Shown here piece after piece: positions 1 to 64,000 of a stretch of DNA of 64,000 bases. The position numbers and the translations under genes are program-made. Position 1 is the stretch's first letter, and every line of letters starts with the position of its first letter. This DNA comes from Novosphingobium sp. (GTDB taxonomy: Bacteria > Pseudomonadota > Alphaproteobacteria > Sphingomonadales > Sphingomonadaceae): the NCBI GenBank assembly GCA_016719755.1, contig JADJYM010000016.1, forward strand, positions 434,001 to 498,000, written 5' to 3'. The notes under the pieces are model-generated. The model was not told the origin of the DNA. It did not search any database and saw only the letters and a list, made by a program, of their open reading frames with translations.

Positions 1-234
1 GGGAATCCACAGCCGCCCGGCGGCTTCCAGCGCCAGGTGCAGGGTCTTGATCGCGCGGGTCTGGAAACTGGTGAAGGCGACCGTCGGCAGAATGCCCTTG
101 GCGGCCAGCAGCGCGCCGGCGGCGCGGGCCTCTTCCTCGCCCTTGGCGGTCAGATCGACATCCCACCAGCCGGTGAAGCGGTTTTCAAGGTTCCACTGGC
201 TCTGGCCGTGGCGAACGAGAATCAGACGCGGCAC
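1..234 (-). CDS. gpmA: 2,3-bisphosphoglycerate-dependent phosphoglycerate mutase (5' part, runs off window)
   Basis: N-terminal 78 codons of the glycolytic enzyme that interconverts 3- and 2-phosphoglycerate. The translation has the phosphohistidine motif [10 protein letters not shown] at residues 6-15, with His9 as the expected phosphorylated residue, followed by [11 protein letters not shown], which is typical of cofactor-dependent mutases. The start is inferred to be GTG at 234 because a GGGGAG ribosome site lies about 8 bases upstream and the family motif begins directly after it. The C-terminal two thirds lie outside the window. The histidine phosphatase superfamily is broad, but the GWWD motif points to GpmA rather than SixA or CobC. 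Confidence 0.9.
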
Positions 235-266
235 TTGAATGCTCCCCTGTATCGGACGTGCTGCGC

Positions 267-449
267 CTAGCCGCTCGCCTCGTCTTTGGGAAGGGCGGGC
301 GGGCCATCGTCAGCCGCATCGCTTGCGGTGGTGCCGGGGGCCTGCGCCCGCGCCTGCGCCTTGCGGCGGCGCAGGTTCTCGCGCAGCTTGGCGGCGAGCC
401 GTTCTTCGCGCGAAAGTGCGCCCCGATCCTTGCCTGTCGAACTGGCCAT
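267..449 (-). CDS. small basic hypothetical protein (60 aa)
   Basis: A 60-residue protein starting at ATG 449 behind AAGGA, ten bases upstream. It has a charged, probably helical stretch rich in Arg, Lys and Glu around residues 12-36 (for example [19 protein letters not shown]) and a disordered acidic/proline tail. There is no signal peptide or membrane segment. I recall similar short proteins with an [16 protein letters not shown] core in sphingomonads, without a known function. It sits 33 bp upstream of gpmA on the same strand and could be co-transcribed with it. Confidence 0.65.
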
Positions 450-563
450 GCAAGATTCCTTGCCGTGCGATTGGCGAAAGCTCAAGCCTCGCTTGACAAT
501 CCTCCCCATGCAGACCAATAGCCCGCGCCTGCCGGGGCGCTTCGTGCCCCTCAGGCAACGGCT

Positions 564-638
564 GCTGCTGTAGCTCAGTGGTAGAGCGCACCCTTGGTAA
601 GGGTGAGGTCGGGAGTTCAATCCTCCCCAGCAGCACCA
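564..638 (+). tRNA. tRNA-Thr (anticodon GGT)
   Basis: A complete cloverleaf can be drawn: acceptor arms GCTGCTG (564-570) and CAGCAGC (628-634), a D-arm GCTC...GAGC, an anticodon stem CACCC/GGGTG with loop TTGGTAA (anticodon GGT, reads ACC/ACU), and a T-arm GGGAG-TTCAATC-CTCCC. The discriminator A is followed by an encoded CCA at 636-638. It is a lone tRNA gene on the plus strand, facing the ketosynthase operon. Confidence 0.97.
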
Positions 639-681
639 TTCCACCGCCCCTTGCGCGGTTTTCAGCGATCCCCTTCCCGAC

Positions 682-721
682 CGCCGCCAGACCCGCGCGG
701 CCTTGCGCGGGTCTGGCGGCG
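682..721. terminator. strong hairpin between convergent tRNA-Thr and ketosynthase genes
   Basis: A perfect 17-bp inverted repeat (682-698 with 705-721) around a 6-base loop, lying between the tRNA end at 638 and the ketosynthase stop at 743. No T-run follows on either strand, so it may stop transcription weakly or protect 3' ends in both directions. Confidence 0.55.
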
Positions 722-742
722 ATGATTCGGGCTGCCGGCCGC

Positions 743-1945
743 CTAGGCCCGCGTGACGATCAGGGCGGAATTGATCCCCCCGAACGCGAACGAGTTCGAA
801 AGCGCCGCTTCAAAGCGATGCTCCAGCGGCACATCGAGCTGCAGGTTCAAGGGGCACTTCGGATCCTGTTCCAGGCAGTTGATATGCGGCGGGACGATCT
901 GTTCCCGCAGCGCCTGGACCGTTATCACCAGTTCGAGCGCGCCCGCCGCGCCCAGCGTGTGGCCAATGATCGGCTTGCTTGAGGACACCGGAACCGAATC
1001 GAGCGCGGCGCCGAAGATTTCGCGCAGTGCCGCGGATTCCGTGATGTCGTTGAGGACCGTTCCGGTGCCGTGGGCGTTGATGTAGCCGATCGCCTCCGCG
1101 CCGAGCCCGGCATCGGCAAGGGCGGCGCGCATCGCCCGCGCGGCGCCATCGGCATCGGGCTGGACCATGTCGCGGGCATCGCTGGACGTGCCATAGCCGG
1201 CCAGCCAGGCCAGCGGCGCCGCGCCGCGCGCGGCCAGGGCCGCTTCGGATTCGAGCACGAACACCCCGGCGCCCTCGCCGATCACCATGCCGGTGCGGCC
1301 GAGCGAGAACGGGCGGCAGGCATCGGGACTGAGCACGCGCAGATATTCCCAGGCGCGCATCGTTGCCGGGGTCAGGCAGGCTTCCGCCCCGCCTACCACC
1401 GCCCGGTCGATCACGCCGGCCTTGATCATCATGGCCGCCATGCCGATCGCCTGGCTGCCCGATGCACAGGCGCTGGCCACGGCAAAGGTCGGCCCCTTGA
1501 TGCCGTGGACGATGCTGACCTGCGATGCGCCCGAACTGGGCATCGTGCGCGGCACGGCAAAGGTATCGAACTTCTGCCCGTGGTAATAATAGGAGCAGCC
1601 TTCATCGAGAGTGCCGATCCCTCCGACCCCCGTGCCGATGATCGCGGCGGTCCGGTCGCTGCGCAGTTCGGCCTCGGTCAGGCCCGCCGCGCGGATCGCT
1701 TCACCGGCAGCATAGAGCGCGTACCGGGCAAACGGATCGCAGGTGCGCAGCACGCCCGGATCGATGTGCTCCGCCGGATCGAAACCCGGGATGGCGCCGC
1801 CGATCAGGACGCGGTTGCCCATTGCGCGGGGCAGTTCGATTGGCCCGATGCCCGATCTGCCGCTGCGCGCCGCATCCCACAGCACATCGGCCCCAAGCCC
1901 GGCGGCACTGATGGCCCCCATGCCCGAGATCGCCACCCGGCGCAT
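743..1945 (-). CDS. beta-ketoacyl-ACP synthase, FabF/KAS II-like
   Basis: A 400-residue condensing enzyme that would extend an acyl chain with malonyl-ACP in the cytoplasm. The thiolase-fold triad is complete: Cys160 in VASACASGSQ, His292 in NAHGTGT and His329 in KPIIGHTLGAAGA. The C-terminal SNSFAFGGIN loop is also present. The start ATG at 1945 overlaps the ACP stop (ATGA), and the ACP in turn overlaps the acyltransferase, so the genes are translationally coupled. The pairing with a private ACP suggests a dedicated fatty-acyl or polyketide product rather than bulk fatty-acid synthesis. The symbol is left blank because a housekeeping fabF would normally lie in a fab cluster. Confidence 0.9.
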   Translation of the reverse strand: MRRVAISGMGAISAAGLGADVLWDAARSGRSGIGPIELPRAMGNRVLIGGAIPGFDPAEHIDPGVLRTCDPFARYALYAAGEAIRAAGLTEAELRSDRTAAIIGTGVGGIGTLDEGCSYYYHGQKFDTFAVPRTMPSSGASQVSIVHGIKGPTFAVASACASGSQAIGMAAMMIKAGVIDRAVVGGAEACLTPATMRAWEYLRVLSPDACRPFSLGRTGMVIGEGAGVFVLESEAALAARGAAPLAWLAGYGTSSDARDMVQPDADGAARAMRAALADAGLGAEAIGYINAHGTGTVLNDITESAALREIFGAALDSVPVSSSKPIIGHTLGAAGALELVITVQALREQIVPPHINCLEQDPKCPLNLQLDVPLEHRFEAALSNSFAFGGINSALIVTRA

Positions 1946-2238
1946 CACTTCGGCTCCATCTGATCGGCCAGGACCCTGATCAGATCGTGCAGGTAGACCG
2001 TATCGACCATTTCCTCGCCCATCGGCACGTAGATGCCGAAGCGTTCCTCCACCTCGAACAGGATCTCGACCATGTCGAGCGAGGGGATGCCCAGCGATTC
2101 CATGGTCGCACCGGGGACCAGCGCGGCGCGGTCCAGCTTTGCCTCGTGCGCGATGATGTCGAGGATTTCCTCGATCATTCCCGGCTGCGGCAGCGGCGGC
2201 CACTCGGTCGGGGGCAAACGGTTTTCCTTGTCGGTCAT
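1945..2238 (-). CDS. acyl carrier protein
   Basis: A 97-residue carrier protein with the phosphopantetheine site in GIPSLDMVEI (Ser53) and the usual acidic helix after it (EILFEVEERFGI). The N-terminal ~20 residues are a proline-rich extension not found in housekeeping AcpP. It starts at ATG 2238, overlapping the upstream gene stop by ATGA, and ends by ATGA overlap with the ketosynthase. Position makes it the likely acyl donor/acceptor for the neighbouring ketosynthase and GNAT-like acyltransferase. A dedicated ACP next to an N-acyltransferase recalls the bacterial ceramide pathway, but this is inference. Confidence 0.92.
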   Translation of the reverse strand: MTDKENRLPPTEWPPLPQPGMIEEILDIIAHEAKLDRAALVPGATMESLGIPSLDMVEILFEVEERFGIYVPMGEEMVDTVYLHDLIRVLADQMEPK

Positions 2239-3404
2239 TCACCTGTCTCCATCGCCTGGCGGGGCATCGCCCCGTCCAGTGACTTGCCAAAAATCCGGAA
2301 TGTCTTGTTGCGCCGGAACCGGAACCTTTCGAGGATCTGGATCAGCGCGGTGTTGTTTTCCAGCACCCAGCCGGCCTCGACCCATTCGCCTTTCAGCACG
2401 GTCTGGCTGGCGACGAGTTCATCGACCATCAGCGCGGCGATCGCCGAGCCGATCACAGTGCCCTGCAGCCGGGATACCAGCCCGACCACGATGATCCGGC
2501 CGCTGCGGAAGCGGTGGGTCAGTGCCCGCCAGACCAGCCGCGGCCAGCCCGCCAGCCCCGGCGAGGGCGAAAGGCCGGCGGTCAGTTCGAACAGGTTGGG
2601 GATCAGCAGCATCACCCCGACCGGTTCGCCGTCGAGCTCGACGATGCGGAACGCCTCGGGCGCGACCAGCCATTTCATCAGGACATCCAGCCCGTCGAGA
2701 TCGACCGGATTTAGCGGGATGAACCCCCAGTGTTCGCGCCAGCCATCGTTGTAGACGTCGCACAGGATGGCGATGTCGCGGGCATAGCTGCCGCGATCGG
2801 GGGTCCGGCTGGTCAGGCCCGGGATGCGTTCCGCCAGCCGCTTGCGCCCTTCGCTGGACATCAGCGGCGCCTCCTTCAGATCGAGCCGCCAGTTGTGCAG
2901 ATCGCGCAGACCGGCATAGCCGCACCGTTCGACGTGCGGCCCCAGATAGGGCGGATGCCAGGGGCACAGGGTCATCGCCGGCTGGTCCGCGCCGCTGACC
3001 AGCAGCCCCGGCTCGTCGTTCATGTCGAGCGTGCAGGGCCCGAAGATGCTGGTGCAACCCTGATCCGCCAGCCATTGCTCTGCCGCCTCGATCAGCAGGC
3101 GCACCACTTCGGGATCATCGACCGCATCAAGACTGCCGAACATTCCGGCGCCTTCGGGGATGCCGACCGGCAGGTTGGGATCGATCTGCGCCGAAATGCG
3201 GCCGACCGGCTTTCCGCCGCGCAGGGCGAGCCAGTACTGGACCTTGCCATGCTTCCAGAACGCGCTTTGGCGGGGATTGAGCAGCATGTCGCGATCCATC
3301 CGCAACGGCGGCTCGAATCCCGGCAGACCCGCGTAGATGACGGGGGGCAAGTCGACAAAGGACCGCAATCCCGCGCGATCCGATACCGGTCTGATTTCAA
3401 TCAT
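2235..3404 (-). CDS. GNAT-fold acyltransferase, YghO-like; candidate N-acyltransferase of a lipid pathway
   Basis: A 389-residue cytosolic protein. The N-terminal region reads like the YghO/GNAT group: a FVDLPPVIYAGLPGFEPPL segment, then WLALRGGKPVGRISAQID, which matches the beta4 region of GNAT folds. A C-terminal portion has GTVIGSAIAALMVDEL, a second acyl-CoA/ACP-binding-like segment. I chose ATG 3404; a TTG nine codons upstream (3431) is possible. It overlaps the ACP gene by ATGA, so an ACP-bound acyl chain is a plausible donor. In Caulobacter, ceramide synthesis uses a GNAT-like N-acyltransferase with a dedicated ACP. Whether this gene is that enzyme needs comparison. Safe call: GNAT-family acyltransferase of unknown substrate. 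Confidence 0.7.
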   Translation of the reverse strand: MIEIRPVSDRAGLRSFVDLPPVIYAGLPGFEPPLRMDRDMLLNPRQSAFWKHGKVQYWLALRGGKPVGRISAQIDPNLPVGIPEGAGMFGSLDAVDDPEVVRLLIEAAEQWLADQGCTSIFGPCTLDMNDEPGLLVSGADQPAMTLCPWHPPYLGPHVERCGYAGLRDLHNWRLDLKEAPLMSSEGRKRLAERIPGLTSRTPDRGSYARDIAILCDVYNDGWREHWGFIPLNPVDLDGLDVLMKWLVAPEAFRIVELDGEPVGVMLLIPNLFELTAGLSPSPGLAGWPRLVWRALTHRFRSGRIIVVGLVSRLQGTVIGSAIAALMVDELVASQTVLKGEWVEAGWVLENNTALIQILERFRFRRNKTFRIFGKSLDGAMPRQAMETGE

Positions 3405-3486
3405 GCTGTTGCTGCTTTCCCGAAACGGCAAGGCGACCCGTTGCGTGAAACTTTGCAGGCATCCGCCAGGCAGTCATTGACAAGTG

Positions 3487-5775
3487 TCAGACTCTGGCCT
3501 CGCTGCGCAATATTATTTCGAGAGCCAGGGTGCCGAACAGCATCGGCGCGCCCGCAACCGCGAGCTCCGGCGGCACGCCGCCCCACTGGCCCAGCACCTG
3601 AAGCCAGCCATCGAGAACCAGATAGGCCAGTCCCGCCGTCGCGGCTTCGAACAGGCAGACCGACAGCACTACCTCCTGGCGCGGCACCACGACCAGCGCG
3701 GCCGCCAGCATCAGCATCAGCAGCGGCGCGATCGCCAGGCTTGCGGTCATGTAGACACGCACGTCGTACAGCGTCTCGGCCCGGTCGATCGGCGTGCTGT
3801 CGCGCCGGGCCAGCCATGCATCGCGCCCGGTGAGCGGTATCGGCGCGGCCATGAACCTGGCCAGCGGGCCGGGCCGCAGGATCGTTTCCCAGACGGCGGC
3901 ATCGGCCTGGACCGGGCGGAGACCATCCGCGCCCGACCAGCGTTCGACACGGCGCAGCGTCCATTTCCCGCCGTCCCATGCGGCTTCGCCCGCGTGGATC
4001 CATTCGCTGATACCTTTCGCTTGTCCGCCGAAGCGGTAGATGCGCACATCGCGCAGATGGGTTGCTCCGGCGTCCACCGGCTCGGCCTGGACCAGATCGG
4101 CGCCGATCCGGAACCAGCGGGGGCCATCGGTGGCAGGCGCGGCGGCGGCCGGACTGACCTGGTTCCACCAGGCCGAGAACGCGACCTGGGCCCGGGGCGA
4201 CCAGGCTTCGGACACCCCGACCAGCGCAAGGCCGAAGCACAGCGGAACCGCCAGCGAGCGGAGCAGCACCTCCCCCGCCGAAACGCCCTGGGCATGGATG
4301 GCGACCAGTTCGTTGCCAGAGCGCAGCAGCGCGAAGGCCAGAACCCCGCCGCCCAGCATGGCCAGCGGGGCCGCCTGAAGGATCGTCGCGGGCAGGCGCA
4401 GCCAGGCATAGCGCAGGAACCCGGACAGGCCCTGACCCGCACTGACCAGCGCTTCACCCCGTTCCAGCAGGTCGACCACCTGCAACAGCAGGACCAGCCC
4501 GGCCAGCACGGCCAGGGTCATGGTGCCCAGCCGTCTGGTCAGATAGAAGGTCAGCAGGTGGGTTGTCGCCGATGGCGCGACTGCGCGCCCCAGCCGTCCA
4601 AGGCCCGGCTTCGGCAGCCGCAGGCGCGGCAGGCGGAACGGCAGGGTGACCGGGGAATGCTGGCGCACGCCGCTGCCCAGGCGCCACATCGCCGCGCCCG
4701 CGATGACCGGCAGCAACGAGGTGAGCCAGGCCGCCTCGCCAAGCGCGATCCCGCCGCTGGCCGCAAGGTTCCGCGAAAGATTCACGGCGTGATAATAGGC
4801 CACCACCAGAAACAGGATCGTGCCGATCGCCAGCCAGCGCCGCTCGCCCCGGCTGCCCGCCAGCAGCGGCAGGGCCAGCCACGGCAGCGCAAGCAGCCCG
4901 ATCGCCCGCGCGATCTTGCCGTAAAGCTCAGCCGCTTGCCGTCGCCGCGCCTCCGCATTCGCGGCGGGGCGGGTGACAAGTTCGATCAGGGTCAGTTCGC
5001 GCGCGTCGCGGCCGCGCTGCCAGCTGGTCTGCTCCAGTTCGAGCGGCTGGTGCAGCACCACCTGGCCAAAGCGCACCGACCGGACCCCCGCAATCAGCAT
5101 TTCGCCGCCTTCCAGCACGAAGTGCAGCGCGCCCGGCTGGTCGGTCACGGCGATGCGGGCGGATTGCGCCGTGGCCAGGATTTCGCCCTTCGGCCCGTCG
5201 GCGATGCGCAGGAACACGCCTTCCAGGCGCCCGTTGCGCTTGCCGGTGGCAGTCAGCATCACCCCGGGGATCTGGTCATAGATTGCGCCCGGCTGGATCG
5301 CGCCGATGCGCGCCTCGTTGACGGCGGAGGCGTGGAGGCGGCGGTAGGAGTGCCGCCCAAGGGGTTCCAGAAAGCCGGAGATCAGCAGCGTCGCCGCCGC
5401 CACCGCCGCTGCGGTCAGGGTCATGATCCGGGCAATCCGCGCCGGAGAAACCCCGGCACCGGCCATGGCTTCCCATTCCCGGTTGCGCCCCATCCGCGCC
5501 AGCACCAGCGCCACCGCCACGACAAATCCGAACGGCAGGGCCTGCTGTGCGTAATAGGGAACCAGCCGGATCAGCAGTGGCCCCATGTAGCGGGCCGGGA
5601 TGCCCAGCGCGGAAATCTCCTGCAGCAGGCGCAGCCCTCGTTCGAGCAGCATGACGCCGACCAGCACGCCCGCAAGCTGGACGGTCGGCCACAGCAGCGC
5701 GCGCGCCACGTACCGCTCAAGCAGGTGGCCCGAACCGGCAGAGATCGGAACGGGGCGATTCGGCAAAAGTGCCAT
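3487..5775 (-). CDS. single-chain LptF-LptG-type lipid export permease
   Basis: A 762-residue inner-membrane protein that looks like two YjgP/YjgQ permeases joined in one chain. Residues ~18-375 resemble LptF: the membrane entry LLERYVARALL, a run with ALPFGFVVAVALVLARMGRN, a periplasmic beta-rich domain, then a helix block ending near LLPVIAGAAMWRLG. A ~30-residue basic/proline linker follows. Residues ~410-762 repeat the plan in LptG style (LLTFYLTRRLG, VVDLLERGEAL, periplasmic domain, C-terminal helices). LptF and LptG are normally ~360-400 aa each, encoded separately, and pair with LptB to extract lipopolysaccharide. Here both halves head the ketosynthase operon, 82 bp before the GNAT gene. 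No good ribosome site precedes ATG 5775, so the start is uncertain. Confidence 0.8.
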   Translation of the reverse strand: MALLPNRPVPISAGSGHLLERYVARALLWPTVQLAGVLVGVMLLERGLRLLQEISALGIPARYMGPLLIRLVPYYAQQALPFGFVVAVALVLARMGRNREWEAMAGAGVSPARIARIMTLTAAAVAAATLLISGFLEPLGRHSYRRLHASAVNEARIGAIQPGAIYDQIPGVMLTATGKRNGRLEGVFLRIADGPKGEILATAQSARIAVTDQPGALHFVLEGGEMLIAGVRSVRFGQVVLHQPLELEQTSWQRGRDARELTLIELVTRPAANAEARRRQAAELYGKIARAIGLLALPWLALPLLAGSRGERRWLAIGTILFLVVAYYHAVNLSRNLAASGGIALGEAAWLTSLLPVIAGAAMWRLGSGVRQHSPVTLPFRLPRLRLPKPGLGRLGRAVAPSATTHLLTFYLTRRLGTMTLAVLAGLVLLLQVVDLLERGEALVSAGQGLSGFLRYAWLRLPATILQAAPLAMLGGGVLAFALLRSGNELVAIHAQGVSAGEVLLRSLAVPLCFGLALVGVSEAWSPRAQVAFSAWWNQVSPAAAAPATDGPRWFRIGADLVQAEPVDAGATHLRDVRIYRFGGQAKGISEWIHAGEAAWDGGKWTLRRVERWSGADGLRPVQADAAVWETILRPGPLARFMAAPIPLTGRDAWLARRDSTPIDRAETLYDVRVYMTASLAIAPLLMLMLAAALVVVPRQEVVLSVCLFEAATAGLAYLVLDGWLQVLGQWGGVPPELAVAGAPMLFGTLALEIILRSEARV

Positions 5776-5842
5776 GCGGCTTGTACCCGGCCTTTCGCGG
5801 TTGGAACTTCCCTTGGCAGCGATGCCATATTATCTTGTCCTG

Positions 5843-6376
5843 ATGAAAGCCCAAAGCGTTCCGTCCGGAGGGGCAAAGTGGCGCCGCCTGCCCGGCCTGG
5901 CCTTGGCCGGTTCGCTGGCGCTCATCCCCCTGCCCGCCCGGGCTTACGAGGAAGATGCCGCCTGCGTGGGCAAGCCCGGCACGGTCAAGGTTACCCTGAT
6001 CGTCGAAGGGGTCCGCTCTGATGCGGGGCTGATCGCCCTGACGGTCTATCACGATGACAGCCGCCGCTTCCTGCGCAAGAAGGGGTCGCATTACGTCCGG
6101 CGGGTGGAGGCCAGGGCGCCGGAAACGCGGATCTGTTTCATCGTCCCCCAGCCCGGGGTCTACGCGCTGGCGGTCTATCACGATGCCAATGCCAACCAGA
6201 AGCTGGACCGGAGCGGGCTGGGACCGCCGACCGAGGGGTTCGGATTTTCCAACAACGCATCGACCCTGCTTGGCCTGCCCGGCTTTTCCGCCGTGCGAAT
6301 CCGGCTGGCCGATGGCGCTGTCACGCGCATTCGCCTGCGCTATCTGAAGAAGGGCGAAGTCCCTGCGCCGCGCTGA
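5843..6376 (+). CDS. DUF2141 family secreted protein
   Basis: A 177-residue protein with a signal peptide (basic start, hydrophobic LALAGSLALIPLPARA, cleavage near ARAYEE) and then a single DUF2141 domain with the features ALTVYHDD, YALAVYHDANANQKLD and EGFGFSNNA. These proteins are exported, beta-rich and of unknown function; they often carry a Ca-binding-like DANANQKLD loop. I start at ATG 5843 because the signal peptide begins there; ATG 5822 is in frame. It is divergent from the permease gene (67 bp between starts) and 93 bp upstream of the phosphatidyltransferase operon, suggesting an envelope role connected to these genes. Confidence 0.75.
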   Translation: MKAQSVPSGGAKWRRLPGLALAGSLALIPLPARAYEEDAACVGKPGTVKVTLIVEGVRSDAGLIALTVYHDDSRRFLRKKGSHYVRRVEARAPETRICFIVPQPGVYALAVYHDANANQKLDRSGLGPPTEGFGFSNNASTLLGLPGFSAVRIRLADGAVTRIRLRYLKKGEVPAPR

Positions 6377-6469
6377 GGGCGGGAAAGTGCGGCAATTTGA
6401 TCTGTGCCCAGGCAGGCGCGGTTGCGGTCGGGTAGAAGCCATGCGCAGACTGGCGACAAGGGGGAATGA

Positions 6470-7129
6470 ATGGAGCGGGTGAACGCAGCACTGACCGGGC
6501 GGTTCGAGCGGCCCCTGCTGCAATGGCTCTGCGAACGGATGCCGCCGTGGGTGACTTCGGACCGCCTGACCGCGCTTGGCGTGGCCGGCGCCGCCTTGGC
6601 TTTCGCCGGGTACTGGCAATCCGGCAGCAGCCCTGCCTGGCTCTGGCTGTCCTGCCTTGGCATCGCGCTCAACTGGTTTGGCGACAGCCTTGACGGATCG
6701 CTGGCGCGGCACCGCGCGCGGGAACGGCCGAAGTACGGGTTCTTCCTCGATCACATGACCGACACGCTGGCCATGGCCCTGATCGCGCTGGGCATCGGCT
6801 GCTCGCCCTATGGCGCGATGACCAGCGCGATGGCGGTGCTGCTTGGCTATTATGTGATGGTGATCCTGACGATGGTGACCAGCAAGGCGACCGGGGTTTT
6901 CGCAATCAGCTTCGCGGGGGTCGGGCCGACCGAGATCCGTCTGTTCATCATTGCCTGCACGATTGCCGCCTTCGTCTGGCCGACCCCGGTGTTCGACTGG
7001 ATGGGCATGCGGTTCACGCTTTATGACGGGGTGATGGTGGGGCTGACCGGCCTGCTGGTGGCGACCTGCGCCTTCCAGGCCGTGCAGACCGCCCGGATGC
7101 TGGCGGTGCAGGACCCGCCCCGCGATTGA
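6470..7129 (+). CDS. CDP-alcohol phosphatidyltransferase family protein
   Basis: A 219-residue integral membrane enzyme of the class that swaps CMP on a CDP-alcohol for another alcohol, as in phosphatidylinositol or phosphatidylglycerophosphate synthases. The signature D-x2-DG-x2-AR-x9-G-x3-D-x3-D is complete: Asp72, Asp75-Gly76, Ala79-Arg80, Gly90, Asp94, Asp98. About six hydrophobic helices follow. It starts at ATG 6470 with an AAGGGGG ribosome site. It is the first gene of a tight four-gene set (spacings 13, 1 and -8 bases) with a Stealth transferase, a ligase-carrier protein and an acyltransferase. The acceptor alcohol is unknown; the context suggests a special surface lipid rather than a standard phospholipid. 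Confidence 0.85.
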   Translation: MERVNAALTGRFERPLLQWLCERMPPWVTSDRLTALGVAGAALAFAGYWQSGSSPAWLWLSCLGIALNWFGDSLDGSLARHRARERPKYGFFLDHMTDTLAMALIALGIGCSPYGAMTSAMAVLLGYYVMVILTMVTSKATGVFAISFAGVGPTEIRLFIIACTIAAFVWPTPVFDWMGMRFTLYDGVMVGLTGLLVATCAFQAVQTARMLAVQDPPRD

Positions 7130-7142
7130 TGGACGCCAGGCG

Positions 7143-8153
7143 ATGACCCATCCTGAAATCGATCTGGTCTTCACCTATGTCGATGGCGCCGATCCGGCGC
7201 ACGCCGCCAGGCTGGCCCGGACCCGTCAGGAGCTGGCCCCGGCCGGGGCGGCGCAGATCTTTCCGGAAGTGCGGCCCAGCTGGTATCGTCCCGTCAGCGA
7301 AATCACCTATGGCGTGCGCAGCGCCCTGCGGTTCCTGCCGTGGATCCGCACGATCCATATCGTTACCGACCGGCAGATCCCGCCGGTTGATCCCGATCTG
7401 CTGGCCAGCGGCAGGGTGCGGGTGGTCGATCATGCCGATATCATCCCCGAACGCTTCCTGCCGGTGTTCGACGCGACGATCATCGAATCCTTCCTGCACC
7501 GGATCGACGGCCTGTCCGAGGTGTTCCTCTACAACAACGACGACATGATGTTCGGCCGCCCGGCCGGTCCCGAAGAGTTCGTGACGCATGGCCAGGACGG
7601 CGAACCGCGCCTGCGGCTGATGACCCGGCCCGGCATCCTGCGCGCCGGGATCGCGCTGGCGTCCAGCCTGGCGCCGCCGTTTGTGCCGCGCGCCAACACG
7701 TTCACCGCCGGGATCGCCAATGCCTGCACGCTGCTGCGCGAACGGATCGGGCTGGGCTGGGGAGAGATCGTCTATCCGCGCCATTTCACCCACGTCTACC
7801 GGATCGCCACGGCCCGCCGCATCGAGGCGGAACTGGGCGACCTGCTGGAGGAAACGCGCAGCCTGCACCTGCGCTCGCACCGCGAGGTCTCGTGGATTGC
7901 GCTGGCCTATTCGCTCGAGGCTTGCTGGCAGGATGCCGAGCGCCGGGAAAGTCCGCGCGGGGAGCGGCTGTTCCTGGACTTTGACCGCTATGGCTCGGAC
8001 CGGGCGAGGGAGCGGGCGTGGCGCAAACTGGCGCAGTCCCCGGCCCGGTTCATCTGCCTGAACGGCATTCCCGCCGATCAGGCGGAACGCTTCGCGCAGG
8101 TCATGGCCGGGCGCGGACTGGGCGAGCCGCTTGTCCCCTTCCGCCAGGCCTGA
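7143..8153 (+). CDS. Stealth family sugar-phosphate transferase
   Basis: A 336-residue cytosolic glycan enzyme. The three diagnostic Stealth blocks are visible: CR1 IDLVFTYVDGADP (residues 6-18), CR2 beginning EITYGVRSALRFLPW (53-67) and ending HIVTD (72-76), and CR3 with FLYNNDDMMFGRP (128-140) carrying the acidic residues. Stealth proteins transfer hexose-1-phosphate groups to build capsules and teichoic-acid-like polymers, such as the GlcNAc-phosphotransferase and CsaB/SacB families. The gene follows the phosphatidyltransferase by 13 bp and is followed by the ligase start one base after its stop, so the three products probably act in one pathway. The acceptor could be a lipid headgroup made by the neighbour; that is inference. 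Confidence 0.88.
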   Translation: MTHPEIDLVFTYVDGADPAHAARLARTRQELAPAGAAQIFPEVRPSWYRPVSEITYGVRSALRFLPWIRTIHIVTDRQIPPVDPDLLASGRVRVVDHADIIPERFLPVFDATIIESFLHRIDGLSEVFLYNNDDMMFGRPAGPEEFVTHGQDGEPRLRLMTRPGILRAGIALASSLAPPFVPRANTFTAGIANACTLLRERIGLGWGEIVYPRHFTHVYRIATARRIEAELGDLLEETRSLHLRSHREVSWIALAYSLEACWQDAERRESPRGERLFLDFDRYGSDRARERAWRKLAQSPARFICLNGIPADQAERFAQVMAGRGLGEPLVPFRQA

Positions 8154-8154
8154 A

Positions 8155-9852
8155 ATGGGATCGCCGGACAATCAACCCGCCGCGCGGCTGTTTGCCGGCT
8201 GGGACGATTCGAGCGGGCGAACCTGCCTGATTGCGGCCGACGGGCAGGAATACAGCCACGCGCGAATCGCGGCGCTGGGCGGTCAGGTGGCGGCTCTGGC
8301 GGCGCGGGCGCCCGCGCTGGTCCTGATCGAGGGACGCAACACCCCCGCCTTCATCGCGGCCCATGTCGCGGCGCTGCGGGCCGGGCTGGCGGTCCACGTG
8401 CTCGATCCGGCACGGACGCGGGACAACGCCCGCCTGGAAGAAGAATTCCGCCCGCTGGCGGTCATCGCTACCGCCGGGCCGGAACCGCAGGTGCGGCTGA
8501 CCGGCCTGCACCCCGCTCCGGTCCATCCCGACCTTGCCCTGCTGCTGCCGACATCGGGCACCACCGGTTCCAGCAAGATGGCAAAGATTTCCGCGCGCGC
8601 GATTGCGGCCAATACGGCCTCGATCATCGAATATCTCGGGATCGGTCCGGCCGACTGCGCGATCACCACGCTGAAGCCGTTCTATTCGTTCGGGATGTCG
8701 GTGCTCAACACCCATCTGGAGGCGGGCGGTTCGATCCTTCTCAACGATGCGGGCATTGAAACGCCCGAATTCTGGCAGCGCGCGGCATCCCGCCCGGTGA
8801 CCAGCCTGGCCGGTGTTCCGCATACCTTCGAACTGCTGGCAACCCTGCTGCCGCGCCTTGAAACCCTGCCTTCGCTGCGCTTCCTGGCCCAGGCCGGGGG
8901 CCGACTCGCGCCCGGACTGGTGCGCCAGTTCGCCGGGCTGGGCGCCCGGTCGGGGTGGGATTTCTTCGTCATGTACGGCCAGACCGAGGCATCCCCCCGG
9001 ATCAGCTATCTGCCGCCCGCCCTGGCCGGCGAATTTCCGGATTCGATCGGCCAGGCGATCCCCGGCGGGCGGCTGTGGATCGCGGACGAGCACGGCAGGC
9101 CGGTCGATGCGCCGGATGCCGAGGGTGAACTGTACTACGCCGGGCCGAACGTGATGTCCGGCTATGCCCACGGCGCGGACGATCTGGCCGGGCTGGAGGA
9201 CTTGCCGCACCTCGCCACGGGCGATCTGGCGCGGCGTCTGGCCAATGGCCTGTTCGTGATTACCGGGCGCCGGTCGCGCTTCGTCAAGCCGTTCGGCCTG
9301 CGGATCAGCCTCGATGCCGTGGAAGCGCTGCTCGCGGATGAAGGCATCGCCGCCGCCGCCGCGCCGCACGGGGATGGAATCGCCGTGCTGGTCGCGGCTG
9401 GCGGCGCGGCGGATGCCGCGGCCAGGGTCAGGCAGATCCTCGCCACGCGCCTGCACCTGCCCGCCGCCCTGTTCGATGTCCGCGTGGCCGATGCGATCCC
9501 GCTGCTGCCGAACGAGAAGATCGATCGCCGCGCCGTGGCGGCAATCGTTGCCACGCCGGGCGAAACCGGCAGTGGCGGCGCCAGAGCGTTCATCGGCGAG
9601 GTCTGGCGGGAGTTCGTGGCGATCCTGCATGACCGGTCAGCCACCGCAAGCTGCGTGCTGGACATCTTCATCGAACAGTTCGGCGACCGGGTGCACCAGG
9701 AAAGCGACAGCTTCATCGAGCTGGGCGGCGATTCGATGGCCGCGGTGACCTTCGCGATCGCGCTTGAGGAGATGCTGGGATCGCTTCCCGAAGACTGGCC
9801 GTCGATGTCGATCGCGCAGCTTGAACGCCTGCGGGAGAGCAGCCTTGTCTGA
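8155..9852 (+). CDS. adenylate-forming ligase with C-terminal carrier domain
   Basis: A 565-residue protein in the acyl-CoA synthetase/NRPS adenylation family. The ATP loop TSGTTGSSK lies at 133-141, YGQTE (A5) at 274-278, and a TGDLARRLANG-like A7 region further on. A terminal peptidyl/acyl-carrier module follows, with GGDSMAAV, Ser527 being the pantetheine attachment site. It would activate a carboxylic acid as an acyl-AMP and load it on its own carrier arm. The start ATG 8155 follows the Stealth stop by one base. It overlaps the downstream acyltransferase by 8 bp, which makes that membrane enzyme the obvious recipient of the bound acyl group. The acid substrate cannot be read from sequence. 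Confidence 0.85.
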   Translation: MGSPDNQPAARLFAGWDDSSGRTCLIAADGQEYSHARIAALGGQVAALAARAPALVLIEGRNTPAFIAAHVAALRAGLAVHVLDPARTRDNARLEEEFRPLAVIATAGPEPQVRLTGLHPAPVHPDLALLLPTSGTTGSSKMAKISARAIAANTASIIEYLGIGPADCAITTLKPFYSFGMSVLNTHLEAGGSILLNDAGIETPEFWQRAASRPVTSLAGVPHTFELLATLLPRLETLPSLRFLAQAGGRLAPGLVRQFAGLGARSGWDFFVMYGQTEASPRISYLPPALAGEFPDSIGQAIPGGRLWIADEHGRPVDAPDAEGELYYAGPNVMSGYAHGADDLAGLEDLPHLATGDLARRLANGLFVITGRRSRFVKPFGLRISLDAVEALLADEGIAAAAAPHGDGIAVLVAAGGAADAAARVRQILATRLHLPAALFDVRVADAIPLLPNEKIDRRAVAAIVATPGETGSGGARAFIGEVWREFVAILHDRSATASCVLDIFIEQFGDRVHQESDSFIELGGDSMAAVTFAIALEEMLGSLPEDWPSMSIAQLERLRESSLV

Positions 9853-10888
9853 CCGGACGAGCCGCTCGGTCGATACCGTGATTCTCGCCAAGGCCTGCGC
9901 CATGGTGCTGATGGTGGCCAACCATTCGCGGCTGTCGCAGGCGCTGTTCGATGTGCCCGCGCTGTATGGCGGGCTCAACGCCATGCTGGTGATTTCCGGG
10001 CTGACCATGGCCACCCATGCCTTTCAGCACGACACGCGCCGTACCCTGCGCGCCTTTGCCCGGTTCGGCCTGCGGCTGGCCGTGCCCTGCCTTGCGGTGG
10101 CGGCAGTCTGGGACACGCTGATGCTGGCGCTGGGCGCGCGCGACATCACGCTGTTCAAATACTTTGCCGAGCTGGCCCTGTTCAGCAACTGGCTGTCGAC
10201 TCACAAGCTTGCGCTGTTTCCGATCTGGTATGTCCAGGCGGTGGTGCAGATGCTGGCGGGGCTGGGGCTGCTGTTCCTGCTGTGCGATCTTACGCCGCGC
10301 ATCAGGAAAGCCCCGGTCGCGGTCACCGGCGCACTGCTGGCGCTGGCGCTGGCTGGCGCGCTGGCCTCTTACGCAAGCTGGGACACCTCGGCCCTGGAAG
10401 ACCGCCTGCCGCACCTGCTGGTCTGGAACTTCGTGCTGGGCTGGCTGATCTGGGCCGTGCAGCGCGGCGGCCGGACTTCGCGCGGCGGCAAGCTGGCGAT
10501 CACCGCCGTCCTGCTGGCGGCGGTTGCCATGGTCTATCTGGCAAGTCCGGCCAACAACGGCGTTTCGCGGGCATTCTGGATGACCGCGATCGTGCTGCCG
10601 GTGATCTGGTGGCATCGCGTCAGCCTGCCCAGGCCACTGGTCCACCTGGTCCACCTGATCGCGCAGTCGGTCTTCGCGATCTTCCTGCTGCATTTCTATG
10701 TCTTCGGCCTGATCGAGGAACCGCTGAAGCATTTTGGCCTGGACCAGCCGGTGGTGCTGGCCCTGCTCAAGCTGGCTGCCGGACTGGCCGTGCCGGTGCT
10801 GTGCTGGGCCTGGTTCACCGCATTCATGCGGGTGCGGCGCAAGCGCACGGTCCAGCGCCGCATGGAAGCGGCCCCGCCTGCCCCATAA
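9845..10888 (+). CDS. acyltransferase-3-like integral membrane protein
   Basis: A ~347-residue polytopic membrane protein with about ten hydrophobic helices. It opens with VILAKACAMVLMVANHSRL, which resembles helix 1 of acyltransferase-3 proteins, where the conserved His (ANHS) is catalytic. AFWMTAIVLPV and IFLLHFYVFG are later helices. These enzymes move acyl groups across or onto glycans and lipids at the inner membrane. I chose TTG 9845 as start: GGGAGAG lies about six bases upstream and it overlaps the ligase-carrier gene end, giving translational coupling. ATG 9902 is a fallback. The partner carrier protein probably supplies the acyl donor. Confidence 0.72.
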   Translation: MSDRTSRSVDTVILAKACAMVLMVANHSRLSQALFDVPALYGGLNAMLVISGLTMATHAFQHDTRRTLRAFARFGLRLAVPCLAVAAVWDTLMLALGARDITLFKYFAELALFSNWLSTHKLALFPIWYVQAVVQMLAGLGLLFLLCDLTPRIRKAPVAVTGALLALALAGALASYASWDTSALEDRLPHLLVWNFVLGWLIWAVQRGGRTSRGGKLAITAVLLAAVAMVYLASPANNGVSRAFWMTAIVLPVIWWHRVSLPRPLVHLVHLIAQSVFAIFLLHFYVFGLIEEPLKHFGLDQPVVLALLKLAAGLAVPVLCWAWFTAFMRVRRKRTVQRRMEAAPPAP

Positions 10889-10921
10889 GCGCGCCAGGGC
10901 ACGAGGCACGGCGCGGTCTCC

Positions 10922-10990
10922 AGTCAGAATGATATTAATAATGTATCTGTTTGTGGCTTGACGCAGGCCGCGTGAACTGGCGCAATCGCC
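10922..10990 (+). promoter_or_regulatory. AT-rich island and possible promoter before the sulfotransferase
   Basis: Within the 149-bp gap is a strikingly AT-rich stretch (10927-10953, including GATATTAATAATGTATC), followed by TTGACG at 10958-10963, a fair -35 box. A -10 around 10981-10986 would be weak (CGCAAT). The gap suggests that the sulfotransferase has its own promoter. Confidence 0.3.
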
Positions 10991-11037
10991 CGGCAAGCAG
11001 CGCCGATGCCGATGTGCTGCCCTGAGGGAGAGCGAAA

Positions 11038-12288
11038 ATGACCGGACCAGCGCATTCACCCGGATCAGGGGCGGGCGGTGCCGCGCTTGAAACTCCTTAC
11101 CGGCTGGCGCTGGAGCCCTTCACCGGGGCCTTTTCCGCCCAGACCATGCTGGGGGCCGCCGAAGCCGCAACCGGACTTGGCGACTGGGGCGGCAGGCGCT
11201 GGGATGAAGAGCGGTTCCGGCATGATTTCACCATCCTGTGCCAGGATCTGGAAGAAACGGCGCACCTTACTCCGGCAGGGCGCAGCCGGGCCAGGAGCCG
11301 CCTGCACACCATTCTGGTCTCGCGGCTGCGCTATATCGCCGCGCGCCAGGCGGCGCGCGGGGTCGATGCCGAACGGATCGTGGCTCCGCTGATCGGCATG
11401 GGGATGCCCCGGGCCGGAACCACGTTTCTGCACGCCCTGCTCGCCCAGGACCCCGCCAACCGCGCCCCGCGCAGCTTCGAGGCGGCAATCCCGGTCCCGC
11501 TGGATGGAGCAGACGGGGACATCCGCTGCCAGCTGTTCCAGCAGATCCTGGCTTTTCAGGGGCTGCTCGATCCCGCCGTGACAAGCATTCACCCCCATGG
11601 CTCGGACATGCCCGACGAGTGCATCTTCCTGCAGGAACCGGACTGCAACAGCCTGTGGGGCGTTTACTGGAACGTCCCCGGTTTCGCCCAGGCGATTGCC
11701 GGCAAGCAGGTGTCCGCTTTCAAGTGGCAGCTGGGCGTGATGCAGTATCTTCAGGCGACCGGGCCGGAAGGCCGCTGGACCCTGAAGGCGCCGGGGCACA
11801 TATTCGCGTGGGACGAACTGCGCATGACCTTCCCCGATGCGCTGATCTATGTGAACCACCGCGATCCGGCCAGGGTCATCCCTTCGATTGCCAGCCTGCT
11901 GATGGTGCTGCGGCACACCTTTTCGGACGCGGCGATCGACCCGGTGGCCCTGGGGCGCGGGCAGCTTGCAGCCTGGTCCGCGGGAATGAACCGCTATACC
12001 GACTGGCGCGGCGGCGAAGGCCGGGATGCCCGTGTCGCCGATATCCACTTCACCGATCTCATCGCCCGGCCGGTCGAGACGGTGCGGCAGCTCTACGATC
12101 GCTTCGGCCTGCGTTTCACCCCGCAATTCCGCGAACGGATGCTGCGGCACCTTGAAACCGATCACCACGGCAAGGGCGCCTCGCGCAGCTATGCGCTTGG
12201 CGATTATGGCATCGACGAGGCGATGATCGAGCGCGCGTTCGGCGGCTACATCGACCAATTCGCCATCCAGCGGGAAAAGCGCGGGTAG
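11038..12288 (+). CDS. sulfotransferase family protein
   Basis: A 416-residue cytosolic enzyme expected to move sulfate from PAPS onto a hydroxyl or amine. The 5'-phosphosulfate loop is MGMPRAGTTFLHALL (PRAGTTF at 124-130), and the 3'-phosphate segment is YVNHRDPARVIPSIASL. The general layout matches the large bacterial sulfotransferase group. ATG 11038 follows a GAGGGAG ribosome site. It is separated from the acyltransferase by 149 bp but faces the same direction after the lipid/glycan genes, so a sulfated glycolipid or glycan is a reasonable guess. No PAPS synthesis genes are in this window. Substrate unknown. Confidence 0.85.
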   Translation: MTGPAHSPGSGAGGAALETPYRLALEPFTGAFSAQTMLGAAEAATGLGDWGGRRWDEERFRHDFTILCQDLEETAHLTPAGRSRARSRLHTILVSRLRYIAARQAARGVDAERIVAPLIGMGMPRAGTTFLHALLAQDPANRAPRSFEAAIPVPLDGADGDIRCQLFQQILAFQGLLDPAVTSIHPHGSDMPDECIFLQEPDCNSLWGVYWNVPGFAQAIAGKQVSAFKWQLGVMQYLQATGPEGRWTLKAPGHIFAWDELRMTFPDALIYVNHRDPARVIPSIASLLMVLRHTFSDAAIDPVALGRGQLAAWSAGMNRYTDWRGGEGRDARVADIHFTDLIARPVETVRQLYDRFGLRFTPQFRERMLRHLETDHHGKGASRSYALGDYGIDEAMIERAFGGYIDQFAIQREKRG

Positions 12289-12310
12289 GCGTCAGGCCCT
12301 TGCGCCGCGT

Positions 12311-13099
12311 TCACCCGATGGCGAAGCCGCCATCGATCCTGAAGGTCTGCCCGGTGATGTAGCTGCCCGATGGTCCCGCCAGGTAGACCGCCAGCCAGCC
12401 GACATCGCCGGGTTTGCCGTATCCCAGCAGATGGCGCTCCGTATTGGCGCCGGGCCCGCCCAAAGGCATGGCGCCCTCCATTTTGGGGGCATTGCCCGGG
12501 ATCGCCCCGGGCAGGATGGCATTGACGAGGATCCCGTCCCCGGCGTGTTCGAAGGCAAGCGTCCGGCAGAGCTGGTTGAGCGCCGCCTTCGACGCTCCAT
12601 AGGCCGCATTGCCGGTCAGCACGGGATGCTGCGAGCCGATGGTGCTGAGCGCGATGATCCGCCCCGGCCTGCCCGCCGCCCTGAGCTGCCTGATCGCCTC
12701 GCGGGCGGTAAGAAAAGCGCCGCGGGTGTTGACCGCGAACATCGCATCCCATTGCCCGGCGGTCATTTCGGTTGCGGGAACGCCGCCCTGCATCATCGCG
12801 CCAAGGATCACGATATCGGCGGTTTCGCCGCGTCCGGCCAGATCCGCGAACAGGGCCAGGACGCTGGACTCGTCCGCCGGATCGCACCGGGCAGCGCGGG
12901 CTTGCCCGCCCGCTGCGCGAATGGCGGCGGCCACCCGTTCGGCCTCGGCGGAATCGTCGTGCGCGGCCACCACGCTGGCGCCCGCCCGTGCCAGGGTCAT
13001 GGCGATGGACTCCGCCAGCCCTGATCCCGCGCCAGTGACAAGCGCGGTCCGGCCGGTCAGGGCGAAGGCTTCGGTCAGCGCCTGGGCTGTGTCGGTCAT
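12311..13099 (-). CDS. SDR family oxidoreductase
   Basis: A 262-residue classical short-chain dehydrogenase. The cofactor loop TGAGSGL is at 22-28, NTRGAF lies near 124-129, and the catalytic residues are Ser152 (STIGS), Tyr167 and Lys171 (YGASK). The C-terminus ends in ITGQTFRIDGGF, as in FabG-like proteins. The cofactor motif reads GxxxGLA with no basic residue just after beta2 (HDDSAEAERV), so NAD preference is likely. It starts at ATG 13099 behind GGGAGAA and converges on the sulfotransferase with 22 bp between stops. It could reduce an intermediate of the lipid cluster, but orientation gives no firm support. Confidence 0.85.
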   Translation of the reverse strand: MTDTAQALTEAFALTGRTALVTGAGSGLAESIAMTLARAGASVVAAHDDSAEAERVAAAIRAAGGQARAARCDPADESSVLALFADLAGRGETADIVILGAMMQGGVPATEMTAGQWDAMFAVNTRGAFLTAREAIRQLRAAGRPGRIIALSTIGSQHPVLTGNAAYGASKAALNQLCRTLAFEHAGDGILVNAILPGAIPGNAPKMEGAMPLGGPGANTERHLLGYGKPGDVGWLAVYLAGPSGSYITGQTFRIDGGFAIG

Positions 13100-13224
13100 G
13101 GGTTCTCCCGGAACGGATTGTCGTTGCCGGCTTCCGTCATGGCTGGGGATCGCCGCTGCGGCAAGGACGCCGCGCAATCCGAACCGGCCGAACCGTCCGG
13201 CGGGTTCGCCGCCCTGGCGCCCGG

Positions 13225-13353
13225 TCAATACAACCTTGCCGGTTCGTCCGGGTGATCCATCATCTGGCGGCGCAGCTGCCGCCCGTCGCTGGACTGGTCC
13301 AGCCACACCAGCACGGCCGCCAGTGCCGCGACCACCATGAACACATACCGCAT
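13225..13353 (-). CDS. 42-aa single-pass membrane miniprotein
   Basis: An ATG at 13353 preceded by GGAGGGACC, an unusually strong ribosome site. It opens a 42-codon frame: a hydrophobic segment (residues 3-18, VFMVVAALAAVLVWL core), then a charged tail with RQLRRQMMDH. A short membrane anchor with a cytoplasmic or periplasmic basic tail is the whole protein. No family recognised. The ribosome site, codon-use style and isolated placement in a 380-bp gap support a real gene. Confidence 0.55.
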   Translation of the reverse strand: MRYVFMVVAALAAVLVWLDQSSDGRQLRRQMMDHPDEPARLY

Positions 13354-13479
13354 GGTCCCTCCATCCGCCCCGCTTGCCGCGCCGGTATCCCCTGGCCGCG
13401 CCCAGCCTTGCCGGGCGAAGCCTAATCCGGGCTTGCCGGACTGGGTAAGCAGGTGCGGTTTCCGCAGCCAGCCGGGCTG

Positions 13480-13776
13480 TTAACGCTGCGCGCGCAGCGC
13501 CGCCCATTCCGGGCGGCGGCGGAACATCGCATCGACATAGGAACAGGCCGGATCGATCGTGAAGCCGTGCTCGCGGGCATCGTCGACCAGCGCCTCGACC
13601 AGCCGCGCCGCCACGCCGCGCCCGCCGATCTCCGGGGGCACGATGGTATGTTCGGCCACGCGTGCCGACCCGCGCCGCACCCAGGTGAGGCGGCCGATGG
13701 CGCGCTCTCCGGGCAGGTGGGCGTGATATTCGCCGGCATTGCCACTGCCGTGGCGGGTGATGGTTACCTCGGTCAT
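13480..13776 (-). CDS. GNAT family N-acetyltransferase, YjdJ-like
   Basis: A 98-residue minimal GNAT domain of the YjdJ/PF14542 type. The acetyl-CoA motif is PPEIGGRGVAARLVEALVDDA (about residues 47-67), followed by a CSYVDAMFRRRPEW block that is diagnostic for this small family. It is cytosolic with no extra domains, and the target is unknown. It starts at ATG 13776, 51 bp from and divergent to the threonine aldolase gene. Confidence 0.85.
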   Translation of the reverse strand: MTEVTITRHGSGNAGEYHAHLPGERAIGRLTWVRRGSARVAEHTIVPPEIGGRGVAARLVEALVDDAREHGFTIDPACSYVDAMFRRRPEWAALRAQR

Positions 13777-13827
13777 CGGCGGCAGGCTCCTCTTGCTTGA
13801 CGGGAAGGGTACCCTTGCCCATGCAAG

Positions 13828-14829
13828 ATGGCGATGCAGTTCCTTTCCGACAATGCCGCGGCGGTCCATCCCGCGATCTGGCGCGCGATGCAGGCCGCCG
13901 ACGCGCCTGACGCGCCCTATGACAACGATGCGCTGAGCGCGGGCCTTGATGCGGCCTTTGCCGATCTGTTCGGGCGGGATTGCGCCGTGCTGTGGGTGGC
14001 CACCGGCACGGCGGCCAATTGCCTGGCGCTGGCCACGCTGGTGCCGCCGCATGGCGGCGTGGTCTGCCACCGCGAGGCGCATATCGAGACTGACGAGTGC
14101 GGCGCGCCCGGCTTCTACACCCACGGCGCCAAGCTGCTGCTGGCGGACGGCGAAGGCGCGAAGCTCGATCCCGCCGGGGTTGCGGCGGTGCTCGATGCGA
14201 TTCGCGGCGATATCCACCAGGTCCAGGCCCATGCCCTGTCGGTTACCCAGGCAAGCGAATACGGGCGGTGCTACACGCCGGCCGAAATGGCCGCGCTGGC
14301 CGGTTTCGCGCAGGAACGCGGGCTGAGGCTGCACGTCGATGGCGCGCGGTTCGGCAATGCCGTGGCGCATCTTGGCTGCACGGCGTGGGAGGCCTGCGCC
14401 GGGGCTGACGTGCTCTCGTTCGGCTGTGTCAAGAATGGCGGGCTGGGCGCCGAGGCGCTGGTTTTCTTCGATCCCGCGCTTGCCGATCTTGCGCGGGTGC
14501 GCCGCAAGCGCGCGGGCCACCTGCAATCGAAGGGCCGGTTCCTCGCCGCGCAGATCCTCGCCATGCTGGAGGGCGGATTGTGGCTGGAGAATGCCCGCGC
14601 CGCCAATGCTGCCGCGCGGGAAATCGCGGCTGCGGCGGGGGAGCGCCTGCTCCACCCGGTCGAGGCGAACGAGATCTTTCTGAAGGTGGCCGCGCCCGAG
14701 CGCGAGGCGCTGCGCGCGCAGGGCTTCTCGTTCTATGACTGGGGGCCTGACGCCGCGCGGCTGGTTACCGCCTGGAACAGCGATCCGGCGCACGTTGCGA
14801 CGCTCGCCCGCGCGATCCGCGCTCTGTGA
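13828..14829 (+). CDS. low-specificity L-threonine aldolase-type PLP enzyme
   Basis: A 333-residue fold-type I PLP enzyme that would cleave L-threonine or allo-threonine to glycine and acetaldehyde. The aldolase opening FLSDNAAAVHPAIWRAM is present, followed by LWVATGTAANCLAL, HVDGARFGNAV (Asp171 pairs with the PLP nitrogen) and FGCVKNGG with Lys202 as Schiff-base lysine. The first ATG (13828) is used; ATG 13834 is equally possible and no strong ribosome site separates them. Its TGA overlaps the GTG of the EamA transporter gene, so the two are coupled. Confidence 0.85.
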   Translation: MAMQFLSDNAAAVHPAIWRAMQAADAPDAPYDNDALSAGLDAAFADLFGRDCAVLWVATGTAANCLALATLVPPHGGVVCHREAHIETDECGAPGFYTHGAKLLLADGEGAKLDPAGVAAVLDAIRGDIHQVQAHALSVTQASEYGRCYTPAEMAALAGFAQERGLRLHVDGARFGNAVAHLGCTAWEACAGADVLSFGCVKNGGLGAEALVFFDPALADLARVRRKRAGHLQSKGRFLAAQILAMLEGGLWLENARAANAAAREIAAAAGERLLHPVEANEIFLKVAAPEREALRAQGFSFYDWGPDAARLVTAWNSDPAHVATLARAIRAL

Positions 14830-15752
14830 CCGCTTCTTCCGCAGCCGATCCGGCGGGCCCGCCCGCCCAGTCGCAGGGGCGCGCGCTGGCGGCCTTTGTC
14901 CTTGTCGCGCTGATCTGGGGATCGACCTGGCTGGTGATCAAGGACCAGGTCAGCGCCGTGCCGCCCAGCTGGGCGGTGACCTGGCGGTTCCTGATCGCGG
15001 CGGCGGGGATGTTCGCCCTGGCCGCGATCCGGCGCGAGAAGCTGCTGCTCTCGCGACAGGGGATGCTGCTGGCGATCCCGGTCGGGCTGTTCCAGTTCTT
15101 CGGCAATTTCCAGCTGGTCTACCGGGCGGAACAGCACATCACCTCGGGCCTGGTCGCGGTGATCTTTGCCCTGCTGCTGGTGCCCAACGCGGTGCTGGCG
15201 CGGATCTTCGTCGGCGCGCGGGTCAATGGCCGGTTCGTGGCCGGGACGGTGGTGGCGCTGGGCGGAATCGCGCTGCTGCTGCTCCACGAATACCGCGCCG
15301 CGCCGGCCGGGACGGACGAAGTGCTGATCGGCGTTGCCCTGACTGCTTGCGCGCTGCTCTGCGCGTCGAGCGCCAATGTCCTCCAGGCGACCGAGCTGGC
15401 GCGCCGCCAGAGCGTTGTGGTTGTGATCGCCTGGGCAATGCTCGCCGGGGCCATCGCCGACGCGGTGCTGGCGCTGACGACAGCCGGGCCGCCGGTGTTC
15501 GATACCAGCCCGCGCCACCTGGCGGGGCTGTTCTATCTCGCGATCGTCGGCTCGGTCTTTACCTTTCCGCTCTACTTCGCGCTGATCCGCGACTGGGGCC
15601 CCGGCAAGGCGGCCTATAACGGGGTGGCGGTGCCGGTCGTCGCCATGACGCTCTCCACCCTGTTCGAAGGCTACCGCTGGACCGCGCTGGCCGCCGGAGG
15701 GGCGGCGCTCGCCATGACCGGGCTGCTGATCGCCCTATCGGGACGCAAGTAG
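14826..15752 (+). CDS. EamA/DMT family transporter
   Basis: A 308-residue ten-helix inner-membrane carrier of the drug/metabolite transporter superfamily with two EamA repeats. The first begins FVLVALIWGSTWLVIKDQV; the second includes GSVFTFPLYFALIRDWGPG and ends with a TGLLIAL helix. Many members export amino acids or metabolites. GTG 14826 overlaps the upstream stop. It converges on, and overlaps by 18 bp, the epimerase gene. Coupling with threonine aldolase suggests an amino-acid-related substrate, which is only inference. Confidence 0.85.
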   Translation: MTASSAADPAGPPAQSQGRALAAFVLVALIWGSTWLVIKDQVSAVPPSWAVTWRFLIAAAGMFALAAIRREKLLLSRQGMLLAIPVGLFQFFGNFQLVYRAEQHITSGLVAVIFALLLVPNAVLARIFVGARVNGRFVAGTVVALGGIALLLLHEYRAAPAGTDEVLIGVALTACALLCASSANVLQATELARRQSVVVVIAWAMLAGAIADAVLALTTAGPPVFDTSPRHLAGLFYLAIVGSVFTFPLYFALIRDWGPGKAAYNGVAVPVVAMTLSTLFEGYRWTALAAGGAALAMTGLLIALSGRK

Positions 15753-16514
15753 CGCGCGCAGCCCTTCGCGGTAGCTGGGGTAGCGCGGGCGCCAGTCCAG
15801 CACGCGCTTCGCCTTGCCGTTCGCCACCCGCCGGTTCTCCGCATAGAAACCCCGCGCCATCGGCGACAGCCCGGCTTCGTCGAGCGTTTGCAGGGGCGGC
15901 GGCGCGATCCCCAGCAGGCGGCAGGCTTCCTCGATCACCGCGTTCTGGCTGGCCGGTTCGTCGTCCGCCAGGTTGTATGCCCCCGGCGGCGCCGCGAAGG
16001 CCGCCAGCGCCCCGCTGACGATATCGTCGACATGGACCCGGCTGAACACCTGGGGCACCAGGTCGATCCGGTGGGCCCGCCCTTCGCGCACCCGCTCGAG
16101 CGCGGAACGACCCGGCCCGTAAATGCCCGGCAGACGCAGCACCCGAGCGCCCCGTTCGAGCCAGGCCGCATCGGCATCGGCGCGGGCCGTGCGGCGGCCG
16201 GTTCCGGTCGGCGCGGTTTCGTCCACCCAGGCGCCCTCCGTGTCGCCGTAGACCCCCGTAGAGGACAGGTAGACCACTTTGTGAGCCGTTATGTCCGCGC
16301 CATAGCTGGCCAGCACCGGATCGCCATCGGCTGAAGGCGGGACGGAGCTCAGCACCGCATCGGCATCGGCCAGGGCGAGGCGGACATTGGCCGAATCGTC
16401 GAACGAAAGCGTTCCCGCCCGCCCGGTCGACACGATCTCCCAGCCCCGCGCCTCCAGCGCGGAAGCGATCCGCCCGGCACTGTAGCCAAGCCCGAAAATG
16501 AAGCATCGCCGCAT
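15735..16514 (-). CDS. NAD(P)-dependent extended-SDR epimerase/dehydratase-like protein
   Basis: A 259-residue Rossmann protein of the YeeZ-like NAD-dependent epimerase group. A nucleotide loop FGLGYSAGRIA lies near the start, YLSSTGVYGDTEG is the region holding the catalytic Ser and Tyr, and VLRLPGIYGPGRS and FSRVHVDDIV follow as in extended SDRs. It lacks the usual YxxxK lysine directly after the GVYG tyrosine (Tyr-Gly-Asp-Thr), so catalytic activity is not certain. It starts at ATG 16514, divergent from pepN (57 bp between the starts), and overlaps the EamA gene end tail to tail. Confidence 0.8.
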   Translation of the reverse strand: MRRCFIFGLGYSAGRIASALEARGWEIVSTGRAGTLSFDDSANVRLALADADAVLSSVPPSADGDPVLASYGADITAHKVVYLSSTGVYGDTEGAWVDETAPTGTGRRTARADADAAWLERGARVLRLPGIYGPGRSALERVREGRAHRIDLVPQVFSRVHVDDIVSGALAAFAAPPGAYNLADDEPASQNAVIEEACRLLGIAPPPLQTLDEAGLSPMARGFYAENRRVANGKAKRVLDWRPRYPSYREGLRALLASR

Positions 16515-16571
16515 CGTCTTTCCCTAGTCGCTGCGGGTGGCATTCGGAAGCGGCTTGTCTAGAATGGGGCG

Positions 16572-19184
16572 ATGGACATCCAAGAAACTCCCGAAGCCCC
16601 GCCCCCCGTCATCCGCCGCGAGGACTATGCTCCGCCAGAATGGCTGGTCCCGCAGGTGGTGCTCGATTTCGACCTGGGTCTTGAAACCACCCGGGTTTCC
16701 GCGCGTCTGGCGGTGAAGCGCAATCCGGCCGCGCGGGGGAACCCGGTCCTGCGGCTGAAAGGCGACGGTCTGGTTGCCGAAGCCGTGCGAGTCGATGGGG
16801 TGGCGAGCAACGCCTGGCGGATGGACGGCGATGATCTGCTGATCGACTTGCCGGGCGATGCGCACGAAATAGCCTTTGACACCGCCCTTTCGCCCGCAGC
16901 CAACAGCCAGCTGATGGGGCTCTACGCGTCGAACGGGATGCTCTGCACCCAGTGCGAGGCCGAAGGCTTCCGCCGCATTGCCTTCTTCCCCGATCGTCCG
17001 GATGTCCTCTCGGTCTATTCGGTGCGGATGAGCGGGCCGAAAGCACAGTTCCCGGTGCTGCTCTCCAACGGCAACTGTACGGCAAGCGGCGAAGGGGCGG
17101 AGGGCACCCATTGGGCCGAGTGGCACGATCCCTGGCCCAAGCCGAGCTATCTGTTCGCCCTGGTTGCCGGCGATCTCGTTGCCAATTCGGACAGCTTCGT
17201 CACCCAGTCTGGCCGCCGGGTCGCGCTCAACATCTGGGTCCGCGAGGGCGATCAGGATCGCACCCACCACGCCATGGCCGCGCTCAAGGCCTCGATGAAG
17301 TGGGACGAGGAGGTGTTCGGCCGGGAATACGACCTCGACCTGTTCAACATCGTCGCCGTGTCCGATTTCAACATGGGGGCGATGGAGAACAAGGGCCTCA
17401 ACGTCTTCAACACCCGCTATGTCCTGGCCGATCCCGACACCGCGACCGACATGGATTATGACGGGATCGAGGGGGTGGTCGCCCACGAATACTTCCACAA
17501 CTGGTCGGGCAACCGCGTGACCTGCCGCGACTGGTTCCAGCTCAGCCTCAAGGAAGGCTTCACCGTGCTGCGCGACCAGCTGTTCAGCGCCGACATGGGG
17601 TCCGAAGCGGTCAAGCGGATCGAGGACGTGCGGGTGCTGCGTTCGGCCCAGTTCCCCGAGGATTCCGGGCCACTGGCCCATCCGATACGGCCGGACAGCT
17701 TCCAGGAAATCTCGAACTTCTACACCGCGACCGTCTATAACAAGGGCGCCGAGGTGATCCGGATGATGCGCACGCTCGCCGGGCCGGAGCGCTTCCGCAA
17801 GGGTACCGACCTCTATTTCGCCCGCCACGACGGCGAGGCCGCGACCTGCGAGGACTTCGTGCGCGCGATCGAGGAAGGCGCCGGGCTCGACCTGGCGCAG
17901 TTCCGCCTCTGGTATAGCCAGGCCGGCACTCCGCACGTCACCGCGCGACTGGATCACAGCGGCGATACGGCGACGCTGACTTTCTCGCAAACCGTTCCCC
18001 CCACGCCCGGACAGCCGGTCAAGCAACCGATGGTGATCCCGCTGCGCCTCGCCCTGTTCGACCGGGAAACCGGGGAACATCATGGTGAACAACTGGTTAC
18101 GCTGAGAGAATCTCAAGTAAACTTAAGCTTTACCGGATTTGCCAGCCGACCGGTTCTGTCGCTCAATCGCGGCTTCTCCGCTCCCGTTGCGATCGATGCC
18201 GCGCTGTCGCAGTCCGACCTGGTGTTCCTTGCCGCGCATGACGACGACCCCTTCGCCCGTTACGAGGCGCTCCAGCAGCTGGTGGTCCAGCATCTCGTCG
18301 CCGCGATCGGCGGCGGAATGCTGTGCGAGGCGGAGCGGGGCAGCGGGCGCGAGGCGATCGGCCGGGCGCTCGCGGCAGTGATCGCCGACCCGGCGCTTGA
18401 TGACCTGATGCGCGGGGAACTGCTTGTCCTGCCCTCGGAGGCCTACCTTGCCGAACAGTTCGCTGCGGCCGATCCGGGCGCGATCCGCGCCGAGCGCGAG
18501 GCGCTGAAGGCCTGGCTGGGGAGGGAACTGACGGAGCAGCTGACCGGGCTGCACGCCCGGGCAAGCGCCGTGCCCTACAGCCTTTCGGCCGAGGCGCGCG
18601 GCAGCCGCAAGCTCAAGGCGCAGGCGCTGGTCTATCTCGCGGCGGGCGCGCCGCAGCTGGCTGCAACGATGGCCGCCGCCCAGTTCGACGCGGCAGACAA
18701 CATGACCGACCGGCAAAGCGCGCTGATGGTGCTGGCGGGGCTCGACACGCCCGCGCGGGAAGACCGGCTGGCCACCTTCCACGCCCGCTATGCCGACAAT
18801 GCGCTGGTGCTCGACAAGTGGTTTTCGCTCCAGGCGGGGTCGCTCCACCCGCGCGTGCTCGATCATGTCGCCGCGCTGGCGGCGCACGGCGATTTCACGC
18901 TGCACAACCCCAACCGGGTGCGGGCGCTCTACATGGCAATGGCGGTGAACGCGGGTGCGTTTCATGATGCGAGCGGGGCGGGCTACCGGATCATTGCCGA
19001 CCTGATCCTTGCGCTCGACCCGCTTAACGCGCAGACGGCGGCCCGGTTCGTCGCCCCGCTTGGCCGCTGGCGGCGGATCGAACCCGCGCGTGCCGCGCTG
19101 ATGCGGGCGGAGCTTGAACGGATTGCGGCGACCCCCCGGCTGTCGCGCGATACTTTCGAACAGGTGAGCAAGAGCCTTGGCTGA
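16572..19184 (+). CDS. pepN: aminopeptidase N (M1 family)
   Basis: An 870-residue zinc aminopeptidase that removes N-terminal residues from peptides in the cytoplasm. GAMENKG is near residues 268-274. The zinc site HEYFH has His305, Glu306 and His309, with Glu328 in LSLKEGF. The protein has the full PepN length with the C-terminal domain of repeated helices. The start ATG 16572 gives the family N-terminus (IRREDYAPPEWLV). The stop overlaps the TTG start of the next gene. Confidence 0.95.
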   Translation: MDIQETPEAPPPVIRREDYAPPEWLVPQVVLDFDLGLETTRVSARLAVKRNPAARGNPVLRLKGDGLVAEAVRVDGVASNAWRMDGDDLLIDLPGDAHEIAFDTALSPAANSQLMGLYASNGMLCTQCEAEGFRRIAFFPDRPDVLSVYSVRMSGPKAQFPVLLSNGNCTASGEGAEGTHWAEWHDPWPKPSYLFALVAGDLVANSDSFVTQSGRRVALNIWVREGDQDRTHHAMAALKASMKWDEEVFGREYDLDLFNIVAVSDFNMGAMENKGLNVFNTRYVLADPDTATDMDYDGIEGVVAHEYFHNWSGNRVTCRDWFQLSLKEGFTVLRDQLFSADMGSEAVKRIEDVRVLRSAQFPEDSGPLAHPIRPDSFQEISNFYTATVYNKGAEVIRMMRTLAGPERFRKGTDLYFARHDGEAATCEDFVRAIEEGAGLDLAQFRLWYSQAGTPHVTARLDHSGDTATLTFSQTVPPTPGQPVKQPMVIPLRLALFDRETGEHHGEQLVTLRESQVNLSFTGFASRPVLSLNRGFSAPVAIDAALSQSDLVFLAAHDDDPFARYEALQQLVVQHLVAAIGGGMLCEAERGSGREAIGRALAAVIADPALDDLMRGELLVLPSEAYLAEQFAAADPGAIRAEREALKAWLGRELTEQLTGLHARASAVPYSLSAEARGSRKLKAQALVYLAAGAPQLAATMAAAQFDAADNMTDRQSALMVLAGLDTPAREDRLATFHARYADNALVLDKWFSLQAGSLHPRVLDHVAALAAHGDFTLHNPNRVRALYMAMAVNAGAFHDASGAGYRIIADLILALDPLNAQTAARFVAPLGRWRRIEPARAALMRAELERIAATPRLSRDTFEQVSKSLG

Positions 19185-19935
19185 GGTCTTTCGTTCCGGT
19201 CTGCTGTCCGGTGTGCCACACGGCTTCCTGGGGCGGCGTGGCGGCGTGTCGGTGGGGGCGGTCGCGGGGCTTAACGCCGGGCTTGGCAGCGGCGATGCCG
19301 ATGCGGCAGTCGCGCAGAACCGCGCCATTGCGGTGGAAGCGGTGCGGCCGGGCGCGCGTCTGGTCAGTGTCTACCAGGTTCATTCGGCCGATTGCGTCAC
19401 CGTGACGGAGCCGTGGAGCGATACAGCGCGGCCCCGCGCCGATGCGCTGGTCACGGACCGTCCCGGTCTGCTGCTGGGCATCGTGACCGCCGATTGCGCG
19501 CCGGTCTTGCTGGCGGACCCTGCGGCGGGCATCGTTGGCGCGGCCCATGCCGGGTGGAAAGGGGCGGTCGCGGGCGTCACCGATGCCACGCTGAGCGCGA
19601 TGGAGGCGCTGGGGGCGCGGCGCGAGCGGATTGTCGGGGCGATCGGCCCGTGCATCGCCCAGGCAAGCTACGAGGTGGACGATGGCTTTGCCGATCGCTT
19701 TGCCGAAGAGGATCCGGGCAATCGCCGCTTCTTCGCCCCCGGCACGCCCGGACACTGGCAATTCGACCTTGAAGCCTATGTGGCGCACCGGCTGGTCGAT
19801 GCCGGAATCGGCGGGGTCGAACGGCTGGGACTCGACACCTATGCGGACCCCGCGCGCTTCTACTCCTTCCGCCGCGCGACCCATCTTGGCGAGCCCGACT
19901 ATGGCCGCCAGATCGCGCTGATCGCGGCCGGATAA
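19177..19935 (+). CDS. YfiH/laccase-domain purine nucleoside enzyme
   Basis: A 252-residue protein of the DUF152 (YfiH, PgeF) family. The conserved metal/active residues are visible: HGFLGRRGG with the first His, HSADCV, TADCAPVLL and AAHAGWKGAVAGV. YfiH proteins have been reported as multi-purine nucleoside phosphorylase/deaminases and as the peptidoglycan editing factor PgeF, despite the older name polyphenol oxidase. The probable start is TTG 19177, overlapping the pepN end by 8 bp. No strong ribosome site is seen. A promoter for petABC lies downstream in a 214-bp gap. Confidence 0.88.
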   Translation: MAEVFRSGLLSGVPHGFLGRRGGVSVGAVAGLNAGLGSGDADAAVAQNRAIAVEAVRPGARLVSVYQVHSADCVTVTEPWSDTARPRADALVTDRPGLLLGIVTADCAPVLLADPAAGIVGAAHAGWKGAVAGVTDATLSAMEALGARRERIVGAIGPCIAQASYEVDDGFADRFAEEDPGNRRFFAPGTPGHWQFDLEAYVAHRLVDAGIGGVERLGLDTYADPARFYSFRRATHLGEPDYGRQIALIAAG

Positions 19936-20149
19936 GGCGCTTTCGCGCGGCGCGGCAAAACGTGTAAATTGGCAGTTGGCAGCGCGGCCCTTCGCGTCTA
20001 TCAGGCGCGCCAAACCGTCGGGCGTGGTGGGGCTTCACCTGCTGCCGGGCGGTTGGTTAAGGGGCTTCCTGAGCACAGGAAACAGGATGGTTTTCCGGTC
20101 GCGCCAGCGGCACTCACGGAAGGCCAGTTGAGACAGGATTGGTTCGACC

Positions 20150-20716
20150 ATGGCACATGATGCTGGCACCGACACTCCGGCCGCTACCGGCGGCGAGGGT
20201 GTGCGGCGGCGCGATTTCATCAACATCGCCGCGGTGAGCGCGGCGGGCGTCGGCGGCCTTGCTGTCGTCTATCCGCTGGTCAGCCAGATGTCGGCCTCGG
20301 CCGACGTGCTGGCGGAAAGCTCCACCGAAGTCGATCTCTCGCAGGTCGAACCCGGGCAGGCGATCAAGGCGATCTTCCGCAAGCAGCCGCTGTTCGTCCG
20401 CAACCTCACCCCGGCCGAGATTGCCGAGGCCAACAAGGTCGATGTCGCCACCCTGCGCGATCCGCAGACCCTGGCGGAACGGACCAAGGAAGGGCACGAA
20501 AACTGGCTGATCACGATGGGTGTCTGCACCCATCTCGGCTGCGTTCCCTCCGGCGTTGCCGAGGGCGAGGTAAAGGGCGAGTTCGGCGGCTATTTCTGCC
20601 CCTGCCATGGTTCGCACTACGACGTTGCCGCGCGCATCCGCAAAGGCCCCGCGCCGAAGAACCTCGTGGTTCCGGACTACGAATTCACCTCCGACACTGT
20701 CGTCAAGATCGGCTGA
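20150..20716 (+). CDS. petA: ubiquinol-cytochrome c reductase Rieske iron-sulfur subunit
   Basis: The 188-residue Rieske subunit of the bc1 complex. A Tat-type start carries RRRDFINIAAVS, followed by a membrane anchor (VGGLAVVYPLV) and the [2Fe-2S] domain. Ligands fit CTHLGC (Cys126, His128, Cys131) and CPCHGSHYD (Cys150, Cys152, His153). First gene of petABC; 11 bp separate it from petB. It passes electrons from ubiquinol to cytochrome c1. Confidence 0.97.
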   Translation: MAHDAGTDTPAATGGEGVRRRDFINIAAVSAAGVGGLAVVYPLVSQMSASADVLAESSTEVDLSQVEPGQAIKAIFRKQPLFVRNLTPAEIAEANKVDVATLRDPQTLAERTKEGHENWLITMGVCTHLGCVPSGVAEGEVKGEFGGYFCPCHGSHYDVAARIRKGPAPKNLVVPDYEFTSDTVVKIG

Positions 20717-20727
20717 GGTAGACCATC

Positions 20728-22008
20728 ATGAGCTTTCCCTGGTCCAAGGAATATACGCCCAGCCACCCGCTGATGGTCTGGCTTGACGAAAAGCTGCCGC
20801 TTCCGCGCCTGGTCTATGGTGCGGTCGGCGGGGGCTATGAAGTGCCCCGCAACCTCAACTACATGTGGAACTTCGGGTTCCTGGCCGGCCTGTGCCTGAT
20901 GATCCAGATCGTCACCGGCGTGGTTCTGGCGATGCACTACGGCGGCGACACCAAGGTGGCCTTCGATTCGACCGAGCACATCATGCGCGACGTCAACTGG
21001 GGCTGGATGCTGCGCTATGGCCACGCCAACGGCGCCTCGGCCTTTTTCGTGGTGGTCTATGCCCACATCTTCCGCGGCTTCTACTACGGTTCGTACAAGG
21101 CCCCGCGCGAGATGATCTGGCTGCTGGGCGTCGTGATCTTCCTGCTGATGATGGCCACCGCCTTCATGGGCTACGTGCTGCCGTGGGGCCAGATGAGCTT
21201 CTGGGGCGCGCAGGTCATCACCGGCCTGTTCAGCGCGATCCCGCTGGTCGGCGATCCGCTGCGCGAGTGGCTGCTGGGCGGCTTCTCGCCCGACAACGCC
21301 ACGCTCAACCGCTTCTTCTCGCTGCACTTCCTGCTGCCCTTTGTCATCCTTGGCGTGGTGATCCTCCACGTCTGGGCGCTGCACATCCCCGGTTCGTCGA
21401 ACCCGACCGGCGTCGAAGTGAAGAGCGAAAGCGACACCGTGCCGTTCTTCCCCTACTTCGTGGGCAAGGATGGCTGGACGATCGGCCTGTTCATGCTGAT
21501 CTACAGCGCCTTCGTGTTCTTCATGCCGAATGCGCTGGGCCACCCGGACAACTACATCCCGGCGAACCCGATGCAGACCCCGGCGCACATCGTGCCCGAA
21601 TGGTACTTCTGGCCGTTCTACGCTATCCTGCGCGCCTTTACGGTCGATTTCCTGATCGTCCCGGCCAAGCTGATGGGCGTGCTGGCGATGTTCGCGGCGA
21701 TCCTGGTATGGTTCTTCCTGCCCTGGCTTGACCGTTCGCCGGTGCGTTCGGCCAACTACCGCCCGCTCTACCGGAAGTTCTTCTGGGTGCTGGTGCTGGA
21801 CGTCGCGGTTCTCGCCTATTGCGGCGGTGCCCCGGCCGAAGAGCCGTTCGTGATGATCAGCCAGATCGCTTCGCTGTATTACTTCCTGCACTTCTTCGTG
21901 ATCGTGCCGGTGGTGTCCTCGATCGAGCGGCCCGATCCGCTGCCCTATTCGATCACCGAAGCCGTGCTTGGCACCGATGAATCGGCCAAGCTGGACGGCA
22001 ACGGCTGA
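20728..22008 (+). CDS. petB: cytochrome b of the bc1 complex
   Basis: A 426-residue eight-helix membrane subunit carrying both b hemes and the Qo/Qi sites. The landmarks are [45 protein letters not shown] and, at the Qo site, [13 protein letters not shown]. This is the full length for a bacterial petB. It follows petA by 11 bp and precedes petC by 26 bp. Confidence 0.97.
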
Positions 22009-22034
22009 CCCCGGGCTGAAGGAAAGAGCAAACC

Positions 22035-22862
22035 ATGATCCGCATCTTCTCCATCCTGATCGGCGCGTTCTTCTCGCTCGCGCTGCTGCTGGCCTTCGGA
22101 ACGGGCGCTTACAGCTACATCACCGAACCGCCCGCCAAGACGGCCGAGGCCCGCTTCCACCTGAAGCCGGAGCACCTCGACCTGCCCAGCAACGGTTGGT
22201 TCGGCAAGTACGACAAGGCCCAGCTGCAGCGCGGCTTCAAAGTCTATTCGGAAGTCTGCGCCGCCTGCCATTCGATCAAGCACGTCGCGTTCCGCGATCT
22301 CAAGGCGCTGGGCTACAACGAAGCCCAGGTTAAGACGATTGCCGCGAAGTTCACCGTCACGGCCAAGGATCCGCTGACCGGTGAGGTGAAGGATCGTCCG
22401 GGCGTTCCGGCTGATCGATTCCCGACCGTCGCCTATGCCGGCAAGGGCGTTCCGCCCGACCTGTCGCTGATCACCAAGGCGCGTCATGGCGGGGGCGGCT
22501 ACGTCCACTCGCTGCTGACCGGTTATGCCGATCCGGCGACTTACAAGAACGCCGCTGGCGAGGCTCTGCCCAAGGAAAACCAGCCGGGTGACGGGCTGTA
22601 CTTCAACCCCTATTTCGCCAACCTCAACCTTTCGATGCCCGCGCCGATTACCAGCGAAGGTCAGGTGACCTACGACGACGGAACCAAGGCAACGGTCGAA
22701 CAGATGTCCAAGGACGTTTCGGCATTCCTCGTCTGGACCGCCGAGCCGGAGCTTGAGAAGCGCCATCAGACCGGCGCCTGGTGGATGGGCTTCCTGCTGT
22801 TCGCAACGGTCCTGGCCTACATGTCCTACCGCAACATCTGGGCGGACAAGAAGGGCCACTAA
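22035..22862 (+). CDS. petC: cytochrome c1 of the bc1 complex
   Basis: A 275-residue c-type cytochrome with a cleavable or anchoring N-terminal helix (residues ~3-28), heme motif CAACHS (Cys75, Cys78, His79), a later axial Met in NLSMPAP, and a C-terminal membrane anchor (WWMGFLLFATVLAYMSY). It ends the petABC operon and is followed by a good terminator. Function: electron transfer from the Rieske protein to soluble or membrane cytochrome c. Confidence 0.97.
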   Translation: MIRIFSILIGAFFSLALLLAFGTGAYSYITEPPAKTAEARFHLKPEHLDLPSNGWFGKYDKAQLQRGFKVYSEVCAACHSIKHVAFRDLKALGYNEAQVKTIAAKFTVTAKDPLTGEVKDRPGVPADRFPTVAYAGKGVPPDLSLITKARHGGGGYVHSLLTGYADPATYKNAAGEALPKENQPGDGLYFNPYFANLNLSMPAPITSEGQVTYDDGTKATVEQMSKDVSAFLVWTAEPELEKRHQTGAWWMGFLLFATVLAYMSYRNIWADKKGH

Positions 22863-22895
22863 GCCTCTGGTCCGTCAGACGGGCACAAGAAAAAA

Positions 22896-22928
22896 GCCCT
22901 CGGCGCTAACCGCGTCGAGGGCCTTTTT
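22896..22928 (+). terminator. Rho-independent terminator of petABC
   Basis: A stem GCCCTCG (22896-22902) with CGAGGGC (22916-22922), with further inner pairing, and a following CTTTTT run. It lies 34 bp after the petC stop. Confidence 0.85.
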
Positions 22929-22994
22929 CATGAAGCGATCCGCAGACAGGATGCTGCCCGCCGTTCAACCGGAACGTCGCGGGATCCGGAAACC

Positions 22995-23029
22995 AAAAGG
23001 GGCGGACCTGCCTCTGGCAGGTCCGCCCC
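22995..23029 (-). terminator. terminator of the CsgG-like gene
   Basis: A perfect 14-bp hairpin (22999-23012 with 23016-23029, 3-base loop). On the minus strand it is followed by TTTT. It sits 22 bp after the CsgG-like stop codon. Confidence 0.8.
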
Positions 23030-23050
23030 GATCCCCCCGTCGGGACTAGG

Positions 23051-23827
23051 TTACTTTGCCTCGGGTGCCGCGTCGGCCGCATTTTCCGGCAGGCCGCCCA
23101 GATCGGTCACCATCTTGGTATAGGCATCGAGATAGGCCAGAACGATGATCTGGCCGATCGCCGTGTCCTGGTATCCACCGGCGCCCGCAGCCGCGAAAGT
23201 CCCGCCGCTGAACAGGCCGCCGCCCGCTCCCCAGCCAAGGTCCGACTTGCGGTAATAGCCTTCAACCAGCGCCTTTTCTTCGGTGGTGCGGGCATCGACC
23301 ACCGACAGGGTGACGTTGGCCTCACCCTTCTTGATGTTGATGCCGCCCAGCAGAGCCCCGGCACCCCGGCCGAACAGGCCGCCGCCGATTCCGCCGAGCA
23401 CGCCGCCCAGCGCATTGCCGCCCGAATTGCGATTGGCGCTGACGATGTTCGGTTCAAGGAAGTAATCCGCCGCCTTGACCTGGCCACGGCCCAGGTTGGA
23501 CCCCGCCTGCAGTTCACCCTGATCAGCCATCGCGCGTTCCATCGCCCGGCTCTGCATCGAGCGGCCGCGATTCACGATCGTGAAGCAACGCGACTGCTGG
23601 ACGAAAATCTTGAGGATCGCTTCGGGGCTGCCGAGGTTGTATTCGCGCCACCACTGGTTGTCAGGCTCGACAATCGCGATGGCGCCGAGGTTGCGGGTGC
23701 AGCGCGGAATCTCACGCGTGCCCTTGGCCTGGGCCTGACGCCCGGAAGAACCCTTTTCCTTGGCCAGTGCAGGCATGGATGTGAGGGCCATGGCCAGCAC
23801 CAACGCGCTGGCGATAGTCTTGCGCAT
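23051..23827 (-). CDS. CsgG/HfaB-like secreted protein
   Basis: A 258-residue protein with a signal peptide (residues 1-22, ending MPALAKE; no lipobox cysteine seen, unlike classic CsgG). The mature region has CsgG-fold features: CFTIVNRGRSM, ERAMADQGELQ, AADYFLEPNIV, a glycine-rich GGVLGGIGGGLFG insert, and VTLSVVDARTTEEKALVEG. CsgG and HfaB form secretion pores or help assemble curli and holdfast. Without the lipid anchor a pore role is unproven. It starts at ATG 23827 with GGAGCAAA upstream and is transcribed alone, with its own terminator. Confidence 0.75.
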   Translation of the reverse strand: MRKTIASALVLAMALTSMPALAKEKGSSGRQAQAKGTREIPRCTRNLGAIAIVEPDNQWWREYNLGSPEAILKIFVQQSRCFTIVNRGRSMQSRAMERAMADQGELQAGSNLGRGQVKAADYFLEPNIVSANRNSGGNALGGVLGGIGGGLFGRGAGALLGGINIKKGEANVTLSVVDARTTEEKALVEGYYRKSDLGWGAGGGLFSGGTFAAAGAGGYQDTAIGQIIVLAYLDAYTKMVTDLGGLPENAADAAPEAK

Positions 23828-23938
23828 CGAATTTTGCTCCCTGTCGTCTTTGGCAAGCGCCACTTGCGGCGCAGCTACCCGGTGCGAAGCTAGGGCCAAA
23901 GGCGGGAAGAGTCTTGCATATTTCCGCCAAGGCGGCGC

Positions 23939-24796
23939 TCAATCCTCGGCAAGGGGCATGTTGTCGATCAACCGCGTCGTACCGATCCGCGCCGCCACGA
24001 ACAGACGCGGTGTGCCCGCCTCCCCCGCTTCAAGTGGCACCAGCGAATCAGCGTCGCGAATCTCGGCGTAATCGACCGCCGCAAATCCGCCGTGCAGCAA
24101 TTGCTCCGTCAGTGCCCTGAGCGCCGCCTGGTGGCTGGACCCCTGCCGAACCGCCGCAATTGCCACGCGCATGGCGCGGGGAAGGCAGGCGGCCTGAGCG
24201 CGCTGCGCCGGATCGAGGAAAGCATTGCGTGAAGAGAGGGCGAGGCCATCCGCCTCGCGCACGGTCGCGACGCCGTGGATGGCTGAAACGCGCGGCGCCT
24301 GAAGGTCTAGATCGCGGGCCATGCGGCGGATCACGGCGAGCTGCTGCCAATCCTTCTCGCCAAAGAAGGCCATATCCGGCGCCACCTGGTTGAACAGCTT
24401 GCAGACCACGGTCGCGACCCCGTCGAAGTGACCCGGCCGGGCCGCACCGCAGAGCCCGTCACTGACCCCCGAGACGCTGATCGAGGTTGCGTAGCCATCG
24501 GGATACATCGCCTCGACCGTCGGGGCCCAAAGCAGTTCCACGCCTTCGCGCTCCAGCAAGGCAGAATCGGCAGCAAGCTGGCGCGGATAGCGGGCAAGGT
24601 CCTCGTTCGGCCCGAACTGGCGCGGGTTGACGAAGATCGAGACGGCTACGCTGGCTGCGTGGCGGCGGGCCTCGCGCACCAACGTCAGATGGCCCTCATG
24701 AAGGGCCCCCATGGTGGGCACCAGCGCGACTGGCCCGCGCGAACGCAGCGCGGCAATGGCATTGCGCAGTGGATCAAGCTGCGTCAGCGTTTGCAC
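23939..24796 (-). CDS. panC: pantothenate synthetase
   Basis: A 285-residue enzyme that joins pantoate and beta-alanine with ATP in coenzyme A synthesis. Motifs: VPTMGALHEGHL (HIGH-type), SIFVNPRQFGPNEDL, FFGEKDWQQL and the KMSKS-like SSRNAFL. The GTG start at 24796, eight bases after GAGGGG, gives the expected length; TTG 24802 is an alternative. It is divergent from mipZ with 105 bp between. Confidence 0.95.
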   Translation of the reverse strand: MQTLTQLDPLRNAIAALRSRGPVALVPTMGALHEGHLTLVREARRHAASVAVSIFVNPRQFGPNEDLARYPRQLAADSALLEREGVELLWAPTVEAMYPDGYATSISVSGVSDGLCGAARPGHFDGVATVVCKLFNQVAPDMAFFGEKDWQQLAVIRRMARDLDLQAPRVSAIHGVATVREADGLALSSRNAFLDPAQRAQAACLPRAMRVAIAAVRQGSSHQAALRALTEQLLHGGFAAVDYAEIRDADSLVPLEAGEAGTPRLFVAARIGTTRLIDNMPLAED

Positions 24797-24901
24797 AGAC
24801 AAAGCCCCTCGGATAGAATCGCGGGCCGGGCAGACCCTTGCGCCTGCCCTAGCGCTGCATCGCAGCAATCAGCAACCAGCAAACGAAAGCCGCCAGCTCC
24901 T

Positions 24902-25726
24902 GTGTCCGTGCAATCTGCCCCGCATCGTATCGTCTTCGCCAATGAAAAGGGGGGGACGGGCAAGTCCACCACGGCCGTCCACGTGGCAATCGCCCTGGCC
25001 TATCAGGGGGCAAGGGTGGCCGCGATCGATCTCGATCCGCGCCAGCGCACATTGCACCGCTATCTCGAGAACCGCGCCGAAACCATGCGGCGCCGCGGCA
25101 TCGTGCTGCCCGGAGCCGAGTTTGCTGTCTATGAGGGCGAGACCAGCGAAGGGCTCGACCGCCTGATTGACGAACTTGGAGCGCGCGCCGATTTCGTGAT
25201 CTTCGATACGCCGGGGCGCGACGATCCGCTGGCCCGCCACGTGGCGACGGCCGCCGATACGCTGGTTACCCCGCTGAACGACAGCTTCGTCGATTTCGAT
25301 CTTATCGGCCAAGTCGATGCCGAAAGCTTCAAGGTCCGCCGCCTCTCGTTCTATGCCGAGCTGATCTGGGAGGCCCGCAAGAAGCGGGCCATGGCAACGA
25401 TCCGGGACCAGCGCCGCGAGATGGACTGGGTGGTGGTTCGCAACCGCACCCAGCATACCGAGGCCCGCAACATGCGCCGGCTCGACAGCGCGCTGACCGA
25501 ACTTTCGAAGCGCGTGGGCTTCCGCATCGCCAGCGGGCTGTCCGAACGCGTGATCTATCGCGAACTGTTCCCTTCGGGCCTGACGCTGCTCGACAAGGGC
25601 CATCTTGGCGAGCTGGGCACCAGCCACCTGGTTGCCCGGCAGGAACTGCGCACGCTGCTGGCCAGCCTGAACCTCCCGATGCCTGCGGTCCGGTCCCCTG
25701 AGCCGGCCGCCGCCGTGCAGGTCTGA
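24902..25726 (+). CDS. mipZ: MipZ-type division-site positioning ATPase
   Basis: A 274-residue ParA/MinD-like ATPase. The deviant Walker A is ANEKGGTGKSTTAVHVA (Lys16 and Lys21 region), followed by AAIDLDPRQRTLHRYLENR, the DxRQRT block typical of MipZ, then VIFDTPGRDD. The dimer form sits as a gradient from the cell poles and blocks FtsZ polymerisation away from midcell. The start GTG 24902 is chosen because it is the closest upstream start to the family N-terminus; no strong ribosome site is visible. It may share its divergent promoter region with panC. Confidence 0.92.
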   Translation: MSVQSAPHRIVFANEKGGTGKSTTAVHVAIALAYQGARVAAIDLDPRQRTLHRYLENRAETMRRRGIVLPGAEFAVYEGETSEGLDRLIDELGARADFVIFDTPGRDDPLARHVATAADTLVTPLNDSFVDFDLIGQVDAESFKVRRLSFYAELIWEARKKRAMATIRDQRREMDWVVVRNRTQHTEARNMRRLDSALTELSKRVGFRIASGLSERVIYRELFPSGLTLLDKGHLGELGTSHLVARQELRTLLASLNLPMPAVRSPEPAAAVQV

Positions 25727-25734
25727 AGCCAGAC

Positions 25735-26019
25735 TTGGCCAAGCTCCTCACCATCCTGCTGCTCGCCGCGCTTGCTTGCCGGGTGATGACCGGGCATTGG
25801 CCGTGGAAATTATGGGCGAAATCAGAACGATCGCAGGCTGAAGTGCAAGCTCGCGCCTTGCTGGGGGTCAGCCGCTCGGCTAGGCGCGAGGAGATCGTCG
25901 ATGCCCACCGGCGGCTGATCGCCCAGGTCCATCCGGACCGGGGCGGCAGCAACGAAGCGGTGCACGATGCCAACGCCGCGCGCGACCTGCTGCTCGCGCG
26001 GCTTGAAAGGACCGGATGA
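25735..26019 (+). CDS. membrane-anchored J-domain protein
   Basis: A 94-residue protein: an N-terminal hydrophobic anchor (residues 3-18), a short linker, then a minimal J-domain whose helix II/III loop has HPD at 66-68 (AQVHPDRGG). It would stimulate a DnaK-type Hsp70 at the membrane. TTG 25735, eight bases after the mipZ stop, is the likely start, and the next gene begins four bases downstream, so mipZ, this gene and the phosphomannomutase form one unit. Similar DnaJ-like stubs are common in alphaproteobacteria; clients are unknown. Confidence 0.85.
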   Translation: MAKLLTILLLAALACRVMTGHWPWKLWAKSERSQAEVQARALLGVSRSARREEIVDAHRRLIAQVHPDRGGSNEAVHDANAARDLLLARLERTG

Positions 26020-26023
26020 AGCC

Positions 26024-27430
26024 ATGACCCGCCACCAGTTCCACTCAACCGTGCTGCGCGAATACGATATCCGCGGGATCATCGGCGAGACGCTTGGCAA
26101 TGCCGATGCCTATGCGATCGGGCGCGGATTTGCGACCCTGCTGCGCCGCGCTGGCGGGAGCAAGGTCGCGATCGGCTATGACGGCCGCGTGAGCTCGACC
26201 GACCTGGAAGCCGCGCTGCTCGAAGGTCTCAACGCCAGCGGCGTGGACGTGGTGCGCGTGGGCATGGGGCCAACCCCGATGCTCTATTATGCCGAAGCCT
26301 CAATGGAAGATGTGCAGGGCGGCATTCAGATAACTGGCAGCCACAATCCCGCCAATTACAATGGCTTCAAGATGGTATTCATGGGCCGCCCGTTCTTTGG
26401 TGCGGACATCCAGGAGCTTGGCCGGCTCGCTGTTGCCGGGGACTGGCTGGACGGGGAAGGCGGGTTCGAACACCGCGATATCCTCGGCGCCTATGTCGAC
26501 CGTCTGGTCGAGGGGCTGGCGGGCATCGGGCGAGACAGCCTGTCCGCCCTGCGGGTCGGTTGGGACGCGGGCAACGGGGCCGCCGGCCCCGCTCTCGAAT
26601 TGCTGGTCCAGAAGCTTCCTGGCGAACACCATACGCTCTTCACCCAAGTGGATGGGACGTTCCCGAACCATCATCCGGATCCCACAGAGGAGAAGAATCT
26701 GGCCGATCTGAAGGCGCTGGTCGCGTCAAAGAAGCTCGATTTCGGCATAGCTTTCGACGGCGATGGCGACCGGATTGGCGCAATCGACGGCGAAGGGCGC
26801 GTGATCTGGGGCGACCAGCTGCTCATGATCTATGCGGAGGACCTCCTTGCGATGGAGCCCGGATCCACGATTATCGCGGACGTGAAGGCTTCCCGCGCCC
26901 TATTCGAGCAGGTCGAAAGGTTGGGTGGACGGTCGCTTATGTGGAAAACCGGACACAGCCTTATTAAATCCAAAATGAAGGAGCTTTCCGCTCCCCTGGC
27001 TGGCGAGATGAGCGGCCATGTGTTTTTCGCCCACCAGTACTACGGGTATGACGATGCCCTTTACGCCGCAGTCCGCCTGATCGCCGCCTCGGCGCGGTTG
27101 GGCAAGACGGTGACCGAACTGCGCGGAGCCATGCCCGCGTTCTGCAACACGCCGGAAATGCGCTTTCAAGTGGATGAGAGCCGCAAATTCGCGGTGGTCG
27201 GCGAAGTGGCCGCCAGGCTGGCCGCGGCCGGCGCGGATGTTGACGGGATCGATGGCGTGCGCGTCTCGACCCCCGATGGCTGGTGGCTGCTGAGGGCCTC
27301 CAACACCCAGGACGTGCTGGTGGCCCGCGCGGAGAGCGAGGACGAGGCCGGGCTCGCCCGCCTGATCGCCCAGATCGATGAGCAATTGGGGCTGTCGGGT
27401 CTGGAACGGGGCCCGCAAGCCGGGCACTGA
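26024..27430 (+). CDS. phosphomannomutase/phosphoglucomutase
   Basis: A 468-residue alpha-phosphohexomutase interconverting Man-6-P/Man-1-P and Glc-6-P/Glc-1-P. The phosphoserine loop ITGSHNPANYNG has Ser106. The Mg site is FDGDGDRIG, the sugar loop GEMSGH, and the phosphate loop RASNTQ. This resembles the PgmG-type enzyme that supplies activated sugars for surface polysaccharide in sphingomonads. I start at ATG 26024; the stop lies five bases from the convergent DUF4010 gene. Confidence 0.92.
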   Translation: MTRHQFHSTVLREYDIRGIIGETLGNADAYAIGRGFATLLRRAGGSKVAIGYDGRVSSTDLEAALLEGLNASGVDVVRVGMGPTPMLYYAEASMEDVQGGIQITGSHNPANYNGFKMVFMGRPFFGADIQELGRLAVAGDWLDGEGGFEHRDILGAYVDRLVEGLAGIGRDSLSALRVGWDAGNGAAGPALELLVQKLPGEHHTLFTQVDGTFPNHHPDPTEEKNLADLKALVASKKLDFGIAFDGDGDRIGAIDGEGRVIWGDQLLMIYAEDLLAMEPGSTIIADVKASRALFEQVERLGGRSLMWKTGHSLIKSKMKELSAPLAGEMSGHVFFAHQYYGYDDALYAAVRLIAASARLGKTVTELRGAMPAFCNTPEMRFQVDESRKFAVVGEVAARLAAAGADVDGIDGVRVSTPDGWWLLRASNTQDVLVARAESEDEAGLARLIAQIDEQLGLSGLERGPQAGH

Positions 27431-27435
27431 CGTGC

Positions 27436-28692
27436 CTAAAGCACCAGCGGAAGCGCCGCAGCGGTCGCCACCAGGCTGGCCAGCATCGCGGCCGCGCCGG
27501 GCCAGACCCGCCTGCCGGCGAGGCCCAGCGCGGTAACGGTCTTGAACAGGGTATTGAGCGCGACCGGCAGGATCAGCACCAGCGCGGCGGTTTGTGGGCC
27601 CAGGGTGCCAGCGGGCAGATTGCCCATGGTGATGATCGCCGAATCGACGTCGACCGTGCCTGATATGGCCAGCACCGTGGCCAGGCCCGCGTCGCCGAAG
27701 CTATCCAGCACCCAGCGTGCGAGTGCGGTAAGCGCCATGGTGAGGACCATGAGCAGCAGCGCGGGGCCGATATCGAAGGGATTGCGCAGCTTCAGCCCGT
27801 CTGGCGCGCGCAGATTTCCACCTGCCCTGCGCAGCAGAATGGCGGCTGCGGCCAGACTGGCAACCATGCCCGGCAAGGTCAGCTTGATCAACTCTGGCAG
27901 GGCAAAACCCGCCAGCGCGGCGGTCAGCAGCGTGACCCTGAGGAACATGATGCCGCCCGCCAGCGCGATCCCGGCATTGGCGATCGGGGCTGCCGAAGGA
28001 TCGTCGCGCAATTTTCCGGCCAGCGCCGCTGTGACAGCGGTCGATGAAACCAGTGCTCCCGCCGCCGCTGTCGCCAGCATTCCGCGCGACGGCCCCAGCC
28101 ACTTGGCGGCGATATAGCCGGTAAACGAAAAGCCCGAGACGAGCACGACCACCAGCCACAGCTGCCGTGGCCGCCAGGCGCCGTAGGGGCCGAAGGGCGT
28201 GTCGGGGAGCAGCGGCAGGATCACCAGCGCGATCAGCGCGAAGCGGGCGATGGCCATCATTTCGCGTTCGTCGATGTGCCGCAGCAGGTGATGCAGCGGG
28301 CCGCGCATCGACAGGATCAGGACAGTCACTCCAGCTGCGACGCTCGCCAGCACCAGTTCGCCGCTACCAGCGAGGAATCCGAAGGCCATGGTAAGCAGGC
28401 CGGTAAGGCTCGCCGTTCCGCTGATCGAGGCCTTACGCTGGGTCGCGCGCCAGTAACCGAGTACCACCAGCGCGGCCGCGCCCGCCAGCAGCGCCAGGGC
28501 CAGGCCCGCCGCCCGGGTCTGGAGATCTCCGGCGATTCCCCCGGCCAGCCCGAGCAGCCCATAGGTCCGGATCCCGGCGAAGCGGCTACCGGGTTGTTCG
28601 TCGCGCAGCGCCCAGCCACGCTGAAGACCGATCAGCAGACCCAGCGCCAGCGCAAGGCCGATTCCGGTCAATTCGGACAAGTCTGCAAGCAT
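27436..28692 (-). CDS. MgtC/DUF4010 family membrane protein
   Basis: A 418-residue protein with about a dozen hydrophobic helices. The N-terminal part is MgtC/SapB-like (LGLLIGLQRGW, FAGIRTYGLLGLAGG); the C-terminal part is DUF4010 (FTGYIAAKWLG, GALVSSTAVTAALAG, AISGTVDVDSAIITMGNLP). Function unknown; family members are thought to be transporters. It starts at ATG 28692, divergent from the Lhr-type helicase (84 bp between starts). Confidence 0.85.
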   Translation of the reverse strand: MLADLSELTGIGLALALGLLIGLQRGWALRDEQPGSRFAGIRTYGLLGLAGGIAGDLQTRAAGLALALLAGAAALVVLGYWRATQRKASISGTASLTGLLTMAFGFLAGSGELVLASVAAGVTVLILSMRGPLHHLLRHIDEREMMAIARFALIALVILPLLPDTPFGPYGAWRPRQLWLVVVLVSGFSFTGYIAAKWLGPSRGMLATAAAGALVSSTAVTAALAGKLRDDPSAAPIANAGIALAGGIMFLRVTLLTAALAGFALPELIKLTLPGMVASLAAAAILLRRAGGNLRAPDGLKLRNPFDIGPALLLMVLTMALTALARWVLDSFGDAGLATVLAISGTVDVDSAIITMGNLPAGTLGPQTAALVLILPVALNTLFKTVTALGLAGRRVWPGAAAMLASLVATAAALPLVL

Positions 28693-28776
28693 CTCCGGCC
28701 CTGATGGCAGGGCCTGGAGCGGCGGGCAAGCCGCATGGGCTTTGCCATGCCGGTCCGCGCTCCCTAGATTGGCGGG

Positions 28777-31239
28777 GTGAGCCACCCGCCCCTTCCTCCT
28801 GAACTTGCCGCATGGTTCGCGGCGCGGGACTGGTCCGTGCGACGGCACCAGGCGGAGATGCTGGGCATTGCGGCCAGCGGGCGCCACGCCTTGCTGGTTG
28901 CCGATACCGGAGCGGGCAAGACGCTCGGCGGGTTTCTGCCGACACTTGCGGACTTCTGCCCCTCGATCCTGGGCGGAGCGGCGCCGCCCGATGGCCTGCA
29001 CACGCTCTACGTCTCGCCGCTCAAGGCGCTGGCCCATGACGTGCGGCGCAATCTGCTGACCCCGGTCGAGGAACTGGGCCTGCCTCTGCGGGTCGAGACG
29101 CGGAGCGGCGACACCCCGTCCGATCGCAAGGCCCGCCAGCGCGCGCGGCCGCCGCACGTGCTGCTGACGACGCCCGAATCGCTTTCCCTGCTGCTCAGCT
29201 ATCCCGAAAGCGCCACCATGTTCGCCGGGCTGAAGCGGATCGTGATCGACGAGGTCCATGCTTTTGCGACCAGCAAGCGGGGGGACCTGCTCGCCCTGTC
29301 GCTGGCCCGGCTTCAGGCACTTGCGCCGACCATGCAGCGCGTTGCCCTGTCCGCGACGCTGGCCGATCCCGACGCTTACCGCGCCTGGCTGGCACCACGG
29401 GGCGAGGTAGCCGGTGTGGCACTGGTCGTGGGCGAGCAGGGCGCCGAGCCGGAGGTGGAGATCCTGCTGCCCGAAGGCGCGCGGGTGCCATGGGGCGGCC
29501 ACGCGGCGAGCTGGGCGGTTCCCCAGCTTTACGCGGCGATCAAGGCCAACCGCACAACGCTGGTCTTCACCAACACGCGCTTCCTCGCGGAATTCATCTT
29601 CCAGCAGCTATGGGAGGCAAACGAGGACAATCTGCCGATCGGCATTCACCACGGCTCGCTCTCGGTCGAGGCGCGGCGCAAGGTCGAAGGGGCGATGGCG
29701 CGGGGGGAGCTGCGCGGGCTGGTCTGCACCGCCAGCCTTGATCTGGGGGTTGACTGGGGCGACATCGACCTGGTGGTCCAGATGGGCGCGCCCAAGGGCT
29801 CATCGCGCCTGCTCCAGCGGATCGGACGCGCCAACCACCGCCTCGACAGTCCCAGCCGGGCCTTGCTGGCGCCGGGCAACCGGTTTGAGTTCCTTGAGGC
29901 CATGGCTGCCTGCCAGGCGGTCGCCGAGGGGCAGCGCGATGGCGAGGCGTTCCGGCCGGGGGGGCTTGATGTGCTGGCCCAGCATGTCATGGCCTGCGCC
30001 TGTGCCGGACCGTTCGAGGGCGAGGCGCTGCGGCAGGAGATTGTGTCCTCCAGCGCCTACGCCTGGGTTGCGCCAGAAGTATGGGAGCGCGTTCTGCAGT
30101 TCGTCGCCACCGGCGGCTATGCGCTGCGGGCTTATGACCGGTTTCAGCGGATCGTGCGCGGGCGGGATGGCCTGTGGCGGCTGACCCATCCCGAGCATGC
30201 GGCGCGCCACCGGTTGAACGCCGGAATCATCCTCGATTCGGAAATGGTCGATGTCCGCTTCCGCAACCAGCGCTCACTGGGCCGGGTAGAGGAGAGCTTC
30301 GCGGCCGCCCTGCGCCCGGGCGACACCTTTCGCTTCGCAGGTCTTGACCTTGAGGTCGAGGCGATGCGCGAGAGCGAGCTGGTGGTGCGGGCGGCAAAGC
30401 GGTCGGGGACCATTCCGAGCTATATGGGCCAGCGCCTGGCGCTCAGCACACACCTGTCAGAGCGGGTTCAGGGCCTGCTGGCCGACCGCGCGGGCTGGGC
30501 GCGGTTCCCCGATGACGTGCGCGAATGGCTGGAAATGCAGGACTGGCGGTCTGAACTGCCGGCGCCTGGCACCCTGCTGGTGGAAAGCTTTCCGCACGAT
30601 CGGCGCGAATACACCGTGTTCTATACGTTCGAGGGGTGGCCGGCCAACCAGTCTCTGGGCATGCTGATCACGCGGCGGATGGAGGCGGCGGGGCTATCGC
30701 CGCTCGGGTTCGTTGCCAATGACTATGCGCTGGCGGTCTGGGGGCTGAAACCGGTCGACGATCCGTCCAGCCTGCTTTCGCCTGATATCCTCGCCGATGA
30801 ATTCACCGAATGGGTCGAGGGCAGCTATCTGCTGCGGCGCGCCTTCCGCGAGGTGGCCGTGATCGCCGGTCTGGTGGAGCGTCAGCAGCCCGGCAAGCGC
30901 AAGACCGGGCGCCAGGTCACGTTTTCGACCGACCTGATCTACGATGTGCTGCGCAAGTATGAGCCAGACCACGTGCTGCTTGGTGCGGCCTGGGCCGATG
31001 CGCGCGCGCGGATGACCGATGTTGGCCGACTGGCGGCCTTGCTGGAACGCCGGGACCGCACCCTGCGCCATGTTCGGCTGGATCGGGTCAGCCCGCTGGC
31101 CGTGCCGGTACTGGTGATGATCGGCCGCGAGAGTCTGCCACAGGGCGCTGCGGATGACGCTTTGCTGTTCGAGGCCGAAAGCCTGGCTGGTGCGGCGATG
31201 CGGGGGAGTGGTCCCGAGGATTTCGGCCTGGGGAACTGA
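28777..31239 (+). CDS. Lhr-type DEXH helicase, DNA-damage (ligase-associated) family
   Basis: An 820-residue superfamily-2 helicase. Walker A ADTGAGKT is near 42-49, DEVHA follows at ~157, SATL marks motif III, and the second RecA lobe contains ASLDLGVDWGDIDLVVQ and QRIGRANHR. The long C-terminal Lhr core follows, including the YTFEGWPANQSLG stretch. This family is usually found with an ATP-dependent ligase and a metallophosphoesterase (LhrC/LigB/PdeM-type sets); neither is adjacent here. It starts at GTG 28777 and converges on exbD. Confidence 0.9.
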   Translation: MSHPPLPPELAAWFAARDWSVRRHQAEMLGIAASGRHALLVADTGAGKTLGGFLPTLADFCPSILGGAAPPDGLHTLYVSPLKALAHDVRRNLLTPVEELGLPLRVETRSGDTPSDRKARQRARPPHVLLTTPESLSLLLSYPESATMFAGLKRIVIDEVHAFATSKRGDLLALSLARLQALAPTMQRVALSATLADPDAYRAWLAPRGEVAGVALVVGEQGAEPEVEILLPEGARVPWGGHAASWAVPQLYAAIKANRTTLVFTNTRFLAEFIFQQLWEANEDNLPIGIHHGSLSVEARRKVEGAMARGELRGLVCTASLDLGVDWGDIDLVVQMGAPKGSSRLLQRIGRANHRLDSPSRALLAPGNRFEFLEAMAACQAVAEGQRDGEAFRPGGLDVLAQHVMACACAGPFEGEALRQEIVSSSAYAWVAPEVWERVLQFVATGGYALRAYDRFQRIVRGRDGLWRLTHPEHAARHRLNAGIILDSEMVDVRFRNQRSLGRVEESFAAALRPGDTFRFAGLDLEVEAMRESELVVRAAKRSGTIPSYMGQRLALSTHLSERVQGLLADRAGWARFPDDVREWLEMQDWRSELPAPGTLLVESFPHDRREYTVFYTFEGWPANQSLGMLITRRMEAAGLSPLGFVANDYALAVWGLKPVDDPSSLLSPDILADEFTEWVEGSYLLRRAFREVAVIAGLVERQQPGKRKTGRQVTFSTDLIYDVLRKYEPDHVLLGAAWADARARMTDVGRLAALLERRDRTLRHVRLDRVSPLAVPVLVMIGRESLPQGAADDALLFEAESLAGAAMRGSGPEDFGLGN

Positions 31240-31258
31240 ATGGTGGGGCGGATGCAAG

Positions 31259-31284
31259 AAGGGGGCGGATTGCTCCGCCCCCTT
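31259..31284. terminator. hairpin between convergent helicase and exbD genes
   Basis: A perfect 11-bp repeat, AAGGGGGCGGA (31259-31269) with TCCGCCCCCTT (31274-31284), around a TTGC loop. The T-run is short (CTT on both strands), so termination may be weak. The loop and stem style match the ompA terminator at 53.3 kb. Confidence 0.6.
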
Positions 31285-31311
31285 CAGGTTCCATTCGCTT
31301 TGCGAGCAGTC

Positions 31312-31770
31312 TTACTCGGCGGCTTCTGGCGCGTTGGCCGGCTTGCCGAATTCCGAGTACTGTTCGTTGCCGACGAAGCCGAATGCGGTAACGCCGGAGC
31401 CCTTGATGATGTTCAGCACCTTGGCCGAAGTATCATAGGGCGCCTGCGCATCGGGCTGGAACTGCAGTTCCGGCTCCGGCTTGATCGCCATCGTCGCCTG
31501 AAGGGCCGAGAGCAGCTGGCCTTCCGAAAGCGGAGTGCCGTTCCACAGGATCTCGCTGGCGGGCGAGACCACGACCTTGTTCTTGGTGCGCTCGATCTTG
31601 ACGTCCGGCGGGGTCGCCGCCGGCGAAGGCAGGTCGATGTTCACCGCGTGCGTGGCCACGGGGATAGTGATGATGAACATGATGAGAAGCACGAGCATGA
31701 CGTCGATCAACGGCGTCGTGTTCATTTCCATCATCGGTTCGCCATCGTCACTTCCGGCTGACATTGCCAT
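31312..31770 (-). CDS. exbD: ExbD-type biopolymer transport protein (second copy)
   Basis: A 152-residue protein with one N-terminal membrane helix after a short cytoplasmic stretch: MNTTPLIDVMLVLLIMF holds the conserved Asp (LIDVM) of the ion path. The periplasmic domain follows (IDLPSP..., PDAQAPYDTSAKVLN). It works with ExbB and TonB to energise outer-membrane receptors. Last gene of tonB-exbB-exbD-exbD, with 36 bp from the preceding exbD. Two exbD genes per cluster are usual in alphaproteobacteria and xanthomonads. Confidence 0.92.
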   Translation of the reverse strand: MAMSAGSDDGEPMMEMNTTPLIDVMLVLLIMFIITIPVATHAVNIDLPSPAATPPDVKIERTKNKVVVSPASEILWNGTPLSEGQLLSALQATMAIKPEPELQFQPDAQAPYDTSAKVLNIIKGSGVTAFGFVGNEQYSEFGKPANAPEAAE

Positions 31771-31806
31771 GGTGGTTTACTCCTGAAATTGCTTGCGCAG
31801 GCCGGA

Positions 31807-32343
31807 TCAGCCGGCGGGATCGACCGGGGTCGAAATGAAGCCGACCGTGGGATAGCCCGAGATCTGCACGTTGTAGATCGCGCCGGCGACACACCGCCAG
31901 GGAGCCAGCTGGTCCCCGCGGATGTGGACCTGCGGAACCATGTCCGGGTTGGCCCGGAGCGCTTCCGGTCCGCCCGCGCGCTTGACGATATTGTCGAGCC
32001 GCTTGAAGGCCTGGTCGCGCAGTTCCTGCGAATCCACCGGCGTGATATTGTTGAAGTAGATCCGGCATTCGCCGCCCAGCGAGGCGCCTTCAAAGCCCGG
32101 ATCGCCGGCAGAGCGGCCAGCTGCGTCGGTGGTGCTCACCGTCAGCAGCAGGTTTTCGACCTTGTCCTTCGATTCCTGCGAAACCATGATCGGAATCTTG
32201 AGCTTCTGGATCGTCTGGATCGCGACCGGAACCGCGATGAGGAAGATGATCAGAAGCACCAGCATCACGTCCACTAGGGGCGTGGTGTTGATGTCCGCCA
32301 TCGGCTTCTCGTCGCCACCGGCGCCGCCAACTGACATCGCCAT
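31807..32343 (-). CDS. exbD: ExbD-type biopolymer transport protein (first copy)
   Basis: A 178-residue ExbD paralogue. The membrane segment is NTTPLVDVMLVLLIIFLIAVPV with Asp in LVDVM. The periplasmic part is longer than in the second copy and includes ECRIYFNNITPVDSQEL, as seen in larger ExbD1 proteins. An AGGATG ribosome site precedes ATG 32343. A stable hairpin separates it from exbB. Confidence 0.92.
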   Translation of the reverse strand: MAMSVGGAGGDEKPMADINTTPLVDVMLVLLIIFLIAVPVAIQTIQKLKIPIMVSQESKDKVENLLLTVSTTDAAGRSAGDPGFEGASLGGECRIYFNNITPVDSQELRDQAFKRLDNIVKRAGGPEALRANPDMVPQVHIRGDQLAPWRCVAGAIYNVQISGYPTVGFISTPVDPAG

Positions 32344-32415
32344 GAGTTACATCCTATCCTTGCGTTTTCCGGAACCTGAGCAGAGGCCAGGGCCACTGCG
32401 GGTTCCGGTCAGTCC

Positions 32416-32452
32416 CCGGTGCGCGAGCCGGCCTGGCCTTCTCGCGCACCGG
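32416..32452 (-). promoter_or_regulatory. intergenic hairpin between exbB and exbD
   Basis: A perfect 12-bp stem, CCGGTGCGCGAG (32416-32427) with CTCGCGCACCGG (32441-32452), and a 13-base loop. It lies directly after the exbB stop (32461 is its last codon) and has no T-run, so it probably stabilises the exbB message or lowers read-through into exbD rather than ending transcription. Confidence 0.5.
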
Positions 32453-32460
32453 ACTGCGGC

Positions 32461-33225
32461 TTACTGCTTGGCCGGAGCGGCGGCAGCAGGCTTGGCGGCC
32501 GGAGCCGGGGCAGCGGTCACCGCGGGGCGCACGGCGCCCTTCGAGTTGATGTAGGCGAGCACGTCGGTCGAGAAGCCCGACAGGAGCTCGGCGATCCGCT
32601 TGTTGCGAGCCTGCAGGTAGTTGTAGGCGAGCACCGCGGGAACCGCGACGAGCAGGCCGAGCGCGGTCATGATGAGCGCTTCACCAACCGGACCCGCGAC
32701 CTTGTCGATCGAGGCCGAACCGGCGATGCCGATCGCGATCAGCGCGCGGTAGATGCCGACCACGGTACCGAACAGACCGATGAACGGCGAGGTCGCGCCG
32801 ACGGTGGCGAGGAACGGCAGGCCCGAAGCGAGGCGGGCGTTGACCGAGGCTTCCGAGCGGGCGAGCGAGCCGTGCAGCCAGTCATGGGCTTCCAGGGCGT
32901 CGGTCATCTTGCTGTGGGCGTCTTCGGCGGCAAGGCCGTCGTCGACGATCTGGCGCCAGGCGCTGTTCTTCTCAAGCTTGGCGGCGCCGTCCTTGAGGGT
33001 CGGGGCGCGCCAGAAGCTGCTGCGCAGTTCGTTGTACTGGCGCAGCAGCTTGGACTGTTCGAACCACTTGGTGAACAGGATGAAGAACGAGCCGAACGAC
33101 ATCACGCCGAGGATCACGACGGTGGCGTAGGCGATGAAACCGCCCTGCTCCAGGGCTTCGGCGAAGCCGAACTTGTTCTGCGGGGCATCGGCGGCGCCAG
33201 CGGCAAGGAGTTCAACGATAAACAT
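32461..33225 (-). CDS. exbB: ExbB-type MotA/TolQ/ExbB proton channel
   Basis: A 254-residue three-helix inner-membrane protein. It has an N-terminal helix around AYATVVILGVMSFGSFFIL, a cytoplasmic domain with SARSEAS-type helices, and the channel helices ATSPFIGLFGTVVGIYRAL and ALIMTALGLLVAVPAVLAYN. The tail is rich in Ala, Pro and Lys. I start at ATG 33225 (GAGAGGAC site) rather than 33276, because the start context and the beginning of the hydrophobic N-terminus fit better. Confidence 0.93.
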   Translation of the reverse strand: MFIVELLAAGAADAPQNKFGFAEALEQGGFIAYATVVILGVMSFGSFFILFTKWFEQSKLLRQYNELRSSFWRAPTLKDGAAKLEKNSAWRQIVDDGLAAEDAHSKMTDALEAHDWLHGSLARSEASVNARLASGLPFLATVGATSPFIGLFGTVVGIYRALIAIGIAGSASIDKVAGPVGEALIMTALGLLVAVPAVLAYNYLQARNKRIAELLSGFSTDVLAYINSKGAVRPAVTAAPAPAAKPAAAAPAKQ

Positions 33226-33322
33226 GCGGTAAGTCCTCTCAAAGCGATTGGATTGGTAAGCTGGCGGATCCCCCACGGTTCCAGCCAGGTGCCCGGCCTG
33301 AGCCAGGCGAAATGGTCATTCG

Positions 33323-33982
33323 TCAGTCTTTCGGGATCACCCAGCGGACGCGGCTCGAATAGCTGCCGGTGGTCGGGTTGCCCTCACCGTCGGTGGCCGG
33401 AGCGAACCGGGCGCGACGGGTGATGTTGGAGCAGGCCGCCTCGTCGAGGTCGGGGCTGCCGCTGGAGCTGGTGATCTCGCAGCTGCCGACGCGGCCTTCC
33501 GGCGTAACGGTGACGCGGAAACCGGTGGTCCCTTCCCGCTCCTCGCGCAGGGCGCGGGTCGGGTAATCGTTGGTGGTTGCCCAGTTGCCCGGGTTGCCCT
33601 TTGGCGTGGCCTGCTTCGGCTGGAAGCGCGGCGGCGGCGGAGCCGGCGGCGCGACGACCGGCGGCGCAGCCACCAGCACCGGCGGAGCCGGCGGCGGCGG
33701 GGTCGTCACCGTCTGGATCGGCGGGGCAACAGTTGCCACGTTGATCTTCGGCGGAGGAGCCACGATCGGGGGCGGCGTCGCCATCTTTTTGGGAGGCGGC
33801 GGCGGATCCTTCTTGGGCTCGTCCTTCTTGATGTCGACGGTTGTCACCTTCTTGACGACCATCCGCACGCCTTCATAGGCGAGGCCCGTCACCAGCGCAT
33901 AGCCGACGACCAGATGGATCAAGGCGACGACGACAAAGGCGGTAATCTTGTTACCGCTCATCTCCTGGTCAGCGTAGGCCAT
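33323..33982 (-). CDS. tonB: energy transducer TonB
   Basis: A 219-residue protein with one N-terminal anchor (ITAFVVVALIHLVVGYALV, containing the conserved His of the TonB signal-anchor), a long Pro-rich spacer (residues ~55-120), and a C-terminal TonB domain with GFRVTVTPEGRVGSCEIT and RRARFAPATDGEG. It spans the periplasm to energise TonB-dependent receptors. First gene of the tonB-exbB-exbD-exbD unit, 98 bp upstream of exbB. Confidence 0.95.
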   Translation of the reverse strand: MAYADQEMSGNKITAFVVVALIHLVVGYALVTGLAYEGVRMVVKKVTTVDIKKDEPKKDPPPPPKKMATPPPIVAPPPKINVATVAPPIQTVTTPPPPAPPVLVAAPPVVAPPAPPPPRFQPKQATPKGNPGNWATTNDYPTRALREEREGTTGFRVTVTPEGRVGSCEITSSSGSPDLDEAACSNITRRARFAPATDGEGNPTTGSYSSRVRWVIPKD

Positions 33983-34320
33983 TCAGATGCATCACTCCTA
34001 ATCAGTCCCATCCGGGTCGAAACCCGGACCCAACGACCGACCCGGCAAAGCCGGTCCGATCGCCCAAAGTCTTAACTTCCACCCTGCGGGTCAATCCGGA
34101 GAACCGTTTGGCGCCCGACGCCAGACCAGCCAGATCGCGGGCCCTTATTGTTGTTTGGCCCGGTTTTCCGTGAGCTTTAGCGGCGAGGGCCGCAAGGCGC
34201 AACGCTTTATCCATTAACGGCGGATTCACTTGTGTTAAGCTGAAACGCCGCAAGAATGCCGCCAGAATCCGCGCCTTGGCGCTCCGGCGAATCGGGGTGC
34301 GGCGCTGCAGAGGAATCGCG
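33983..34320. promoter_or_regulatory. 338-bp divergent intergenic region, tonB / secreted hypothetical
   Basis: No gene is seen. It holds both divergent promoters. A 7-bp hairpin TCCGGGT-CGAA-ACCCGGA (34011-34028) would lie in the tonB leader. An AT-rich stretch near 34205-34240 (ATCCATTAACGG, TTGTGTTAAGC) is a likely site for the rightward promoter. I could not identify a Fur box. Confidence 0.4.
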
Positions 34321-35163
34321 ATGCCCAAGCAAGTTCCGTCCTATCTGACAGCCGTGGCCGGCGCGGCGATGCTGGCGCTTGCAGTGCCCGCCCTGGCCGA
34401 TTCGCGCGTACCGCCGGTTCCGCCGACCTATGCCGATCTTGCCGATTTCACCGATGCGGCACAGCTGATCGTGCGGGCCAAGCCGCTGGTCGTGAAGGCG
34501 ATCCCGATGGCCCAGGCGCGGGGCGTGCGCCCCGGCTGGGCGCGCTACCTGGTCGATGCGAAGACCGAGGGCCTGATCTATGGGCGCGGAGCGCTTGGCA
34601 CCAAGCTGCGCTACCTGGTCGACTTGCCGCTGGATGCGAAGGGCAAACCGCCCAAGGTGCGCGGCACCAGCATGCTGCTGTTCGCGCGGCCCGTGGAGGG
34701 GCGCCCGGCGGAGCTTCAGCTGGTCGCTCCCGATGCCCAGGTGCCGTGGGACGAACCGCTCGATGCGCGCCTGCGGAGCCTGCTGGCCGAGTTCAACGCG
34801 CCCGGCGCGCCGCAGCGGATCACCGGCGTGCGCGAGGCGATTCACGTCCCCGGCGATCTTGCCGGACAGGGTGAAACCCAGCTGTTCCTCGGCACCGCCT
34901 CAGGCGAGCCTGCGGCGATCACCATCATTCGCGAACCGGCGCAGCCGCCGCGCTGGAGCGTGTCGTTCTCCGAAGTGGTCGAAGCCAGCGGCGAGCCGCC
35001 GCGCCGCGACACGCTGGGCTGGTACCGCCTCGCCTGCTTCCTGCCGCGCGTCCTGCCCGGTTCGGTCAACATCTCGACCTCGGCTCCTGACCGCGCCCGG
35101 GCCGCGCGCGATTACCGCATGGTTCTGGAAAGCCTTGGGCCCTGCACCCGCAACCGGGGCTGA
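34321..35163 (+). CDS. secreted hypothetical protein (280 aa)
   Basis: The protein has a signal peptide (residues 1-25, ending ALADSRV), after which the mature chain is soluble with VVKAIPMAQARGVRPGWARYLVD, MLLFARPVEGRP and a late GWYRLACFLPRVLPG segment. Two Cys near the C-terminus (RLACFLP, LGPCTRN) could form a disulfide. I do not recognise a functional family beyond recalling similar secreted proteins in sphingomonads. It starts at ATG 34321 and is followed by hom after 84 bp, so it may share its transcript. Confidence 0.7.
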   Translation: MPKQVPSYLTAVAGAAMLALAVPALADSRVPPVPPTYADLADFTDAAQLIVRAKPLVVKAIPMAQARGVRPGWARYLVDAKTEGLIYGRGALGTKLRYLVDLPLDAKGKPPKVRGTSMLLFARPVEGRPAELQLVAPDAQVPWDEPLDARLRSLLAEFNAPGAPQRITGVREAIHVPGDLAGQGETQLFLGTASGEPAAITIIREPAQPPRWSVSFSEVVEASGEPPRRDTLGWYRLACFLPRVLPGSVNISTSAPDRARAARDYRMVLESLGPCTRNRG

Positions 35164-35247
35164 CCGGGCGGCAGGCAGGGCTGGCGCGCAACGTACTTGC
35201 CGCTGTTCCTGAGTGTCCCTAAGGCGCGGCTGCGAAAGGGGACTACC

Positions 35248-36555
35248 ATGGTTGCACCGCTACGTATCGCGCTTGCCGGGCTTGGCACGGTGGGGGCGGG
35301 CGTCATCCGCCTGGTCGAGGCGAATGCCGATTTGATTGCGCGGCGCGCCGGGCGGCCGATCGTCGTGACTGTCGTGGGTGCGCGCGACCGCAACAAGGAT
35401 CGCGGCGTCGATCTTTCCCCCTATGCCTGGGAAGACGACATGGTCATCATGGGCGAGCGCGAGGATGTTGACGTTGTTGTCGAACTGGTCGGCGGGTCGG
35501 ACGGACCGGCGCTGTCCTGCGCGCGGACCACGATCGAGGCGGGCAAGGCGCTGGTCACCGCCAACAAGGCGATGATCGCCCACCACGGGCTGGAACTGGC
35601 CGCCAAGGCCGAGGCGGCGAAGGTCGCGCTCAAGTTCGAAGCGGCGGTCGCGGGCGGAATTCCGGTGATCAAGGCGCTGCGCGAGGGTGCGGCGGCCAAT
35701 GCGATCGAGCGGGTCTACGGGATCCTCAACGGCACCTGCAACTACATCCTCTCGACCATGGAAGACACCGGGCGCGGGTTTGGCGAAGTGCTGTCCGAAG
35801 CCCAGGCCAAGGGTTATGCCGAGGCCGATCCGGCCTTTGATGTCGAGGGCACCGATGCGGCGCACAAGCTGTCGATTCTGGCGGCTATCGCCTTCGGGTC
35901 GAAGCTCGATTTCGCTGCGGTGGAGACCAGCGGCATCACTCGCCTGACCGCTGCCGACATCGCCCAGGCCGATGCGCTGGGCTATGTCATCCGCCTGATC
36001 GGCATGGCCGACACCGAGGCTCACAACGGCTCACAACGGCTCTTCCAGCGGGTTCAGCCGCACCTGGTGCCCTTCGATCACCCGCTGGCCCATGTCGACG
36101 GCGCGACCAATGCGGTGGTCGCCGAAGGCAACTTCTCGGGCCGGTTGCTGTTCCAGGGAGCCGGCGCCGGCGAAGGCCCTACCGCGAGCGCGGTGGTGGC
36201 CGACCTGATCGACATCGCGCGCGGCGAGGTCGGGACTCCGTTTTCCGTGCCCGTGGCCGAACTGGAAGCGATGGCGCCCGCCGGGGCCGGACAGCGGCAG
36301 GGCCGCGCCTACATCCGCTTCATGGTTGCCGACCGCCCGGGCGCGCTCGCTGAAATCACGGCGGCGATGCGCGATGCCGGGGTTTCGATCGAAAGCCTGA
36401 TCCAGAAGGGCCGCGCGGCCGATTCGGGCGCGGTGATGGTGGCAATGGTGACCCACGAGGGACCGGAAAGCGCGGTAAGCGAGGCGGTGCGCCTGCTAAA
36501 GGGTTCGGACAGCCTGCTCGAAGCGCCGCTGGTGCTGCAGATCCTGGGGGATTGA
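35248..36555 (+). CDS. hom: homoserine dehydrogenase
   Basis: A 435-residue enzyme that reduces aspartate semialdehyde to homoserine, on the route to threonine and methionine. A Rossmann start (IALAGLGTVGAGVIRLVE) is followed by the catalytic region VTANKAMIAHHG, GGIPVIKALREG and GILNGTCNYILSTM, and a C-terminal ACT domain (MVADRPGALAEITAAMRDAG). ATG 35248 has an AAAGGGGAC site. A three-hairpin repeat lies after the stop and separates it from a converging gene. Confidence 0.96.
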   Translation: MVAPLRIALAGLGTVGAGVIRLVEANADLIARRAGRPIVVTVVGARDRNKDRGVDLSPYAWEDDMVIMGEREDVDVVVELVGGSDGPALSCARTTIEAGKALVTANKAMIAHHGLELAAKAEAAKVALKFEAAVAGGIPVIKALREGAAANAIERVYGILNGTCNYILSTMEDTGRGFGEVLSEAQAKGYAEADPAFDVEGTDAAHKLSILAAIAFGSKLDFAAVETSGITRLTAADIAQADALGYVIRLIGMADTEAHNGSQRLFQRVQPHLVPFDHPLAHVDGATNAVVAEGNFSGRLLFQGAGAGEGPTASAVVADLIDIARGEVGTPFSVPVAELEAMAPAGAGQRQGRAYIRFMVADRPGALAEITAAMRDAGVSIESLIQKGRAADSGAVMVAMVTHEGPESAVSEAVRLLKGSDSLLEAPLVLQILGD

Positions 36556-36576
36556 GGGGGTTGGTGTCTTTTGTTG

Positions 36577-36720
36577 GGTGCGCCCTTCGCATCCGCGAAG
36601 GGCTTTGCAACACCGGCCCGCTCCCCCGGCCCGACCACCCATTTATGGTACCCTGTGGGTGGTCGGGCCGGGGGAGCGGGCCCCGGTGTTGCAGGGAAGT
36701 CCGGACGGACTTCCCGCACC
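36577..36720 (+). repeat. three-hairpin palindromic element, copy 1
   Basis: A ~144-bp REP/MITE-like unit bounded by GGTGC and GCACC. It contains a 9-bp hairpin (36582-36590 with 36595-36603), a long central palindrome (36606-36693, arms 26 bp plus more across a 2-base bulge, 16-base AT-rich loop with GGTACC), and a 10-bp hairpin (36694-36703 with 36706-36715). Copy 2 is at 42084-42226 in the opposite orientation. Both lie between convergent genes. Confidence 0.9.
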
Positions 36721-36748
36721 GCCGTGAGGCGGATAATAACCCCAATCC

Positions 36749-37204
36749 CTACCGATCCGCCATTTCTCCTCGCGCCACCTTGTCGGCATCCGATCCGGCT
36801 GGCGCCTCGGGAATCGCTTTCAGATCAATGTAATAGACCGGCGGCGGAACCCAGCCGCCGGTCATGCAGCCCGGCTGGCCCTTGCACGATCCGCGATCGA
36901 GCTGCGGCGCGCGGGGCAGGCCGTCGCGCAGCGCCTCGCGCGAGAGGGGGTCGATCTCGCGACTGGAGCGCACCCGCCACTGGGCGCTGTCCTCGCGCGC
37001 GCAGACCACGATGTCATTGTCACCGCCTTCGGTCCCGCCCGGGCAGGCGGGCTGTTCGGGTTCGGCGCGATAGGAATCGCCCGCCGAAAGCAGACGCTCG
37101 GCCATCCGCGCGTCGATTTCCTCGGCAGTCTGGGCCTGTGCCGGTCCGGCCAGCGGCGCGCACGCCGCCAGGGCAAGGCTCAGGCGCATCAGGGACTTTC
37201 GCAA
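36749..37204 (-). CDS. secreted hypothetical protein (151 aa)
   Basis: The start is taken as TTG 37204 because GGGAGGA stands six bases before it; ATG 37189 is five codons in. A signal peptide (SLMRLSLALAACAPLAGPAQAQ) is followed by a mature chain with Cys pairs (QPACPGG, IVVCARE, GSCKGQPGCMTGG) and a PPPVYYIDLKAIP segment. The DNDIVVCAR block recalls small exported proteins of sphingomonads of unknown function. Convergent with hom; its end lies 28 bp from the palindromic element. Confidence 0.7.
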   Translation of the reverse strand: MRKSLMRLSLALAACAPLAGPAQAQTAEEIDARMAERLLSAGDSYRAEPEQPACPGGTEGGDNDIVVCAREDSAQWRVRSSREIDPLSREALRDGLPRAPQLDRGSCKGQPGCMTGGWVPPPVYYIDLKAIPEAPAGSDADKVARGEMADR

Positions 37205-37278
37205 ACCGTTCCTCCCGTTTCGGCTCGGACGAGCCAACTGGCCGCCTGCCGCTTGAACCGCGAGTGAACGTACGCGAA

Positions 37279-37755
37279 TCAGAATTCGTCGCGCTCGCCG
37301 GTCAGGTCCAGTTCCTTGTTGTCGGCCACTTCGGCGGCCACGTCCATCGCCGCCTCAAGCTGCTTGGCGCTGACCGTATCGGGCAGCTTGATCACGAAAT
37401 AGAGATAGTCACCGCCGATTTCCCACGATCCCAGCTTGGCCCGCCGGCTGGCGCGCAGCAGGTCCAGCGCCTTGGCGCCGTCCAGCGCATCGGCCTTGGC
37501 GGCGGGCGCGAACACCTCGCGCACCGGCACCCCGCCCACCGTCTCGGTCCGGCCGGAAACGAAGACCAGCTGGGTGCGGCCTTCCTTGCGGTAATTGTAG
37601 GTGACCTTGAAATCGCCGTCCTTGTCGATCGCATACTTGATCGACTGCGCCTCCAGCCGGCGCTTGACCGAGGGATCGCCCGCGGGTTCGGCCTGGGCCG
37701 GAACGGCAAGCAGCAGCACGGCGAGCGTGGCGGCGGCGGGCAGGCGGCGGATCAT
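37279..37755 (-). CDS. secreted hypothetical protein (158 aa)
   Basis: A signal peptide (MIRRLPAAATLAVLLLAVPAQA) precedes a mature chain with IKYAIDKDGDFKVTYNY, TQLVFVSGRTETVGGVPVRE and YLYFVIKLPDTVSAKQLEAAM. The layout recalls YbjN-like or type III chaperone-like sensory folds, which I cannot confirm. GAAAGGAAA lies before ATG 37755. It lies upstream of the preceding hypothetical gene on the same strand (74 bp gap) and is divergent from glpX. Confidence 0.7.
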   Translation of the reverse strand: MIRRLPAAATLAVLLLAVPAQAEPAGDPSVKRRLEAQSIKYAIDKDGDFKVTYNYRKEGRTQLVFVSGRTETVGGVPVREVFAPAAKADALDGAKALDLLRASRRAKLGSWEIGGDYLYFVIKLPDTVSAKQLEAAMDVAAEVADNKELDLTGERDEF

Positions 37756-37920
37756 CGGATTTCCTTTCGGCGGCAAAGTTCGCCGCGGGCTTAGCGCCGC
37801 GCGGGGGCAGCTGCTTGGACATAAGCGCCACCTTTTCGACACCATCTCGACAAGGCGCCGCCGCCGCTCTAAGCGCGCCGCACGCACATACGTATTCAGC
37901 CAAGGGGCCTTCCAACCGCC

Positions 37921-38904
37921 ATGACCCAGTCCACTCCGCCCAGCACGGTACTCGATCGCGTTCTCGTCCTCGAAATGGTGCGCGTCACCGAAGCTGCCGC
38001 GATCGGTGCTTCCAAGCTGATCGGGCGCGGCGACGAAAAGGCGGCGGACCACGCCGCGGTCGAGGCGATGCGCGCCGCGCTCAACGAGCTGGCGATGGAC
38101 GGCACCGTGGTGATCGGCGAGGGCGAGCGTGACGAGGCGCCGATGCTGTTCATCGGCGAAAAGGTCGGCTCCGCGCAGGGCACCGGCCCGAAGATCGACA
38201 TCGCGCTCGATCCGCTGGAAGGCACCACGATCACCGCCAAGGCCGGGCCGAACGCACTGGCCGTGCTGGCCGTGGCCGAGGAAGGCAACCTGCTCAACGC
38301 GCCCGATGTCTACATGGACAAGCTGGCGGTCGGTCCGGGCTATCCCGACGGGATCATCAGCCTGGCCAAATCGCCGACCGAAAACGTCAAGGCCGTGGCC
38401 GAGGCCAAGGGCGTGGCGCCGGACGAGATCATCGTCTGCGTGCTTGATCGTCCGCGCCATGCCGAACTGATCGCGGAACTGCGCGGCCTTGGCTGCGGCG
38501 TGGTGCTGATCGGCGATGGCGATGTGGCGGGCGTGATTGCCGTGACCAACCCGGAAACCACCATCGATCTCTACATGGGTTCGGGCGGGGCGCCGGAAGG
38601 CGTGCTGGCCGCCGCCGCGCTGCGCTGCGTCGGCGGGCAGTTCAATGGCCGCCTGCTGTTCCGCAACGACGATGAACGCGGCCGCGCCCGCAAGTGGGGG
38701 ATCGAGGATCTGAACAAGATCTACACCCGCGACGAACTCGCCAAGGGCGACTGCATCTTCGCCGCCACCGGCGTGACCGACGGTTCGCTGCTGAAAGGCG
38801 TGAAGCGGATGAAGGACGGCCTGATCACCACCCAGTCGGTGGTGATGCGCGCCAGCTCCGGCACGGTCCGCTGGGTCTCGGGCGAACACCGCAACAAGAG
38901 TTGA
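37921..38904 (+). CDS. glpX: fructose-1,6-bisphosphatase class II
   Basis: A 327-residue Mg/Mn enzyme that removes the C1 phosphate of fructose-1,6-bisphosphate in gluconeogenesis. Class II motifs: VVIGEGERDEAPML, IALDPLEGTTITA, and YMGSGGAPEGVLAAAAL. The length fits. It is followed by a 203-bp gap containing an imperfect palindrome and then prs. Confidence 0.95.
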   Translation: MTQSTPPSTVLDRVLVLEMVRVTEAAAIGASKLIGRGDEKAADHAAVEAMRAALNELAMDGTVVIGEGERDEAPMLFIGEKVGSAQGTGPKIDIALDPLEGTTITAKAGPNALAVLAVAEEGNLLNAPDVYMDKLAVGPGYPDGIISLAKSPTENVKAVAEAKGVAPDEIIVCVLDRPRHAELIAELRGLGCGVVLIGDGDVAGVIAVTNPETTIDLYMGSGGAPEGVLAAAALRCVGGQFNGRLLFRNDDERGRARKWGIEDLNKIYTRDELAKGDCIFAATGVTDGSLLKGVKRMKDGLITTQSVVMRASSGTVRWVSGEHRNKS

Positions 38905-38919
38905 TTGCCCTGACGCACC

Positions 38920-38982
38920 GGTCCCGGATCAGGTCCGGGGCGATGCGGCGGCCTTATGTCGCCCCTGGCTCGACCCGGGACC
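38920..38982. repeat. imperfect palindrome between glpX and prs
   Basis: A 63-bp dyad: GGTCCCGG...GGGGCGA (38920-38943) pairs with TCGCCCC...CCGGGACC (38959-38982) with several mismatches. It is a REP-like unit of a different family from the copies at 36.6 and 42.1 kb, and may end glpX transcription. Confidence 0.6.
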
Positions 38983-39107
38983 GCTGGCCGCAAAGGCGCT
39001 GGTTTCCCCCGTCCACCCCCGCTCCATCCGGGCGAGGGCCTTGCATTCGCGTCGCGGCTGGCTAGAGCCGGGCGCGGGCTGCATCGTGCGCAGGGAAGGG
39101 CGACTCA

Positions 39108-40043
39108 ATGAAGATCATGACCGGCAATTCGAACCTGCCGCTGGCTCGGGCCATAGCGGGATACCTCGAAATGCCGCTGACCGATGCCTCGGTCCGGCGC
39201 TTCGCCGACGAGGAGGTCTTCGTCGAGATTCACGAGAACGTGCGCGGCGAGGACGTGTTCGTCGTCCAGTCGACCAGCTTCCCGGCCAACGACAACCTGA
39301 TGGAACTGCTGATCTGCATCGATGCGCTGCGCCGCGCCTCGGCCAAGCGGATCACCGCCGTCGTCCCCTATTTCGGCTATGCCCGGCAGGACCGGAAACC
39401 CGGGCCGCGCACCCCGATCTCGGCCAAGCTGGTGGCGAACCTGATCACCACGGCGGGTGCCGACCGTGTGCTGGCGGTCGATCTGCACGCCGGGCAGATC
39501 CAGGGCTTCTTCGATATTCCGACCGACAATCTCTATGCCGCCCCGGTGATGGCGGCGGACGTTCTGGCGCGCTCTGGCGGGCAGGATCTGATGGTCGTCT
39601 CGCCCGACGTGGGCGGCGTGGTGCGCGCCCGCGCGCTGGCCAAGCGGCTGGATAACGCCCCCCTCGCCATCGTCGACAAGCGCCGCGACAAGCCCGGCCA
39701 GTCCGAAGTGATGAACATCATCGGAGACGTGAAGGGGCGCAGCTGCATCCTGATCGACGATATCATCGATTCGGGCGGCACCCTGTGCAACGCCGCCCAG
39801 GCGCTGATGGATGCGGGCGCCGCCAGCGTGACCGCCTACCTCACCCACGGCGTGCTTTCGGGCGGCGCGGTGGCGCGGGTCGAAGGCTCGGCGCTGAAGG
39901 AACTGGTCATCACCGACACGATCCAGGCGACCGAGGCCGCCCAGGCCTCGTCCAAGATCCGCGTCCTCTCGATCGCCCCGCTGATCGGCGAGGCGATCCG
40001 CCGCATCGCTGACGAAAGCTCGGTGTCGAGCCTGTTCGACTGA
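39108..40043 (+). CDS. prs: ribose-phosphate pyrophosphokinase
   Basis: A 311-residue PRPP synthase. Motifs: [11 protein letters not shown] (ATP binding), [15 protein letters not shown], and the PRPP loop [21 protein letters not shown]. It supplies PRPP for nucleotide, histidine and tryptophan synthesis. ATG 39108. Its stop lies seven bases from an unusual long inverted repeat. Confidence 0.96.
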
Positions 40044-40049
40044 GCCGCG

Positions 40050-40120
40050 TTTATAGAAATCTTTGGGAAGTTTACCCCAGTTTACAATCAGGGGGTAAAC
40101 TGACATAAGGTTCCTATAAA
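40050..40120. repeat. 71-bp inverted repeat reaching the ATG of the AAA ATPase
   Basis: Two 29-base arms (40050-40078 and 40092-40120) match at 23 positions when reverse complemented, with a 13-base loop. The inner core AGTTTACCCC/GGGGTAAACT is perfect, and a third AGTTTAC lies in the loop (40079-40085). The outer edges TTTATAG/CTATAAA are also perfect. The right arm ends on the A of the start codon. TTTACA at 40081 with ACATAA at 40103 is a possible promoter inside it. Confidence 0.75.
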
Positions 40121-41289
40121 TGGACCCAAGGCGAAACCCTTTTGCGCCCGGCGCCGGAACGCCGCCGCCTGAACTGGCGGGCCGCGATGCCTTGCGGGAA
40201 CGTGTGGCGGTTGCGCTTGATCGCATCCGGGCGGGGCGGGCCGCGCAAAGCGTGATCCTGTATGGCCTGCGCGGTGTCGGCAAGACCGTCCTGCTCACGG
40301 CCATGCGCCGGGATGCCGAACAGGCCGGGCTGACCGTCATTTCGATCGAGGCACCGGAAGGGCGCTCGCTTCCCGCCGTGCTGGCACCCGCCCTGCGGTC
40401 CGCGCTCTTGCGGCTGGACCGGCTGAAAGGCGCGGGCGACAAGGTGCGGCGGGCGCTTTCGGCCCTGGCGGGCTTTGTAAAGCTCAAGGCGTCCTATGGC
40501 GATCTGGCGATCGCGGTCGAGCATGAGGCCGAGCCCGGACTTGCCGACAGCGGCGATCTGGAAGCCGACCTGACCGACCTGGTGCGCGCATTGGGAGAAG
40601 CCGCCGCCGAGCGGGGGACCGCTGCGGTCCTGTTCATCGACGAGCTGCAATATGTGCCCGAAGAGCAGTTGGCCGCACTGATTGTGGCGCTGCATTCGGC
40701 CAGCCAGAACCAGTTGCCGGTCACTCTCGTCGGAGCGGGGCTGCCGCAACTGCTGGGCCAGATGGGCCGGGCCAAGTCCTATGCCGAACGCCTGTTCGCC
40801 TTCGAATCGATCGGGCCGCTCGATTTTGCGGCCGCCGAAGCAGCGCTGCGCAATCCGATCGAGGGCGAGGGCGAGCGCATCGATCAGGAAGCCATCGCCG
40901 CGATCTTCGCGGCAACCGAAGGCTACGCCTATTTCCTGCAGGAATGGGGCAAGCAGAGCTGGGATGCCGCCGAAGAATCGCCGATCACGGCAGAGGACGT
41001 GGCGCTTGCGCAGGCCAGCGCGATCGCGCAACTTGACCAGAGCTTTTTCCGGGTCCGGCTTGACCGGTTGTCGCCGGCTGAAAAGCGCTATGTTCGCGCC
41101 ATGGCCAGCCTTGGCCCTGGTCCGCAAAGGTCGGGGGAAATCGCCCAGGCGATGGACGTCAAGGTGACGACCGTCGCTCCCATTCGCAGCAGCTTGATCG
41201 GAAAAGGTATGGTTTACAGTCCGGGACACGGCGATACGGCCTTCACCGTGCCGATGTTCGATGCCTACATTCGCAGGACGATGAACTGA
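40120..41289 (+). CDS. AAA ATPase of the ORC/CDC6-like ATP-binding class
   Basis: A 389-residue cytosolic ATPase: Walker A ILYGLRGVGKTVLL (residues 47-60), Walker B VLFIDELQYV, a sensor region VTLVGAGLPQLLG, a lid with FLQEWGKQSWDAA, and a C-terminal winged helix (SGEIAQAMDVKVTTVAPIRSSLIGKGMVY). This domain plan suits DNA-binding ATPases of the ORC/CDC6 or AAA_16 type found singly or with defence and mobile genes. The task of this one is unknown. It begins at ATG 40120 at the end of the inverted repeat and overlaps the HisN-like gene by TGATG. Confidence 0.8.
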   Translation: MDPRRNPFAPGAGTPPPELAGRDALRERVAVALDRIRAGRAAQSVILYGLRGVGKTVLLTAMRRDAEQAGLTVISIEAPEGRSLPAVLAPALRSALLRLDRLKGAGDKVRRALSALAGFVKLKASYGDLAIAVEHEAEPGLADSGDLEADLTDLVRALGEAAAERGTAAVLFIDELQYVPEEQLAALIVALHSASQNQLPVTLVGAGLPQLLGQMGRAKSYAERLFAFESIGPLDFAAAEAALRNPIEGEGERIDQEAIAAIFAATEGYAYFLQEWGKQSWDAAEESPITAEDVALAQASAIAQLDQSFFRVRLDRLSPAEKRYVRAMASLGPGPQRSGEIAQAMDVKVTTVAPIRSSLIGKGMVYSPGHGDTAFTVPMFDAYIRRTMN

Positions 41290-42077
41290 TGGCTGCTGGC
41301 TTTGACGCGGAGATCGCGCTCGCCCACCGGCTCGCCGACGCCGCGCGCGCGGCGATCCTGCCGCATTTCCGCTCGGGCATGACGTCCGAGCGCAAGGCCG
41401 ATGCAACCCCGGTGACACTGGCCGATCGGGCCGCCGAAGCGGCGATGCGGGCGATCATCAAGGCGGAATTTCCCGGCGATGCCCTGCATGGCGAGGAATA
41501 CGGCGCGGAAACCGGCAGTTCGGGGCGGACCTGGGTGCTCGATCCGATCGATGGCACGGCGGGGTTCCTCGCCGGGCGGCCCCTGTTCGGCACGCTGATC
41601 GCGCTGGTGGTGGAAGGTTGGCCGGTGCTGGGGGTGATCGACCAGGCCGTGCTGAAGGAGCGCTGGGTCGGGGTCACGGGCCGTCCGACCACGCTTAATG
41701 GTCAGCCGGTGCGCACACGCGCCTGTCCCAGTCTGGCCGAGGCAACGCTGGCGACCACCGGGCCGCATTATTTCGACGACCATGAAGGCGAACACTTCAT
41801 GGCGCTGGCCGCACGCACCGATCACCGCCGGATGGTGATGGGCGGGGACTGCTACAACTATGCCATGCTGGCGACCGGGCAGCTCGACATCGTCTGCGAG
41901 GCGGGGTTGAAGCTCCACGACTACGCGGCGCTGGTGCCGGTGGTCGAAGGCGCGGGCGGCACGATGTGCGACTGGAACGGCGATCCGCTCCACGCCGCAA
42001 GCCAGGGCGACGTGCTGGCGCTGGGCGATCCGGCGCGGCTGGAAGACGTGGTTGCGGCGCTCGCCTGCGGGCACTGA
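41289..42077 (+). CDS. hisN: histidinol-phosphatase, inositol monophosphatase family (HisN type)
   Basis: A 262-residue Mg-dependent phosphatase with the IMPase signatures HGEEYG (Glu69-70), WVLDPIDGTAGFL (Asp85, Asp88) and GLKLHDYAALVPVVEGAGG. Alphaproteobacterial members of this group commonly serve as HisN in histidine synthesis; inositol phosphatase activity cannot be ruled out. Its start overlaps the AAA ATPase stop (TGATG), an unusual partnership. A palindromic element follows. Confidence 0.8.
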   Translation: MAAGFDAEIALAHRLADAARAAILPHFRSGMTSERKADATPVTLADRAAEAAMRAIIKAEFPGDALHGEEYGAETGSSGRTWVLDPIDGTAGFLAGRPLFGTLIALVVEGWPVLGVIDQAVLKERWVGVTGRPTTLNGQPVRTRACPSLAEATLATTGPHYFDDHEGEHFMALAARTDHRRMVMGGDCYNYAMLATGQLDIVCEAGLKLHDYAALVPVVEGAGGTMCDWNGDPLHAASQGDVLALGDPARLEDVVAALACGH

Positions 42078-42083
42078 TGTCTG

Positions 42084-42226
42084 GGTGCGGACAGGCCATC
42101 CGGCCAGTCCTTGCAACACCAGCCCGCTCCCCCGGCCCGACCACCCGTTTATGGTACCCTGTGGGTGGTCGGGCCGGGGGAGCGGGCTGGTGTTGCAAAG
42201 CCCTTCGCAGATGCGAAGGGTGCACC
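42084..42226 (-). repeat. three-hairpin palindromic element, copy 2 (inverted)
   Basis: A 143-bp copy of the element at 36577-36720 with termini GGTGC/GCACC. Its central palindrome has perfect 36-bp arms (42111-42146 with 42163-42198) around a 16-base loop with GGTACC. The flanking hairpins are at 42089-42110 and 42200-42220. Relative to copy 1 the flanks are inverted, but the loop keeps the same plus-strand direction. Confidence 0.9.
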
Positions 42227-42237
42227 TGACATAGGAC

Positions 42238-43827
42238 TCAGGCGGACAAACTCTCCGCAACAAACGCCGCCGCGCGTTCGCCGATCATGATCGAGGGGGC
42301 ATTGGTGTTGCCCGAGACCAGCCGCGGCATGATCGAGGCGTCGGCGACCCACAGCCCGTCCACCCCGCGCGCCTTCAGCCTGGGGTCGACCACGCTGCCC
42401 TCGTCCCCGCCCATCCGGCAGGTGCCGACCGGGTGATAGATCGTGTCCGCCGTGGCGCGGATCTGCGCGTCGAGCGCGGCATCGTCGTTATAATCGATCG
42501 GGTTGCGGTCGCGCCCCTGATAGTTTGACAGCGGCGGCGCCTCGCAGATCCGCTGCATCAGCCGCGCCGCCTTGCGCAGCAGCACCAGATCGCGCTCGTC
42601 GGCCAGGAAGTTGGGATTGATCGCCGGGTGCTGGGCCGGATCGGTGCTTTTCAGTTTCACCCAGCCGCGGCTTTCCGGGCGCAGGACGCAGGCGTGGACC
42701 GAAAAGCCGTGCTGGCGCACCTTGTCGCGCCCGTGGTTCTGCACGATCCCGGGCAGGAAGTGGTACTGGATGTCGGGCGCCGGGGATGCCGGGTCGAGCG
42801 TCCAGAATCCGCCCGCTTCGGCAAACGGCGTGGTCATCATCCCGGTGCGGCGGCGCACGTATTCGATCAGCGACAGGCCCATCCGCCACGCCCCGGCGAG
42901 CGATCCGCCCAGCAGGTCCGGCGAATCCGCCTCGTAGGACAGGATGAAGTCGCAGTGGTCCTGGAGGTCGGCGCCCACCGCCTCGCAGTCGCGCTGCACC
43001 TCGATCCCATGCTCGGCAAGATGCGCGGACGGGCCGATGCCGGACAGCATCAGCACCTGCGGGCTGCCGAAGGCCCCCGCGCTCAGCACCACGCCGCCGC
43101 TGGCGCGCAGCACTTCGCGCTGGCCGCCGCGCTGGATCGCAACGCCGACCGCGCGGCCATTCTCGATCACGATCTTTTCGACCAGCACTCCGGTGCGCAC
43201 ATCAAGATTGGGGCGCGAGCGGGCCGGTTCGACATAGGCGCGCGCGGCGGACCAGCGCTCGCCCCCGCGCTGGGTCACCTGATAGAGCCCGAAGCCGTCC
43301 TGCTTCGCGCCGTTGAAATCGGGATTGCGTGGCAACTGCAGCTGCGCCGCGCTCTCCACGAAAGCGCGGCTAGCGGGCGAGGGCCAGTGCTGGTCACTGA
43401 CCGAAAGCGGGCCGCCGGTGCCGTGGAAATCGTTGCCGCCGCGCTCGTTGTCCTCGCACCGCTTGAACCACGGCAGGACATCGTCATAGGCCCAGCCGGT
43501 GCAGCCCAGCGCCGCCCAGTTGTCATAGTCCCAGGCGTTGCCGCGCACATAGAGCATGGCGTTGATCGCGCTTGAACCGCCCAGACCCTTGCCCCGCGGC
43601 TGATACCCGCGCCGCCCGTTCAGGCCGTCCATCGGTTCGGTCTCGAACGCCCAGTTGGCGTTCTTGGGCAGGGCGACAAGCAGGCCCGGGGTCTTGATCC
43701 GGAAATTGTCGTTGGTGCCGCCCGCTTCCAGCAGGCAGACCCGGCGCGCGGGGTTCTCGCTCAGCCTGCCGGCCACGGTGCTGCCCGCGCTGCCGCCGCC
43801 GATCACGATTACGTCGAACTGCTCCAT
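42238..43827 (-). CDS. GMC family FAD-dependent oxidoreductase (choline/alcohol dehydrogenase-like)
   Basis: A 529-residue flavoenzyme of the glucose-methanol-choline family: an FAD loop [19 protein letters not shown] at the N-terminus, the GMC signature around [19 protein letters not shown], and a C-terminal [10 protein letters not shown] with the catalytic His. It would oxidise an alcohol such as an aliphatic or polyethylene-glycol-like substrate; BetA, AlkJ and PEG dehydrogenases look alike, so no symbol is given. A GGAGAGG site precedes ATG 43827. It converges on hisN across the palindromic element. Confidence 0.9.
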
Positions 43828-43904
43828 TGCGCACCTCTCCTGACATACCTGTCAGCAAGAGGCCTAAGCGAGCGTCTGAGCCGATGCAATGCTATTCGGT
43901 CGAG

Positions 43905-44801
43905 CTATTCGGCGGGCACGGCTTCCTGCCGCTCCTGCCAGCGCGCGCGGATCGTGTCCGAGGTTTCGCGGCTGCCGTCGTGGCTCCACCCGGGCGGGGC
44001 GAACATATAGTGCAGCTTGGCCCGCCACGGCGCGCGCCAGACATCGCGGGCGATCCCGATCCATTCGTGGAACACCGCCCACAGCAGGTTGAAGCTGCCA
44101 AGCTGACGGACAATGCCATAGCGGATCCGCACCCCGTCCAGCTCCGCCTGGAAAGTGCCCAGCAGGCGGTCCCATATGATGAACACCCCGGCATAGTTGC
44201 GATCGAGGTAGAGCGGGTTGGTGGCGTGGTGGACGCGGTGGTGCGACGGGGTGTTCATCACCGCCTCGAACCAGCGCGGCATCCGCCCGATCGCCTCGGT
44301 ATGAATCCAGAACTGGTAGATCAGGTTGATCGCCCCGCAGGTCGCGATCATCGCCGGGTGAAAGCCGATGAAGGCCGGCCAGATGCGAAAGGCGAAGCCG
44401 GCGGCGAAGAACCCGGTCCAGGTCTGGCGCAGCGCGGTCGACAGGTTGTAGTGCTGGCTGGAATGGTGGTTGACGTGGCTTGCCCAGAACCAGCGGCTGC
44501 GGTGGCCGACACGGTGCGCCAGGTAATAGTTGAAATCATCCAGCACGAAGCAGGCGATCCAGGCCCACCACTGCCAGCCGATGGTGATGACGCGGTGCTG
44601 ATAAAGCCATAGCGCCATGGCCAGCACCAGGCCGCCGGTCAGCGCCCCGGCCACTGTGCTGCCCACGCCAAGGCCCAGCGAGGTCAGCGTGTCCTTGGGT
44701 TCGTACTTTTCCGGCGCGCGGCGCGCGGCCCACAGCATCTCGATCACGATCAGCAGCAGGAAACCGGGGACGGCATAATCGACGGGGCTGAGTTCGGGCA
44801 T
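43905..44801 (-). CDS. sterol desaturase/fatty acid hydroxylase family protein
   Basis: A 298-residue membrane di-iron enzyme. Its histidine clusters are intact: HRVGH, HVNHHSSQHYN and HHRVHHATNP, on about four hydrophobic helices. Such enzymes hydroxylate or desaturate fatty acids, carotenoids or sterol-like lipids; sphingomonads use relatives for 2-hydroxy fatty acids and carotenoids. The C-terminus follows DNA at the end of a three-gene minus-strand run with two small genes upstream. It starts at ATG 44801, two bases after the preceding gene stop. Confidence 0.88.
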   Translation of the reverse strand: MPELSPVDYAVPGFLLLIVIEMLWAARRAPEKYEPKDTLTSLGLGVGSTVAGALTGGLVLAMALWLYQHRVITIGWQWWAWIACFVLDDFNYYLAHRVGHRSRWFWASHVNHHSSQHYNLSTALRQTWTGFFAAGFAFRIWPAFIGFHPAMIATCGAINLIYQFWIHTEAIGRMPRWFEAVMNTPSHHRVHHATNPLYLDRNYAGVFIIWDRLLGTFQAELDGVRIRYGIVRQLGSFNLLWAVFHEWIGIARDVWRAPWRAKLHYMFAPPGWSHDGSRETSDTIRARWQERQEAVPAE

Positions 44802-44803
44802 GG

Positions 44804-45205
44804 TCAGGCTCCCAGCCGGCGCAGGCTGGCAGCCCAGACCTGGGCCTTGTCGCCAAGATCGAGCGTGACCTTGCCAAAACTCGTGTCGCCGGTGCCGATG
44901 GTCAGGAAATTGCGGTCGAGCCGGGTGTCGGCATGGCTGTCGAGCAGCCGGGCGGCGAACTGCGCGCCGTGGCGCCGCAGCAGCAGGACGCGGCCTTGCG
45001 AATCGCGCAGCAGCGCGCCGATCCCCGCCCGGTCGAGCGCCACGTCGACCGCCTCGAACCCGCCCAGCGCCGCCGCGGCCTCATCCAGCGCCTGGGCGCG
45101 GGTGCGCAGCCGCACATCGCCGCCCAGCCCAAGCTGGCGGGCGAGCAGGGCGAGCAGCAGGATGGCGATCAGCGAGACGGCAAGCTGGGCAAGCTGGAAC
45201 AGCAT
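44804..45205 (-). CDS. membrane-anchored hypothetical protein (133 aa)
   Basis: An N-terminal hydrophobic helix (QLAQLAVSLIAILLLALLARQLGL, residues ~4-27) precedes a soluble part with IGALLRDSQGRVLLLRRHGAQFAARLL and TIGTGDTSFGKVTLDLGD. The middle has mild resemblance to nucleotide-binding or Nudix-like strands (VLLLRRHGA), but no Nudix box, so this is only a passing likeness. It is two bases from the hydroxylase gene and seven from the phosphatase-like gene, so it is probably co-transcribed. Confidence 0.65.
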   Translation of the reverse strand: MLFQLAQLAVSLIAILLLALLARQLGLGGDVRLRTRAQALDEAAAALGGFEAVDVALDRAGIGALLRDSQGRVLLLRRHGAQFAARLLDSHADTRLDRNFLTIGTGDTSFGKVTLDLGDKAQVWAASLRRLGA

Positions 45206-45212
45206 TGGGCGG

Positions 45213-45644
45213 CTACTTCGCTCCCGCCGCCAGCATGTCGACCAGCGCGCGCACCGGGGTCAGGTCATAGCCCGCCTCCGCCGCAGCTGCGGCCAGCGCC
45301 TGCGGATTGGCGCCCTGGCTGGCTTCGGCCAGCGCCCAGAGCAGGGTGGAGCGGGTGCCCGAGCGGCAGTAGGCCAGCACCGGCGCCTCGGTCGAGGCGA
45401 GCGCAGCGGCCATGGCCTTGACCTGGCCTTCGGAGAAGCCGGCATGGGTCACGGGGATCGCGACATATGCGATCCCGGCGGCGCGCGCTGCCGCCTCGAT
45501 CTCGGCTCCGGGCACCTGATCGTCCGATTCGCCCTCGGGCCGGTTGTTGACGATCAGGCCCACGCCCTGGCGGGCGGCTTCGGACACTTCGGCAAGCCCG
45601 ATCTGGGGGCTGGCGAAGACACGGGGGGAAAGCTGGCGGAACAT
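45213..45644 (-). CDS. TIGR01244/DUF442 family phosphatase-like sulfur transferase
   Basis: A 143-residue dual-specificity-phosphatase fold with the active loop LAYCRSGTRSTLLWALA (CxxGxxR-like, Cys-Arg spacing C-x5-R). Relatives are annotated as sulfur transferases or phosphatases fused to the beta-lactamase-like Blh proteins; function is unproven. The leading VFASPQIGLAEV and VNNRPEGESDDQ segments are typical. ATG 45644 is chosen over 45680, because conservation starts MFRQLSPRVF. Confidence 0.8.
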   Translation of the reverse strand: MFRQLSPRVFASPQIGLAEVSEAARQGVGLIVNNRPEGESDDQVPGAEIEAAARAAGIAYVAIPVTHAGFSEGQVKAMAAALASTEAPVLAYCRSGTRSTLLWALAEASQGANPQALAAAAAEAGYDLTPVRALVDMLAAGAK

Positions 45645-45911
45645 GCCCCGTTCTCTGCCAAGCGGCGCGGAAAGTGGCAAGCCGCCGTCGATTCGCGGCG
45701 GCGCATAAGCGCGCGGCGCCGGGGCGACATGGCAGAAATGTCACACATTCGGGCTGGCTGACCGGTGCGCCGGGGGGCGAATCTGAATCTGTTCGCTATT
45801 GTGTGGGTTTTCCGCTATCGAACACGGTGCAGAGGAGAGGGCTTTTCACGCATTCACCCTGTCGTCCGGTGCGATTCGTCCGCGCCGCCGGACTGTGTAG
45901 CTTAGGGCGAA

Positions 45912-46694
45912 ATGCAAGGTGCGTTCGGGTTTATGGGTTTTGACAGAGGACGTCGCGGCCGGGGTCGCGACAAGCGGGACGGGTTCGGCGAAGACAACTT
46001 CGATCCCTTCATGGGCGGCGGCGACCGCTTTGGCGGGGGTGACCGGTTCGGCGGCGGCGGAAACCGTGGTGGTTTCGGCGGCGGTGATCGTGGCGGCTTC
46101 GGCGGCGGTGACCGTGGTCCCCCGCGCAGCGGCGGCTTCGGCGGCGGCGGTGGTGGCGGCTTCGGCGGCCCGCGTGGCGGCGGCGGCGGTGATCGCGGCA
46201 TGCCTGCCCAGGTTGTTGGCGAAGGCACCGGTGTCGTCAAGTTCTTCAACTCGGCCAAGGGCTTTGGCTTCATCCAGCGCGATGACGGCGGTGAGGACGT
46301 GTTCGTTCACATCAGCGCGGTCGAACGCGCCGGCCTCGAAGGCCTGGCCGAAGGGCAGAAGCTCGGCTTCACGCTGGTCGATCGCGGTGGAAAGATTTCC
46401 GCCAGCGACCTGCGGATCGAAGGCGATGTGATCGCGGTCGAAAAGCGCGAAGTTGCCCCGCAGCGTCAGCTGACGGGTGAACGCGCCACCGGCACGGTCA
46501 AGTTCTTCAACGCGATGAAGGGCTTCGGCTTCATCACCCGCGATGACGGCCAGGCCGATGCCTTCGTGCACATCAGCGCGGTGGAGCGTTCGGGCATGTC
46601 CGGCCTCAATGAGGGCGACCGGCTGGAATTCGACATCGAAGTCGATCGACGAGGCAAGTACTCGGCGGTCAATCTCCAGCCGCGTCAGGATTGA
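45912..46694 (+). CDS. glycine-rich double cold-shock-domain protein
   Basis: A 260-residue nucleic-acid-binding protein. The N-terminal ~95 residues are almost entirely Gly, Arg, Asp and Phe repeats (for example GGGDRFGGG, NRGGFGGGDRGG), a disordered RGG-like region. Two cold-shock domains follow, each with RNP1-like KGFGFIQRDD / KGFGFITRDD and RNP2-like VFVHISAV / AFVHISAV (~residues 104-170 and 191-255). It would bind single-stranded RNA or DNA. ATG 45912 has AGGGCGAA at -5; the first sphingomonad-like residues begin at ATG 45933 (MGFDRGRRGR), so either start is possible. A 267-bp upstream region may form a cold-responsive leader. Confidence 0.85.
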   Translation: MQGAFGFMGFDRGRRGRGRDKRDGFGEDNFDPFMGGGDRFGGGDRFGGGGNRGGFGGGDRGGFGGGDRGPPRSGGFGGGGGGGFGGPRGGGGGDRGMPAQVVGEGTGVVKFFNSAKGFGFIQRDDGGEDVFVHISAVERAGLEGLAEGQKLGFTLVDRGGKISASDLRIEGDVIAVEKREVAPQRQLTGERATGTVKFFNAMKGFGFITRDDGQADAFVHISAVERSGMSGLNEGDRLEFDIEVDRRGKYSAVNLQPRQD

Positions 46695-46706
46695 CCAGCC
46701 GGTGAA

Positions 46707-46731
46707 GAGGCGGCCGCCACGCGGCCGCCTC
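46707..46731 (+). terminator. perfect GC hairpin after the cold-shock gene
   Basis: An 11-bp stem, GAGGCGGCCGC (46707-46717) and its complement (46721-46731), around CAC, 13 bp after the stop. No T-run. Confidence 0.55.
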
Positions 46732-46756
46732 CCACACGACAGATTTGGCGCTAGGC

Positions 46757-46790
46757 AATGGCGGCTCCCGGCGGGCCGCCATTTGTCGTT
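46757..46790 (+). terminator. second hairpin with T-rich tail
   Basis: AATGGCGGC (46757-46765) pairs with GCCGCCATT (46775-46783), and TTGTCGTTT follows (46783-46791). It probably completes termination before argD. Confidence 0.55.
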
Positions 46791-46827
46791 TCCACTACCG
46801 CCGGAACAAGCCTGAGGAAGTAAAGCG

Positions 46828-48014
46828 ATGTCGATTACCCCCTTGATGCCAGTCTATCCCCGCTGCGGCTTTCGCCCCGTGCGCGGCGAGCACTGCCACC
46901 TGATCGGGGAAGATGGCCGACGCTATCTCGATTTCGCGGCAGGCATCGCGGTCAACATCCTGGGTCATTCGCATGAAGGGCTGATCGGAGCGATCCAGCG
47001 GCAGGCGGAAACGCTGATGCACGTGTCCAACCTCTATGGCAGCCCGCAGGGCGAACACCTTGCCCAGCGGCTGGTCGACCTGACCTTTGCCGATACGGTG
47101 TTCTTCACCAATTCGGGCGCCGAGGCGGTGGAATGCGCGATCAAGACCGCGCGCGCCTATCACAGCCACGCCGGCAACGATCACAAGTTCGAACTGATCA
47201 CGTTCAACAACGCCTTCCACGGCCGGACCATGGCGACGATCAGCGCCTCCAGCCAGGAGAAGATGCACAAGGGCTTCCTGCCGTTGCTGCCGGGGTTCAA
47301 ATATGTCCCGTTCGACGATCTGGAGGCGGTGAAAGCGGCGATCGGCCCCAACACCGCGGGCTTCCTGGTGGAGCCGGTCCAGGGTGAGGGCGGGATCCGT
47401 CCCGCTTCGCAGGAATTCATGGTCGGCCTGCGCGCGCTGGCCGACGAACATGATCTGCTGCTGGTGCTGGACGAGGTGCAATGCGGCGTCGCCCGTTCGG
47501 GCACGTTCTATGCCTATGAACAGTACGGGATCGAGCCCGATGTCGTGGCGACCGCCAAGGGCCTGGGCGGCGGCTTCCCGTTCGGGGCCTGCCTTGCCAC
47601 TGAAAAGGCGGCGCGCGGCATGGTGATCGGCGCGCATGGCTCCACCTATGGCGGCAATCCGCTGGCCATCGCGGCGGGCGAGGCGGTGCTGGATGCGGTC
47701 GCGAACGAGGAGTTCCTCGCCGATGTCCGCGCCAAGAGCGAGCGCCTGCGCAGCCGCCTCGAACAGTTCATCGGCAACTATCCCGACCTGTTCGAACTGG
47801 TTCGCGGCATGGGGCTGATGCTGGGGGTGAAGATGAAGATCGAGCCGCGCGGCTTCGTCGCCCACCTGCGCGACAACCACCAGCTGCTGACCGTTTCGGC
47901 GGGCGACAACACCCTGCGGCTGGTGCCGCCGCTGGTGATCGACGACGCGCACATCGACGAATTCTTTGAAAAGCTCTCGGCCGGCGCCGCGAGCTTCCAG
48001 CCGGAGGCGGCAGC

Positions 48015-48018
<4 letters not shown>
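46828..48018 (+). CDS. argD: acetylornithine aminotransferase
   Basis: A 396-residue class III aminotransferase for arginine synthesis, possibly also acting as N-succinyldiaminopimelate aminotransferase for lysine. Features: [14 protein letters not shown]-like segment, [14 protein letters not shown] (PLP Asp), and the PLP lysine in [21 protein letters not shown] site precedes ATG 46828. Its end overlaps argF by ATGA. Confidence 0.95.
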
Positions 48019-48941
<923 letters not shown>

Positions 48942-48943
48942 CG

Positions 48944-49846
48944 ATGACCGCACCTGAACTTGCAGGCGAGACCGGTTTCGACCGGGTGCTGGGTTTCACC
49001 ATCCCCTCGCGCGATGCGCGCGGGCGGGTGGTGCGGCTCGGCCCGGTGCTTGACACGATCCTTGCCGCGCACTCCTATCCAGCGCCGATCCGGCATCTCC
49101 TGGCCGAAGCGCTGGTGGTGACCGCGCTGATCGGTTCCCTGCTGAAGGACGAGGACGGGCAGCTGACCATGCAGGCCCAGGCGGAGGGCGGGATCGTCGA
49201 CCTGCTGGTCTGCGACTACCGCGACGGTGAACTGCGCGGCTATGTCCGCCACGACGCGGAACGGCTGGCGGGGCTGGGCGTCAGCCCCTCGCTCGAGGCG
49301 CTGTTCGGCACGGGTTACGTGGCGATCACTTTCGATCTGGCCGCCACGGGCCAGCGCTATCAGGGGATCGTGCCGCTTGAAGGGGCCTCGTTGTCGGAGG
49401 CTTGCGAGCACTACTTCGTGCAGAGCGAGCAGGTGCCGACGCTGATCCGCGTGGCGGTGCGATCAAGCGGAGAAAGCTGTGTCGCGGGCGGACTGCTGGT
49501 CCAGCACCTGCCCGAGGGCGAGGAAGGCCGCGAGCGCCTGCACGTCGAGCTCGACCATCCCGAGTGGGCCCACGTTGCCGCGCTGGCAGGGTCGACCCGG
49601 CATGACGAGCTGGTCGATCCGGCACTCAGCCTCGAAGCCCTGATCTGGCGGCTGTTCCACGAAGAGCAGGAAGTGCGGGTGATCAAGGGCAAGGAACTTT
49701 CGCGCGGCTGTCGTTGCAGCCTCGATCATTACCGCGCGATCATCGCCCGGTTCCCCGGGGACGAGCAGGCCGCGATGCGCGATGAACGCGGTGCAATCGT
49801 GATTGACTGCGCTTTCTGTTCGCGTCTGTTCGAGCTGGTCGACTAA
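48944..49846 (+). CDS. hslO: Hsp33 redox-regulated chaperone
   Basis: A 300-residue holdase chaperone that is switched on by oxidation. It has the N-terminal Hsp33 domain with TALIGSLLKDEDGQLTMQAQ and the C-terminal zinc switch CRCS...CAFC (CxC plus CxxC). ATG 48944 follows argF by two bases, an argD-argF-hslO linkage that is common in alphaproteobacteria. Confidence 0.95.
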   Translation: MTAPELAGETGFDRVLGFTIPSRDARGRVVRLGPVLDTILAAHSYPAPIRHLLAEALVVTALIGSLLKDEDGQLTMQAQAEGGIVDLLVCDYRDGELRGYVRHDAERLAGLGVSPSLEALFGTGYVAITFDLAATGQRYQGIVPLEGASLSEACEHYFVQSEQVPTLIRVAVRSSGESCVAGGLLVQHLPEGEEGRERLHVELDHPEWAHVAALAGSTRHDELVDPALSLEALIWRLFHEEQEVRVIKGKELSRGCRCSLDHYRAIIARFPGDEQAAMRDERGAIVIDCAFCSRLFELVD

Positions 49847-49886
49847 GGTCAACCATTCGTCGTTAAAAGAACACGGTTGGCCGCAG

Positions 49887-49924
49887 TTCGTCGCTATGAT
49901 ACAAGCGACGAAACGTTCCGTCGC
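49887..49924 (+). promoter_or_regulatory. alternative hairpins upstream of the DUF3617-like gene
   Basis: TTCGTCGC (49887-49894) pairs perfectly with GCGACGAA (49905-49912), while the same GCGACG can instead pair with CGTCGC at 49919-49924. The two stems exclude each other in the 113-bp leader region between hslO and the next gene. Confidence 0.3.
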
Positions 49925-49959
49925 GCGATTGCGGGGCAGGGCATAGAAACCAGGACACA

Positions 49960-50376
49960 ATGACGGTGGGGAAGAAGGTTATCAGGATCGCGGGCGCGCT
50001 CTGCGCCGCCGCCTTCGGACTTGCGGTTCCAGCGCAGGGCCAGGGGCCTGCGCTCGCCATGCTCGACAAGCTTGATACGGGTCGCTGGGAAATGCGCCTG
50101 CGCGAACCCGGCAACCCGGCGGAGCGGCTGTGCGTTGCCAATGGCCGCCGGTTCATCCAGCTGAGGCACCCGCAGTCGAACTGCGAACGCTTCGTGGTTC
50201 AGGACGGACCGAACGAAGTCACCGTTCATTACACCTGCCGCGGGAAAGGCTATGGCCGCACCCATATCCGCCGTGAAACCAGCCGGCTCGTCCAGATCGA
50301 AACCCAGGGCATCGCTGATGGCCTGCCGTTCGAGTTCTCGGCCGAGGCGCGGCGAGTGGGGGAATGCGCGGCTTGA
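49960..50376 (+). CDS. DUF3617-like secreted protein
   Basis: A 138-residue exported protein: a signal peptide (VIRIAGALCAAAFGLAVPAQG), then a DUF3617-type domain with LDTGRWEMRLREPGNP, ERLCVANGR, SNCERFVVQDGPNEVTVHYTC and a closing ADGLPFEF. Four Cys fit two disulfides. Function unknown. ATG 49960. It lies 33 bp upstream of queC on the same strand. Confidence 0.75.
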   Translation: MTVGKKVIRIAGALCAAAFGLAVPAQGQGPALAMLDKLDTGRWEMRLREPGNPAERLCVANGRRFIQLRHPQSNCERFVVQDGPNEVTVHYTCRGKGYGRTHIRRETSRLVQIETQGIADGLPFEFSAEARRVGECAA

Positions 50377-50415
50377 ACCATTGCCAGCCCCGGACGCAGC
50401 GGCTAGCCCTTGGTG

Positions 50416-51132
50416 ATGCAATCCCGTCATGAAGGACAGGGCCGCAAGGCCGTCGTGCTGTTGTCTGGCGGGCTCGATTCGATGGTCTCGGCGGGATTGG
50501 CGCAAGAAGCGGGCTACTCGCTGAGTGCCCTCACGATCGACTACAACCAGCGCCACCGGATCGAGCTCGATGCCGCACGCAGGATCGCCGCGCATCTGGG
50601 GGTCCGGCGGCACGTGATCCTTCCGCTCGACCTGCGCGCTTTTGGTGGTTCGGCGCTGACCGATGACATTGCCGTGCCCAAGGATGGCGTGGGCCCGGAT
50701 ATTCCGGTTACCTACGTTCCGGCGCGCAACCTGGTCTTTCTGTCGCTGACGCTGGCCTGGGCCGAGGCGATCGGAGCGCGCGACATCTTTATCGGCGTCA
50801 ATGCGCTCGACTACTCGGGCTACCCCGACTGCCGCCCCGAATTCATTGCCGCCTTTGCCGATCTGGCGAATCTCGCGACCAAGGCGGGGGCGGAAGGCGA
50901 ACGCTTTGCCATCCATGCGCCGCTGCAGTTTCTCGGCAAGACCGAAATCGCGCGGGAAGCAGTCCGTCTGGGCTTCGATCCGGGGATGAGCTGGTCCTGC
51001 TACGATCCGCAGCCGGATGGCTCCGCCTGCGGACTGTGCGATTCCTGCCGCTTGCGCCGAGAAGGCTTTGCCAAAGCCGGGATTGCCGATACGACACGCT
51101 ACGCACAAGAGAGTCAGGGAGATACCAGGTGA
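50416..51132 (+). CDS. queC: 7-cyano-7-deazaguanine (preQ0) synthase
   Basis: A 238-residue enzyme making preQ0 from CDG, ATP and ammonia for queuosine. The PP-loop is VVLLSGGLDSMVSAGLA, and the C-terminal zinc site is SWSCYDPQ...ACGLCDSCRLR. ATG 50416 is used, with GTG/TTG starts just upstream also possible. Its stop overlaps the GTG start of the MFS carrier. Confidence 0.94.
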   Translation: MQSRHEGQGRKAVVLLSGGLDSMVSAGLAQEAGYSLSALTIDYNQRHRIELDAARRIAAHLGVRRHVILPLDLRAFGGSALTDDIAVPKDGVGPDIPVTYVPARNLVFLSLTLAWAEAIGARDIFIGVNALDYSGYPDCRPEFIAAFADLANLATKAGAEGERFAIHAPLQFLGKTEIAREAVRLGFDPGMSWSCYDPQPDGSACGLCDSCRLRREGFAKAGIADTTRYAQESQGDTR

Positions 51133-52703
51133 ACCAGCAGCAGGACGGCGCGCCGGCCGAACCCAAGGCCAGCGGCTATAGCTGGTACGTCCTCACTGTC
51201 CTGGTGGTCGTCTACATCCTGAACTTCATCGACCGGCAGATCGTTTCGATCCTGGCAGTCGACATCAAGCGCGATCTGGGCCTGACCGATGCCGACATGG
51301 GCTTTCTGGGGGGGGCTGCCTTTGCGGTGTTCTATGCCCTGTTCGGCATTCCGCTCGGGCGTCTGGCGGACAACTGGAACCGGGTCCGGTTGCTGAGCGT
51401 CGGGCTGGCGCTATGGTCGACGATGACCGCGCTGTCCGGCTTTGCCCGCAACCAGCTTACCCTGTCGCTTGCCCGGATGGGCGTCGGCGTTGGCGAGGCG
51501 ACCGCCAGCCCGACCGCCTATTCGCTGATTTCCGACTATTTCCCGAAGAAGCAGCGCGCGACCGCGCTGGCGATCTATTCCTCGGGGCTCTATCTGGGCG
51601 GCGGGGTTTCGCTGTTTATCGGAGCGAAGGTGGTCCAGGCATGGAATGACGCCCATCCCGGCGGAGGACCGCTTGGCCTGGTCGGCTGGCAGGCGGCGTT
51701 CCTGGTTGTCGGGATCCCGGGTCTGCTGCTGGCGTTGTGGGTTGCAAGCCTGCGCGAACCGGTTCGCGGTGCGATGGATGGCCTCCCGAGTTCAAGCTCG
51801 CCGCGTCCGTTTGCGGATTTCTTTGCCGATCTCTCGACCATTATCCCGCCCTTCACCCTGCTTGGCGCGGCGCGACGCGGCCCGGCGGCATTGGCCATCA
51901 ATGTCGGGGCGGCTGTTTTTGTTACTGTTTTCGCCTGGATCATGATCAAGCTGACCGGCAATTTCCCGCAGTGGTCTGCCGTGGCGCTTGGCTACTACGC
52001 TGTCTTCTCGTGGGCGAGTTCGCTGCGCTCAAAGGATCCGGCGACGTTTCGTCTGATCTGGGGGACGCCCGCGTTCATCTGCACCACGCTGGGCTACGGC
52101 ATGGTATCGCTGGCCGCCTATGCCCTTGCCTTCTGGTCGCCGCCCTATGCGGAAACGGTGCTGAAGCTGCCCAAGGACGAGCTGGCCTTCGTGCTGGGCG
52201 GGAGCGGGGCGCTGAGCGGATTCCTTGGGGTTATCATCGGCGGCCGCCTTGCCGACTCGCTGCGAGAGCGTAATCCGGCAGGGCGGGTGCTGGTGATCAT
52301 GTTCGGGGTCGTCGCGCCGGTCGTGCCGATCTGGATCGGTTACACCACTGACGATGCCCTGATGTTCTATGTCATGAACCTCCTCGCCGGGATGTTCGGG
52401 GCCGCCGCGCTGGGCGCCGCCGCCGCGACGACCCAGGACCTGGTCCTGCCACGCATGCGCGGAACCGCGACGGCCTCATTCTTCCTCGGTACGACGCTGG
52501 TCGGCTTGTCGTTCGGTCCCTACATGGTCGGCCAGATTTCCGATCTTGCAGGGACCGTTGTCGATGGAAAGCCGGTGGGCGATCTGCGGACCGGGATACT
52601 TTCGCTTATCGCGGTCGCGCCGATCGCCGTTGCGCTGCTGGTCTATGCCTATCGCGCGGTTCCCGAGGCGGAAGCCACGATTTCCCAGCGCGCTGGAGAG
52701 TAG
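51129..52703 (+). CDS. MFS transporter (Spinster-like group)
   Basis: A 524-residue 12-helix carrier. The first helix is YVLTVLVVVYILNFIDRQI (FIDRQ is typical of the Spinster/Spns-like group); motif A reads GRLADNWNRVRLL; the antiporter-like GEATASPTAYSLISDYF segment follows. The middle loop is long and charged. Substrate unknown. It starts at GTG 51129 behind GGGAGA and overlaps queC by 4 bp. It ends one base from the convergent sodC stop. Confidence 0.88.
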   Translation: MNQQQDGAPAEPKASGYSWYVLTVLVVVYILNFIDRQIVSILAVDIKRDLGLTDADMGFLGGAAFAVFYALFGIPLGRLADNWNRVRLLSVGLALWSTMTALSGFARNQLTLSLARMGVGVGEATASPTAYSLISDYFPKKQRATALAIYSSGLYLGGGVSLFIGAKVVQAWNDAHPGGGPLGLVGWQAAFLVVGIPGLLLALWVASLREPVRGAMDGLPSSSSPRPFADFFADLSTIIPPFTLLGAARRGPAALAINVGAAVFVTVFAWIMIKLTGNFPQWSAVALGYYAVFSWASSLRSKDPATFRLIWGTPAFICTTLGYGMVSLAAYALAFWSPPYAETVLKLPKDELAFVLGGSGALSGFLGVIIGGRLADSLRERNPAGRVLVIMFGVVAPVVPIWIGYTTDDALMFYVMNLLAGMFGAAALGAAAATTQDLVLPRMRGTATASFFLGTTLVGLSFGPYMVGQISDLAGTVVDGKPVGDLRTGILSLIAVAPIAVALLVYAYRAVPEAEATISQRAGE

Positions 52704-52704
52704 C

Positions 52705-53229
52705 TCACCCCCGGATGAGAATGCCGCAGGCGATGCGCGGCCCGCTGTTTCCGCTGGGGTCGGTCACGTTGTCATCGGCCTTGGCATGAAGCACAATCGC
52801 ACTGCCGTCCACGTCGAACAGGGCGGCTTCGTTGGCCGCGCGGGTTCCGGGTAGCTCGACGCTGAGTTCGCCCCGGCCCGCGCTGTCGATGACCAGATTG
52901 GGAAGGTCGCCCAGGTGCGTACCAGCGGGGTTCTCACGGCCATGCTGTTTGCCGTGCGGGTTCAGGTGCGGACCGGCCGATGTGAAATCGGGGGTGTCGC
53001 ATCTGCCAATGGCATGGAGATGAATGCCGTGGACCCCCGCAGGCAGGCCGACGACCGTAACCCGCAAGGTCGCCGCGTTTGCCTTGCCGGCAACCACGGC
53101 GGTGCCGATTTCGGAACCGCCCGCATTCCTGAGTGCCGCAGTGGCGATAGCCGTTTTGCTATTCGCGCCCGTTGCGGCGCAGCCCGACAGGGCAAGGGTT
53201 CCAGCGGCCAGAGCAATCGCAAGTTTCAT
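52705..53229 (-). CDS. sodC: superoxide dismutase [Cu-Zn], lipoprotein type
   Basis: A 174-residue periplasmic enzyme. The N-terminus is a lipoprotein signal (ALAAGTLALSGCAATG, Cys of the lipobox near residue 17), so it is probably membrane-anchored. The Cu ligands fit GIHLHAIGRC and HLNPHGKQHG, and the active arginine lies near the C-terminal GPRIACGIL. It detoxifies periplasmic superoxide. ATG 53229. The next gene beyond its start is ompA, whose end faces it. Confidence 0.93.
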   Translation of the reverse strand: MKLAIALAAGTLALSGCAATGANSKTAIATAALRNAGGSEIGTAVVAGKANAATLRVTVVGLPAGVHGIHLHAIGRCDTPDFTSAGPHLNPHGKQHGRENPAGTHLGDLPNLVIDSAGRGELSVELPGTRAANEAALFDVDGSAIVLHAKADDNVTDPSGNSGPRIACGILIRG

Positions 53230-53304
53230 GTGAGCGGGTTTCCTTGGTTGTCCCTTCCCTGCCGCAGCCTACCAAGCCCTGCCGCCAGTGCCCAGCCCGC
53301 ATAG

Positions 53305-53333
53305 AAAAAGGGGGCCGGATTGCTCCGGCCCCC
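53305..53333 (-). terminator. Rho-independent terminator of ompA
   Basis: GGGGGCCGGA (53310-53319) pairs with TCCGGCCCCC (53324-53333) around TTGC, followed on the minus strand by TTTTTC. It is 25 bp past the ompA stop. Confidence 0.85.
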
Positions 53334-53358
53334 CAATTCATTCGCTCCTCGCGGAAGC

Positions 53359-54444
53359 TTACATGCCCGAGCCCGGACCGTAAGTGATTTCCACGCGGCG
53401 GTTCTGCAGTTCGCGCACGCCGTCGGCGGTCGGAACACGCGGGTTGTTTTCGCCGAAGCCCTGGCTGGTGATCGCGCCATCGGCGATGCCGCGGGCAGTC
53501 AGGTAAGAGCGGACCGAAGCGTTGCGGCGCTCCGACAGGCCCTGGTTGTAGGTGGGCTTGCCAGAACGGTCAGCGTAGCCGGCCAGCATGATCGGAACAT
53601 TGGCGCAGTTGCCATAAGCGGTGACGGCGCTGTCGAGGATCGACGCGGCGTCAGGCGTGATGTCCGAACGGTCCCAATCGAAGAACACGATGTAGGGGCC
53701 CTTGTTGCACTCAACCACCGGCGGCGGAGGCGGCGGGGGCGGAGGCGGCGGGGGCGGAGGGGGCGGCGGGGGCGGCGGGGGCGGCGGAGGAGCCGCTTCG
53801 GTGCCGCCGAAGTTGTAACCCAGGGTCAGCATCAGCGAGTGCGAGCGGAACTTGCTCTGCAGCGCGGTGCTGGCACCGTTCACCAGATCGACGTCCGCCT
53901 GGTTGTAGAAGCGGTACTTGAGGCCGACATCGACATTGTCGCTAACCGGCATGCGGACACCGGCCAGCGCCTGCCAGGCGAAGTCCGAATCCGAATCGTT
54001 GATGCTCAGCGCGGCAGAAGCCGGCAGGATCGAACGCACCTTCGCGCGACCGACGCCCACGCCGCCGCCAACAAAGCCCTGCAGGCCGTCATCGGGACCG
54101 AAATCGAGCAGGCCGTTCAGCATGAAGCTGAGCGCGCTGCTGCTGCCATCGATGGCAGCGCCCGAATAGCTGGTGGCCGTGGTGCTGAACTTTTCGTTCG
54201 AAGCACGGCGATAGCTGGCTTCCGCTTCGAGACGGAACATGCCGAAGTCGTAGCCGACAATGCCACCCAGGTCATAGCCGGTGTTGTGGTCGAGCAGACC
54301 CGACGTCGAATTGGCGAGCTTGTGCATGTCTTCGACGATCATGCCACCGAAGTCACCTTCGATGTACCAGGAGTCGTCGCGAGCCATGGCGGGCGTCGCG
54401 ATGGCCGCGGAGGCCAAAGCCATCCCTATGACCAGTTTGCGCAT
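53359..54444 (-). CDS. OmpA family outer-membrane protein with polyproline linker
   Basis: A 361-residue protein: signal peptide (residues 1-21, PAMARDD), an N-terminal eight-strand beta-barrel domain (YIEGDFGG to MLTLGYNFGG), then 24 consecutive prolines (codons 53719-53790) as linker. A C-terminal OmpA-like peptidoglycan-binding domain has VFFDWDRSDITPDA and NQGLSERRNASVRSYL. It ties the outer membrane to the wall. Such a proline run demands EF-P during translation. Its ATG (54444) is 214 bp from the GTA cluster and it has its own terminator. Confidence 0.92.
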   Translation of the reverse strand: MRKLVIGMALASAAIATPAMARDDSWYIEGDFGGMIVEDMHKLANSTSGLLDHNTGYDLGGIVGYDFGMFRLEAEASYRRASNEKFSTTATSYSGAAIDGSSSALSFMLNGLLDFGPDDGLQGFVGGGVGVGRAKVRSILPASAALSINDSDSDFAWQALAGVRMPVSDNVDVGLKYRFYNQADVDLVNGASTALQSKFRSHSLMLTLGYNFGGTEAAPPPPPPPPPPPPPPPPPPPPPPPPVVECNKGPYIVFFDWDRSDITPDAASILDSAVTAYGNCANVPIMLAGYADRSGKPTYNQGLSERRNASVRSYLTARGIADGAITSQGFGENNPRVPTADGVRELQNRRVEITYGPGSGM

Positions 54445-54658
54445 TATCGATTTCCCCTTTTCGTAGGATTGAGCCACCGAGTTCAGCGTATCTAACTGCA
54501 TAAAAAACGCGGTGCAAGCGCTCAAACTCCTCAACTGTTGCAATAATGCCGCGATTCCGTGGCTTAAGGCCATGAAATGACAGGCAGTAGTGTCGAGCCT
54601 TGCTTGATTGGCGGGGAAATGGGAGCGTAGGAGCGTGCGGACTGATGCGGGTTCGCTC
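54445..54658. promoter_or_regulatory. ompA promoter region / end of GTA cluster
   Basis: 214 bp with no convincing gene. It holds the leftward ompA promoter and a likely 5' leader, and lies after the stop of the DUF2793 gene. There is no strong hairpin or att-like repeat here that I can see. Confidence 0.4.
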
Positions 54659-55111
54659 TCAGGTCCGCAGTATTCCAGCATCGACCAGGGCCGTGCAAAG
54701 CGCCGCGAAGGCGCTTCGCACCTCGCTGTCAACCACGGTTCCGCCGCTGGGTGCGGCAGGACGAACCGGGTTCTTCCAGCCTGCAAGATAGCGGATTTCC
54801 TGGCCGGTTGCCCTATTGAGCAGCCGCATCCCGTCGCACGGCGCGAAGAACAGCCAGTTGCCTGCCTGCCGCGCGGCGATAGTGCCGGACTGGCCGGTCC
54901 AGTCGCCGGTTGCGCCGCTGGCGACAAGCCAGCACAGCCCATCGGCCGGGCTGACTGGGGGGGCGGCGAGTTCGGCTTCGATCGCGCCATGCATCAAGGC
55001 ATCGATTCGTGCGGCAATTTCATTGACATAACCTTCTTTCTGGGCCTGCGCGGCGAACAGTAGCGGAAGGTCAAGGCGCGGGGTGCGAACGTCGAACAGG
55101 GGATCGGGCAT
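54659..55111 (-). CDS. DUF2793 domain protein, GTA-associated
   Basis: A 150-residue protein with the DUF2793 opening RLDLPLLFAAQAQKEGYVNE and a strand-rich body (GLCWLVASGATGDWTGQSG, NWLFFAPCDGMRLLNRATG). DUF2793 proteins are found at the tail end of sphingomonad GTA clusters and in related prophages, and probably sit at the tail tip or fibre. It is the last gene of the minus-strand GTA unit, starting at ATG 55111, 17 bp after the gp15-like gene. Confidence 0.85.
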   Translation of the reverse strand: MPDPLFDVRTPRLDLPLLFAAQAQKEGYVNEIAARIDALMHGAIEAELAAPPVSPADGLCWLVASGATGDWTGQSGTIAARQAGNWLFFAPCDGMRLLNRATGQEIRYLAGWKNPVRPAAPSGGTVVDSEVRSAFAALCTALVDAGILRT

Positions 55112-55128
55112 GGGTTGAACTCCTGGGC

Positions 55129-57315
55129 TCAGGGAAGGTCGACAAGAAGCGGTTCCGACATCGCGCGGCTGCCGCGCTGACGGATCGAGAAACGGCCTGC
55201 CGGAGCCGCCGCGACAAGGCTGGAAACCTCGCTTGGGGAAAGCGCCAGCAGCGGTTCGGTCAGGTCCCAGCCGGAGACCGGACCAGCGGCATCGCCGAAG
55301 CTTGCGAGATAGCCCTCGCTGCTCTCCCCCAGCGGTGTGTCGGCCTCGTCCGGCCAGTCCCAGGCGCCGCGTGCCCGGCGGGTCCAGCGGACCTCAAGGC
55401 CGCCGCCCGCTAGCAGCCTGGCCCGTCCGTGAACCGGAGCCAGCGGGCGTTCGCCGATTCCGCGCAGCAGGATCGGTGCGGTGACCGGGGCTTCGTCGGC
55501 AAGACCGATCGCGGCCAGTGTCAGGGGCGGAACGCGGCCAAGCGCGGACGGATCGATCAGCAGTCCGGTGCCGTCCAGCAGAACGAATGCCTCGCCAGCA
55601 GCATGGTCGCCAACGGCCCCTTCCGTGCCGCCGCGCCCGCGCCACAGGCCGGACAGCTTCCAGCGCCCCCCGCCCAGCGGCTGTACATGCGCGAACTGGA
55701 TGATCTCCCCGCCAAGGAGCGCACGGTTGGCGCCCTGCGCCAGCTGGCGCATGGTGGCCCCGGTCAGCGCAAGGTCCGGGGCGGCAAGCTGGATTACCAC
55801 GGTCCGGTGTCGGTCAAACAGCAGCGGTGAGGCCGGCGGCAGAGCCTCTTCGGCGGTTCCCAGCACGGCCCGTGCCCGGCCGCTCGCGCCAATCGGATCG
55901 AGCGTGCCTTCGCCCCAGTCGCCCAGCACGCTGGCGCCGTTCCACCCAGCATTGGCGGCCGAGACGGCGGCCAGCAGCAGCGGCACCGGGGTTGCGCTGT
56001 TGCCATCCCAGGGCAGTTCGCAGGCAACCAGCTGGCTGACCGCGGCGGGATAGTCTGCTGCCGGGGCGCCGCGACCGGGATCGGCCGTCACGCCCGTGCT
56101 GCGCGATGCGGCCAGCCGGACCAGCGTCAGTTCGATCCCGTGCGTGCGCCATTCCCATTCGCGCACCCGCCATTCTCCCGGATGACCGGGCAGGGTGACG
56201 ATGGCGCCCGGGCGGACGCGTGGATCCAGTTCGGTGACGCGCCACGATACCGTTTGACGGGCCCACGCGGCCCGGCCCGAGGATGTCTGCACCAGCAGGC
56301 GCGCCGCGCCGGCTTCCATCGCTCCGGGCAGTTCCAGGGTGCGGGGCTGCCCCGGCAGGGGCCGACCCGCCGCGCGCTGCGCCCCCGGCTGATAATCGCG
56401 CGCCAGGTCGTAGTATCGCAGCACCCCGACCGGCTGATCGTCCTCCGGACCGCGTTTGCGGGCATAGCCTGTGTTGCCGCCAAAGTCCTCGCGGTTGTCC
56501 GATGTCGCCGCTTCGGGCAGGGCGACCGGCGCGGCCTGGGCGCGGTCCGGACGGATCACCAGCTGGGCATCGCAGGCATCGCAATCCGCCGGAAAGAGCG
56601 GGTCGAGCGCGGCGAGCAGTTCGCCAACCGGGCCTTCGCAGGACAGGCCAGCCAGCCCGTCAAGCGGCACGTTGGCATCGCAATCGGCCACCACTCCATC
56701 CAGCAGGTCGGCCATGTTCAACGGTGCCTCGCCCGCGAGAATCTCGAAGCTCAGGGCGGGGATCCGGTTGCCGAAGTCGCCCAGCTGAAGATCTTCGAAC
56801 ACGGCATAGGCGAGGCCGCGATAGGCCGGGCACGCCCCCGCGCCTTCTGCCGCGACGATGAGGGGGTCGGGCTCCTGATCCCCCTGTCCGGTGTGGATCC
56901 GCAAGGTGCCGCCCGTCTTCAGATCGCCCGCCGCACCGCGCAGCAGCTTGCCATCGGCCCAGATCCTGCCGAGGCCGGTGATTGGACGGCTGGACAGCGC
57001 CACTGCGAAGGATGCCGAATAGCTGTAGGTCACGGTTGAGGGCTTGCCCTTGCCGTTGCCCTGCTTGTCACGGTGCTCGACCAGATCGGTAGCCCAGATG
57101 ATCTGCCCGGCCGCGCGCATCGCGCCGAAATGGCGCGGTATGCCAAGGCCATAGCTCGACGTGCTGACCGACAGTTCATTGAGGCGCGGCCCTTCGCGCG
57201 TCTTGCCGCCGCCGAAGATCGCCAGATCGATCTGCCGCCCGGCAAAGGCGCCGATACTGCCGCCGATCGGTCCGCCGATCGCAAAGCCGATGGTCGAGAG
57301 AATGAGGGTTGCCAT
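55129..57315 (-). CDS. GTA gp15-like tail tip/host-specificity protein
   Basis: A 728-residue protein matching the tip part of RcGTA gp15: MATLILSTIGFAIGGPIGGSIGAF... at the N-terminus, then SYGLGIPRHFGAMRAAGQIIWATDL, a glycine/lysine-rich STVTYSYSASFAVALSSRPITG hub-binding region, and a long phage-tail J/tip domain. The ~600-residue TIM-barrel-like middle that makes RcGTA gp15 ~1,300 aa is not evident here. I start at ATG 57315 rather than 57357. It overlaps or is close to gp14 (10 bp). Confidence 0.85.
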   Translation of the reverse strand: MATLILSTIGFAIGGPIGGSIGAFAGRQIDLAIFGGGKTREGPRLNELSVSTSSYGLGIPRHFGAMRAAGQIIWATDLVEHRDKQGNGKGKPSTVTYSYSASFAVALSSRPITGLGRIWADGKLLRGAAGDLKTGGTLRIHTGQGDQEPDPLIVAAEGAGACPAYRGLAYAVFEDLQLGDFGNRIPALSFEILAGEAPLNMADLLDGVVADCDANVPLDGLAGLSCEGPVGELLAALDPLFPADCDACDAQLVIRPDRAQAAPVALPEAATSDNREDFGGNTGYARKRGPEDDQPVGVLRYYDLARDYQPGAQRAAGRPLPGQPRTLELPGAMEAGAARLLVQTSSGRAAWARQTVSWRVTELDPRVRPGAIVTLPGHPGEWRVREWEWRTHGIELTLVRLAASRSTGVTADPGRGAPAADYPAAVSQLVACELPWDGNSATPVPLLLAAVSAANAGWNGASVLGDWGEGTLDPIGASGRARAVLGTAEEALPPASPLLFDRHRTVVIQLAAPDLALTGATMRQLAQGANRALLGGEIIQFAHVQPLGGGRWKLSGLWRGRGGTEGAVGDHAAGEAFVLLDGTGLLIDPSALGRVPPLTLAAIGLADEAPVTAPILLRGIGERPLAPVHGRARLLAGGGLEVRWTRRARGAWDWPDEADTPLGESSEGYLASFGDAAGPVSGWDLTEPLLALSPSEVSSLVAAAPAGRFSIRQRGSRAMSEPLLVDLP

Positions 57316-57325
57316 GTTCGTTCCT

Positions 57326-57733
57326 TCAGGCTGCGGGCGGCAGGCGCCAGTGGCCAAGCACCTGGCCCTTCGGCAGGCATGGCTGGATCACGACCTTGCG
57401 CAGGCCGGCATGGGCGTGAATCCAGCCGGCGTGCGCACTGCGGATCGCAAGGTGCAGCTGCGCCGGTCCGGGCGAGAGCATCACGACATCGCCCGGAGCA
57501 TAGGGCGCTTGCGCGGTGACGAATCCATAGGCGGCAGGATCGGGCATCCAGCGGGCCGGTTGACTGAGGCGCAGGGCATATCCGGCAGGGACCCGCACCG
57601 CCACGCCGCAGCGGGCCATGGCGGCCGAGAACAGGCCGATGCAGTCAAGGCCGTGCCGCGGGTCCCGGCCATGGAGGCGGAAGGGGACCCCGGCCAGACC
57701 GGCGGCGGCCTCTGCCAGTGTCAGGCCGTTCAT
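57326..57733 (-). CDS. GTA gp14-like NlpC/P60 cell-wall peptidase
   Basis: A 135-residue NlpC/P60 domain: catalytic Cys in HGLDCIGLFSAAM, His in AQLHLAIRSAHAGWIH. It would cut peptidoglycan during DNA entry. ATG 57733 overlaps the gp13 stop (ATGA). Confidence 0.92.
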   Translation of the reverse strand: MNGLTLAEAAAGLAGVPFRLHGRDPRHGLDCIGLFSAAMARCGVAVRVPAGYALRLSQPARWMPDPAAYGFVTAQAPYAPGDVVMLSPGPAQLHLAIRSAHAGWIHAHAGLRKVVIQPCLPKGQVLGHWRLPPAA

Positions 57734-58554
57734 GCGGCGGGCGAGGGGTAGCGGGTCACGAGGTCGTTGCCCGGCAGGTGCGGCTCGCCCTGGAAGTTGA
57801 TCGCATTGGCGAAGCGCCCGCTACAGGTGTCGAGGGTCCGGTCGCAGCCCTGACGCACGATCGCCCGGCTGCCGGGGGCGGGAGGCTGGTCCAGCGGCAG
57901 GTCGAGGATTACCCCGCCGCCAGCGGTCGTCCCGGCGATGCCGAGCACGAAGCCGGCGAGCGGTCCGTCGAGCCAGCGCAGCGTCCCCCCGGCCAGCTGC
58001 GCCGGGCTTGCCGCACAGTCCAGCACGGCGGCGTTGGCCGCGCTGTCCCAGGCCACAACCCGCGCCTCATGGGTGAAGCGGGCGGCAGACAGGGTGCATC
58101 CCGGGCCGCAAAAGGCCGCCCGGCAGCTGGGGCTGGTGCGCGGCACCGGATCGCGGGCAAGCTCTGCCTTGCGCGAGACCAGTGCGGCGGTGAAGCCGCC
58201 CGCTTCCTCGGCAACGGTGCCGATCGTGCCGCGATAGATCGAATGCCGCTCAAGGCTTTCCCAGTCGACCACCCCGATCACCACCGCCGCACCGTCGTAA
58301 CGGCCATTGGCAAGGTCGTCGGCGGAGATCGCAGCGTGGCTGAGCGCCCCTTCGACTTCGGCACTGTCGGGTTCGAAGTCGGCCGAGCGGCGGATCGCGG
58401 AGGGGACCATGCCGGGCGCCGCGCGGTGCAGCACGCCATCGAACCACAGGTCGCGGTCGTGGCTGGTGAAGCCGAGCGCCACCCCGTCGCGGCGCATGAC
58501 GCGCCAGAAGGTGGCGACCGTTTCCAGCTCCGCGCGGAACCACACCCGGCTCAC
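57730..58554 (-). CDS. GTA gp13-like tail hub protein (DUF2163)
   Basis: A 274-residue hub protein. It opens WFRAELETVATFWRVMRRDG and carries the four-Cys pattern (PSCRAAFCGPGC and GCDRTLDTCSGRF) that in RcGTA gp13 holds an iron-sulfur cluster, ending FANAINFQGEPHLPGND. The start GTG 58554 overlaps the gp12-like stop by GTGA. It sits between distal tail and tip proteins. Confidence 0.92.
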   Translation of the reverse strand: MSRVWFRAELETVATFWRVMRRDGVALGFTSHDRDLWFDGVLHRAAPGMVPSAIRRSADFEPDSAEVEGALSHAAISADDLANGRYDGAAVVIGVVDWESLERHSIYRGTIGTVAEEAGGFTAALVSRKAELARDPVPRTSPSCRAAFCGPGCTLSAARFTHEARVVAWDSAANAAVLDCAASPAQLAGGTLRWLDGPLAGFVLGIAGTTAGGGVILDLPLDQPPAPGSRAIVRQGCDRTLDTCSGRFANAINFQGEPHLPGNDLVTRYPSPAA

Positions 58555-60887
58555 TGCCAGTCCTCGCGCAGTTCGATGACCGGCACGCTGGGGGCTTCGC
58601 CAGCGGCGAAGGCGGCGCCGGAAACCTCCAGCCGGTCCTCGGCAAACCGGACGGGGACATCGAACAGGAAGCCCGCGCGCACCTCTGCGCCCTCGGGAGG
58701 AGGGGCGGTGAAAGTGACGATGCCGCCCGGATCGAGCGCCCAGCCGCTGGCGGGCGCGCCGTCCACGCTGACTGTCACGCTGGCTGCAACCGGGCGCGTG
58801 ATCCGCCGCAGCTGCGCGGCCTCGCCCGCGCCATAGCGCTTGACCAGCGGGAAGGAGGCACCCGTGCCGTCGCCGGTGCCGAGTACCTGGTCGGCAGGGG
58901 TCGGCGCACCGGTCATGCCGTTCGAGCTGAAATCGGAAGGATCGCGCAGCCGGAACCCGCGCGCCGCGCCGCGCCGGGCGCGGAAGAAGGCGATGAGCTC
59001 GCCCAGTTCAGCTTCGGAGCGGATGCCCGGCCCGACATCGAACCGCAGCCGCGCGTTGGACCACAGGCTGTTGCGCCGTTCGAACCCCGATGCGGTTACC
59101 GAAACGCTGGTGGAAAATTCGGGCGTGATCATCGCGTCGCGCCCCAGCGCGAGCGGATAGGCGAGATCGTCGAACGGCTGCATCGTGTCCTCCTGATCGG
59201 GTTGGGCGAGCCGGACGAAGCCGTCGCGGCAGACCTGGGGCAGGGCCCAGACGAAGCATTCGTGCGGGGACCGGATGAGCGCCTCGTCGATCCCGGCATC
59301 GATCTGCCGCCACAGGTCCGGATCGGCTCCGGCGGGAACGAACCCCGCCAGATAGTCCTGCTCCGCCGCCGGATAGCCCAGCCGCGCGTTGGCGGCGGCA
59401 TAGGCGGCGCGGCGCCGGGCATCGCTGCCGCTTGTCAGCCAGTCGTAATCTTCCAGCTGAAGGCGGTCGTAGGCCGGGCTGGCCCAACCGGACGGCACGT
59501 TGGCGCGGCGTGCTTCGGGCATGGCCGGGTCCAGCACCGATGGCAGGAACACCAGCAGCAGCACTTCGGCAGCGCCTGGTGCGGCGGCGGCGCGCACCGC
59601 ATCGCGCAGGGCGGCGGTGGAACCTGCGAGCAGAGCGCCGGCCGCATCGAGCAGCGCCTTCTGGGCGTTGGTCAGGGTTTCGCGCAGGTCGGCGATCTCC
59701 AGCGGCGTGCCGCCCAGCGCGGCCTGTGCGGCGGCATCGTAGATGCAGGGGCGGCCTGCGGCGGCGATCCACCACCACGGCTCGCCAATCTGGAACCGCA
59801 CGGGCGCACCCGCTTCGCGCAGCAAGGCGACGAATTCGCCCGCCACGCCCTGCAGCCAGTCCATCGCGGCGGCGTTGGCTGGGGAAAGCAGGGTCGAAGG
59901 CGGCTCCCACCCGGTCAGCGCCGGGCTCCCGTCGAAGGCACGCTGCTGCCAGGCTGGCGGGCAGTACTGCGCCAGAAGTTCGTAGGACAGCGAAGCGATT
60001 GGCTTGAATCCCGCCGCGATGGCGGCGGCGAAGAAGGCGCGGTGCCAGACCTGTGCCGGCGTGTTCAGCAAGGTGCCCGAGGGCGCGACGGCAAACCCGT
60101 CCCCGTCCGGCAACAGCCGCATGTAGTGGCTCATCCCGACATAGTGGAGCAGGCTGCCGCGATAGCCGAGCTGGCGGGCATTGCGCACCAGCCGCGCGGG
60201 TGCCTGGTTGCAGCAATCGTCATAGGCCGTCGCCATGGCAAGGCCGTGCGGCGGGACCACCACGTCACCGATCTCCAGCATGGCGCGGTGGCCGCTGCAG
60301 CGGATCTCGCTGATCTCTGCCCAGCCTTCGACCGGCGCGAGGAACGCCAGCTCGCTGCCACCCGCATAGCCGGGCGCGACCAGCGAGATGAACATCCGCT
60401 CGATCGTCGCCGGGTGGACCGGGTCGGCCTCGGATGGCAGCAGGAACCCGCCGTCGAGCGCGGAGAACGGCAGGACGATCTCTGCATCCTCTGGCGTACC
60501 GGTGGCATAGTTCCACAGCCGCACGTACCAGGCCCGCGCCGCGCCGCTGGCATCGCGGCCCTCGATCGTCAGGGTCGGGCCATTGACCGCATCGAGCGGA
60601 ATGACCCCGCCCGACCGCCAGCGAAAGCGCAGCGTCGTGCGCGAATAATCGCGGTCGGTCGCATAGGCCAGCAGCGGGTGGTCATAGCGGTCGGTGCTGT
60701 CCCAGATGATCCCGGCCAGATCGCCCTGGCGCATGAACACCGCATCGACGCGCAGCGCATCGGGCGCGGTGGTGACCAGCGAAGCGAACATCGGGCGCGG
60801 GAAATTGACCGTCCAGTAAAGCGGATCGAACCGCTGGATCCAGTCGCTGTCCTGCCCGCTTCGCCGGGTTGCAAGCCAGAAGGCCAT
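58551..60887 (-). CDS. GTA gp12-like distal tail protein with a ~550-aa N-terminal extension (DUF2460)
   Basis: A 778-residue protein. The C-terminal ~205 residues are DUF2460/TIGR02217, the RcGTA gp12 distal tail protein (PLALGRDAMITPEFSTSVSVTASGFERRNSLWS, GARGFRLRDPSDFSS). The long N-terminal part (residues 1-560) is not in RcGTA gp12. It contains FRWRSGGVIPLDAV, a beta-rich start, then a possible TIM-barrel-like region with GEPWWWIAAAGRPCIYD, LLLVFLPSVLDPAMPEARR and LQLEDYDWLTSGSDARR. Whether this is a single chain fibre or glycan-binding/hydrolase-like module is unknown. It starts at ATG 60887 behind AGGAAC. Confidence 0.85.
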   Translation of the reverse strand: MAFWLATRRSGQDSDWIQRFDPLYWTVNFPRPMFASLVTTAPDALRVDAVFMRQGDLAGIIWDSTDRYDHPLLAYATDRDYSRTTLRFRWRSGGVIPLDAVNGPTLTIEGRDASGAARAWYVRLWNYATGTPEDAEIVLPFSALDGGFLLPSEADPVHPATIERMFISLVAPGYAGGSELAFLAPVEGWAEISEIRCSGHRAMLEIGDVVVPPHGLAMATAYDDCCNQAPARLVRNARQLGYRGSLLHYVGMSHYMRLLPDGDGFAVAPSGTLLNTPAQVWHRAFFAAAIAAGFKPIASLSYELLAQYCPPAWQQRAFDGSPALTGWEPPSTLLSPANAAAMDWLQGVAGEFVALLREAGAPVRFQIGEPWWWIAAAGRPCIYDAAAQAALGGTPLEIADLRETLTNAQKALLDAAGALLAGSTAALRDAVRAAAAPGAAEVLLLVFLPSVLDPAMPEARRANVPSGWASPAYDRLQLEDYDWLTSGSDARRRAAYAAANARLGYPAAEQDYLAGFVPAGADPDLWRQIDAGIDEALIRSPHECFVWALPQVCRDGFVRLAQPDQEDTMQPFDDLAYPLALGRDAMITPEFSTSVSVTASGFERRNSLWSNARLRFDVGPGIRSEAELGELIAFFRARRGAARGFRLRDPSDFSSNGMTGAPTPADQVLGTGDGTGASFPLVKRYGAGEAAQLRRITRPVAASVTVSVDGAPASGWALDPGGIVTFTAPPPEGAEVRAGFLFDVPVRFAEDRLEVSGAAFAAGEAPSVPVIELREDWQ

Positions 60888-60905
60888 GAGCGTGTTCCTG
60901 TTCGT

Positions 60906-61690
60906 TCAGAGGCTGCCAAGCGCGCGGCGCACGGCGCTGGCGACCTGGCGGCTGGAGCGTTGCAGCGCTTGCGGGGCGCTGGTTCCGGGCGGCGCGGCGA
61001 TGGTGATCGCCACGCGGACGTCGCGCGGGGACTGGGGCTGGATGGTTTCGATCCGACCGGCGCTGGCCGGCACGAACAGTTCCGGTCCGCGCTCGCCCAC
61101 CACGAACGGCCGTTCGGGCGAAACCGGCCCGCCGGTGGCGCGTCCGGGCAGGCCGGTGATTGCCCCGATCAGCGCGCCGAGCCCGCCCGTGCTTGCGGCA
61201 GGCGCCGGAGCGGCGTTCATTCCGGCAATCGCGCCGATCAGGCCGTCCAGATCGTTGGCGGGGCACTGCGCGGGCAGAGGCCGGATGGCGCCATCAGGCC
61301 ATCGAACCCGCCGAGATCGCGCTGGGCGCCCATCCCCAGGATCGAGCCGATGACACTGGTTGGGCCGCGCCCGGAGCCGAGGATCGATCCGACCAGCCCG
61401 CCCAGGCCTCCGCCGCCCGATCCGCCCTGCGGCGAAGCGGCGAACAGCGCGCGGATCGCTTGCGCGGCGATCTGGTCGATCACGTTGAAGGCAATCCGCT
61501 TGAGGTCCTCGAAGCCGAGGCTGCCCTTGCGCAGTGCGCCGAGCAGGCCGCGTTCCAGCACATCGCCGGCCTTGGCGAAGCCGTCGAGCAGCTGGCCGTC
61601 GAAACTGCCGCGCATCGCGGCGACATCCTGTGCGAAGCCCTGGGTATTGGCGCGCACGTCGATCATCAGGCTATCGACCGGGTCAGTCAT
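60906..61690 (-). pseudogene. GTA gp11-like tail tape measure gene, frameshifted
   Basis: The N-terminal part (ATG 61690) has the tape-measure opening MTDPVDSLMIDVRANTQGF and continues in frame to a stop at 61238 after GFDGLMAPSGLC. The C-terminal part is in a shifted frame (-1 relative to the first) and contains NDLDGLIGAIAG, then GLPGRATGGPVSPERPFVVG and ERGPELFVPASAGRIE, typical of the end of short GTA/phage tape measures. The total of 785 bases is not divisible by three. The cause may be an indel, a sequencing error, or programmed frameshifting; the shift lies between about 61235 and 61300. Confidence 0.85.
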
Positions 61691-61892
61691 GGTCGCGCTC
61701 CATCAGGCGGGTGAGTTCGCTGCGGCCCAGGGGGCGGGCCGCAGCGGCTGAAGGGGGGGCAAGGATCGCGGCGAGCTCGGCCGGGGTGGCGTGCCAGAAC
61801 TCGTCCGGACGCCAGCCGAGCAGCCGCCCGGCAAGGCCGGCCAGCCGTGCCGCGCCGGGACCAAAGGCCTGCCCGTCCGGCCCCTGGCTCAT
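61683..61892 (-). CDS. GTA tail assembly chaperone (small)
   Basis: A 69-residue protein between gp10 and the tape measure, the spot of the RcGTA tail assembly chaperone (DUF2376-like). Core: RLAGLAGRLLGWRPDEFWHATPAELAAIL. It overlaps gp10 by ATGA and the tape-measure start by 8 bp. Confidence 0.82.
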   Translation of the reverse strand: MSQGPDGQAFGPGAARLAGLAGRLLGWRPDEFWHATPAELAAILAPPSAAAARPLGRSELTRLMERDHD

Positions 61893-62227
61893 TGCGCGGG
61901 CCTTGCCTCGCCTTGCAGGATCTGGGCGAGCAGGGTGCGCAGCGGCTTGGTCGCTTCGGCCAGGCCCATGGCGATCACCGCCTGCCCCACGTCGCCCTGG
62001 GACAGGCCTTCGCGCGGGGTCAGGCAGTGCCAGAACAGGGCGGCCAGCTCGGTCAGCCGCAGCTGGCCCGCCGCCGCGCGTTCGACCAGCGCGAACAGGG
62101 GGCCAAGCTCTTCCTCTGCGGCGACCAGCGCGGCGAAGCTGGGGCGCAGGACCCGCGCTTCGCCCGCGATGACCAGCGATGCCTCGCCCCGGTGGGGATT
62201 GGCGACTTGCGGGTTGGCGCCGCTCAC
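61889..62227 (-). CDS. GTA gp10-like protein
   Basis: A 112-residue protein of the GTA_gp10 family (PF11836-type): ANPHRGEASLVIAGEARVLRPSF and ALVAAEEELGPLFALVERA. It probably acts in tail assembly. Coupled at both ends by 4-bp overlaps. Confidence 0.85.
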   Translation of the reverse strand: MSGANPQVANPHRGEASLVIAGEARVLRPSFAALVAAEEELGPLFALVERAAAGQLRLTELAALFWHCLTPREGLSQGDVGQAVIAMGLAEATKPLRTLLAQILQGEARPAQ

Positions 62228-62646
62228 GCCGCGGCCACCGGGGTGACCGGGCCGGAGCTTTCCAGCTGCAGGGTGTAGTTGCGCTCGCCGTTGAAATCGC
62301 CCGAATAGTCGAGCTTCTGGACCAGGAAGCTGCCGCGCAGCTTTTCGCCGTCCTCGAAGCTCAGTTCATAGGCGTCGAGCGTGCCGTTCATCGCATTCGC
62401 GCGCAGCTGGGCTTCGGCGGCGCTGCCCAGGAAGATTCCCGCAGCTGTAACCGAGACCGAGCGCACCCCGGCGCCCGAAAGCAGCTCGCGCCAACCGGCG
62501 CTGTCCTTGCTGGTGACGACCACGCTGTCGCCGGCAATCGACATCTGGGTGGTGCGAAGGCCGGCGACGGTCTGGTAGACCGGCGGTTCGGCGCCGTTGG
62601 TGATCTTGAGCAGGAAGGCGCTGCCTTTCTGTGCGGTCATGGTCAT
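62224..62646 (-). CDS. GTA gp9-like major tail protein (TP901-1 family)
   Basis: A 140-residue tail tube protein of the TP901-1 type: LLKITNGAEPPVYQTVAGLRTTQM near the start, and DGEKLRGSFLVQKLDYSGDFNGERNYTLQLES near the end. An AAGGAGC site stands before ATG 62646. It polymerises into the tail tube. Confidence 0.92.
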   Translation of the reverse strand: MTMTAQKGSAFLLKITNGAEPPVYQTVAGLRTTQMSIAGDSVVVTSKDSAGWRELLSGAGVRSVSVTAAGIFLGSAAEAQLRANAMNGTLDAYELSFEDGEKLRGSFLVQKLDYSGDFNGERNYTLQLESSGPVTPVAAA

Positions 62647-62664
62647 GCTCCTTGTTGGAAGGGA

Positions 62665-63057
62665 TCAGTCCGCCATCAGGCGGAAGCGGTATTCGATCAG
62701 GATCGCGCGGGTGTTGGCCGCGCGCTGTTCGGCGCGGGCGCGCAGGAACTGCGTGTTCACCACGCGGAAGCCGGCCTGTGCGGCGGGCAGGGCGGCAATC
62801 CGCGCCTCGATGGCCGAGGTGAGCAGGGCGGCGGTGTCGGGCCGGTCGCCACGGCAATGCAGTTCCAGCGCGATCCGCACCTCGCGGCCCGCCCGGTCCT
62901 TGACCGACCAGTCGGCGCTGGCGCTGGCGGCCACCGCCAGCCAGGGGAGCGCGGTGCGAGAAGGCGCTTCCTCGACAATCGCGTTAAGCTGGCCGGACAG
63001 CGCCGGATCGGCGGCCAGCCAGGCCAGCAGCGCGGCGCGCAGGGCAATTTCCATCAT
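62665..63057 (-). CDS. GTA gp8-like tail terminator protein (DUF3168)
   Basis: A 130-residue DUF3168 protein. ATG 63057 (a doubled ATGATG) has AAAGGATAGG upstream. Core LRAALLAWLAADPALSG and C-terminal FRVVNTQFLRARAEQRAANTRAILIEYRFRL. It caps the tail tube at the head side. Confidence 0.88.
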   Translation of the reverse strand: MMEIALRAALLAWLAADPALSGQLNAIVEEAPSRTALPWLAVAASASADWSVKDRAGREVRIALELHCRGDRPDTAALLTSAIEARIAALPAAQAGFRVVNTQFLRARAEQRAANTRAILIEYRFRLMAD

Positions 63058-63059
63058 GC

Positions 63060-63224
63060 CTATCCTTTGCTGAACAGCGGCCAGAGCAGCGCCGCGCGGC
63101 GCCAGCGTCGGGCGGGATCGCGGCGTTCCATCCGCAGGGTTTCGGCCCGCGCCGCGCCAAGCCGGGCGGCCTGCGCCTGCAGCCGGGTTAGCAACGCGGC
63201 GAAATCGGCGGCGGGATCGCTCAT
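63060..63224 (-). CDS. 54-codon GTA ORF at the gp7 position
   Basis: A short basic protein (MSDPAADFAALLTRLQAQAA then RLGAARAETLRMERRDPARRW, ending FSKG), overlapping gp6 by ATGA. RcGTA carries gp7 (a ~110-aa stopper) here. This is half that size and of different sequence, mostly helical. It may be a shortened gp7 or a separate small gene. Confidence 0.6.
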   Translation of the reverse strand: MSDPAADFAALLTRLQAQAARLGAARAETLRMERRDPARRWRRAALLWPLFSKG

Positions 63225-63769
63225 GCCAGCCGCAGCCGCCGCCACGGGCGCCACAGCGCCGCAACCGCCGCCGGGGGCAGGGCGGACTGGGCCTCGTCTT
63301 CGCGCAGGCGGTACTGGTGCGCGGCAATCCGCAGCACCCCGTGGCGCAGGGCATCGGGCAGGCCGGCCCAGTCTGCCGCGAGCCCGGCAGAGAAGCGCAC
63401 CGCCACGCGGCCCGCGCTGCCGGGGCGCAGCGTGCCGATCCGCCCGCCGCCATCGGCGTCGAGTTCGATCCGGTAGTCGCCCGCGGCCAGCGCAAAGCGC
63501 GGCCCTTCGGCGGGAATGCCCTGGACCGAAGTAATCGCCTGGACCGGGCGGGCGGAAAGCCGGGTCCATCCGGGCGTGGCGGGCAGCACTTCCTCGCAGA
63601 CCTGCTGCAGCGGCATGGTGCCGGTGAAATCCTCGCACAGGTCAGGCGCCATGCGCAGCAGCGCGGTCAGCTGGGCATCGTCGCCCGGAACGGTAATGCC
63701 CAGCCAGTCCTTGAGCTCGGCCAGCGCGGACGGCGCCAGCACGGCGGGGGTAATGATGGCCCGCTTCAT
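63221..63769 (-). CDS. GTA gp6-like head-tail connector
   Basis: A 182-residue head-tail connector. The helical core ALAELKDWLGITVPGDDAQLTALLRMA is a phage gp6-like signature. ATG 63769 has GGAGAC upstream; I do not use the longer 213-aa frame from 63862 because its added N-terminus is low-complexity. It joins the portal ring to the tail. Confidence 0.9.
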   Translation of the reverse strand: MKRAIITPAVLAPSALAELKDWLGITVPGDDAQLTALLRMAPDLCEDFTGTMPLQQVCEEVLPATPGWTRLSARPVQAITSVQGIPAEGPRFALAAGDYRIELDADGGGRIGTLRPGSAGRVAVRFSAGLAADWAGLPDALRHGVLRIAAHQYRLREDEAQSALPPAAVAALWRPWRRLRLA

Positions 63770-63867
63770 GGCGGTCTCCGTGTCTGGGGATGGGAAAGGG
63801 TGCGCCCGCGCCGAAGGGGAGGGGGGCGGCGCGGGCGCGGGGTGCGGCGCCCGGGGGGGCACCGCTG

Positions 63868-63896
63868 GCGGGCGGACTCTAGGAGAATCCGCCCGC
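63868..63896 (-). terminator. hairpin between capsid and connector genes
   Basis: GCGGGCGGA (63868-63876) pairs with TCCGCCCGC (63888-63896), with three more inner pairs, in the 134-bp gap after the capsid stop. It lacks a T-run; a partial attenuator or mRNA stabiliser that sets a high capsid to low connector ratio is likely. Confidence 0.5.
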
Positions 63897-63903
63897 GTCA
63901 GGC

Positions 63904-64000
63904 TCAGGTCGAGATCTTCAGCAGCTTGATCGCATCACTATCCAGCACCTGCCCGCCGACGCGCTTGGTGGCGTAGAAGTTGACGAACGGCTTGTTGGTG
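63904..64000 (-). CDS. GTA gp5-like major capsid protein, C-terminus (runs off window)
   Basis: The last 31 residues of an HK97-type capsid protein: KPFVNFYATKRVGGQVLDSD then AIKLLKIST and stop. The FYATKRVGG...AIKLLK block is the usual C-terminal signature of GTA and HK97-like capsids. The rest of the gene, and probably gp1-gp4, lie to the right outside the window. Confidence 0.9.
   Translation of the reverse strand, partial: TNKPFVNFYATKRVGGQVLDSDAIKLLKIST

Follow-up and report, generated by a model that had tools for sequence, protein, structure and literature searches.

Two palindromic elements of 143 to 144 bp in a Novosphingobium genome belong to a dispersed, noncoding palindromic DNA repeat family of Sphingomonadaceae. 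Both lie in a 64,000-nucleotide stretch of DNA that was analyzed as a whole (here, the window). The reading that we favor, and that we consider reasonably well founded, is an orphan REP/MITE-like palindromic element that is tolerated at gene ends and that combines sequence-free stems with a fixed tag and loop. Within the titles and abstract beginnings of the open-license PMC papers that our searches listed, we found no description of this repeat family.

Anatomy and spread of the element

In each window copy, GGTGC pairs with GCACC as the closing stem, and inside it a core palindrome with arms of up to 36 bp stands between two 9-bp hairpins (Table 1). The A hairpin of copy 1 reads GCCCTTCGC-ATCC-GCGAAGGGC, and the core of this copy is exactly complementary over 27 nt inside a longer arm, while the core arms of copy 2 (42111-42146/42163-42198) are 36 nt long and 100% complementary. 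The two copies lie in opposite orientations except for the central loop, which points the same way in both. RNA folding of both strands of both copies gave z values of -13.0 to -15.2, and folding of the + strand of both copies as single-stranded DNA gave -16.3 and -15.6; none of 200 shuffles was as stable in either analysis. The minimum-energy structure, as RNA or as single-stranded DNA, was a closed junction with the three-hairpin plan. The sequence and these folds bear out the two copies and the three-hairpin plan described in the original prediction, and the arm sequences that it quoted were correct when both copies were read again. An Rfam scan of the window at gathering score matched no known structured RNA family at the element; a known family was rejected because the sole match in the window was a tRNA.

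Table 1. Coordinates of the two element copies, their parts, and the neighboring genes in the window
Feature	Position	Strand	Basis or score
Homoserine dehydrogenase gene hom (PF00742), stop 21 nt before copy 1	35197..36555	+	
Copy 1 left flank TGTCTTTTGTTG; GAGTCTTTGTTG in other copies	36565..36576	+	Sequence, alignment
Copy 1, complete, with the A hairpin at the left and the B hairpin at the right	36577..36720	+	138.1 bits to model R1
Copy 1 closing stem, 5' half GGTGC; partner 36716-36720 GCACC	36577..36581	+	Fold
Copy 1 A hairpin, 9-bp stem, loop ATCC	36582..36603	+	Sequence, fold
Copy 1 core palindrome; exact arms 36615-36641/36656-36682	36606..36693	.	Arm comparison, fold
Copy 1 central loop; both orientations occur among copies	36642..36655	.	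Arm comparison, 16-copy alignment
Copy 1 B hairpin, 9-bp stem GGGAAGTCC/GGACTTCCC	36694..36715	+	Sequence, fold
Copy 1 right flank TCCGCCTCACGGCGG; resembles most copies of the same genome in alignment A1	36719..36733	-	Alignment
Hypothetical gene (162-aa ORF), convergent on copy 1, without Pfam match	36749..37237	-	
hisN-like inositol phosphatase family gene (PF00459), stop 6 nt before copy 2	41289..42077	+	
Copy 2, complete and inverted, with the B hairpin at the left of the + strand	42084..42226	-	150.6 bits on - strand
Copy 2 B hairpin, one mismatch	42089..42110	+	Sequence, fold
Copy 2 core palindrome, 36-nt arms, 100% complementary	42111..42198	.	Arm comparison
Copy 2 central loop	42147..42162	.	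Arm comparison
Copy 2 A hairpin	42200..42221	+	Sequence, fold
GACTC (GANTC site); no other GANTC lies within 40 nt of the two window copies	42235..42239	.	
GMC oxidoreductase gene, whose 3' end is 11 nt away from copy 2	42238..43827	-	

A BLAST search with copy 1 gave 45 matches in the 3.7-Mb genome to which the window belongs, many of which were the two strands of one place. This genome holds 16 near-complete copies, and not only the two in the window; about a dozen further places have less (fragments, half-elements, one diverged copy, or a lone core). A covariance model was built from the 16 near-complete copies and used for a genome-wide search with a cutoff of E<=1e-4. Model matches were present in 47 of 59 sampled Novosphingobium genomes and in 40 of 147 genomes of the order, spanning 17 of 56 genera (the window's genome is included in each count), and five genomes (G005, G009, G010, G013, and G069) exceeded the window's genome in the number of matches. 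Of 72,556 plasmid records, 2 matched a portion of the core (about 81%), and spread by plasmids was rejected on this basis. The tag-hairpin pattern had 40 hits in the window's genome; those with paired stems, placed by eye, fall in elements or fragments, and core-less A/B dimers were rejected for this reason as a separate abundant family.

In complete units, two short hairpins flank a conserved core palindrome, and GGTGC/GCACC closes the whole; these terminal inverted repeats extend to GAGTCTTTGTTG/CAACAAAGACTC in some copies. Across 108 copies, 174 of 216 outer arms formed a stem of at least 8 bp with at most one mismatch, versus 63 of 4,320 shuffled ones. Among hairpins with the exact GGTGC tag, 82 of 98 had a perfect stem of at least 8 bp. 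The 85 perfect-stem hairpins with this tag carried 48 different stem strings (a count that includes strings differing by one end base alone), and their loops were ATCC, CTCC, or GTCC in 75 cases. Judged by eye, the core palindrome keeps its sequence across the genus, and the core arms are conserved across genera beyond the needs of pairing. Other lineages (e.g., loci L231, L233, L193, L228, and L194, from G069, G070, G005, and others) have the same core and three-hairpin plan; by eye, their outer hairpins, tags, loops, and closing stems are without evident sequence kinship. Core-only copies occur at L029, L074, and L086, and at position 7424 of L089 both outer hairpins are kept and the core is almost gone. 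A core copy at L085 (10959-11145) has an extra hairpin, GGAAATGTCC/GGACATTTCC, inside one arm. A GTA(C/T)NCT-like string, in either orientation, was common by eye in core loops (e.g., positions 36642-36655 of the window).

Placement at gene ends and history of single sites

The 23 places in the window's genome (a count that leaves aside half-elements beside full ones and two diverged places) comprised 11 convergent, 10 tandem, and 2 divergent junctions, with none inside a gene. Gene contexts were assigned by a basic program that calls genes from codon usage learned on the window; at least one of its calls (37263-37794) is doubtful. Of 108 copies, 37 were convergent, 49 tandem, and 17 divergent, 3 were at a contig edge, and 2 were called inside ORFs; the elements taken from the genus (74) and from the order (18) are best-listed matches, a nonrandom sample in which several come from one genome. 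Element-free junctions in the same loci (n = 281) were 38 convergent, 181 tandem, and 62 divergent. Convergent junctions thus accounted for 37 of 103 copies (the set without the 3 edge and 2 inside contexts) versus 38 of 281 element-free junctions (Fisher p 4e-6; this value is too small because related copies were treated as independent, while the direction is clear). An extragenic repeat family enriched at convergent junctions had been predicted, and these counts agree with it; with 2 of 108 copies called inside ORFs and 0 of 23 in the window's genome, copies are not spread evenly inside genes.

The element also lies close to stop codons. The stop side was nearer in 39 of 49 tandem places (median, 16 versus 80 nt), and an abutting stop codon was found within 40 nt of 71 of 103 copies. 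TGA-targeted insertion was rejected, since TGA was present at 37 of 67 adjacent stops versus 230 of 404 overall.

Individual sites in related species were filled, partly deleted, or empty. A search with the homoserine dehydrogenase of the window ranked mostly Novosphingobium loci at the top; the closest hom gene, with 97% identity, was that of an uncultured Novosphingobium metagenome-assembled genome. The hom site is full in the window, has lost most of the core by deletion in the nearest relative, and holds a fragment in L089; L084 contains a weak remnant (E 0.08), L075 and L085 contain core-like scraps (by eye), and no element was detected in the remaining loci of the 41 that were read. Besides the window, 4 of the 24 relatives' loci with hisN have an element at that site, although in L089 most of the core is missing there; in one sister pair, L102 is filled and L088 is empty. 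At a third site (C4:369427), the window's genome alone had a full copy. By the model, none of 19 relatives' loci (those read out of 68 genomes with a flank match, the window's genome included) was full; a single-hairpin remnant was seen by eye in 3 of the 19 and was doubtful in 2. Filled and empty sites at the three loci, compared by eye, showed no unambiguous target-site duplication. Taken together, the sites look like insertions that deletions erode and that some lineages have gained or restored, with gain and loss not separable in every case. Loss by deletion could account for much of the patchiness without recent movement, and no movement of the element was observed.

Covariation, module exchange, and transcript-level roles

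A functional RNA is usually demonstrated by changes on both sides of its stems. In the 16 copies of the window's genome, 97.3% of 937 pair cells were standard pairs; by type, 905 cells were Watson-Crick, 7 were G-U, 5 were A-C, and 20 were other. Changed cells had altered on both sides in 80 cases versus one side in 6, and 19 pairs had both-side change. The covariation score of 0.243 was reached by none of 500 shuffles and dropped to <=0.063 when partners were slid by 1 to 3 columns, and we therefore regard the pairing as truly kept. The number of further pair types (32, versus 29.5 in shuffles) was not beyond shuffles, 75 of 500 of which reached 32.

The core-arm mismatches of 49 tandem copies were put on the transcript strand by means of the abutting gene, which gave 8 G-U, 24 A-C, and 19 other cells beside 1,734 Watson-Crick cells. 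G-U is thus not favored on the transcript strand, A-C mismatches being three times as numerous, which is opposite to RNA selection. According to PMC8794818, compensatory changes in RNA are widely assumed to arise by way of G-U.

Whole modules also differ between copies. By eye, the central loop had one orientation relative to A and B in 7 and the other in 9 of the 16 copies of the window's genome, and each of the main A stem classes was seen with each of the main B stem classes (two of each, hence four combinations). The nearest relative shares its B stem at the hom site with the window, the A hairpin and the outer core arms on both sides differ, and the A stem of the relative is also present elsewhere in the window's genome. 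The stem-class combinations and this swap of the A stem indicate that whole hairpins were exchanged or re-copied; the A hairpin, core allele, loop orientation, and B hairpin are modules that have been reassorted among copies. Template switching between inverted repeats is reported in PMC8604942 to homogenize arms and invert spacers. Arm homogenization, multibase double changes, and spacer inversion are features that our element shares with template-switched inverted repeats, although those described in PMC8604942 and PMC8794818 concern yeast genes and RNA genes, whereas the element is a dispersed, multicopy bacterial one.

The covariation is real, yet it is no proof of RNA selection, and it suits arm copying and exchange between copies. 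The original prediction was right that pairing is kept through sequence change, and its step from there to a selected structure is not supported, given the joint arm changes, the few wobbles, and the inverted spacers. The loops of the outer hairpins were not freely inverted (NTCC is kept in 75 of 85), a result not expected from template switching by itself. Because the tag and the loop orientation are constant, something must recognize or constrain the tag and loop. Strand-symmetric selection on a DNA cruciform, a possible alternative, would likewise suppress wobble pairs, and template switching is therefore not proved.

These observations bear on whether the element is a bidirectional transcription terminator or a stabilizer of mRNA 3' ends, with selection on RNA structure, which we regard as unlikely. 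The very stable folds on both strands, the excess at convergent junctions with its nearness to stop codons, and the different element versions that occupy the hisN site in several species are all consistent with such a role. The core-arm mismatches, with no preference for G-U over A-C on the transcript strand, argue against it, as do the many orthologous junctions in which no element was detected. Moreover, no T-tract followed the element in 123 readings, and a terminator scan of positions 34000-44000 found none at either copy; a canonical Rho-independent terminator, with a T-tract directly after a GC-rich hairpin, was rejected on these grounds. The element or its core also lies between rpsL and rpsG in three loci. 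The two genes, which encode ribosomal proteins S12 and S7, form one operon, and full termination between them would therefore be costly. The 0 of 123 readings and the three rpsL-rpsG loci speak against the intrinsic bidirectional terminator that had been proposed. The element may still have a Rho-assisted, processing, or stabilizing role, or a side effect at the transcript level. As for the three loci themselves, the element is located between the S12 and S7 genes at L244 (1501-1646), and the A hairpin and core are located there at L190 (1501-1655) and L243 (1501-1650), where the model match enters the start of rpsG; two of these genomes belong to the genus and one to another genus in the family.

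Relation to known repeats and possible mode of spread

A DNA site with a function for the host, e.g., a cruciform to which a nucleoid protein or one linked to methylation binds, in the manner of the Caulobacter CIR repeats (reported by Chen and Shapiro in 2003), appears distinctly improbable to us. The fixed tag and loop and the pairing without G-U bias on the transcript strand would suit such a site. GANTC was present within 40 nt of 10 of the 16 copies of the window's genome on the upstream side and of 8 of 16 on the downstream side, versus 3 of 61 other gene ends, and pooled GANTC distances clustered at 6 to 8 nt on the 5' side and at 5 to 8 or 15 to 20 nt on the 3' side. However, GANTC occurred on either side of only 26 of 72 relatives' copies (the count skips 2 such copies), the two window copies have one GANTC between them, and presence of the element at a given site is not conserved. 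The GANTC linkage is clear in the window's genome and weaker in relatives, and the host-site reading was kept as a rival for that reason. Inside the element, GANTC was found in 0 of the 16 copies of the window's genome and in 8 of 72 relatives' copies. PMC2229807 describes the CIR repeats of Caulobacter and Brucella as intergenic structured repeats of about 110 bp that are linked to GANTC in alpha-Proteobacteria, much like the element; CIR repeats have two arms, a linker, and GANTC at the loop, whereas the element is a three-hairpin closed junction with GANTC in some flanks.

Movement as a REP, REPIN, or BIME by a RAYT (Y1) transposase since lost from the window's genome is very improbable. 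Like REPs and REPINs, the element is formed of extragenic palindromes in inverted pairs; its fragments and reassortment recall BIMEs, and its two inverted tagged hairpins and clover-like fold recall REPINs as presented in PMC3116915. A PF01797 match was present in 17 of 59 genus genomes (the window's genome included in the sample), and genomes with such a match had a median of 8 element matches versus 3 in those without (p 0.15, not significant). Against this, the search for a RAYT gene gave 0 PF01797 matches in the window's genome, while the same search was positive in 5 of 14 control genomes, and PF01797 was lacking from 9 of 13 genomes with at least 20 element matches. The GTAG tag is absent, and the ends of the element are GGTGC/GCACC.

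At eight RAYT-like loci of the genus, a tagged-hairpin scan found no perfect GGTGC hairpin with an NTCC loop. Other repeats occurred at four of them (L155, L156, L161, and L163), L162 and L164 were without a clear flanking repeat, and L165 and L166 were covered by the tagged-hairpin scan alone. In G034, an element lies about 1.4 kb from the RAYT-like gene and does not flank it; unrelated repeats adjoin the gene. RAYT was rejected as the mobilizer on the basis of the genome search and these loci, and the proposed REP/BIME identity with a RAYT failed with it. Regarding the repeats themselves, copies of GGGGGTTTACGGACGTGTCACCGTAAT, a different repeat, are present on both sides of the RAYT-like gene of G034 (L161, 2570-3840), inverted repeats of 23 to 26 nt with GGGACAGTCCC are present near the RAYT-like genes of L155 and L156, and GGGGACACGG hairpins are present near that of L163.

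REPs are placed at gene 3' ends, as the element is. REP, REPIN, and BIME repeats with a RAYT further resemble it in being extragenic and palindromic, with two inverted tagged hairpins, a clover-like fold, and mosaic fragments. Unlike them, the element has no RAYT in the genome, a GGTGC rather than a GTAG tag, an additional conserved core palindrome, and a modest copy number. The CGTC-tagged REPs of alpha-Proteobacteria also have 8- to 9-bp stems and 4- or 5-nt loops, are mostly head-to-head dimers, and, like the element, have no dedicated transposase known (PMC3733652). In contrast to these repeats as described there, the element lacks the unpaired CGTC (TGTC/CCTC) tag and the AT-rich first stem pairs and is a composite with a core. 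The same paper mentions CGTC-2 repeats of N. aromaticivorans. MITE-like repeats such as Correia/NEMIS, RUP, and ERIC are comparable in having a length of 100 to 200 bp, terminal inverted repeats, and stable folds (PMC2229807); unlike in these repeats, a target-site duplication is not established for the element.

Under the favored reading of an orphan element tolerated at gene ends, template switching during replication would rewrite one arm of a hairpin after the other and turn the loop around as well, and whole hairpins would be exchanged between dispersed copies. In addition, recognition or selection would preserve pairing as such, along with the GGTGC tag and the TCC loop. The element may spread as a nonautonomous passenger by a hypothetical enzyme other than a RAYT/IS200-type Y1 transposase, and it would persist behind stop codons, where insertion probably harms least. 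If the element affects the 3' ends of transcripts, this would be incidental to its GC-rich hairpins, as has been proposed for REPs, and not classical termination. Points against this reading are that a search for a mobilizing enzyme covering PF01797 identified none, that there is no clear target-site duplication, and that 17 of 103 copies are divergent, with 2 more called inside ORFs. Further points against it are the number of further pair types, which lies within the range of shuffles, the core-arm conservation across genera, the A-C excess over G-U in tandem copies, for which the reading gives no account, and the higher, though not significantly higher, median of element matches in genomes with PF01797.

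A more specific form of the orphan-element reading, which we put forward only tentatively, is a mobile DNA element recognized by its shape. Its fixed tag and TCC loop, sequence-free stems, and giant core hairpin would be the features that a hypothetical non-Y1 enzyme recognizes; the hairpins would be exchanged or re-copied as units, and the architecture would outlast the sequence of the outer hairpins across lineages.

The element adds a repeat family that occurs across much of the genus and has no known mobilizer where a RAYT was expected. It also provides a large natural set in which pairing is kept with few wobbles and no G-U bias, loops are inverted, and hairpins are swapped, and thus a test case for distinguishing DNA arm copying from RNA selection.
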